Origin: a virus
DNA: 29,742 nt
Virus record (IMG/VR): IMGVR_UViG_3300042453_004345
Coordinates: 1 to 29,742 of that record
Strand: one strand, 5' to 3'
Part shown: piece after piece, positions 1 through 29,742 of the stretch
Numbering within the stretch: position 1 is the stretch's first letter
How the letters are laid out: every line of letters starts with the position of its first letter
Program-made: the position numbers and the translations under genes
The notes under the pieces: model-generated
Databases searched by the model: none
Told to the model about the DNA's origin: nothing
Seen by the model: the letters and a program-made list of their open reading frames with translations, nothing else

Positions 1-1263
1 AGTAGATGTAGCTGGTATAAAATTAATGGTTATTGGATTAGCAACTTCTAATTCTGTCCACGATAACTTTGTAATTGATAAATTATCATTCGTATTTGTT
101 GCATTTAAAGACCTTGCATTTACTTGCGTAGGATGAATCCTACGCCACGCTGTTTGCAATATTCTTTGATCGGGAGGTTGTATCTGTTCCTGCATGATAG
201 GCTCTGCGTCAGGAAGTTCTATTTTATAGCTGTGATCTAAATCAAAAGGAGCTTCCATACGAACAAAATCATCCGAAGCTTCACTTATATCTTCAAAATC
301 AAAAGCATATCCGCTAACATTTCCCTCTGAATGTATATCTCCTTGTGAATCTATACTACCTTCTGTTGATAAATCCCCATCAATATCCATATCTCCGTCA
401 AAACTAGCATCGTTACCGTGAATATCATTAGCATCTATATTTCCAGGTGTATCTATATCACCTTTTACTGGATCAATAGACACAGGACTAGCAGTAACAT
501 CGCCAAGGGGCATACCTGGAGTTGGAACAAATACAGGTACAGGGAAAGGAGTTGTTATAGGTATTGGTATAGGGATTGGCGTAAAAACTGGATAAGGGTT
601 ACTCGGGTCATAAGGATTATCTGTTGTTATTTGACCCGGAGGTGTAGACCAATATAATTGATAGCTACCAGTTAATCCAGGGATACCTGGAGTAGTTAAC
701 ATTTGAGTAGGTAATCCTGGTGTAGTTGGTAAACTATAAAGAACATCAGATAACATTAATGTAGAAGCATTAAAACCTGTGTTTTTACCTATTGAGTTAG
801 TTACATGTAAGCTATTTGCATAAACCTCTCCGTCATCATCAATCTTTACTTTACTATCTTTAATTATCTGACCTGTTTCTCCGTCAAACCTAGCTATACT
901 ATTATTACTAGAAGTTATTGGACCACTTACTCTTTGTAATATTTCTATTACTCCGTTATTATTACCCAAAACCCCTTTGTCTAAATCGCTTAAAGCTTGT
1001 GCATTAGGTAATCTAGTATCGGGTATTTGTATTATAAATTTGCTATCAGATATATCGAGAGTTTTATTTCTTTGTAAAGAATCTATATCATGTCGCATAT
1101 CCATCATGTTAAAACGAATATCGATTAGTATAGGGCTTATTTCTGCTTCATTATCCTTATTACCGACAGTAATATAATCTTCAGGTAAATATGGAAACTG
1201 CGAATAATCCGCAATTTTACCTGTAACGGGAGATATAAAATTATATAAACGATCGTACTTCAT
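1..1263 (-). CDS. Tail-fibre/structural protein, 3' end beyond left edge
   Basis: An open frame of 421 codons starts at an ATG that overlaps the stop of the phospholipase gene (ATGA) and runs off the left edge without a stop. The first ~150 residues look like a mixed globular or linker region. Next comes a very Pro/Ile/Val-rich stretch around residues 225-260 (repeats of PIPIPIPI and PVPVFVPTPG type). Then comes an Asp/Gly repeat block around residues 270-315 (GDIDTPGNID, DGDMDIDGDL, EGSIDSQGDI, HSEGN), roughly every 6 residues, which suggests beta-helix or beta-roll rungs. Such low-complexity and rung repeats are typical of phage tail fibres and spikes. The place in the late operon agrees, but no specific family is recognised. 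Role as adhesin or tail component is inferred. Confidence 0.55.
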   Translation of the reverse strand, partial: MKYDRLYNFISPVTGKIADYSQFPYLPEDYITVGNKDNEAEISPILIDIRFNMMDMRHDIDSLQRNKTLDISDSKFIIQIPDTRLPNAQALSDLDKGVLGNNNGVIEILQRVSGPITSSNNSIARFDGETGQIIKDSKVKIDDDGEVYANSLHVTNSIGKNTGFNASTLMLSDVLYSLPTTPGLPTQMLTTPGIPGLTGSYQLYWSTPPGQITTDNPYDPSNPYPVFTPIPIPIPITTPFPVPVFVPTPGMPLGDVTASPVSIDPVKGDIDTPGNIDANDIHGNDASFDGDMDIDGDLSTEGSIDSQGDIHSEGNVSGYAFDFEDISEASDDFVRMEAPFDLDHSYKIELPDAEPIMQEQIQPPDQRILQTAWRRIHPTQVNARSLNATNTNDNLSITKLSWTELEVANPITINFIPATST

Positions 1264-2324
1264 GCTAACAAATGCCCCATAAAACTCGTGATATTATCTA
1301 TATCATTATTGTAAGTACTATTAGCCAAATCCGATAAATAAGTAAAAAACGCAGAATCGGTATTATCCATCTCGTTATCAAGACTTAAATCTAAATCAGG
1401 TTGGAATCTATAATGAAAAAGATTGCTAGGAACACTTGGATCATTAACTAAAGATAAAGCTTTTGCTACTGACTCTTGACCTCCTACCATAGCTTGGTCA
1501 AATAAAGCCACTAAATCTTTAATAGTCTGTTCAAAAGGCAACAAAGTATAAGATTGTAATAATCTTTGATTTTGCGTTGAAACTTCATCAAAACCTAAAT
1601 CACCGAGACCTGTTCCTAAAGACAAAATACAAAATCTCTTGGCTAGTGGTTTAATTCTTCTCCCCATATTTAACGCTAATTGTGCAGGGTTATTTTGATA
1701 AACTCCTCCATCAATATAATTTTGATTATTTATTACTTGTGGGGGTAAATAAATAGGAGCAGCACCCGTAGCCAAAGCAACGTCTACAATAGATAGGTTT
1801 TGACCAAAATAATTAGGATCATCTAAATTAGAAAATATAATAGGTGAATTACTATCTTTTCTAAAAGATGTAATTAATACATTAGTTTTTAAATTCTGTA
1901 GCGTAGAAGTTCCAAAATTAGAAGTTAAGACAGTTTTTAATCTAGCTGAACCATAATTACTTTCCGTAGAAGTTGATCTATATAAATATCCATTATCACC
2001 TAATATTGCTATTTTTTGAACAGTGCTAGGTCTATTTGATGGTGTTGAGGCATTAATTGAACCACTAGCAACATCGGCAGCGGTTCTAATGGTAAATACC
2101 CAAGGGGCTTCGGTAAGATAAAAAGCCTTAACTTCGTCAATAGTTTTTTCATAAGCATAACTTAAAGCTTGCATTCCTCCTGTAGAACTACCAGCTATAA
2201 CATCAAATATCTGCCATAAAGGTTTATCAAAATAAGTCTGTAATTTTGATAAAAAGCTAACAGAAAGATAACCTCTTGCTCCACCTCCGTCTAAAGATAG
2301 TATTCTTAAAGTATTAGCATCCAC
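1260..2324 (-). CDS. Patatin-like phospholipase
   Basis: 354 aa with all hallmarks of the patatin family of serine lipid acyl hydrolases. The oxyanion-hole motif DGGGARG is at residues 12-18, the nucleophile elbow GSSTG at 45-49 (catalytic Ser47), and the dyad aspartate in IDGGVYQNNP is Asp205. Family members cleave acyl chains from phospholipids. There is no signal peptide or membrane segment. The gene starts 2 bases after the large terminase stop and ends in an ATGA overlap with the tail-like gene, so it is co-expressed with packaging and virion genes rather than with lysis genes. A virion or late lytic role in membrane attack is inference. A defence-type (CapV-like) effector is unlikely because no cyclic-nucleotide synthase lies nearby. 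The shine-dalgarno is weak, consistent with coupled translation. Confidence 0.92.
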   Translation of the reverse strand: MDANTLRILSLDGGGARGYLSVSFLSKLQTYFDKPLWQIFDVIAGSSTGGMQALSYAYEKTIDEVKAFYLTEAPWVFTIRTAADVASGSINASTPSNRPSTVQKIAILGDNGYLYRSTSTESNYGSARLKTVLTSNFGTSTLQNLKTNVLITSFRKDSNSPIIFSNLDDPNYFGQNLSIVDVALATGAAPIYLPPQVINNQNYIDGGVYQNNPAQLALNMGRRIKPLAKRFCILSLGTGLGDLGFDEVSTQNQRLLQSYTLLPFEQTIKDLVALFDQAMVGGQESVAKALSLVNDPSVPSNLFHYRFQPDLDLSLDNEMDNTDSAFFTYLSDLANSTYNNDIDNITSFMGHLLA

Positions 2325-2326
2325 AA

Positions 2327-3595
2327 TTAAACCCAGATTGTATTATCAACAACATTTTTATATTTAAAATCAACATTGTATCTGTTCTTCATGCAATCCT
2401 CAAGACTATATCTTAAACAATCTACTAAATGATTGTTTTTGTCTTCTATCTCATCTTTAATCTGCCCACTATGTTTATCAGTTTTGTATTTTAAATTATA
2501 AACTTCTTTCAAAAACTCCTGACATCTAGGATGTACATAGCATTTTTTAAATGTCTTAATGTAAGTTATACCAGCTTCAATTGACCCTCTACCTTTTATT
2601 GCAGGTTTGCAAGGATATTCATATTTATTAAGTAAATCAATCAAATCAGGGCTAGAACTATCTGCCGTTATTATGTATTTACCTTTTTTCTTATAATCCT
2701 TAAGTACTTTTTCTAATTCTTCACCTAAGCAATCAACGCTTATATGTGATTTTTTAAATTCATGTGTTACATAAAGATTTTCATCTTGAATATAACATCT
2801 AATTCCAGCACTGGCATCAGTCCAGCCAAAATCAAGCCCATAATAAGGGTATATTCCTTGAGGTTCTTCATAATCCTGTATTACAAAAAAATCTTTTTTA
2901 AATACGTGTTTTTCAGTATTAATTAAACATTCACCTCCGTAAACGTGCATATAAGTATTAAAATCATTTTCCCTCATCCTAACGATTTTAGCAATAGCAT
3001 CACTGCTTAAATACGGATTGTTATACCAATTTAATTGTTTGATAAATAAATCTTCACCATATTTCTTTTTACCATTTACAATAAATTCCTGATACAAAAA
3101 GTCTGTTTCATTTTCAGGGTTCATTGTAACCCACAATTCACATCCTTGTTCTCTAAGTGTGTTATCCACAATATCCCAAGCATATTTACTAATAAAAGAC
3201 CCCTCTTCAAGCCATAAAATACCAATATTCTCAACTGATTTTATACCAGATGTTCTATAGTCTCTAATACCTTTAAAAAGTATTTCAACACCTGTTAACT
3301 TGTTTACAATATAGCTATCTGTAATATGAAAGAAATTGCCATTTCTATATTCTTCTACTCCATCAATAACCCTAGTATACAAAGCATGCACACTATCCCT
3401 AATATCACCTAAATACTCTCTACCAGCTACTATTTTTCGCCCCATAAACTCTTTATTAAAAGATAATCTCAAATGAGCTTTTACAACAGAAGTAGACTTC
3501 ATGGACATACGCCCACCATGTAAAACTTTATATGATATAGGTTTGTAAAGATTATTTTCCCAAGGTTCTAAATTGTAAATATCAAACTTATTCAT
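2327..3595 (-). CDS. terL: Terminase large subunit (DNA packaging ATPase/nuclease)
   Basis: 422 aa, the motor that packages DNA into the prohead and cuts it. The ATPase part shows a Walker A-like GGRMSMKST (residues 27-35), Walker B ILWLEE (126-131) and the coupling motif TMNPEN (about 157-162). The C-terminal RNase H-like nuclease shows GLDFGWTD (about 253-260), ADSSSPD and a late NNHLVDCLRY block (about 390-399), as in the Terminase_3/PBSX-type group. The residue before the P-loop lysine is Met rather than Gly. Small side chains such as Ala or Thr occur there in relatives, so this is probably a lineage trait. The length is normal for a compact member. The start overlaps the small terminase end by 8 bases. 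Confidence 0.93.
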   Translation of the reverse strand: MNKFDIYNLEPWENNLYKPISYKVLHGGRMSMKSTSVVKAHLRLSFNKEFMGRKIVAGREYLGDIRDSVHALYTRVIDGVEEYRNGNFFHITDSYIVNKLTGVEILFKGIRDYRTSGIKSVENIGILWLEEGSFISKYAWDIVDNTLREQGCELWVTMNPENETDFLYQEFIVNGKKKYGEDLFIKQLNWYNNPYLSSDAIAKIVRMRENDFNTYMHVYGGECLINTEKHVFKKDFFVIQDYEEPQGIYPYYGLDFGWTDASAGIRCYIQDENLYVTHEFKKSHISVDCLGEELEKVLKDYKKKGKYIITADSSSPDLIDLLNKYEYPCKPAIKGRGSIEAGITYIKTFKKCYVHPRCQEFLKEVYNLKYKTDKHSGQIKDEIEDKNNHLVDCLRYSLEDCMKNRYNVDFKYKNVVDNTIWV

Positions 3596-4244
3596 CTTCT
3601 TGATTATTGTTTTTTACAACAGAAATAGACATTATTTTCTTATGGTATTTATCCATTAATTCTTGTTCATAATTACCATCGCTATTAATAATTTTTAATG
3701 GTTTATTCAAGAATTCCTGTGTTATTGTGATATTGGTTGCTTCATCCTCTTTTTTCATCTTCATTCTATTATTCAAATAATAGAATAAACTTGCTTTACA
3801 ACCAGACCTTATATTCTGAACTAATATACTTGATACTTCTGCCATAAAAGTACCTTGTCCTATTTCAAAAGCTTTCTTGAGTTCAGGTATTTTTTCTTCT
3901 CGTTGCAAATAGGTATTTAATGACATATTAAATCGTCTAGCTATCTGCTCTTTAGTCATACAGATAGCCATTTCTTGAACTTTAGCAATATTTTCGTCTG
4001 TAAATTCAACTTCCTGCATGCAAGATAGTTCTTTTTTCTCTATTTTCTTACTTATTTTTTTCTGTAATTTGTCATTTCTATTCATTAAACTAGAAAACTC
4101 TTCCTTTTGAATAATTAGAATATTTGAAATTCGTTTTAAACCATCTTCCAATTTCTTATGGTTCTGTTTTAAAACATCAATTTCGTTTTGTTGTTTCTGT
4201 AATTTACCTTTACATTGTATTAATTCAAATTCAATATTTGACAT
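3588..4244 (-). CDS. terS: Terminase small subunit
   Basis: 218 aa directly upstream of the large terminase, with an 8-base overlap. Residues 1-75 are a long charged coiled coil. Residues ~85-115 form a helix-turn-helix of the small-terminase type (MTKEQIARRFNMSLNTYLQRE). After it comes the conserved pattern of a short basic helix and an aromatic stretch (LVQNIRSGCKASLFYYLNNRM, read as two parts around residues 138-158), which fits the A-G-A-FYL-R signature of these proteins. It would recognise the packaging site and load TerL. The N-terminal coiled coil is longer than usual and may serve oligomerisation. Naming rests on HTH plus position. Confidence 0.82.
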   Translation of the reverse strand: MSNIEFELIQCKGKLQKQQNEIDVLKQNHKKLEDGLKRISNILIIQKEEFSSLMNRNDKLQKKISKKIEKKELSCMQEVEFTDENIAKVQEMAICMTKEQIARRFNMSLNTYLQREEKIPELKKAFEIGQGTFMAEVSSILVQNIRSGCKASLFYYLNNRMKMKKEDEATNITITQEFLNKPLKIINSDGNYEQELMDKYHKKIMSISVVKNNNQEDE

Positions 4245-4247
4245 TTA

Positions 4248-4505
4248 TCATAATCTACCAGCTAATCCAACACAACCAATATAACCATATTGTTTTATAT
4301 ATTCCAAATCTTCAAGTATTTTCTTCTTTTTCAATTGTTGCTGTTTCAATTTGAATTTATCAAAAGCATCATCGTTAATAATAAATATTCTACGATTAGC
4401 TTTAGAGTTTATCCTATCCCATTCATCATAGACTTTTTTAAATTTAATATCATCAACATGACTATATTTGTTAATATGATTTTGAGATATGTTGATTTTA
4501 ATCAT
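4248..4505 (-). CDS. Hypothetical 85-aa protein upstream of terminase
   Basis: A small, basic, mostly helical protein. Its N-terminus overlaps the stop of the preceding gene (ATGA), and it ends 3 bases before the small terminase start. The middle is Lys/Gln rich (FDKFKLKQQQLKKKKILEDL, about residues 49-68), so it may contact DNA or pack as a helix. I recognise no family. Position between the late promoter and terS suggests a packaging accessory or late regulator, but this is inference only. Confidence 0.7.
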   Translation of the reverse strand: MIKINISQNHINKYSHVDDIKFKKVYDEWDRINSKANRRIFIINDDAFDKFKLKQQQLKKKKILEDLEYIKQYGYIGCVGLAGRL

Positions 4506-4834
4506 ATTTCCAATTTTTTAAGTCTTCTATCTATATCCGTTAAATGATTGTAAGTATCATTCTCTAATTTATTAAGTCTATTAACCACTTCTACAAAAGA
4601 GGGTAGACTAATATTTGCTGTTCTACTATCTGCATAATACTTAGTAAGTTCATTCTCACTTATTAATTGATTATCAACAATAACAAATTTTTCCTTTTCA
4701 ACACTACAATCAGGCATATTTCTTATATAATTAAAATCAGATTTTAAATCCTCCAATATACTTTCAACCATAGCAATATTATCATTTAAGGATTTTTCTA
4801 TTCTATCAAACTTTTTAAACTGTGGTTTGTTCAT
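4502..4834 (-). CDS. Hypothetical 110-aa coiled-coil protein, first late gene
   Basis: First gene after the strong leftward promoter. The frame is open from an ATG at 4870, but the ATG at 4834 is preceded by AGGTGA five bases upstream, a good ribosome binding site, while the upstream ATG has none, so I choose 4834. The protein begins MNKPQFKKFDRIEKSLND, has a helical N-terminal half, a short beta-like segment around KFVIVDNQLI, and a C-terminal heptad-like helix (VVNRLNKLENDTYNHLTDID). Its stop overlaps the next start. Function unknown. Confidence 0.72.
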   Translation of the reverse strand: MNKPQFKKFDRIEKSLNDNIAMVESILEDLKSDFNYIRNMPDCSVEKEKFVIVDNQLISENELTKYYADSRTANISLPSFVEVVNRLNKLENDTYNHLTDIDRRLKKLEI

Positions 4835-4893
4835 TTTTTCACCTAATTTATAAATTTCTTTTTCTAACATAACATCAATTAAATTTTTACAAT

Positions 4894-4907
4894 ATCGGAC
4901 TTCCGAT
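4894..4907. promoter_or_regulatory. Operator-like palindrome ATCGGA-CT-TCCGAT
   Basis: A 6-bp perfect inverted repeat with a 2-base centre, noticeably GC-rich for this region. It lies just downstream of the -10 element of the late promoter, covering about +2 to +15 of the predicted transcript. That is a typical place for a repressor or roadblock. No protein in the window can be assigned to it; the ribbon-helix-helix protein at 9768-10001 is a candidate by inference. Confidence 0.45.
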
Positions 4908-4915
4908 AACGGCTT

Positions 4916-4944
4916 AATATAACAAAATTTTATCTAAATGTCAA
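4916..4944 (-). promoter_or_regulatory. Late-operon sigma70-type promoter
   Basis: On the minus strand TTGACA (4944-4939) is followed by exactly 17 bases and TATATT (4921-4916). A TG dinucleotide one base upstream of the -10 makes it an extended -10. The predicted start near 4909 lies about 75 bases before the chosen start of the first late gene. It reads toward terminase and tail genes and uses host-like signals rather than a phage-specific motif. Confidence 0.72.
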
Positions 4945-4970
4945 ATTTACCTAAATAATCAAATGACGAG

Positions 4971-5056
4971 TTTTAAACCACCATAGGAGCGTAAGTTTAT
5001 TTTTAATGATAGTTTCCCTATTAAATTTTAAATTAAGCTTGTGTGGTGGCTTAAAA
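4971..5056 (-). other. Long hairpin, probable structured RNA or 3'-end element
   Basis: Arms at 4971-4983 (TTTTAAACCACCA) and 5044-5056 (TGGTGGCTTAAAA) are complementary over 13 bases. In minus-strand RNA all 13 positions pair (one G-U); in plus-strand RNA the same position is an A-C mismatch, so the minus transcript is the likely functional one. The enclosed 60 bases can form an inner stem around ATAG-GGAAA-CTAT. It lies between the stop of the 65-aa gene and the -35 of the late promoter. There is no clear U-tract, so it is not a standard intrinsic terminator. Confidence 0.45.
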
Positions 5057-5094
5057 TGTCTAAAAACTGTGTGTATTATTAAAACTTATGCTAC

Positions 5095-5292
5095 TTATAA
5101 CCATTCTGGCGTCTCAACCCTTAAATTTAATTCTTTACCCGCATAATTAATATGTTTTGAAGTTGTCTGACTCCAATAACCTAACCTCCATAAAATTCTG
5201 TTTTTAATATCAATTTCTGCTACTTTCGTATTGTATGAATAAACAAATTTATCATCGTATTTTAAATTTTGTCTGTATTTAATAAATTTCAT
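5095..5292 (-). CDS. Hypothetical 65-aa phage protein
   Basis: The only gene between the leftward origin-side promoter and the late promoter. AGGTTA lies eight bases upstream of the ATG. The protein begins MKFIKYRQNLKYDDKFVYSY and has a central IDIKNRILWRLGYWSQTTSKHI segment (given here as a pattern of alternating strands and a TTSKHI motif). It resembles small phage proteins in which a T-x-S-K-H segment recurs, but I cannot assign a named family with confidence. Aromatic content is high and no membrane segment is seen. Being the leftward counterpart of the early operon, it may be an immediate-early product. Confidence 0.7.
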   Translation of the reverse strand: MKFIKYRQNLKYDDKFVYSYNTKVAEIDIKNRILWRLGYWSQTTSKHINYAGKELNLRVETPEWL

Positions 5293-5322
5293 AAAAATAA
5301 CCTATTTAATTGTTGTAATCTA

Positions 5323-5361
5323 ATAATATAATAGTTTTTAATAGCTGTCAATAGCTGTCAA
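5323..5361 (-). promoter_or_regulatory. Leftward promoter with duplicated -35 box
   Basis: Minus strand: TTGACA at 5351-5346, 17-base spacer, TATTAT at 5328-5323. A TATATT two bases closer is an alternative -10. A 10-bp tandem duplication puts a second TTGACA at 5361-5356. The predicted start falls about 25 bases before the 65-aa gene. It is the mirror copy of the rightward promoter at 5922-5950. Confidence 0.65.
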
Positions 5362-5394
5362 TAGTTATTTTTATTAAATTTTAAAAAATATTTT
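5330..5394. repeat. Left arm of origin-flanking inverted repeat
   Basis: 65 bases that match the reverse complement of 5889-5943 exactly, except for an extra 10-bp tandem copy (AATAGCTGTC twice, once in the other arm). The outer part holds the promoter; the inner part is a run of A/T (TTTTTATTAAATTTTAAAAA) that could act as an UP element or unwinding region. Confidence 0.9.
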
Positions 5395-5415
5395 CATTAA
5401 TTCAAAAATTTACTG

Positions 5416-5445
5416 TTGACATATCCACAAAAGAAATCGTATGAT
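5416..5445 (+). promoter_or_regulatory. Rightward promoter inside the origin
   Basis: TTGACA at 5416-5421, 18-base spacer, TATGAT at 5440-5445. The first near-match DnaA box (5421-5429) lies between -35 and -10, so DnaA binding could block it. Transcription would run through the iterons with no gene for about 520 bases, as expected for origin-activating or primer RNA. Confidence 0.5.
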
Positions 5446-5501
5446 ACGCAGATAAAACTTAACTCAAAAAGTTATCCACAAAAATCAAAAATTATCAATT
5501 T

Positions 5502-5881
5502 TTACCTTACCAACATTACCATCATTACCAACTAAAAATAGATAGTAAGCCTCCTCAAACATCAATCTACAAAAGGGATTAGAACACCCTGACTTACCAT
5601 CATTACCAACTTTTCATTTTTTCTACGTGCGTATATATAAAAAAAATCTCATACCTTATTTTTTCTATATACATACATATTTATGGTAATGATGGTAATG
5701 ATAGTAATATATGTATATGGAAATTGATGTCCGCGACCTTACCATCTCCTTACCATCCTTACCATCTATTAAAAATAATTACTATCATTACCAACATTAC
5801 CATCTTTTACATAAAAAAGTTATCCACAAAGTTATCCACAGTATGTTGATAAAATTACTATCATTACCAACATTACCATCT
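5502..5881. repeat. 9-bp iterons, consensus TTACCAWCA
   Basis: Tandem groups start at 5507, 5516, 5525; 5594, 5603; 5739, 5750, 5759; 5779, 5788, 5797; and 5855, 5864, 5873. An inverted group lies at 5683-5707. A partial unit is at 5502. Units alternate TTACCAACA, TTACCATCA and TTACCATCT, with TTACTATCA variants. Spacing within groups is exactly 9 (once 11) bases, which differs from CRISPR or coding repeats and points to a cooperative DNA-binding protein. Confidence 0.88.
5777..5816 (+). repeat. 40-bp direct repeat, copy 1
   Basis: Identical over 40 bases to 5853-5892. Each copy holds three iterons followed by TTTTACATAAAA. Between the copies lie the two adjacent DnaA boxes, so the arrangement is iterons, DnaA boxes, iterons. 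Confidence 0.92.
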
Positions 5882-5892
5882 TTTACATAAAA
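5853..5892 (+). repeat. 40-bp direct repeat, copy 2
   Basis: Second identical copy of 5777-5816, offset by 76 bases. Its last four bases overlap the beginning of the right inverted-repeat arm. Confidence 0.92.
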
Positions 5893-5943
5893 TATTTTTT
5901 AAAATTTAATAAAAATAACTATTGACAGCTATTAAAAACTATT
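5889..5943. repeat. Right arm of origin-flanking inverted repeat
   Basis: 55 bases, the exact reverse complement of 5330-5394 minus one 10-bp unit. Contains the -35 and most of the spacer of the early promoter. Confidence 0.9.
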
Positions 5944-5950
5944 GTATAAC
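5922..5950 (+). promoter_or_regulatory. Early-operon promoter
   Basis: TTGACA at 5922-5927, 17-base spacer, TATAAC at 5945-5950. The predicted start near 5957 leads into the plus-strand early genes. A six-codon reading frame (MCNLFL) begins at 5969, just ahead of the first gene, and may be a leader peptide or chance. Confidence 0.75.
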
Positions 5951-6033
5951 ATATTTATCAAGAAATTTATGTGCAATCTTTTCTTGTAGAAGTAAAGTTA
6001 AATACAATCAACAATTTAAAAAGAGATAAAATT

Positions 6034-6585
6034 ATGTTAAGCAAACAATTTTCTGGAATACATATAGAAGTTTTTTACACTAAACATTACCTCCCTAACT
6101 ATAATTTAAATGATGGAGAAACAGAGTTTTCTATACCTGACTTTATACTTGAAGAGAATTTAAAAGAAGATTACGACATTAAACTCAAATACAATACATA
6201 TAAATACAACAGCTTTTTGGATTATGTCCAAGATAAATACGAAGAAGAGTATTACGACGCTAAACATTCTCTTGAAGAATCATGTTTAATGTATAATTGG
6301 GTTTATGAGCCAAGAATTTATGATGAAGCAATTGCGGATTTATGTGATCTAATACCTTTTGAAATACAGAATAGAGATGAAGACTTACAGCTTTTGTCTT
6401 TCGGTGGTTGCGGTATGGATTTTACATACAAACTTGAAGCATATCAATTATTAGCAGATGGTTCTTACGATGAGCGTTCCAACTTTGCTGAAAAAGGTAT
6501 AGCTTACTTTGAATATTATTACGGCAAGGATAGTGAAGTAGTAAAAGAAATTAATAAATTACTTGAAAATAGTAAGGCAGCTTAA
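6034..6585 (+). CDS. Hypothetical 183-aa acidic protein, first early gene
   Basis: First gene behind the early promoter. The frame is open from a GTG at 5971, but that start has no ribosome binding site and sits only ~14 bases from the predicted transcript start. The ATG at 6034 has AAAGAGAT upstream and is preferred. The protein (MLSKQFSGIHIEVFYTKHYL) is rich in Asp, Glu and Tyr, strongly acidic in its middle (DKYEEEYYDAKHSLEES), and has a Gly-rich LLSFGGCGMDFTYKLEAYQL segment near residues 122-141. Acidity would suit a DNA mimic such as an antirestriction protein, but I see no ArdA or Ocr signature. Immediate-early position suggests host takeover or anti-defence; this is inference. Confidence 0.75.
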   Translation: MLSKQFSGIHIEVFYTKHYLPNYNLNDGETEFSIPDFILEENLKEDYDIKLKYNTYKYNSFLDYVQDKYEEEYYDAKHSLEESCLMYNWVYEPRIYDEAIADLCDLIPFEIQNRDEDLQLLSFGGCGMDFTYKLEAYQLLADGSYDERSNFAEKGIAYFEYYYGKDSEVVKEINKLLENSKAA

Positions 6586-6586
6586 A

Positions 6587-6604
6587 GGAGGTATAAATAT
6601 TATG
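6587..6604 (+). promoter_or_regulatory. Strong RBS leader, copy 1 of 3
   Basis: GGAGGTATAAATATTATG. The same leader occurs at 7109-7126 and, with one change and one base less at the left, at 7621-7637, always ending in the start codon. Such identity in three unrelated genes suggests duplicated translation leaders or high expression. Confidence 0.8.
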
Positions 6605-7099
6605 AAAAATAAATTGTATAGTGAATATTTAGTAGATGGTGAATGTGAATATTATATTTATAGGAATTTTAATAAAATATCAGAAATTTTTGAGTATTTT
6701 TGTAAGAATAACTTACTAAAAAAATCAAATTATGTTGATAAAGACGGATTACAATTAGTGGTAGGTCGTGATTATTTAGCAATAAGAAAATCTGATGATA
6801 GGGGAATAATTTGTGAAGTTGAAAATAAAAATATCAATGGAATAACTAGAAATATACCTATTTCATGTTTATTTAACGTTACTGCAAAATCAGATAAATT
6901 TATAGAAATTTCAAATAATTTAAAAGATTTAATATCTGCCGATAATCTTTTTATAAAAAAATGTAGAGGTTTTAAAAAATATAAATTTGTTAAGTTTTTA
7001 TTAAATAGTCAGAAGAAAGAACATAAAGAGATGTACGACCATTTAAAGCAATTTTTATATTTTTTACATAAAGAATTAGAAGTTAAGTGGAATTTTTAA
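6602..7099 (+). CDS. Hypothetical 165-aa protein
   Basis: Start chosen at the ATG at 6602, 7 bases after AGGAGGT; the frame is open upstream to a TTG at 6563 but that would overlap the preceding gene. The protein is basic overall with many Asn, Lys and Phe (begins MKNKLYSEYLVDGECEYYIY). A central segment GLQLVVGRDYLAIRKSDDRG has beta character, and the C-terminal third is helical and Lys-rich (KKCRGFKKYKFVKFLLNSQK). No family recognised. It shares its translation leader with the next two genes. Confidence 0.72.
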   Translation: MKNKLYSEYLVDGECEYYIYRNFNKISEIFEYFCKNNLLKKSNYVDKDGLQLVVGRDYLAIRKSDDRGIICEVENKNINGITRNIPISCLFNVTAKSDKFIEISNNLKDLISADNLFIKKCRGFKKYKFVKFLLNSQKKEHKEMYDHLKQFLYFLHKELEVKWNF

Positions 7100-7123
7100 A
7101 AAATTAATGGAGGTATAAATATT

Positions 7124-7621
7124 ATGAAAGGATTATATATACATTACGAGGATAGATACCCTAAAGATACTATATGCAGGGAATTATTTTTACATAAGGA
7201 GCATAATATTACAGATATTAAAAATATATTAAAAAAAGCTTATGCGGATTCTCTTAAATATAATACGGATGATAATTTTCTTGAACTTATTGCTATTAAT
7301 AGTGATTGTGAATTTTCTTTTATTCCGGCAAAAAAGAAAGAGCGTAAACTATTTACACAAAATCATGATTGGGGCTGTTTTTTGTATATTATGAGAAATT
7401 GGGGTAAGCAAGATATAGAGAGAATAGAGGCGGAAGATTACAAGGAACAATCATTAGATAAATTTATGTTTAAACAACATGTATACAGGTTTAAAAGTCT
7501 TCTTGACTTTTATTTGAATTATAAGGAAGTAAAACTTAAACAAAAATCTCGCAGAGTTTTTGTGAATGAGTTAGTTACAATTCAAGAACCGATTCACATA
7601 AACAAATTCATTAACAAATAG
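7124..7621 (+). CDS. Hypothetical 165-aa protein
   Basis: Uses the second copy of the GGAGGTATAAATATT leader. Begins MKGLYIHYEDRYPKDTICRE and has a charged centre (PAKKKERKLFTQNHDWGCFL), mostly helical. No membrane segment, no recognised motif. It follows the preceding gene by 24 bases and its stop touches the next leader copy. Confidence 0.7.
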   Translation: MKGLYIHYEDRYPKDTICRELFLHKEHNITDIKNILKKAYADSLKYNTDDNFLELIAINSDCEFSFIPAKKKERKLFTQNHDWGCFLYIMRNWGKQDIERIEAEDYKEQSLDKFMFKQHVYRFKSLLDFYLNYKEVKLKQKSRRVFVNELVTIQEPIHINKFINK

Positions 7622-7634
7622 AGGTATAAATATC

Positions 7635-7823
7635 ATGTATACAAACACTAAAAGAAATAGGAAAAAATACGACTATATTGACGATAATTACACTCTGGCA
7701 GAAATAGATGTTGAAGAAAGATACGATGAGAAACAGGCATTAGCAAGGTATAGACAACTGGTAGAGAATAGAAAGAAAACCAATACTATCTCTTGTGATA
7801 ATCTTTTATACTTTTTAAATTAA
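7635..7823 (+). CDS. Hypothetical 62-aa charged protein
   Basis: Third gene with the GAGGTATAAATAT leader (7621-7637). Begins MYTNTKRNRKKYDYIDDNYT, with a basic N-terminus, an acidic middle and a helical ARYRQLVENRKKT stretch. No family recognised. Confidence 0.62.
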   Translation: MYTNTKRNRKKYDYIDDNYTLAEIDVEERYDEKQALARYRQLVENRKKTNTISCDNLLYFLN

Positions 7824-7839
7824 TAAATAGGTATATAAA

Positions 7840-7894
7840 ATGATTTTTTTTAGATAACGATATACTAGCGAATGACTGGGAGGTAGAAAAATGA
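7840..7894 (+). pseudogene. Remnant of a Tad2-like (DUF2829) gene
   Basis: After an ATG at 7840 comes a run of eight T (7844-7851). In the frame shifted by one, the following codons read LDNDILANDWEVEK and then stop (TGA at 7892-7894). This closely copies the C-terminal end of the intact neighbour (LLAEDWEVVE). It looks like a gene reduced to its two ends, with a frameshift at the T-run. The remnant codons TGGGAGGTA supply the ribosome binding site of the next gene, whose ATG overlaps its stop. Confidence 0.5.
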
Positions 7895-8082
7895 ACATTT
7901 TTGAAGCAGCAAAAGAACTTAAAAATGGTAAATATATAAAACGTAAAGAGTGGGTAGGTTTCATATTTGTTTTATTTAATCATAACAGTTTACTTTTTAA
8001 ATTCTCTCACGAAAATATAATAAGTGAGTTAACTATTAAGCTTAGTGATTTATTAGCTGAGGATTGGGAGGTAGTAGAGTGA
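7891..8082 (+). CDS. Tad2-like (DUF2829) small protein
   Basis: 63 aa. The N-terminus MNIFEAAKELKNGKYIKRKE followed by W fits the family pattern F-x-EA-x-x-x-LK-x-GK-x-x-x-R-x-x-W, and the end LLAEDWEVVE fits the invariant D-W-E-V-V. DUF2829 is now known as the Thoeris anti-defence 2-like domain; studied members bind the signal nucleotides made by Thoeris ThsB and block the immune response. This protein is shorter than usual (about 80-90 aa) with a reduced middle, so ligand binding is not assured. The start follows GGGAGGT. Family call is from recognised pattern, function is by homology. Confidence 0.65.
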   Translation: MNIFEAAKELKNGKYIKRKEWVGFIFVLFNHNSLLFKFSHENIISELTIKLSDLLAEDWEVVE

Positions 8083-8231
8083 ATAACACAAAAGAACTAA
8101 AAGCGTATAATTTATTGTGCAGTTATCTTATGTCCAATATGAAAAATTATTCAACAGAGCAAAAATTATATTATTATAGGTTGTTATTAGAAAAATATAA
8201 TGAAGAAAGGAAACAAAATGAGCGATATTGA
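8079..8231 (+). CDS. Hypothetical 50-aa helical protein
   Basis: Starts with GTG overlapping the preceding TGA (GTGA), with GGGAGGTAGTAGA as ribosome binding site. Begins VNNTKELKAYNLLCSYLMSN and is Lys/Tyr/Glu-rich and helical throughout. Stop lies 14 bases inside the next gene. Unknown function; support is the coupled start and tight packing. Confidence 0.5.
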   Translation: MNNTKELKAYNLLCSYLMSNMKNYSTEQKLYYYRLLLEKYNEERKQNERY

Positions 8232-8316
8232 ATTGATTATACTAGTCCACGAAATAATAATTATTGTTGGACTAATAGGACTAGGGTTTAACTTTTACTA
8301 TAATTTTAAGGATTAA
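8218..8316 (+). CDS. 32-aa single-pass membrane peptide
   Basis: ATG eight bases after AAGGAAAC. A hydrophobic helix spans residues ~5-25 (LIILVHEIIIIVGLIGLGF), with a short polar end. Tiny membrane peptides of this kind are common in phage early regions. Function unknown. Confidence 0.5.
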   Translation: MSDIELIILVHEIIIIVGLIGLGFNFYYNFKD

Positions 8317-8328
8317 TGAGGTAATAAA

Positions 8329-8445
8329 ATGAATACTAAATACATAATAGCTATCATGATTATAGCACTAACAGGGTTTTACTTTGAATTTTACCACAAT
8401 AAAGAAAAGGTAATTGACGATACTTATATTGAATATGTGAGGTGA
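8329..8445 (+). CDS. 38-aa membrane-anchored peptide
   Basis: Begins MNTKYIIAIMIIALTGFYFE, one N-terminal hydrophobic helix then a charged tail ending DDTYIEYVR. TGAGGTAATAAA precedes the ATG. The tail codons GTGAGGTGA form the ribosome binding site of the next gene. Unknown function. Confidence 0.52.
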   Translation: MNTKYIIAIMIIALTGFYFEFYHNKEKVIDDTYIEYVR

Positions 8446-8449
8446 TAAA

Positions 8450-8686
8450 ATGAACTTATTTAACAACATAACAAGACTTAAGGAAGCTTTGAAAATTCAA
8501 GCTGATAGAGAGTATATGCAACTAATTGAAAAGGCAGTTAATCTTGACATTAACGACTTTGATTACTCTATCTATGATCCACAAGGATTAAGACATAGAA
8601 TAGGTGAGAAGTTGAATGAGATATCTGTTAATGAGAATAGAAATTTAAGAATGGATTTTTATAATGTAAATAGTAGGGGGTGTTAG
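8450..8686 (+). CDS. Hypothetical 78-aa protein with DFDYSIYD motif
   Basis: Ribosome binding site GAGGTG is 7 bases upstream. Residues ~23-53 (EYMQLIEKAVNLDINDFDYS, then IYDPQGLRHRI) match the C-terminal part of the protein at 9247-9642, so the two share a module of about 33 residues: two helices flanking a conserved DFDYSIYD core. The module is not one I recognise. Confidence 0.68.
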   Translation: MNLFNNITRLKEALKIQADREYMQLIEKAVNLDINDFDYSIYDPQGLRHRIGEKLNEISVNENRNLRMDFYNVNSRGC

Positions 8687-8688
8687 AT

Positions 8689-8757
8689 ATGAGTATAGTA
8701 ACAATATTATGTATTTGTTATTTTTGGGCGGTTATTTGTCAAATATTTGATTTATAG
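8689..8757 (+). CDS. 22-aa hydrophobic peptide
   Basis: MSIVTILCICYFWAVICQIF plus DL. Almost wholly hydrophobic with three Cys. A purine-rich AGTAGGGGGTG precedes it. Its spacing, directly between two well-supported genes, suggests a real peptide, but size leaves doubt. Confidence 0.35.
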   Translation: MSIVTILCICYFWAVICQIFDL

Positions 8758-8768
8758 GAGGTTATTAA

Positions 8769-8924
8769 ATGATTTTAGAAGCAGAATTATTACACAATTT
8801 AAAAGAACTTAAGAATTATGATAGATTGGTAATGTTATCTATAGTTTATAACAAATCTCTTCTTGAGATGATAGACGACATACTTGGTAAAATTGAAATT
8901 ATAAATGAAGAGGAAATAAAATGA
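8769..8924 (+). CDS. Hypothetical 51-aa helical protein
   Basis: Excellent ribosome binding site (AGGAGG, eight bases before ATG). Begins MILEAELLHNLKELKNYDRL; predicted as two amphipathic helices, acidic C-terminus. Stop overlaps next start (ATGA). Unknown function. Confidence 0.62.
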   Translation: MILEAELLHNLKELKNYDRLVMLSIVYNKSLLEMIDDILGKIEIINEEEIK

Positions 8925-9247
8925 CAGACTATAACGCAAAACATAGAGAACTTTATCTGGAAGAATTGAAAGAAATTTTAAAAAACCATAATAGCGGTAC
9001 AAACGCAGGAGTGGAAAAACTTACATTAAGTAGAATTTTTTATTTAATAGATAATTTTAACTTAAATGATATGACTGAAGTTACTTCAATATTGAAATTA
9101 TTAAGAGATAATTTATCTTATGATGATTTTAAATTTATTTGTACATATGAGTTTGGTGATTATTCTACTAATTCATTACAGAAAATTACGTATAAACTAT
9201 TTAAAGATCAATTTATAGACATAATTTTAGAAAGTAGGTATGTGTGA
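8921..9247 (+). CDS. Hypothetical 108-aa protein
   Basis: Starts in an ATGA overlap behind GAAGAGGAAATAAA. Acidic, helical protein beginning MTDYNAKHRELYLEELKEIL with a central SRIFYLIDNFNLND segment. No recognised domain. Its last codons (AGTAGGTATGTGTGA) provide the binding site for the next gene. Confidence 0.68.
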   Translation: MTDYNAKHRELYLEELKEILKNHNSGTNAGVEKLTLSRIFYLIDNFNLNDMTEVTSILKLLRDNLSYDDFKFICTYEFGDYSTNSLQKITYKLFKDQFIDIILESRYV

Positions 9248-9642
9248 TGAACAATAAAACTAAAGAAGATTTAGAACATATTTTAGATAATTTTAAAAAA
9301 TACATTTTAATTAGTAGTTCAAGTTCAGAAGTAACAAGTTGGAGAAAAGATATAGGTATGATTTATTTTAATTACAAAAATAATTTTGATTATTTATATG
9401 ATGTTGTAAGTGGGTTAATAAATAACAATAATTTATTTTACAATCATAAAATAAGAAATGAAGTTATTAATATTTCTTGTGAAGATGGTTATATGCATGA
9501 ATTGGATAGTGAATATAAAAAGCTTGTTGAAAAAGCAGTTACTCTTGGTATAGAAGATTTTGATTATTCAATTTATGATGAAGATGGTTTAAAAAACAAA
9601 ATATTTCAGAAAACGCATGTAAAAATGAGGAAAAAAAAATAA
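9247..9642 (+). CDS. Hypothetical 131-aa protein with C-terminal DFDYSIYD module
   Basis: ATG at 9247 shares one base with the previous stop (TGATG); a GTG one codon earlier is an alternative. The C-terminal third (EYKKLVEKAVTLGIEDFDYS, IYDEDGLKNKI) is clearly related to the 78-aa protein at 8450-8686. The N-terminal two thirds are unrelated to it and rich in Asn, Ser and Tyr. So this is a module fused to a different partner, or the short gene is a truncated copy. Function unknown. Confidence 0.7.
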   Translation: MNNKTKEDLEHILDNFKKYILISSSSSEVTSWRKDIGMIYFNYKNNFDYLYDVVSGLINNNNLFYNHKIRNEVINISCEDGYMHELDSEYKKLVEKAVTLGIEDFDYSIYDEDGLKNKIFQKTHVKMRKKK

Positions 9643-9764
9643 TGAAAAATAAATTAGAAGATTGGATGAATAATCAATTTGCCCCATGGGCATTAACAGT
9701 AGTACTTGGAACTAATTTTTGTTTATTCATGTTAATACTTGGACAATTAGCTTTTGGTAAATGA
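9642..9764 (+). CDS. 40-aa single-pass membrane peptide
   Basis: TAATG overlap with the previous gene; GAGG lies upstream. Polar N-terminus (MKNKLEDWMNNQF) followed by one hydrophobic helix (WALTVVLGTNFCLFMLILG) and a short end. Unknown function. Confidence 0.52.
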   Translation: MKNKLEDWMNNQFAPWALTVVLGTNFCLFMLILGQLAFGK

Positions 9765-9767
9765 TTT

Positions 9768-10001
9768 ATGAAAAATTTTGAAAGAGAAGTTGCTAAATTA
9801 GCATGCGATAGTATATTGGATGATATTCCTAAAAACAAAAATGGTTATAACAATCAAGCTGTAGGTATTGACTTAAATCAGATAGTTATCTTAAGAGGTT
9901 TAAGCATTATTAGAAGTAATGATACAGGTTATAAAGTAACAATAAGTGCGTTGGTTCGTGAAGCTATCAGGGATTTATTCATCAAATATAATATCAATTA
10001 A
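9768..10001 (+). CDS. Ribbon-helix-helix-type DNA-binding protein
   Basis: 77 aa. The C-terminal half has the order strand, helix, turn, helix: VGIDLNQIVILRGLSIIRSN, a short loop, then KVTISALVREAIRDLFIKY. The S-A-L-V-R-E-A-I-R segment is the typical second helix of ribbon-helix-helix proteins (Arc/CopG class), which bind operators as dimers. It lies just before the primase-helicase, 3 bases after the previous stop. It could regulate the origin-side promoters or bind the iterons, which is inference. The strand-to-helix spacing is slightly long for the family. Confidence 0.6.
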   Translation: MKNFEREVAKLACDSILDDIPKNKNGYNNQAVGIDLNQIVILRGLSIIRSNDTGYKVTISALVREAIRDLFIKYNIN

Positions 10002-10006
10002 ATAAT

Positions 10007-12256
10007 ATGAAATACGCAATTACAACGTTCCCCCACGTAAAAGTATCTTTTGTGGGGCAGGATGGAGTACAATTTAATGAACTCACATCTAAAAACATTT
10101 ATATGAATTTTCTTAAATACAAGGAAAAGTCAAATAGCGAAAAGGAAGAGCAGAAACATTTTATATTAGCTAGATATAAGGACACATCACTATCTAGAAC
10201 AACCGAGAATATTGACTATTATAGCGGACTGGTAATTGATTTTGATAGCTATGCCAAGAATTATAGTTATTTGAAAGAAGAATTGAAACAATCTTTAGGC
10301 AGTTATGAGTATTTGCACTATACAACATCATCACATAGCTTTGATACCCCAAGAGTAAGACTTATTGTATTTACCGATAGGAATTTTAAAGTAGAAGAGA
10401 AGTCAAACATACTTGTCAATCTTACACAGAATTTCAGTAATGATTTGATGATGGCAATGGACCAACATAATACTTTTGGCAATAACTCATTATCAAGATT
10501 GCCCTATAATTCACCTGAGTTTGAAATGGTTTACAATGAGGGATTAAAATATGAAATAGGAGGTAATTTAACAAATACTTCCTCAAATAGTAATAAAAAG
10601 CAGGAGTTGGAGGAGGTAGAATTAAAGAAAACATTTAACAATATCCCGGTACAGGATTTAACAACTGATAAAATAAAGGAGTTGCTTACCAAGTATAAAA
10701 ATATAGTAGGTTTTAATGAGACAAAAGGTTGGTTTAATGATTATGAAACTTGGGTTGAGGTTGGTAGTATTCTTCATCATCAGTTTAAAGGAAGTGAAGA
10801 GGGATTATCCTTGTGGAAAGAAATATCTTGTGAAGATGGACATACTATAGAATACACTTATAAAAAATTCTCTAATGACAAGGAAAATCCCAAGACTTTT
10901 AAAACTATAATGAAAGTAGTTAGGGATAATCAATTAGCAGTTAAGGCATCAATGCTTGACCCTAATGCACCACCTCTTAAGTTAGATAAAAGTAAACCTG
11001 TACCTCTAGATACGTTCCCACATTTACATTATGGTAAAACAGTCACAAAACCTAAGGATACATACGACAACTTTGTTCATATAATGAAGTTTTACAAAAT
11101 TGATCTAGGTGTTGATATTATAACTAAAACTATAACTATGTTCGGATCAAACGATCAGAATGCTAATGAGGTTGATATATTGGACTTGATGGAAATCAAC
11201 AACATATCAAGTAAGAGTAGGGGTAGTAAATATATTAACAGATACGCTTATGAGAATAAATACAACTCCTTTTATAACATGTTAACAAATATAAAATGGG
11301 ATGGGATAGATAGGTTAAATGACTTCTATAATACGATAAAGGTAAAACCGGAGCATATTAATCTTCGCGACCTCTATTTACTTACTTGGCTTAAGCAACT
11401 TATTTACACTAGTTGTTTTAGTAGTATGTATCCTTATGAAAGCAAGAAAATAAGCAGACTTCTTCTAGTATTGCAATCAAAACAGGAGGGTGGGAAATCA
11501 ACATGGGTTACTAACCTGTTACCTGCTAAAATGCAAAAACATTATATGTCAATAGGAGCTACCCTTAAGACTGATGACGATAGACACATGCTTGGTATTG
11601 TAAATAAACTCATAGTAGAGCTTGGAGAGATTGAGAAATCTTTTAAGCATAGCGATATAAATGCTTTCAAGGCTTTTTATGGTAGAACTATGGATACTCT
11701 CAAGATGATATATGTAACTTTTCCTGTGGATTTTGAGAGAACAACAAGTTTTATAGCTACTACTAACGACTTTTACTTTTTAAAGGATAGTACTGGTTCT
11801 ACTCGGTTTATGGTTCTGCCGCTGGACGATGATTATAAGGATGAAAAAGGATTATCCATATTTTGTAACGGCAGACATGGGATAGATATGCTCATGGTTT
11901 ATCGTCAGGTTTTTGAGAGTGAAGATTGGGTTAATTTTGAGTTAAGTGTTGATGATAAGGAAATTCAAAAGGAAATAAACAATCATTTTACAATGAATGA
12001 TACAATGGAGGATTTGTTTTTTGAAGAATTTGTTAAGGAAATTGATCATAAAGCACCTCTTTATAATTGTACTGAAATTTTAAGAAAGCTTGGTTACTCT
12101 GCTAACACCATTAATAAGAAAACAAGAAACGATCTTGCAACAATGTTGCGTAAATATAACTTTCCATATGTAAAAGAAGATAAAAAATTCAGATTAGTAT
12201 CAATTAGAAAAGAGGTTAAATTAAATGATAGTGAAATACAGAAAGAAGTTTATTAG
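10007..12256 (+). CDS. Primase-helicase (PrimPol, PriCT, VirE/VapE helicase)
   Basis: 749 aa, three parts. Residues ~1-180 form an archaeo-eukaryotic-type primase: metal-binding VIDFD (Asp78, Asp80) and SSH (His110) followed by PRVRLIVF. Residues ~205-310 resemble a PriCT domain (WVEVGSILHHQFKGSEEGLS with a following LW). Residues ~360-640 form the VirE superfamily III-like helicase: KWDGIDRL, Walker A QEGGKST (Lys497), Walker B LIVELGEIE, and TSFIATTNDFYFLKDSTGST with the Arg of the sensor region. It would unwind the origin and prime synthesis for the phage polymerase. The end overlaps the next gene by 32 bases in another frame. No strong ribosome binding site is visible. Confidence 0.88.
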   Translation: MKYAITTFPHVKVSFVGQDGVQFNELTSKNIYMNFLKYKEKSNSEKEEQKHFILARYKDTSLSRTTENIDYYSGLVIDFDSYAKNYSYLKEELKQSLGSYEYLHYTTSSHSFDTPRVRLIVFTDRNFKVEEKSNILVNLTQNFSNDLMMAMDQHNTFGNNSLSRLPYNSPEFEMVYNEGLKYEIGGNLTNTSSNSNKKQELEEVELKKTFNNIPVQDLTTDKIKELLTKYKNIVGFNETKGWFNDYETWVEVGSILHHQFKGSEEGLSLWKEISCEDGHTIEYTYKKFSNDKENPKTFKTIMKVVRDNQLAVKASMLDPNAPPLKLDKSKPVPLDTFPHLHYGKTVTKPKDTYDNFVHIMKFYKIDLGVDIITKTITMFGSNDQNANEVDILDLMEINNISSKSRGSKYINRYAYENKYNSFYNMLTNIKWDGIDRLNDFYNTIKVKPEHINLRDLYLLTWLKQLIYTSCFSSMYPYESKKISRLLLVLQSKQEGGKSTWVTNLLPAKMQKHYMSIGATLKTDDDRHMLGIVNKLIVELGEIEKSFKHSDINAFKAFYGRTMDTLKMIYVTFPVDFERTTSFIATTNDFYFLKDSTGSTRFMVLPLDDDYKDEKGLSIFCNGRHGIDMLMVYRQVFESEDWVNFELSVDDKEIQKEINNHFTMNDTMEDLFFEEFVKEIDHKAPLYNCTEILRKLGYSANTINKKTRNDLATMLRKYNFPYVKEDKKFRLVSIRKEVKLNDSEIQKEVY

Positions 12257-12434
12257 AAATCTAGGTAATTATGAAAACATAACTGTTGAGATAGAACTTG
12301 AGGACAATGTTGTCTATGAGAGAGGTGAGACCTACGAAAGTGTTTATGATAAGCTGCGTAGCTCTGTTTCTAAGTCTATGTCAGAAGAGAATAAGAAAAT
12401 AGATGAATATTTGAAAACAAGAGGTGTGAAATGA
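12225..12434 (+). CDS. Conserved-looking 69-aa phage protein
   Basis: GAGGTT lies eight bases ahead of the ATG, inside the end of the primase-helicase gene. A pattern R-N-L-G-N-Y-E-N-I followed by alternating strand residues (TVEIELEDNVVYERGETYES) and a C-terminal helix recurs in small proteins of phage replication modules, as far as I recall, but I cannot name a family. Position suggests a replication accessory. Confidence 0.68.
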   Translation: MIVKYRKKFIRNLGNYENITVEIELEDNVVYERGETYESVYDKLRSSVSKSMSEENKKIDEYLKTRGVK

Positions 12435-12622
12435 GTAATAAATATGTTAGCGGTGATCATTTTTCTAGACTTAAGATTTTAGCTAAATATAGGACTTTAG
12501 ATAAAAAGAAAATTGAAAAAATAGATGAATTGTTTAGTAATATGAGTGAGGAAGATTTTAAAAATTATATGGAAAATAAACAAAAAGAATCTTTAGAATT
12601 GATTTATGGAAAAATAAAATGA
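12431..12622 (+). CDS. Hypothetical 63-aa protein
   Basis: ATGA overlaps at both ends. Begins MSNKYVSGDHFSRLKILAKY; Lys/Glu-rich helices follow (KKKIEKIDELFSNMSEEDF). No family recognised. Confidence 0.65.
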   Translation: MSNKYVSGDHFSRLKILAKYRTLDKKKIEKIDELFSNMSEEDFKNYMENKQKESLELIYGKIK

Positions 12623-12816
12623 AAATATTTAATGAATGGACGTTATTATTTCTATCGGTGGCTTTATTTTTCATACTCAAAACTATTAACGATAGGTATT
12701 ATAACAATACAAAACTATATCTAGTTGATATTGTGCTGGAAAATAATCCTGATTTGTCAGAATTTGAGTTGGAAGAAAGAGTTAATAAGTTGTTTAATAT
12801 AGTAAAAAGTAGGTAG
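12619..12816 (+). CDS. 65-aa membrane-anchored protein
   Basis: One N-terminal transmembrane helix (residues ~8-21, LLFLSVALFFIL) and a cytoplasmic acidic tail ending KLFNIVKSR. Coupled to the previous gene by ATGA. Function unknown. Confidence 0.65.
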   Translation: MKIFNEWTLLFLSVALFFILKTINDRYYNNTKLYLVDIVLENNPDLSEFELEERVNKLFNIVKSR

Positions 12817-12820
12817 TAGA

Positions 12821-13009
12821 ATGAATAATGAAAAAGATATGTTTAATAAATTGCCGACAGGATATCCAGGACAAGTACTAGATATAAAAAATTTAATTTG
12901 GAGAGAGCAAACAGATGAGGAAATAAGAGAAAATTATATTGTAAGACCTACATACAAGGAAATTAAAGAGATAAGACAAAAGCGTTCACAGTTATTATCT
13001 AGGGTATAG
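12821..13009 (+). CDS. Hypothetical 62-aa protein
   Basis: AGTAGGTAGTAGA upstream. Begins MNNEKDMFNKLPTGYPGQVL; the C-terminal half is a charged helix (YKEIKEIRQKRSQLLSRV). No family recognised. Confidence 0.62.
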   Translation: MNNEKDMFNKLPTGYPGQVLDIKNLIWREQTDEEIRENYIVRPTYKEIKEIRQKRSQLLSRV

Positions 13010-13040
13010 TTTATTAAATGACTGGGAGATAGTAGAATGA
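13002..13040 (+). pseudogene. C-terminal remnant of a Tad2-like gene
   Basis: Codons read GYSLLNDWEIVE then TGA, overlapping the end of the preceding gene in another frame. Same ending as the DUF2829-like proteins nearby. It has no visible start of its own. The TGGGAGATAGTAGAATGA stretch serves as ribosome binding site for the broken gene that follows. Confidence 0.45.
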
Positions 13041-13237
13041 ATTTTATAGAAGCAGTGCAACAAATGAAAAAAGGTAATCATACGTGATTACCGGATTGGG
13101 AAGAAAGTAAGTTTTTTTGTATTCATTCTGGCATGATATACAGTTCTTGTTGGTGTGGTATAGAACATGCTTACGAAGACCCATATGTGCTTGATGAAAC
13201 GGAGTTTTTAATCAATGATTGGGAGGTAGTGGAATGA
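13037..13237 (+). pseudogene. Tad2-like (DUF2829) gene with nonsense codon 17
   Basis: The frame reads MNFIEAVQQMKKGNHT, stop (TGA 13085-13087), then LPDWEESKFFCIHSG and onward to FLINDWEVVE and the normal stop. Family members usually have Arg at the interrupted position (R-L-P-D-W), and CGA to TGA is a single transition, so a nonsense mutation is the simplest reading. The rest shows no further damage, so decay is recent or the stop is suppressed. The product would be 66 aa, similar in size to the intact gene at 7891-8082, but the middle differs and has several Cys and Trp. Confidence 0.6.
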
Positions 13238-13404
13238 TTAAATTTGTAATAGGGTTTGGAATAACCATATTATATTTTAGTATTTATGAAATAAGTAAAA
13301 GAGTTGATAGTTTTACAAACTTAATTACAACAGTAATCATATCTATTTGTTGTTACTATCTTGGAGATATGGTTGTGTATAAATATTTGGGTAATTTATC
13401 ATGA
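13234..13404 (+). CDS. 56-aa membrane protein, two hydrophobic helices
   Basis: The ATG at 13234 is eight bases after GGGAGGT and overlaps the stop of the broken Tad2-like gene; a TTG at 13219 is a poorer start. Hydrophobic helices lie at about residues 3-18 (KFVIGFGITILYFSIY) and 31-45 (TTVIISICCYYLG). Stop overlaps the nuclease start (ATGA). Unknown function. Confidence 0.65.
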   Translation: MIKFVIGFGITILYFSIYEISKRVDSFTNLITTVIISICCYYLGDMVVYKYLGNLS

Positions 13405-14519
13405 AAAAACATAGTGATTTCTCACCTAGTTCTTTTGAGCGTAGGTATTTGTGTCCAGCATCTTATATGATGGAAAAGGATTTACCACCTACTAAAAGCA
13501 AATATGCTGATGAGGGTACTTTATTGCATGAACTAGTTACTATTGATATAAGAGAGTATTTAAGAATACAAAACGATAAACCAGTACTCGACGCTTATTT
13601 ACATTATTTGGAAAATGTAAAACATAGTGAAAATATCAACAAACATCTTATTGTAGATGTTTTTAAGTCCTTTATTGAAATTAAAAAACAACTATTTGAT
13701 GTAGATGTAATTTTAGATAAAAAGTTTGCTTTGGAATATTTAGGTGATAATGAAGCAGGAACAGTGGATTGTATTATTACAGGCAATAATTTTGATGATA
13801 GACATCAAGTACACGTAATTGATTTCAAATTCGGTTATGGTGTAAAGGTTGACGCTTATATGAACTATCAACTACTTAATTATGCTAAGGGTTATATAAA
13901 AAGTAATTACCATACTATAAAGGATTATGACTTACATCTTCACATATTCCAACCGACATTTTCTAATAGCTGCTGGAGTTTGGATGAAGAAGAAAAGTAC
14001 AAATGGATTATCAGTGATAACTTTTACAAAAACGTAGTAAGTAAGTGTAAAAAGTTGGAACCTGAATTTAATCCTAGCGTAAAAGCCTGTAAATACTGCC
14101 GTGCAAAGTCTATTTGTAAGCCGTTATCTACTAACATTGTTGTTAAGGATAAGTACACTTTAACAACGGATGAGATAAAAGATTTCCTTGACAAAAAGGA
14201 GCTAATCCTGTTATATATTAACGGCTTGGAGGATTACGCTAAAGGTATTCTTGAAAACGGCGGACACATTAACGGTTATTCTTTAGTAGACAAATATTCA
14301 AATAGAAAGTGGATATATGACGCTGAAAATGAGTTAGTTAATATGTTAGGTGATAAAGCTTATAATATCAAGAAAACCATTATTGGAATAGGACAGGCAG
14401 AAAAATTATTAAGCAAAGAGCAAGTAGATAAATTAACCGAGAAAGAGTATTTAGGTAAAGTTCTGTCTTCTTGTGATGAAAAGTTAAATGAAATTGTAAA
14501 AGAATTATTAAAGGAGTAA
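13401..14519 (+). CDS. DUF2800 PD-(D/E)XK nuclease (Cas4/RecB-like)
   Basis: 372 aa. N-terminal FSPSSFERRYLCPASYMME and GTLLHEL are typical of the RecB-like exonuclease fold, with the active site continuing in GTVDCII and VIDFKFGYG (D-x-K). Cysteines at residue ~18 and in CKYCRAKSIC (about 227-236) are placed like the iron-sulfur ligands of Cas4/AddB nucleases. DUF2800 proteins occur next to DUF2815 and a phage polymerase, as here. A role in DNA end processing or recombination is likely, by family. Good size agreement with the family. Confidence 0.88.
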   Translation: MKKHSDFSPSSFERRYLCPASYMMEKDLPPTKSKYADEGTLLHELVTIDIREYLRIQNDKPVLDAYLHYLENVKHSENINKHLIVDVFKSFIEIKKQLFDVDVILDKKFALEYLGDNEAGTVDCIITGNNFDDRHQVHVIDFKFGYGVKVDAYMNYQLLNYAKGYIKSNYHTIKDYDLHLHIFQPTFSNSCWSLDEEEKYKWIISDNFYKNVVSKCKKLEPEFNPSVKACKYCRAKSICKPLSTNIVVKDKYTLTTDEIKDFLDKKELILLYINGLEDYAKGILENGGHINGYSLVDKYSNRKWIYDAENELVNMLGDKAYNIKKTIIGIGQAEKLLSKEQVDKLTEKEYLGKVLSSCDEKLNEIVKELLKE

Positions 14520-14523
14520 AGCA

Positions 14524-15165
14524 ATGGAAAATAATAAAAACAAATACGATCTACTTATAAAAAATTCAATTATAGCATTCCCAAGCGTATTTAAAATGTC
14601 AGTAATACCTGGGTATGAAAATAGTGAGCCAGCATATAGAATCTATTTTCTTTTTGATAAGAAAACACAAACAGATACTATAAACAAAATCAAATCCATT
14701 TTTGAACAGATGGGTTTAGAACACGGATTTAAACCAAGTAGTAAAAATACTCAATGTTTTAGAGACGGCGATGAGTTAGCTGAAGAAGACCCAAAACATA
14801 GTGTATATAAAGGTTACTATAGGTTATTTGCAAAATCAGGTAAATCACCAGACGGAAGTGTTATAAGACCCCATGTATGTAAAATAAAAGAGGGTAAGGC
14901 AATACCGGTTATGGAAAGCGACGAGTTAATTTACGGCGGTGCTATTTGCAGCGGATATGTTAACTTTTACTTCTATGGTAAAGGTAAGCCTAACAAAGGA
15001 ATAGCTTGTAGTCTTCACACTGTTGTATTTAATAAGCATGGAACACGTCTTGGTATTGGTGCTATAGATGCTTCAAGTAAGTTTCTTGATATGGGTGATA
15101 GTGAAGAAGTAACAATACCTACCAATCAGGAAAACACAGCAGAAAACGAAGTAGATTTATTCTAG
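14524..15165 (+). CDS. DUF2815 single-stranded DNA-binding protein
   Basis: 213 aa behind AAGGAG, 4 bases after the nuclease stop. Pattern FRDGDELAEEDP, YYRLFAKSGKSPDGSVIRPH and, later, YGGAICSGYVNFYFYGKGKP fits the DUF2815 family, phage OB-fold-like ssDNA-binding proteins found between DUF2800 and polymerase genes. The acidic C-terminal tail (ENTAENEVDLF) resembles the SSB tails that dock partner proteins. It should coat single strands during replication and recombination. Confidence 0.85.
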   Translation: MENNKNKYDLLIKNSIIAFPSVFKMSVIPGYENSEPAYRIYFLFDKKTQTDTINKIKSIFEQMGLEHGFKPSSKNTQCFRDGDELAEEDPKHSVYKGYYRLFAKSGKSPDGSVIRPHVCKIKEGKAIPVMESDELIYGGAICSGYVNFYFYGKGKPNKGIACSLHTVVFNKHGTRLGIGAIDASSKFLDMGDSEEVTIPTNQENTAENEVDLF

Positions 15166-15177
15166 CATATTAACAAA

Positions 15178-16917
15178 ATGAAATGGTTCTTGGATACCGA
15201 GTGTTATCCTAACTATTTTCTTATCGTACTCAAGTCTTTAGATGGTCAGATATTGGAGTTTGAGTACGATCATGAAACTAGTTTTGATAAAGCACAACTC
15301 GTTAATATATTATCACGCGATCTTACAATAGGTTTTAATTCCAGATTTTATGATATTCCTATGATTATGAGGTTTATTAAGGAAGATGATAAACCAACTA
15401 ATGATCAGTTAAAAAGATTGTCTGATGATTTGATACTTTCTGATAATAGTTTTGATATTATTAGTAATAATTTCTTATGGACACCTCGCAAGTGGAATCA
15501 TATTGATATAATTAGAGTGTTGCCAAGTAAAGGTTCACTTAAAATGTATGGTGCAAGAATTCATACTAGAAAATTACAGGATTTACCTTACGATCCGTCA
15601 AAAGTACTTACAAGAGAAGAGAAAAACATACTTAAAGATTATTGTATTAATGACGTTGATATTACAAGAGATTTGTATTTGCAAATACATGATGAATTAA
15701 AGCTTAGATGGGAAATAGGAAAAGAACTAGGTGTTGATTGTAGAAGTAAGTCAGATGCGGATATTGCAGAGATTTATTTTAAAAATAAGTTTGCAGATAG
15801 TTTTATTCCAAAAGAAAAATCAATAAGATTTAAATACAAACCACCTCATTATTTATATTATGATAATGAGAATATAAATAATATTTTACAGGAAATAACT
15901 AGTTTTGAATTTACAGATAAAACCAATTTGAAGAAAGATGTTAGTTTTGTCGGCAAGGAAATAAAAACCAAGACAAATAGTTTTACAATAGGGATTGGTG
16001 GGCTTCATTCAAAAGAGGAAAGTATATCAGTATTTACAAATGATAATCAGTTTTTGATAGATATTGATGTCACTTCATATTATCCAAGTATTATTATAAA
16101 CAATGGGATATATCCAAGTAATATAGGCAAGGAATTTCTGGAATTATATAAGTCCTTGCGAGATAGGCGTCTGCAAATAAAGGATAAGGCAAGTACTCCT
16201 AGTAAGTTTTACAAGATCGTACTTAATGGAACTTTTGGCAGACTAGGTTATAAGAAGAGTATTATGTATGATTTAGAAAAAATGATACAAACTACTATAA
16301 CTGGTCAACTGTGTTTATTAATGCTTATTGAAGAGTTGGAAAAACATGGGTTTGAAATAATATCAGGTAATACTGACGGACTTACTGTAATGGGAAAAAT
16401 AAGTAATACTGATAAGTTTAATGAGATATTAGAGAAATGGGAGTTTTTAACAGGTTTTGAGCTAGAAAAAACACATTACGATAGGATTTATATAAGAGAT
16501 GTTAATAACTACTTGGCAATAAAGTCTGATGGCGGAGTTAAGACTAAAGGATTTTTAAGCATGAATGATTTATCAAGGAACGCTCATCTTGGAATAGTAA
16601 AAAAAGCTGTTAAGAATTACCTTACAAACGAATATCCTATAGAAAATACTATTAGAAACGGAGCAAAAGAAGATTATATCTTAACCAAGAAAACAAAGTT
16701 TGGTGCTAATTTTAAGGGTGAGTATCTAGGTAAAGTTGTTCGCTGGTATTATAGAACTGACGGGGATTATATTCTAAATATGAAAGGACATAAAGTACCG
16801 GATGCAAATGGTGCATATCCAATAATGAACTTGGATGATGAGATGGTTAATATTGATTATACAAGATATTATCAGGAAACAATTAAAACATTAAAAACGA
16901 TAGGAATTAGTTTATGA
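15178..16917 (+). CDS. Family B-type DNA polymerase with 3'-5' exonuclease
   Basis: 579 aa. The DnaQ-like exonuclease shows FLDTECY (Asp6, Glu8), IGFNSRFYDIP, and YCINDVDITRDLY. The polymerase shows motif A DVTSYYPSI (Asp297), motif B KIVLNGTFGRLG (Lys346, Asn350) and motif C GNTDG (Asp400). In motif C the first aspartate of the usual DTD is Asn398; the second, which binds metal, is kept. It is short for the family, with compact palm and thumb regions. Phage clusters with DUF2800/DUF2815 often carry a family A polymerase, so a B-type enzyme here is a notable swap. Replicates phage DNA. Confidence 0.85.
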   Translation: MKWFLDTECYPNYFLIVLKSLDGQILEFEYDHETSFDKAQLVNILSRDLTIGFNSRFYDIPMIMRFIKEDDKPTNDQLKRLSDDLILSDNSFDIISNNFLWTPRKWNHIDIIRVLPSKGSLKMYGARIHTRKLQDLPYDPSKVLTREEKNILKDYCINDVDITRDLYLQIHDELKLRWEIGKELGVDCRSKSDADIAEIYFKNKFADSFIPKEKSIRFKYKPPHYLYYDNENINNILQEITSFEFTDKTNLKKDVSFVGKEIKTKTNSFTIGIGGLHSKEESISVFTNDNQFLIDIDVTSYYPSIIINNGIYPSNIGKEFLELYKSLRDRRLQIKDKASTPSKFYKIVLNGTFGRLGYKKSIMYDLEKMIQTTITGQLCLLMLIEELEKHGFEIISGNTDGLTVMGKISNTDKFNEILEKWEFLTGFELEKTHYDRIYIRDVNNYLAIKSDGGVKTKGFLSMNDLSRNAHLGIVKKAVKNYLTNEYPIENTIRNGAKEDYILTKKTKFGANFKGEYLGKVVRWYYRTDGDYILNMKGHKVPDANGAYPIMNLDDEMVNIDYTRYYQETIKTLKTIGISL

Positions 16918-17072
16918 AAATGGAAGAAAAGTTAATTAAATATGAAGAAAATAATGTTACTGATAAACAATATTTAAACGATTCAGATATTATTAAATTT
17001 TTGAATAAAATAGCCTGTAAAGTTGGTTACAAAGGGGTAATTTTTCATAAGAGAGGTAAGAAAAATGATTAA
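16914..17072 (+). CDS. Hypothetical 52-aa basic protein
   Basis: Starts in an ATGA overlap with the polymerase stop and overlaps the next gene by 8 bases. Begins MKMEEKLIKYEENNVTDKQY and ends in a basic VIFHKRGKKND. No family recognised; coupled translation supports it. Confidence 0.55.
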   Translation: MKMEEKLIKYEENNVTDKQYLNDSDIIKFLNKIACKVGYKGVIFHKRGKKND

Positions 17073-17265
17073 AATTTTAGCTTGGTTATTATTGATATTA
17101 TTTTCACCGCTTATATTACTAATAGGCAGCATAACAAGTATTTTTATGCTTATACATGCAATATTTTGTGAGATGGAAAGAATATTTGATTATCAGATAA
17201 TACCTTATATTAAATGGAAAATAAAAATTGTTAGAGAAATATTTAGAAAGAAAGATAATATTTAA
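17065..17265 (+). CDS. 66-aa membrane protein
   Basis: GAGAGGTAAG precedes the ATG. A long hydrophobic stretch at residues 4-33 (ILAWLLLILFSPLILLIGSI and onward) could cross the membrane once or twice; a basic tail follows (KWKIKIVREIFRKKDNI). Overlaps the next gene by 38 bases in another frame. Unknown function. Confidence 0.65.
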   Translation: MIKILAWLLLILFSPLILLIGSITSIFMLIHAIFCEMERIFDYQIIPYIKWKIKIVREIFRKKDNI

Positions 17266-17524
17266 GGCTAAAAAACTTGGTTATCTTACGTATAAGTTTG
17301 TCTCACCTAGTAACAGAGGTGTGCCGGATAGAATTTTTATAAGTGAAAATGGTAAATTATTTTTTATGGAATTTAAATCTAAAAAAGGTAAGTTAAGCAA
17401 ATTACAAGAGAAGAAAATATCGGAGTTAAGAGCAAAAAAACAATCAGTATTCGTAGTTAATGATGAGGAATTAGCTATGAAAATATTAACAGAATATATG
17501 ATTGATGTTACAAACGAAAACTGA
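17228..17524 (+). CDS. VRR-NUC nuclease
   Basis: 98 aa, the usual length of stand-alone phage VRR-NUC proteins. Core: LGYLTYKFVSPSNRGVPDR, then FFMEFKSKKGKLSKLQ, then a C-terminal SVFVVNDEE. Catalytic residues are the Asp of GVPDR and Glu and Lys of E-F-K, a PD-(D/E)XK-type site; relatives cleave branched DNA such as Holliday junctions. The start is TTG: the sequence from there (MLEKYLERK) matches the usual N-terminus and no ATG lies closer. Standard member of the SNF2-helicase/polymerase module. Confidence 0.88.
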   Translation: MLEKYLERKIIFKAKKLGYLTYKFVSPSNRGVPDRIFISENGKLFFMEFKSKKGKLSKLQEKKISELRAKKQSVFVVNDEELAMKILTEYMIDVTNEN

Positions 17525-17542
17525 TATAAATAATTTAGAATA

Positions 17543-17577
17543 AAAGGTTACCCAAGCTTGAACTAAGAATAACCTTT
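17543..17577. terminator. Hairpin after VRR-NUC gene
   Basis: AAAGGTTA at 17543-17550 pairs with TAACCTTT at 17570-17577 with a 19-base loop. Followed by AAAT rather than a T-run, so termination would be weak; it could also be an operator for the antirepressor gene. The 155 bases to the next gene hold nothing else clear. Confidence 0.4.
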
Positions 17578-17679
17578 AAATATCTTATACTACAAATTAA
17601 ACACGTAGTCAAATTTAAAGTTTCTTGGTTCATAAACAATCATTTTATTATTTATTAATTTTAAAATTATAGGTTATTT

Positions 17680-18456
17680 ATGAATAATATTACAATAATA
17701 GAACACAAAGAATTACAAAAGGCTGTATCTGCTAGAGAGTTGTATGAGTTTTTAGAAGTTAGGACTGATTTTACTGACTGGTGTAAAAGAAGTAATGAAT
17801 ACTTAGATTTTCAAGAAAATACAAATTATATAGTTTTCCTCAAAAATGAGGTAAATTCAGAAAAACGCAGAGGTAAGCCATCTGTAGACTATTTTTACAC
17901 TATTGATGCTGCTAAAGAAATTTCAATGTTACAAAGGAGTGAGAAAGGAAAAGAAGCTCGTAAGTACTTTATTGAATGTGAAAGACAATTGAAAGAACAG
18001 CAATTAGCAGTGCCTAACTTTTCTAACCCTGTTGAAGCAGCTTTAGCTTGGATTGAAGAATATAAAGCAAAACAATTGGCAATAGAGGAAAGAGACATTG
18101 CTATAAAAACAAAATCTCAAATTAATAATAAAATAACCGCTACTGCAATGGCTAGAGCGTCCGTAGAGACACGAAGAGCAAATAAATTAGCAGATGAACT
18201 TGGTATCGGTAAAAAATTCAAACAGGTTAGAGCTATAGAATGGTTGTCTGATTATTTTGATATTTCAATAGTTAGTTTTTATTCACAATTTGGTAAAGCA
18301 CTAAATAAATTCTCAAAAGATAATGGTTTTGAAGTAAAAATCATAGATGACTCAAAATATGGTAAAGTTAATAATTATCATATAAACGCTATTGAGGGGT
18401 TTAAAAAATATTTAGATAATAATCCTTGTGCATTACCAAAATATAGATTTGCATAA
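17680..18456 (+). CDS. AntA/AntB-type phage antirepressor
   Basis: 258 aa, AGGTTA seven bases upstream. Residues ~17-105 carry the AntA/AntB domain (VSARELYEFLEVRTDFTDWC, then YFYTIDAAKEISMLQRSEKG and EARKYFIECERQL). The C-terminal half (ITATAMARASVETRRANKLA, then VRAIEWLSDYF and a YGKVNNYHINAIEGF segment) is a winged-helix-like domain common in antirepressors of temperate Gram-negative phages. Such proteins neutralise a repressor, favouring lytic growth. No repressor or integrase lies in this window. It sits between the VRR-NUC and SNF2 genes with its own upstream gap, so it may be an insertion into that module. Confidence 0.85.
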   Translation: MNNITIIEHKELQKAVSARELYEFLEVRTDFTDWCKRSNEYLDFQENTNYIVFLKNEVNSEKRRGKPSVDYFYTIDAAKEISMLQRSEKGKEARKYFIECERQLKEQQLAVPNFSNPVEAALAWIEEYKAKQLAIEERDIAIKTKSQINNKITATAMARASVETRRANKLADELGIGKKFKQVRAIEWLSDYFDISIVSFYSQFGKALNKFSKDNGFEVKIIDDSKYGKVNNYHINAIEGFKKYLDNNPCALPKYRFA

Positions 18457-19776
18457 ATGTTGAATGAGTCAAACCTTTACCATTATCAACATGAAGTAGT
18501 TAATAATATTCTTAAAACAAAAAGAATATTTGTTACTCAAGAAATGGGGCTTGGTAAAACAATTGCGTCAATAACGGCTTTTACTAGAATATTAAATAAA
18601 GAAGTTAAAAAATGCCTTATCATAGCTCCTTTAAATGTTGCTAAGTCTACTTGGGTAAATGAATTATCCAAGTGGGAGCATACAAAAGATTTAAAATATT
18701 CTCTTGCAATAGGTAGTGAAAAACAAAGATTAGATGCTCTGCAATCTGAAGCTGATGTTTACATCATCAATCAAGAAAACGTGCCATGGATGTTTCATAA
18801 AGGTTTTAAAAAATATGGCTTTATTATTGTAGATGAAAGTACTGGTTTTAAGTCTTATAGTTCCAATCGTTTCAAAGCACTACGCCATTTTGAAAGTGTT
18901 TATATGGTATTACTTACTGGAACACCTATGCCTAACGGCTATATGGATTTGTGGAGTCAGATATATTTGCTTGACAAAGGTGAAAGACTTGGTAAATACA
19001 TAACCCATTATAGAAATCAATATTTTAGCTATAATCAGAATACTCATAAATATACCTGTCTGTTTCCAAATACCATACTTGATAAGATAAAGGATATTAC
19101 TATTTCAATGAAAGCAGAGGATTATCTGGAACTACCGGATAAAATATCTAATGTGGTAAAAGTTGATATTGATAATTATGATTTGTACAAGAAATTTGAG
19201 AAAGAATATTACTTGCGAATTAACAATGATGAAATAACTGCTGTTAATGCAGCAGTATTATCATCTAAACTGCTTCAATACTGCAATGGAGCTGTTTATA
19301 GCAGTGATAATGATGGATCATATACAATCATCCATAACAATAAAATAGACTATTTAAAAGAGTTTATAGAGCTTTATCCAGATGAGAATATATTAGTTGC
19401 TTATGGTTTCAAAAGTGATGAGGAAAGAATAAAACTAGCTATTCCAAATAGCGTTACTCTTACAAGAAATAATATAGTTGATGTAGAAAAAGGGTGGAAT
19501 AAAGGTGAGATAAAACTACTTCTTTGTCAAAGCGGTACTGCAAAAGGACTAAACTTGCAATATGGCGGTAGGATTATTGTATGGTTTGGTATTACTTATA
19601 ACTTGGAGCATTATTTACAATTCAACGCAAGACTTCATAGGCAAGGTCAAACTAAACCTGTTCTTATCTATCATATAGTTGCAAATAACTGCAAGGATGA
19701 ACAGGTTATTAAAGTTCTTGAGGATAAAAATACTACTTCGGAAATGATATATCAAGTGTTAAAAAAGTCAGAGTAG
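18457..19776 (+). CDS. SNF2-family DNA helicase/translocase
   Basis: 439 aa, follows the antirepressor without spacing. Helicase motifs: Walker A QEMGLGKT (Lys34), DEST in place of DEAH (Asp126, Glu127), motif III LLTGTPMPNGYMDLWSQ, motif V SGTAKGLNLQ and motif VI QFNARLHRQGQTKPV (Arg392, Arg395). Compact phage type without the long insertions of chromatin remodellers. In related modules it works next to VRR-NUC and polymerase, probably moving on duplex DNA or branched intermediates. Last gene of the early operon. Confidence 0.92.
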   Translation: MLNESNLYHYQHEVVNNILKTKRIFVTQEMGLGKTIASITAFTRILNKEVKKCLIIAPLNVAKSTWVNELSKWEHTKDLKYSLAIGSEKQRLDALQSEADVYIINQENVPWMFHKGFKKYGFIIVDESTGFKSYSSNRFKALRHFESVYMVLLTGTPMPNGYMDLWSQIYLLDKGERLGKYITHYRNQYFSYNQNTHKYTCLFPNTILDKIKDITISMKAEDYLELPDKISNVVKVDIDNYDLYKKFEKEYYLRINNDEITAVNAAVLSSKLLQYCNGAVYSSDNDGSYTIIHNNKIDYLKEFIELYPDENILVAYGFKSDEERIKLAIPNSVTLTRNNIVDVEKGWNKGEIKLLLCQSGTAKGLNLQYGGRIIVWFGITYNLEHYLQFNARLHRQGQTKPVLIYHIVANNCKDEQVIKVLEDKNTTSEMIYQVLKKSE

Positions 19777-19797
19777 TCTACTTACCAACATAATAAC

Positions 19798-19845
19798 AAA
19801 AAAGAACTTACTATTGGGATTTACCCCAGTAATAAGTTCTTTTTT
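19798..19845. terminator. Bidirectional terminator between convergent operons
   Basis: AAAAAAGAACTTA at 19798-19810 and TAAGTTCTTTTTT at 19833-19845 form a perfect 13-bp stem, with an inner GGG/CCCC pairing. The A-run on one side and T-run on the other let it stop transcripts from both strands. A second inverted repeat, AACCCTA/TAGGGTT, lies at 19848-19879. Confidence 0.85.
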
Positions 19846-19892
19846 ATAACCCTAATTAGATTTTACTCAAACTAGGGTTACTCCAACAATAA

Positions 19893-19920
19893 TAAAAAGA
19901 GAGGTTATTATTTAACCTTT
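19893..19920 (-). terminator. Terminator of the lysis operon
   Basis: AGGTTA (19902-19907) and TAACCT (19913-19918) form a stem; on the minus strand it is followed by CTCTTTTTATT, a T-run. It lies 26 bases after the outer spanin stop. Confidence 0.65.
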
Positions 19921-19945
19921 TATGTGCAAATTTAATATAACACAT

Positions 19946-20215
19946 TTATTTGGAAAGTTCAATACGATAAATGTCATATTTTAGCTTAAATAAATATAAT
20001 TCATTTAACCAGTTATTCAAATTATCACATTTATTATAAGGAACACAGAGTTTTTTAAACTCATTCGTAGCAGATTCAGACATTAAAGGTAAAGGTGGAA
20101 GATTAAGTGTTGGCAAACTATTTCTTTGATTTAGGTTTTGACAACCTATCAATAGAAGAGTTAATATCAGTACGCTCAATATTTGTACTAATTTCAATGA
20201 CTTTATTTTGAACAT
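19946..20215 (-). CDS. Outer-membrane spanin lipoprotein (Rz1-like)
   Basis: 89 aa. Signal peptide of a lipoprotein: basic start, hydrophobic LVQILSVLILTLLL, lipobox LIGC with Cys25. The mature part begins with a Pro-rich stretch (LPTLNLPPLPLM), typical of outer spanins. The gene starts inside the inner-spanin gene in another frame (98-base overlap), the classical Rz/Rz1 arrangement. With the inner spanin it would fuse the inner and outer membranes at the last step of lysis. This shows a Gram-negative host. Confidence 0.82.
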   Translation of the reverse strand: MFKIKSLKLVQILSVLILTLLLIGCQNLNQRNSLPTLNLPPLPLMSESATNEFKKLCVPYNKCDNLNNWLNELYLFKLKYDIYRIELSK

Positions 20216-20357
20216 TTATTACCTTGTCTTTGTTTGTTATAATTCCAGATAAAACTTCTTTCTCTGCTTTTAAGGTTCTATTTTTGTTAAATAGATAAAA
20301 TGCAAAAAATCCCACAATACCAAGTATAATTTCTTTCAAATAAGCAAATATGAGCAT
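20118..20357 (-). CDS. Inner-membrane spanin (Rz-like)
   Basis: 79 aa: one N-terminal transmembrane helix (ILGIVGFFAFYLF, residues ~11-23) and a periplasmic coiled coil (LKAEKEVLSGIITNKDKVIN and onward). Starts 1 base after the endolysin stop, and contains the outer-spanin start. Short for Rz but with the right topology. Family call rests on architecture and the overlapping lipoprotein gene. Confidence 0.78.
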   Translation of the reverse strand: MLIFAYLKEIILGIVGFFAFYLFNKNRTLKAEKEVLSGIITNKDKVINVQNKVIEISTNIERTDINSSIDRLSKPKSKK

Positions 20358-20358
20358 T

Positions 20359-20790
20359 TTAAGATAACCATAATTTAATTTCTTCTTCTCTTCTTTTAAG
20401 CAATCCTTTTGATACTACTTTATTAATGTATTTCCAACGTCTGAACTGATCAGGTATTTTATCAAATAATTTATCATTAATAAACTTAAGTAGTGTTGAT
20501 TGTTTGAAATTTTCAACACCTATATTGTATATAAGGTTTATTAGAGAATCAAATTGATTTTGGTTGATATTTACCTTAACAAGTATGTTTAATGACTTCT
20601 CACGTGGTTGTAAGTCTTTTTTAAGCAAAATTTCTGCTTCTTCTTTTGTAATAGATGATGAAAAATGTTCATTAGGCAATATTACATGACCATAACCAAT
20701 AGTTGGTTTACCGGCAGGACAGGTATATTCCTTATCGCTAAAACCCTCAAATTTCTTGATTAAAGTAAGTCCTTTCTGGGAAGTTTTCAT
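20359..20790 (-). CDS. Endolysin, GH24 lysozyme
   Basis: 143 aa, phage T4/P22-type lysozyme that cuts the glycan of peptidoglycan. Residues 14-35 hold the active site FEGF...TCPAGKPTIGYGH: Glu15, then Cys24 after eight residues and Thr30 after five more, the E-8-D/C-5-T triad in its Cys form. The C-terminal half keeps QFDSLINLIYNIG (reading N-Q-F-D-S-L). No signal peptide or anchor, so export depends on a holin. Coupled to the upstream membrane gene by ATGA, without a ribosome binding site of its own. Confidence 0.92.
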   Translation of the reverse strand: MKTSQKGLTLIKKFEGFSDKEYTCPAGKPTIGYGHVILPNEHFSSSITKEEAEILLKKDLQPREKSLNILVKVNINQNQFDSLINLIYNIGVENFKQSTLLKFINDKLFDKIPDQFRRWKYINKVVSKGLLKRREEEIKLWLS

Positions 20791-20963
20791 GATGTAGGTG
20801 AGAAATCAAGTTTTAATCCTGTGAATATTTGAGTAACAAGCTCACCTAATTGCTCAAGTGCATTATCATTGCCAAATATGTAATGTGAGAATAATACAAA
20901 ACAGCTAAAAAATCCTATCCAGAAATGTATATTTGTAAGAGTTGTTTTTACAAACTCAAACAT
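20787..20963 (-). CDS. 58-aa membrane protein of lysis cassette
   Basis: ATG at 20963 behind AGGTGA (six bases), preferred to a GTG at 20972. One transmembrane helix (FWIGFFSCFVLFSHYIF, residues ~16-32) and a soluble tail with LGELVTQIFTGL. Lies between the holin-like gene and the endolysin, overlapping both. Could be a second holin or an antiholin; not decidable here. Confidence 0.65.
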   Translation of the reverse strand: MFEFVKTTLTNIHFWIGFFSCFVLFSHYIFGNDNALEQLGELVTQIFTGLKLDFSPTS

Positions 20964-21186
20964 CAATATCACCTAAATCAGTTTCGTCAGATGATCCACC
21001 TATGCCATGAACAGCTTGTAATAAGGTTACAAGTGATAATGATAACTGTCCAAATACCTTTACAAAATGATCAAGGTCGTTTGCTGCTGTTAGCATCATC
21101 AGGAGTAGAACATTTACAAGTACAAGATTCACTTGGATTAGATTCCAAGATTTTATATGTTTTATTATCTTGTAAAAGATGTTCAT
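20956..21186 (-). CDS. Holin-like protein, two transmembrane helices
   Basis: 76 aa. Hydrophobic helices at about residues 18-36 (VNLVLVNVLLLMMLTAA) and 43-64 (VKVFGQLSLSLVTLLQAV), joined by a short loop (NDLDHF), with a charged acidic C-terminus (SSDETDLGDIDV). Size and topology fit class II holins, and it heads the lysis genes. The N-terminus is basic. No ribosome binding site is clear; the 188 bases upstream are extremely AT-rich. Confidence 0.65.
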   Translation of the reverse strand: MNIFYKIIKHIKSWNLIQVNLVLVNVLLLMMLTAANDLDHFVKVFGQLSLSLVTLLQAVHGIGGSSDETDLGDIDV

Positions 21187-21293
21187 TTTTGAATTTATAA
21201 TAATAGTATTTATAATTTATATAGTTAAATTTAAAATATTCATCACTACTTATAGTATATATTACATTTATAAAAAAATTCTTTGTAATACTT

Positions 21294-21332
21294 TTCTATT
21301 TAGCTTTTTAGTTATTAAAAAACTAAATAGAA
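21294..21332 (-). terminator. AT-rich hairpin between virion and lysis genes
   Basis: TTCTATTTAG (21294-21303) and CTAAATAGAA (21323-21332) pair perfectly and the inner TTTTTA/TAAAAA extends the stem. It lies in the 188-base gap between the 1024-aa gene and the holin. No T-run follows, so it may be a weak terminator or an mRNA processing or stability site. Confidence 0.45.
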
Positions 21333-21374
21333 TACAATGTAAAAGTAGCGTAAATAAAAATAAAAATAAAAATA

Positions 21375-24300
21375 TCACCTTTCATTCCAAGGTATTGTTT
21401 GTGGTTCTAACAACCAATCTTTACTATTTATTGCTTTTTCTTTTAAGATGGTTTTACTACCACCAACATCTTTTTTGATAGCATCATAAGAATACACATT
21501 AGCTTGTTTTAATAAAAATTTCAAGATATTTGTGTCATTTCCTTTCTCAATTAATCCAATTAGTTTAGCTGTTGTTTCAGGTTTGTCAAAACTGTTAGCT
21601 AATCCTCTGTAATATAACTTAACTAACTGGTTTGATACAACAGCTCCAGCAAAGCCTCCTACTGGGCCAAACGCAGCATTACCAATTGTTGCTCCTATAC
21701 CAGTCTTAGTTGCAAACCTAGTTATTGCTTGTGTGATATCTTTACTACTATCAGAATTTATTTTTATTTTATTACTTATTTCACCCACTTTATTTAACAC
21801 AACAGGTAATTTTTTTATAATAAATTCAGCTTGTTTTTCATCTCTAACCAAACTTCTAATCAGATTTTCATTATCTAAAATAGTACTTTGTATCTTAAAA
21901 GTATTAAAATCAAATCTATTATTAGTTTTTTCGTAATTTATGAAATCATCAAATATCAACTTTTTAAGTTTTATTTGTCTTAAAGCATCAAAAAGTTCTT
22001 TAGCTTTACCATCCATTTTAGATATTAACTCTCTGTTTTCATTAATATCCAAATTGTATTTATGAGCTAAATTAGCTAAACCTTGATCATTACCAGCGTT
22101 TTTAAATTCACGTGCTTTTTCCAAATCTTTTTTATTTGGAAACTTAATAACATTACTTGTACTTGTACTTGTACTTGTACTTGTACTTGTATATAATTTA
22201 TTTATTTCATAACCATCTTTATCAACTATAGTGCGTTCACCGGTTAAGGGTCTTTTATTATTTAAACCTTTTCTATATGCAAATAATATCCGATTGTAAT
22301 AATCATCTGCTAATTGTTTATTTTGTTTTAAAATATTTTCTTTAGTATGAAAATTTTTATATTGCTCTGTAGTATTACTTAAAGCTTTTCTTACCTGTTC
22401 AACACCTCTACTGGTGTTCATTATGTTAGATATATATCCAGTAGGTTCACCTTGTAATAGTGTTTTAATAATTTCATCTTGGGTAAAAGAGAAATAAACT
22501 TTAGAATCAAAATCTAAAGCTTTTCTGTAAGATGTTATAAATTCTTCCGGTAAATTTCCTAAATCCGTGTTTTTCTCAATTATTCTATCAATTAATGATA
22601 CGGCTTTTCTTTGCAATTCTTCAACATTGCTATTTCCCCTATATGAAATATCATTTAAACTTTGTCTTTTATTTACAAGCTCTATAGGATTAATTGCATT
22701 TTTTACTATTCTTCCATTTACATTTCTACTTTCAGCAGAAGAAGCAGATTGGAAAAGTCTATTAAAAGTATCTGAAACCTGTTCTATTGCTGAAATTTCA
22801 GCAGTATCATTTCTACTAGTAGGAGAAAATATTTTAAAATCATCTGATAATTGTTTTAATTCAGGTATAAATTCTTCTAAGCTAATAATACTATTTTCAT
22901 TACTACTTAAAATCTGCCGGTATCTATCATGATTTAAATTTCTTTCCTTTGTTAAAACACTATTAAATTGAGGTAAAAGAGTTTTAAAATCTTCAATTTT
23001 ATTAGTATAGGTAAGTTCACCAGCATTTTTAGAAAAATTACCCAAATTTCTTTTTACAAAATCAATCAAACCTTGTTGCGTATCTTTTAATAATTTTTCT
23101 TTTAATGTATAATCAGGTAAATATAAACCTAATTCTATTGCTTTTGCATTATGTTTTTGTAATGTATAAGCGTTAACTAAATCTTTATTTTTAGTTAACT
23201 CTCTTATAATAGTTTTTTTATCTGCACCGCTATTAAGCATATTAGCAAGTTCTGGGGCTACTGATTCAAGAAATTCCATATCAATAGGATTATCTTTTTT
23301 ATGTAACAACCAAGCAGCAAAACTTGTATTACCTTTGTGCATAATGCCTGTATCAGTTGATACATATTCAATAGCTTCTTTAGACGCTTGTTCTATATCC
23401 CTTAATCTTCTCATGGTTAATTTACCAACGTCAGTATTTGATTTGAATACTAAACCATTTATCCAATTACCGGCAGTTTCTTGAACAGTATCTAATCCTT
23501 TATATAATCCCTCTACAAAAGGTTCTTTAAGTTCAGCTACATTTTTCATCAGCCCATTATAAGTAGTTTTTGGTAAAGCTTTTTGTAATATGAATTTAGC
23601 AGTACCACTAATTCCTCCTGCATAGACACCTCTAGTAGCAACATCACCAGCAATATAACCACCAAGAGTTCTTGCAGTATCTTCTATTGGAGCTTGTTCT
23701 CTTGCTATTTCGTCTGTTTCTCTAAAATTATTAGCAAGGTATCCTCCAACTGCTGCTGCGGTAGTATTTACAGGGTTAACTTCAACACTTACTAGAGTAT
23801 TTAAAAAATTTGTAACTTTATTATTTACCAAGAAATTTTTAGCACTAGGATTACTAACAAGTGCTGCAACACCTTTACCGCCTAATTTTAAAACTCCACC
23901 TCCAGCTGACATTTCAACTAAAGACTCCACTGTATGACCGGCAGATACATAATTATCTATTACGTATTGTTGGTCAGTACCTTTATATTTTTCTATAGCG
24001 TCTGGTTTTAAATTATCTTCAACATACTGCTCGGCTACTTTACCATTCCATAGCTTATTAGCATCATCATAGGCTTGATTTGCTTGATACCTGAAATCTT
24101 TTGATGTTTCTTCCATACCTAGATTTTCAGTCAAATTAGCCATTCCACCACTAATTCCACCATAAATAGCATTACCGGCAGCAGCAACACTATCAACTGT
24201 TTTACCTAATCCTTTATTAAATCCGTAAGCAGCACTAGTAACTTTTTCTTTAAGAGATGGTTCTTTTACATTTTGTATATCGTCATCTACATCTGGTAAG

Positions 24301-24449
24301 TACCATAAGCGAGGGTCTGGTTTTTCAGGTTCATCAAAAAACCCACTATCTTTATGTTCACCATGTTTTTTTAAAGCGTCTGCCCAAAATGCTTTATCTT
24401 CTTCACTTAAATTAGTTTGGTCTGGTATTTTTAATTTTACTAAAGTCAT
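21375..24449 (-). CDS. Large ejection/internal virion protein (1024 aa)
   Basis: 1024 aa, last and largest of three consecutive late genes. Acidic N-terminus, then Ala/Gly-rich hydrophobic stretches around residues 80-105, 180-200 and 230-290 (AAAVGGYLANN, LGGYIAGDVATRGVYAGGIS) and again near 940-960 (GATIGNAAFGPVGGFAGAVV), alternating with long helices. This mix suits podovirus ejection proteins such as T7 gp16 or P22 gp16, which enter the cell envelope and form a DNA conduit. No transglycosylase motif seen. A (Thr-Ser)6 linker lies near residues 754-765. The function is from gene order and composition, not from a recognised domain. Confidence 0.6.
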   Translation of the reverse strand: MTLVKLKIPDQTNLSEEDKAFWADALKKHGEHKDSGFFDEPEKPDPRLWYLPDVDDDIQNVKEPSLKEKVTSAAYGFNKGLGKTVDSVAAAGNAIYGGISGGMANLTENLGMEETSKDFRYQANQAYDDANKLWNGKVAEQYVEDNLKPDAIEKYKGTDQQYVIDNYVSAGHTVESLVEMSAGGGVLKLGGKGVAALVSNPSAKNFLVNNKVTNFLNTLVSVEVNPVNTTAAAVGGYLANNFRETDEIAREQAPIEDTARTLGGYIAGDVATRGVYAGGISGTAKFILQKALPKTTYNGLMKNVAELKEPFVEGLYKGLDTVQETAGNWINGLVFKSNTDVGKLTMRRLRDIEQASKEAIEYVSTDTGIMHKGNTSFAAWLLHKKDNPIDMEFLESVAPELANMLNSGADKKTIIRELTKNKDLVNAYTLQKHNAKAIELGLYLPDYTLKEKLLKDTQQGLIDFVKRNLGNFSKNAGELTYTNKIEDFKTLLPQFNSVLTKERNLNHDRYRQILSSNENSIISLEEFIPELKQLSDDFKIFSPTSRNDTAEISAIEQVSDTFNRLFQSASSAESRNVNGRIVKNAINPIELVNKRQSLNDISYRGNSNVEELQRKAVSLIDRIIEKNTDLGNLPEEFITSYRKALDFDSKVYFSFTQDEIIKTLLQGEPTGYISNIMNTSRGVEQVRKALSNTTEQYKNFHTKENILKQNKQLADDYYNRILFAYRKGLNNKRPLTGERTIVDKDGYEINKLYTSTSTSTSTSTSNVIKFPNKKDLEKAREFKNAGNDQGLANLAHKYNLDINENRELISKMDGKAKELFDALRQIKLKKLIFDDFINYEKTNNRFDFNTFKIQSTILDNENLIRSLVRDEKQAEFIIKKLPVVLNKVGEISNKIKINSDSSKDITQAITRFATKTGIGATIGNAAFGPVGGFAGAVVSNQLVKLYYRGLANSFDKPETTAKLIGLIEKGNDTNILKFLLKQANVYSYDAIKKDVGGSKTILKEKAINSKDWLLEPQTIPWNER
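22155..22190 (-). repeat. Hexanucleotide tandem repeat, six copies
   Basis: ACTTGT six times (plus strand), coding for (Thr-Ser)6 in the 1024-aa protein. Exact copies of a 6-base unit keep frame when copy number changes, so linker length can vary. Confidence 0.95.
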
Positions 24450-25768
24450 TAGTTACCTGTAGCACCTTTATTTTTATATGTATTATACTCTTTACTGTTA
24501 GTATCAACAACCAAGTTTAAATTATCTTGTTCAATACCATATCTATCTTTAACAAACATATTATAATCATTGTTTATATCACCTAATTGATTTTCGTCTA
24601 ATATATTTATAGCATTATTTTTATTATAAGTGTTTTTCTGAGCTTTCATTTTTACAATAGATTTTATTAGTTTAGGTCTATCTTCTTTTAAAAATTGTAA
24701 TAAGGCTTTACGATTTTTTTCAATAGATGGTAATTTAGCAAGTATTCTATTACCCTCATCTTTAGTAAATTGCGCTCCAAGAATAGGTCGTAACATTTTT
24801 TCAAAATCTACATTACTTAATTTAGCATAATCTAAATTTGGGTCTAATCCAAAAACTTCCCCTAAAGTTCTTCTTACTTTAGTTAAATAATCAGAACCTA
24901 CTAGATTTGGGGTTTCAATAGCTATTTTACCTAATCTATCGTAGGCAGTTAATATGTTTTCACTAGCTTCCAGTTTAGGATCAAGTTTTTCTTCTATATA
25001 CTTCCTATTAGATGTTATATTTGTTGTTAATATAGTTTCTTGCTCCTTTTTACTCATAGGGTTTTGAGCTTCCATTTTAGCTTTTTCAGCTTGCGATTTA
25101 TACAATTCAGCATGAGCCTTACTAGACACGACACTAGCTCTACTTGCCTCAATAGCAGCTTTAATCTGCTCATTTTTTAGCCGTTGTTCTTCAAGCTTAT
25201 TAGCAACAGCTGCTTTTGAATTATAAGTAAGAAGTTCAGGAAAGTTCATCTGTTCTTCTTGAGGTATTACTCCTTGTAATATATCAGCTATATACTGACC
25301 TTTTACATTACCTTGACTATCCTCAACATATATCTTACCTCCACTTGAGTAAGCATACTCACCGATATCTTTACCTGTAATCTTCTTGTAATTCTCAAGT
25401 AAGGTAGGAGCCATTACATTTACAGCTTCAAAATCACCTTTTTGTAAGAAATCATTTAATGTTGTTAAGTCGTTTCTATTGTTTAAAAAGAAATTCTCAT
25501 TATCAGCTTTTATTTTAGCGTTCTTACCTGATTGCATTTCAAGAGCGTACTTATTCATAGCAAGTTCTTTTGACATATTCTCAAGTTCAGCAAGTTTAGC
25601 TTCTCTTTCATCATCGCTGTTTAATCCAACACCCAGTCCTCTAAGTAATGCTTGTTCTCTTCTTTGACCTACATTCATGGGTCTCATAGAATTAGCTTGA
25701 TCAGTAAAGGCATCACCTAATTTATCAGATGTTTTTTTTCTATTTAAAATATCAGAGTAATCTTTCAT
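24449..25768 (-). CDS. Putative internal virion protein (439 aa)
   Basis: Shares one base with both neighbours' ends (TAATG-type junctions). Mostly helical and charged: MKDYSDILNRKKTSDKLGDA at the start, a coiled coil around residues 60-90 (AKLAELENMSKELAMNKYAL), a Lys/Ala-rich helix around 190-240 (KAHAELYKSQAEKAKMEAQN). No catalytic motif. In podoviruses three such genes in a row between tail and lysis genes encode ejection proteins (T7 gp14-16 or P22 gp7, 20, 16). Assignment is by context. Confidence 0.55.
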   Translation of the reverse strand: MKDYSDILNRKKTSDKLGDAFTDQANSMRPMNVGQRREQALLRGLGVGLNSDDEREAKLAELENMSKELAMNKYALEMQSGKNAKIKADNENFFLNNRNDLTTLNDFLQKGDFEAVNVMAPTLLENYKKITGKDIGEYAYSSGGKIYVEDSQGNVKGQYIADILQGVIPQEEQMNFPELLTYNSKAAVANKLEEQRLKNEQIKAAIEASRASVVSSKAHAELYKSQAEKAKMEAQNPMSKKEQETILTTNITSNRKYIEEKLDPKLEASENILTAYDRLGKIAIETPNLVGSDYLTKVRRTLGEVFGLDPNLDYAKLSNVDFEKMLRPILGAQFTKDEGNRILAKLPSIEKNRKALLQFLKEDRPKLIKSIVKMKAQKNTYNKNNAINILDENQLGDINNDYNMFVKDRYGIEQDNLNLVVDTNSKEYNTYKNKGATGN

Positions 25769-27102
25769 TATTTTTTATCAAATATACTTTTACCTAAAGA
25801 TTTACCAAAACTACCTGTAAATGCTCCAACACCGGTATTTAAAATAGTACCGAATGGATCGCTTTTAGCTGCTTGCTCATTCTTAAATCTTTCCTGCTCT
25901 AAACTTGAGGCTTGTAACTCATTAGATTGTTTTTTATACATAGCATCGTTAGTAATTCCCATTGCATTAATAGCGTTTGTATTGTTATTAGCAATAAAGT
26001 TTAACCCCATTTTACTAGGGTCTCTATTTACAAGCATATTTAGGGTTAACTCACGTCTAGCAAGCTCTGACTGCCTTTCTGCTTTACCTTTATCAAGTTT
26101 TAACCCCTCTGTTGCTAAATCCTGCTGTCTTTCTGCTACTTGTGCATTTAATATAGCATTTGCCCTCTGCTGTTCTAACTCCTCAACACCTAAGTCCTGT
26201 TGTCTGATTTTAAGCTGGTTATCACTATCTTGAGCAAACTGCTTATACCTTAAATCACCCTCTTGTGCGAGTGTACTACCTGACTTGATTAGATTATCAA
26301 TAGACTGTTGTTTCAAATTATTTGCAAAAACATATTCTTTAAGGTTGTTTTCTATTTCAGTATCAACTTTCTGTTTTTGCAAACTAATCATAGTTCCAAG
26401 AGCAGTAGTTGAGTTATTTAAACCCATTTCCCTTAATTTTGCATCAAGTCCGTTGTATCTGATATCAAAACCCCTATCCATAGCAAGTTTATTAGCATCT
26501 TTAAATGCCCTTATCATTGGACCATATCTCTCAATTGTCATAGGATCGGATACTTCAAGTCCTGTTATAGTATCTTGCAAATCCCTAAGCCTATTACTTA
26601 CGTCACTAACAGCGGCAGCATAACGCATTTCAAAAGGAAGTAAAGCTCTTACTTCCGGTAAGTTTAAATCAATATTAGGTAAATTAGCTATTTCAGGAAG
26701 AACTGACTCAAAAGGAGCATCTAAAGGAACTCTGCCAGATAGATCATTAATTTGAATTTCAGTATCACCTCCAAATCTTTCAAGATTGGACGCCTCACCC
26801 TCTAATTGTGATATCTGACCTTTTAATCTATTTTGCCTATCTATCCAAAATTGGGTTTTATTACGATTAAATCCATCTTGAGCTTCAGCTAGACGTTTTT
26901 GCTTCTGCTTTATCTGACTTTGTAATTTAAGATAACGCTCACCTTTAGGAGATTTCTTAAATACAAATTCTTGCCCGCTTACTGCATCAAACATCCTCAT
27001 ATAATTAATAGGAGGATTACCTTTAGTAGCGTCAATAGGTGTATAAGGTGTAAAGTTTACCGGTGGTGCTTCTTCATCATCGCCACCAAAGAATCCTCCC
27101 AT
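25768..27102 (-). CDS. Putative internal virion protein (444 aa)
   Basis: Begins MGGFFGGDDEEAPPVNFTPY, a Gly-rich start also common in phage virion components, followed by coiled coil (QIKQKQKRLAEAQDGFN, about residues 63-80) and long Gln/Glu/Ala-rich helices (about 310-370, RQQDLGVEELEQQRANAIL). It ends in an amphipathic Gly-rich tail (FGTILNTGVGAFTGSFGKSL) that could insert into a membrane. First of the three ejection-protein-like genes, one-base overlaps on both sides. Function by context. Confidence 0.58.
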   Translation of the reverse strand: MGGFFGGDDEEAPPVNFTPYTPIDATKGNPPINYMRMFDAVSGQEFVFKKSPKGERYLKLQSQIKQKQKRLAEAQDGFNRNKTQFWIDRQNRLKGQISQLEGEASNLERFGGDTEIQINDLSGRVPLDAPFESVLPEIANLPNIDLNLPEVRALLPFEMRYAAAVSDVSNRLRDLQDTITGLEVSDPMTIERYGPMIRAFKDANKLAMDRGFDIRYNGLDAKLREMGLNNSTTALGTMISLQKQKVDTEIENNLKEYVFANNLKQQSIDNLIKSGSTLAQEGDLRYKQFAQDSDNQLKIRQQDLGVEELEQQRANAILNAQVAERQQDLATEGLKLDKGKAERQSELARRELTLNMLVNRDPSKMGLNFIANNNTNAINAMGITNDAMYKKQSNELQASSLEQERFKNEQAAKSDPFGTILNTGVGAFTGSFGKSLGKSIFDKK

Positions 27103-27419
27103 TAGCTAATCCCTAAATAATAATATTTTTCATTATACTTCATAAATCCAAAATGATTAAGTAATCTTAGACTTTTAATGTTATTAAGTCTTGTAATAAC
27201 CACATCATACCCTACTTTAGAGCATATATCAATAAACTTGCTTTTAAGGTTAAAATACAAATCCTTATTAAGCCATTTAGAGCGGTATGGTATGCGAATA
27301 AACAAATCAAGTACTCCCTGCTTATCAGTTCGTTTGAATACCTTTATAATCCCTGTTATATTGCCATTATTGTATAACAATATGTTTATCGTATCTTTTT
27401 TAAAATAAACTTTAATCAT
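27102..27419 (-). CDS. Small GNAT-like protein
   Basis: 105 aa from the ATG at 27419, which lies nine bases after AAAGGAG; a TTG at 27440 is a worse start. The C-terminal end (ITRLNNIKSLRLLNHFGFMK) matches the last motif of GNAT acetyltransferases (N-x-x-x-x-R-L-x-x-x-x-G-F). The acetyl-CoA loop (Q/R-x-x-G-x-G/A) is not clear, so it may not be catalytic. A small GNAT-like gene sits just before the internal virion proteins in many podoviruses, which supports the layout. It overlaps the previous gene by 8 bases. Confidence 0.6.
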   Translation of the reverse strand: MIKVYFKKDTINILLYNNGNITGIIKVFKRTDKQGVLDLFIRIPYRSKWLNKDLYFNLKSKFIDICSKVGYDVVITRLNNIKSLRLLNHFGFMKYNEKYYYLGIS

Positions 27420-28515
27420 TATCAGTAACTCCTTTAGCAATTAAAGCTGTTCTTACTTCATCATCAAAATGTCTTAATCTTAATCCCCCAAGAGGTATTA
27501 ATCTACCCTCTACTCTACAATCAGGTTTTGGATGGACGTATCCTTTTTGAAAATATCTAGGTTCTTGAGGATTCCTACCATCATTAAACCAAGGTAAATT
27601 ATCAATACTTCCTATATTTTCATAAGTATCTAGAAAATCATCATCAATAGTTTCAGGAGCTATATTAAAATATTCCAATATCTCATAATTATTTGTGTCA
27701 TAACTATTTTCTGGAAACTCATTTTTCTCTCTTTCAAAAAGGTATAAAGGATTATCACTATAATATCTGGAATGAAATAAATTAGGATGTATATTAATAT
27801 CTATACTATTATCAAGTATTTTACTTGGCAATAAGCATTTATTTACAAAGGCATCAAGACTAGCTACTCCATCTTTGCTACCTCCTACATTATATTTATC
27901 AGGTATTAACCCACTATTTATTTCACTTTGTATAGCAATTCTATCAAGAGATAATGTATTATAAGCTGTTTTTGATATGTCTATTGCATTATCATCAATG
28001 TTAATACTATCTATTGTATTATCAGATACAAAATCATTAGCAAGATTATCAGTTAAATTTAATTCTGATAATTTATTTATTTTAATACCTGTTATAGTAT
28101 CCATTTCAATATCATCATTAATAAGTTTACGCCAAATATGAGTATTATTGTATCTTGCAAAAAGAATACTGTAGTCTTCAATACAAGTTAATGGAAATAT
28201 CTGCCCAACATTATCACTGCACAATATTGATCTAGGTGTGATATTTTTTAATTTATTTAATTCAATTGAATCTTCATCTATAATATCAACAATATCAACC
28301 CATTTTATTGTACCATCACCAACGTTTACTAAAAACTTGTTAGGAACTATTTTTAATGATGTTTGTAAAGCTTCTTCAAATTTTACTTTTAGTTCGTTAT
28401 TAAAATAATCACCTAAATTATTGAATTCATTATAAAGATCAATTGATCTTATTATTTTTATTTTTTTAGACTGATTTTTAAAAAATTCCTGATCTCTATT
28501 GTAATAATTAAGCAT
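27412..28515 (-). CDS. Putative tail/fibre-associated structural protein (367 aa)
   Basis: The ATG at 28515 is one base past the previous stop; a TTG at 28527 would add four residues. The N-terminal part includes LVNVGDGTIKWVDIVDIIDE, a pattern often seen in fibre-like proteins, followed by Asn/Asp/Ile-rich repeats (TIDSINIDDNAIDISKTAYN, around residues 165-185) resembling fibre shafts. The C-terminus has Pro/Arg-rich PRYFQKGYVHPKP. No named family. It lies between the edge-cut structural gene and the GNAT-like gene. Confidence 0.5.
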   Translation of the reverse strand: MLNYYNRDQEFFKNQSKKIKIIRSIDLYNEFNNLGDYFNNELKVKFEEALQTSLKIVPNKFLVNVGDGTIKWVDIVDIIDEDSIELNKLKNITPRSILCSDNVGQIFPLTCIEDYSILFARYNNTHIWRKLINDDIEMDTITGIKINKLSELNLTDNLANDFVSDNTIDSINIDDNAIDISKTAYNTLSLDRIAIQSEINSGLIPDKYNVGGSKDGVASLDAFVNKCLLPSKILDNSIDINIHPNLFHSRYYSDNPLYLFEREKNEFPENSYDTNNYEILEYFNIAPETIDDDFLDTYENIGSIDNLPWFNDGRNPQEPRYFQKGYVHPKPDCRVEGRLIPLGGLRLRHFDDEVRTALIAKGVTDND

Positions 28516-28516
28516 A

Positions 28517-29742
28517 TCAAATACCAAGTAATGTTCTTAAATTATCATCTAACGAATTTTTATTTATAAAATTTTTACTTTTTACATTAGGGCAAGTTAT
28601 TCTATCAAGGAAGTTGTTTAAATTAAACATAGTGCTACCTAGATGATGTGATTTTATTACATTCTGTTTTTCTTTTAAAGAATAAGTAACAGTATTTGGA
28701 ACAAGTTCTAATTGTTCATACTTTATAGGAGGTTGTGGAACATAAATATTTATAGGGGTTATATTTATTTGAGTTTGCAAGTCTTGTTCGTTCTTATAAA
28801 GTGCAGGTAATAAAGCCTTATTTTTAAGCCAAGTTTGCCTATAATTATCAAATCTTGCTTTATTATTGTTATAATTTAATTTCTGCGGAACTCTTGCTAT
28901 ATTAGTAAAAAAATCTACTACAGATGTATTATAATTTTCCAAATAGCTAATATAATTAACTATTACACCATCATAAGCAGTTAATATTGCATCTTTAATT
29001 AGTTTAGCATTTACAGTGTTTATCTGTGATATTTTCTTTTGAACTTTTTTTAAATTTTTAGTAAGACTTATATATACTGGATTTTTATAAACTTGATCAG
29101 GTACTGGTTGTTCATACTTTACCAACTTATAAGCATTTTTAACTGAATAAACGCATAGTAAATAAGGATTAATTTTTTCAGGGAAAGTAATATTTGGTTT
29201 AGCAAGTATAATAGAATTTAAAGGTATTGTATTTTTATGTAATAAACCATCGCCAAATAAAGCTCTATTGTTTCCTATTAGTTTAAAATCAAAAGAATTA
29301 TCTTTTATTTTATCAGCAAATATTGAATTTGTTTTATAAACAAGCCCACTATTTCTTCTGAGTTGTAATATTTTATGATGAAGTTTATCAGCAGTTATTT
29401 GATATAAATCAAACTTGTCGTTACTTACTGATAATGTAACAATATTATTAGTTCTTACTAATAGATTTGATAATAAATAGTTTACTCCATCTTGAGATAT
29501 ATGATCTTTAGCAATAGCATTTATATCTATATTATTACTTTCAATAGCTCTATCTTCAAAATTATAACCAGATATTTTATTTGAATTTGAATAAGTATCT
29601 CTATAAATACTTTTAAATATCCCACCAACACCAAAATTATCAACATTTAATTTAAGATAATCAATATTAGTGTTTCTTTTTACAAAAAGAAGTGAGTTGT
29701 TTTTTACTAAACTTAATTTAACTAATTCTATGGAATTATTAG
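28517..29742 (-). CDS. Structural protein, 5' end beyond right edge
   Basis: Open frame of 408 complete codons plus stop, entering from the right edge without a start. A shorter TTG start at 29125 exists, but the frame is open and protein-like well before it, so the true gene is longer. The first ~200 visible residues show Asn/Asp/Ile/Leu repeats (NNIDINAIAKDHISQDG, FDLYQITADKLHHKI) like fibre shafts; the rest has a helical part (YKNEQDLQTQINITPINIYV preceded by KKVQKKISQINTVNAKLIKD) and a Pro-rich strand. No family recognised. Probably a tail fibre or tail tip component, by position. Confidence 0.55.
   Translation of the reverse strand, partial: NNSIELVKLSLVKNNSLLFVKRNTNIDYLKLNVDNFGVGGIFKSIYRDTYSNSNKISGYNFEDRAIESNNIDINAIAKDHISQDGVNYLLSNLLVRTNNIVTLSVSNDKFDLYQITADKLHHKILQLRRNSGLVYKTNSIFADKIKDNSFDFKLIGNNRALFGDGLLHKNTIPLNSIILAKPNITFPEKINPYLLCVYSVKNAYKLVKYEQPVPDQVYKNPVYISLTKNLKKVQKKISQINTVNAKLIKDAILTAYDGVIVNYISYLENYNTSVVDFFTNIARVPQKLNYNNNKARFDNYRQTWLKNKALLPALYKNEQDLQTQINITPINIYVPQPPIKYEQLELVPNTVTYSLKEKQNVIKSHHLGSTMFNLNNFLDRITCPNVKSKNFINKNSLDDNLRTLLGI

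Follow-up and report, generated by a model that had tools for sequence, protein, structure and literature searches.

What is the function of a non-coding gap, crowded with short repeats, between the packaging genes and the early genes of a small phage? The window examined here is a 29.7-kb phage contig in IMG/VR (29,742 nucleotides in full), in which a leftward packaging block (the terminase large subunit and a probable small subunit) is followed by a rightward early block (primase-helicase, exonuclease, single-stranded DNA-binding protein, DNA polymerase, antirepressor, and SNF2-type helicase) and a leftward late block that includes lysozyme. The repeats occupy positions 5330–5943, which are non-coding and form the gap between the leftward terminase genes and the rightward early genes. 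The IMG/VR record is probably an incomplete genome: both contig ends (positions 1 and 29742) are cut by leftward reading frames, and relatives reach 34–42 kb. A search of bacterial genomes with the polymerase found no prophage, and hence no host is indicated. The genes of the early block that bear on the question are the following:

10007..12256, + strand: primase-helicase, 749 aa, the presumed initiator
14524..15165, + strand: Gp2.5/Enc34-like single-strand DNA-binding protein
15178..16917, + strand: phage DNA polymerase (phrog_1252), which presumably replicates the DNA once initiation has occurred
17680–18456: AntA-type antirepressor gene

The original prediction, made from the letters of the DNA, was that of an iteron origin, and it is well supported, as the iterons stand far above chance and their layout is kept under six different words; the region is very probably the DNA replication origin of a small bacterial virus. 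Within 5330–5943 there are 18 TTACYA cores, 14 on the + strand and 4 on the − strand, and the longer pattern TTACYAWC occurs 17 times against a mean of 0.16 and a maximum of 3 in shuffled sequence. A figure of about seventeen iterons had been proposed, which holds for the looser core and not for strict TTACCAWCA (7 matches, 6 of them inside the region); the proposed 9-bp phasing within iteron groups was confirmed. Three perfect DnaA boxes (TTATCCACA) lie on the + strand at 5472, 5820, and 5832, as predicted, where the shuffle mean is 0.01 and the remaining window has one, and one-mismatch boxes were found at 5421 (+) and 5844 (−). The predicted repeat around the DnaA-box pair does flank the pair, with one unit on each side (5777–5821 and 5853–5897, 96%), and is 45 bp rather than 40 bp long. 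An inverted repeat of 55 nt (5340–5394 and 5889–5943, 95% complementary) frames the whole, and its arms bear the outward-facing sigma70-like promoters that had been described as mirrored. From left to right, the region is composed of:

5340..5394, unstranded: left arm of the inverted repeat, with a leftward sigma70-like promoter (−35 TTGACA from 5351 down, −10 ending at 5323)
5416..5445, + strand: internal promoter-like site TTGACA-18-TATGAT, with a near DnaA box (5421) in its spacer
5472..5480, + strand: DnaA box TTATCCACA
5506..5532, + strand: outer left iteron set, three direct copies 9 bp apart
5541..5549, − strand: single inverted iteron, 17 bp past the outer left set
5593..5610, + strand: inner left iteron set, two direct copies 9 bp apart
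5611..5682, unstranded: AT-rich stretch between the inner iteron sets (AT 74–82% in 50-bp steps), the presumed melting site
5683..5708, − strand: inner right iteron set, three inverted copies 8–9 bp apart
5738..5766, + strand: iteron set, three direct copies
5778..5804, + strand: iteron set, three direct copies 9 bp apart, in unit 1 of the 45-bp repeat
5820..5840, + strand: tandem DnaA boxes, 12 bp apart (5820, 5832)
5854..5880, + strand: iteron set, three direct copies 9 bp apart, in unit 2 of the 45-bp repeat
5889..5950, unstranded: right arm of the inverted repeat, with a rightward early promoter (TTGACA 5922–5927, 17 nt, TATAAC 5945–5950)

GC skew had been suggested as a check, and a minimum is indeed present near 6000, but it is not independent evidence because it coincides with the switch of coding strand; the skew tracks the coding strand at both switch points (~5.3–6 kb and 19.8 kb), and was set aside. 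No RNA family in Rfam matched at the origin, and a BLASTN comparison of the region with phages returned nothing beyond pairs of DnaA boxes, these in Lactococcus and uncultured phages. A survey of IMG/VR for tandem DnaA boxes led mostly to unrelated contexts with other repeats.

Close relatives (G003–G007, L158, L159, L161, and L164) and more distant ones (L278–L280) were obtained through searches with the polymerase, the early genes, and the helicase, and several of these contigs are fragments. L163, which has the early gene, was left out since helicase, polymerase, and origin were not found in it; its record may be a fragment. A scan of IMG/VR with the class A word pair gave mostly chance matches, with L060 and L128 (the L158 contig) the useful ones among the matches listed. 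Wherever a relative's contig reaches the gap, the flanks align to the window at 75–98% in pieces. The motif TTACCAWCA, which the original prediction expected to recur in related phages, is absent from most of them, and two adjacent copies of TTACYAWC are likewise not present at the gap in most relatives; other words occupy the same place in the same layout. Six iteron words were identified:

TTACCAWCA (class A): the window, L158, L060
ATACCATC: G006, L164
GTGAATAAG (class C): G007, L159, L161, G005
GTGAGTAAG: L278
ATGGTYATC: L279
ATTGYYAWC: L280

All six IMG/VR phage types have the origin at the same location in the genome, and the iterons around its AT-rich stretch differ little in order, orientation, and spacing. 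With + and − for direct and inverted copies, the left half reads +9+9+, 17–20 bp, −, 48–52 bp, +9+; the right half consists of 69–90 bp of mostly AT-rich DNA, two or three inverted copies (−9−), and direct sets ending in +9+9+. The maps were drawn with short class-specific patterns picked by eye, such that single matches are soft while the spacings recur across independent sequences. Classes C, C2, D, and E match the window in where the single inverted iteron lies and how it is oriented; class B is without it, and has 10-bp spacing in part. L159 and L164 have lost the left promoter arm, together with the small leftward gene, and retain the iteron layout. Between classes, the iteron word is exchanged while the layout is kept. 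The spacer between the left iteron sets (5550–5585, CATCAATCTACAAAAGG) is recognizable in class C as CATCAGTCTACAAAAGG, though the surrounding iterons have been replaced; a search of this spacer for a shared hairpin found no consistent fold.

The DnaA boxes are distributed differently from the iterons. The close group and L060 have perfect boxes and also keep the tandem pair 12 bp apart, and the internal promoter-like site (5416..5445) is kept in all close relatives. On the other hand, all three distant relatives have an intact iteron layout, yet L278 has one box with one mismatch, L279 none at one mismatch or fewer, and L280 a single site at chance level, of a type with 14 occurrences elsewhere in the window. 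Boxes conserved along with the origin, as a DnaA-dependent origin should have, are therefore not seen in L279 and L280, and because the boxes are missing from these two distant relatives, host DnaA is at most accessory. Of the proposal that the phage combines host DnaA with an iteron-binding protein of its own, the phage-encoded binder is well supported, but DnaA is not a conserved part. It is plausible that the window phage and its closest relatives use host DnaA, probably as an aid.

The original prediction had proposed a binding test of the early DNA-binding proteins; the best candidate binder is not a small protein of that kind but the C-terminal domain of the primase-helicase, which is observed to covary with the iteron word in two phage groups. 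The gene starts 4.1 kb from the end of the origin, with the origin upstream, and its product has three recognizable parts:

aa 242–303: PriCT-2 (1e-7)
aa 426–610: VapE-like helicase (3e-24)
about aa 665–735: predicted C-terminal winged-helix domain, which varies with the iteron word

The helicase core matches the 7pds chain 'Similar to D. nodosus vapE' (E 3e-9). In an alignment of primase-helicases from phages of known iteron word, the N-terminus pairs the window with G005 and G006 with G007, whereas the C-terminus pairs G005 with G007, both of which carry GTGAATAAG. Informative sites supporting the background grouping and the iteron grouping number 122 vs. 7 in residues 1–390, 12 vs. 41 in residues 391–640, and 2 vs. 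38 in residues 641–725, and return to the background grouping in residues 726–749 and the next gene. Within segment 684–727 of the predicted winged-helix domain, the two class C phages are 100% identical (N-termini 76%), while identity falls to 50% between classes B and C (N-termini 92%) and to 59% between classes A and C (N-termini 89%). Likewise, L279 and L280, which have similar words, share 89% of this segment and 65% of the N-terminus. If word and C-terminal domain always match, GTGAATAAG iterons are predicted for contig 3300033571_026166 and ATACCATC iterons for 3300023184_007065, both of which end short of their origins. The structural model of the C-terminal domain has moderate confidence (pLDDT 74), a Foldseek search with it gave no significant match, and the best VIA Z was 5.1, so that the winged-helix assignment is a weak one; the full-length AlphaFold model (pLDDT 38) was unusable. 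The only residues exclusive to class C and its look-alike L278 are R724 and E725, located where the wing would be, and these are too few for proof.

Among the early genes common to the group that were tested by informative sites, only the helicase C-terminus and the DNA polymerase track the iteron word. The polymerase block also joins G005 with G007 (46 sites vs. 8), and a DUF7448 gene (151 aa) is found, among the phages compared, only in this class C pair. Because these two also group G005 with G007, the window group alone does not prove the link between word and helicase, which within that group could be chance linkage in mosaic genomes. In the two GTGAATAAG phages (L015:6692–8479 and L013:9585–11372), the DNA polymerase exceeds that of the other relatives compared by 16 residues.

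An independent case is provided by the cultured Jilinvirus coliphages with a VapE-type primase, which were reached by a GenBank phage search with the L279 helicase. Two of them, ECO1230-10 and ET-SD-TH, have GGGACTA iterons, while seven (ep3, ECOO78, HeidiAbel/Bas97, PT1, Alux-21, Arya, and KA2-1) have GTCACC iterons; Bas97 is an isolate that has been studied on E. coli K-12 with restored O-antigen (PMC11990801). In these phages, two iteron sets flank an AT-rich region, and the array follows the primase at a distance of ~2 kb, precedes the late activator and lysis genes, and is ~2 kb away from terminase. ECO1230-10 and its closest relatives are ~97% identical in the outer flanks. The last 55 residues of the helicase are 62–65% identical between word types and 87–100% within them, and over the rest of its length the ECO1230-10 protein resembles the others about as closely as the Arya protein does. 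The helicase C-terminus of ET-SD-TH, whose record has interrupted frames and was searched piecewise, is 97% identical to that of ECO1230-10 and 61% to that of ep3. Since Jilinvirus repeats the link between word and helicase independently, chance linkage in the window group is unlikely. In Salmonella phage PT1 (L288), the primase is annotated as two pieces at 3082–5386, with no single frame, which may reflect a frameshift or a sequencing error.

These data bear on three other explanations of the region. A plasmid-like origin led by DnaA, with opening of the DNA by the host protein and iteron binding by a distinct small early protein in place of the helicase, would account for the three perfect boxes and for the tandem pair 12 bp apart that the close relatives and L060 retain. 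It could also draw on the several early genes that belong to no known family; no dedicated plasmid-type Rep initiator family was found among the proteins scanned, while several small ORFs were outside the scan and several had no family. However, the boxes are absent (L279), at chance level (L280), or degenerate (L278) although these phages keep the iteron layout, no shared early gene tested follows the word apart from the helicase C-terminus and the polymerase, and the helicase link recurs in Jilinvirus, which leaves this explanation improbable.

A control region without a role in replication, in which the repeats are operators of a repressor/antirepressor system that sets the two outward promoters, is suggested by the mirrored promoters in the inverted-repeat arms, the internal promoter-like site, and the AntA-type antirepressor gene. 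Yet L159 and L164 keep the layout after losing the left promoter arm, and neither an AT-rich centre between opposed sets nor a link to the helicase C-terminus would be expected of operators; we regard this reading as very improbable. Slighter still is the chance that the array is a packaging or partition site and its helicase link coincidental. The array does lie near the terminase genes in relatives of the window, and the genomes are mosaic, but in Jilinvirus the same features and covariation occur with the array ~2 kb from terminase, and identity across iteron classes remains 86–98% for both terminase subunits, large and small, in the window group.

The reading that we consider likely is that of a SaPI/PICI-like origin in a full-size phage, recognized by a self-loading primase-helicase, in which the word and the recognition domain are exchangeable and the layout is fixed. 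We infer that the 9-bp iterons are bound by the C-terminal domain of the VapE-type primase-helicase. As the inner sets face each other across the AT-rich stretch, two helicase hexamers could load head to head, melt this stretch, and then move apart; the fused primase would prime, and the phage polymerase and single-stranded DNA-binding protein would continue. The DnaA boxes and the internal promoter would probably help in opening, while being dispensable in evolution. With iteron word and recognition domain changing together, related phages would differ in replication specificity.

Iteron plasmids of the P1, F, and RK2 type likewise combine iteron arrays, DnaA boxes, and an AT-rich region. Their iterons are ~17–22 bp, as opposed to a 9-bp period in the window; a dedicated Rep binds them and brings in the host helicase, whereas here the helicase is phage-encoded.

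The replicons of SaPI and PICI satellites are closer. They use a VapE/D5-type helicase, which is sometimes fused to a primase (PMC7581432; PMC6092414), and PICI origins have an AT-rich region between two iteron sets (PMC6092414). In SaPI Rep helicases, it is the C-terminal domain that recognizes short iterons, and loading is believed to involve two hexamers (PMC7581432; PMC9894130). The window, too, encodes a VapE/D5-type helicase fused to a primase and has two iteron sets around an AT-rich region, as do its relatives and Jilinvirus; the covariation in two phage groups would fit iteron recognition by the helicase C-terminus. The systems differ in the site of the ori, which in PICIs is directly 3′ of rep but here precedes the gene by 4 kb (and follows it by 2 kb in Jilinvirus); in the perfect DnaA boxes of the close group of the window; and in that the window phage, unlike a PICI satellite, has its own terminase, DNA polymerase, exonuclease, SSB, and lysozyme. 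A related D5-type helicase, Cch2 of SCCmec, resembles SaPI5 Rep, and its isolated C-terminal domain binds a repeat-bearing region (PMC7581432); the putative origin of Cch2, however, has three repeats, immediately follows its gene, and belongs to a chromosomal cassette.

Paired exchange of word and domain also resembles the replicon modules of the PLE satellites of Vibrio cholerae, in which word and initiator covary, replication was shown experimentally to require cognate pairs, and an origin-directed nuclease has been proposed as the selecting force (PMC8263062). PLE RepA is a RepA_N protein without a predicted helicase or primase (PMC7145576), and the PLE has iterons of ~30 bp and is a satellite, in contrast to the 9-bp period and whole phage described here. 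A broader and tentative idea, which we hold to be somewhat less probable than its opposite, is that many small tailed phages have an origin built as a specificity module of two parts, with a constant grammar and a replaceable vocabulary, whose word and helicase domain are swapped as a pair between near-identical phages despite lying kilobases apart. Such swaps might be driven by origin conflict of the sort proposed for the PLE satellites (PMC8263062), for example with satellites using the phage helicase, with origin-directed nucleases, or through replication competition during co-infection.

The components of this origin are known from satellites; here they would serve whole phages. That full-size phages have such an origin, cultured coliphages such as HeidiAbel (Bas97) among them, suggests that phage and satellite replicons share a source. 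The natural swaps amount to a set of paired recognition domains and iteron words, from which the recognition code of VapE-type helicases could be learned, and they allow a test of whether replication specificity isolates related phages or excludes satellites.

Several further elements were noted in and beyond the window. Between the leftward genes (4970–5070) there is an imperfect inverted repeat, TTTTAAACCACCATAGGAGCG ... TGTGGTGGCTTAAAA, perhaps a terminator or structured element, which all close relatives keep and which is recognizable in L280. The early leader right after the rightward promoter (5958–5992) contains a possible hairpin, CAAGAAA...TTTCTTG, and is near-identical across close relatives. 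Short repeats around ATAGCCA/AGAGCCA are densely packed in the distant relative L278 (L278:13200–14000). Lastly, downstream of the primase of Pseudomonas phage PPpW-3 (L283:22400–22760), annotated coding sequence contains CGCAGCC 17 times, with most copies at 12-bp spacing.
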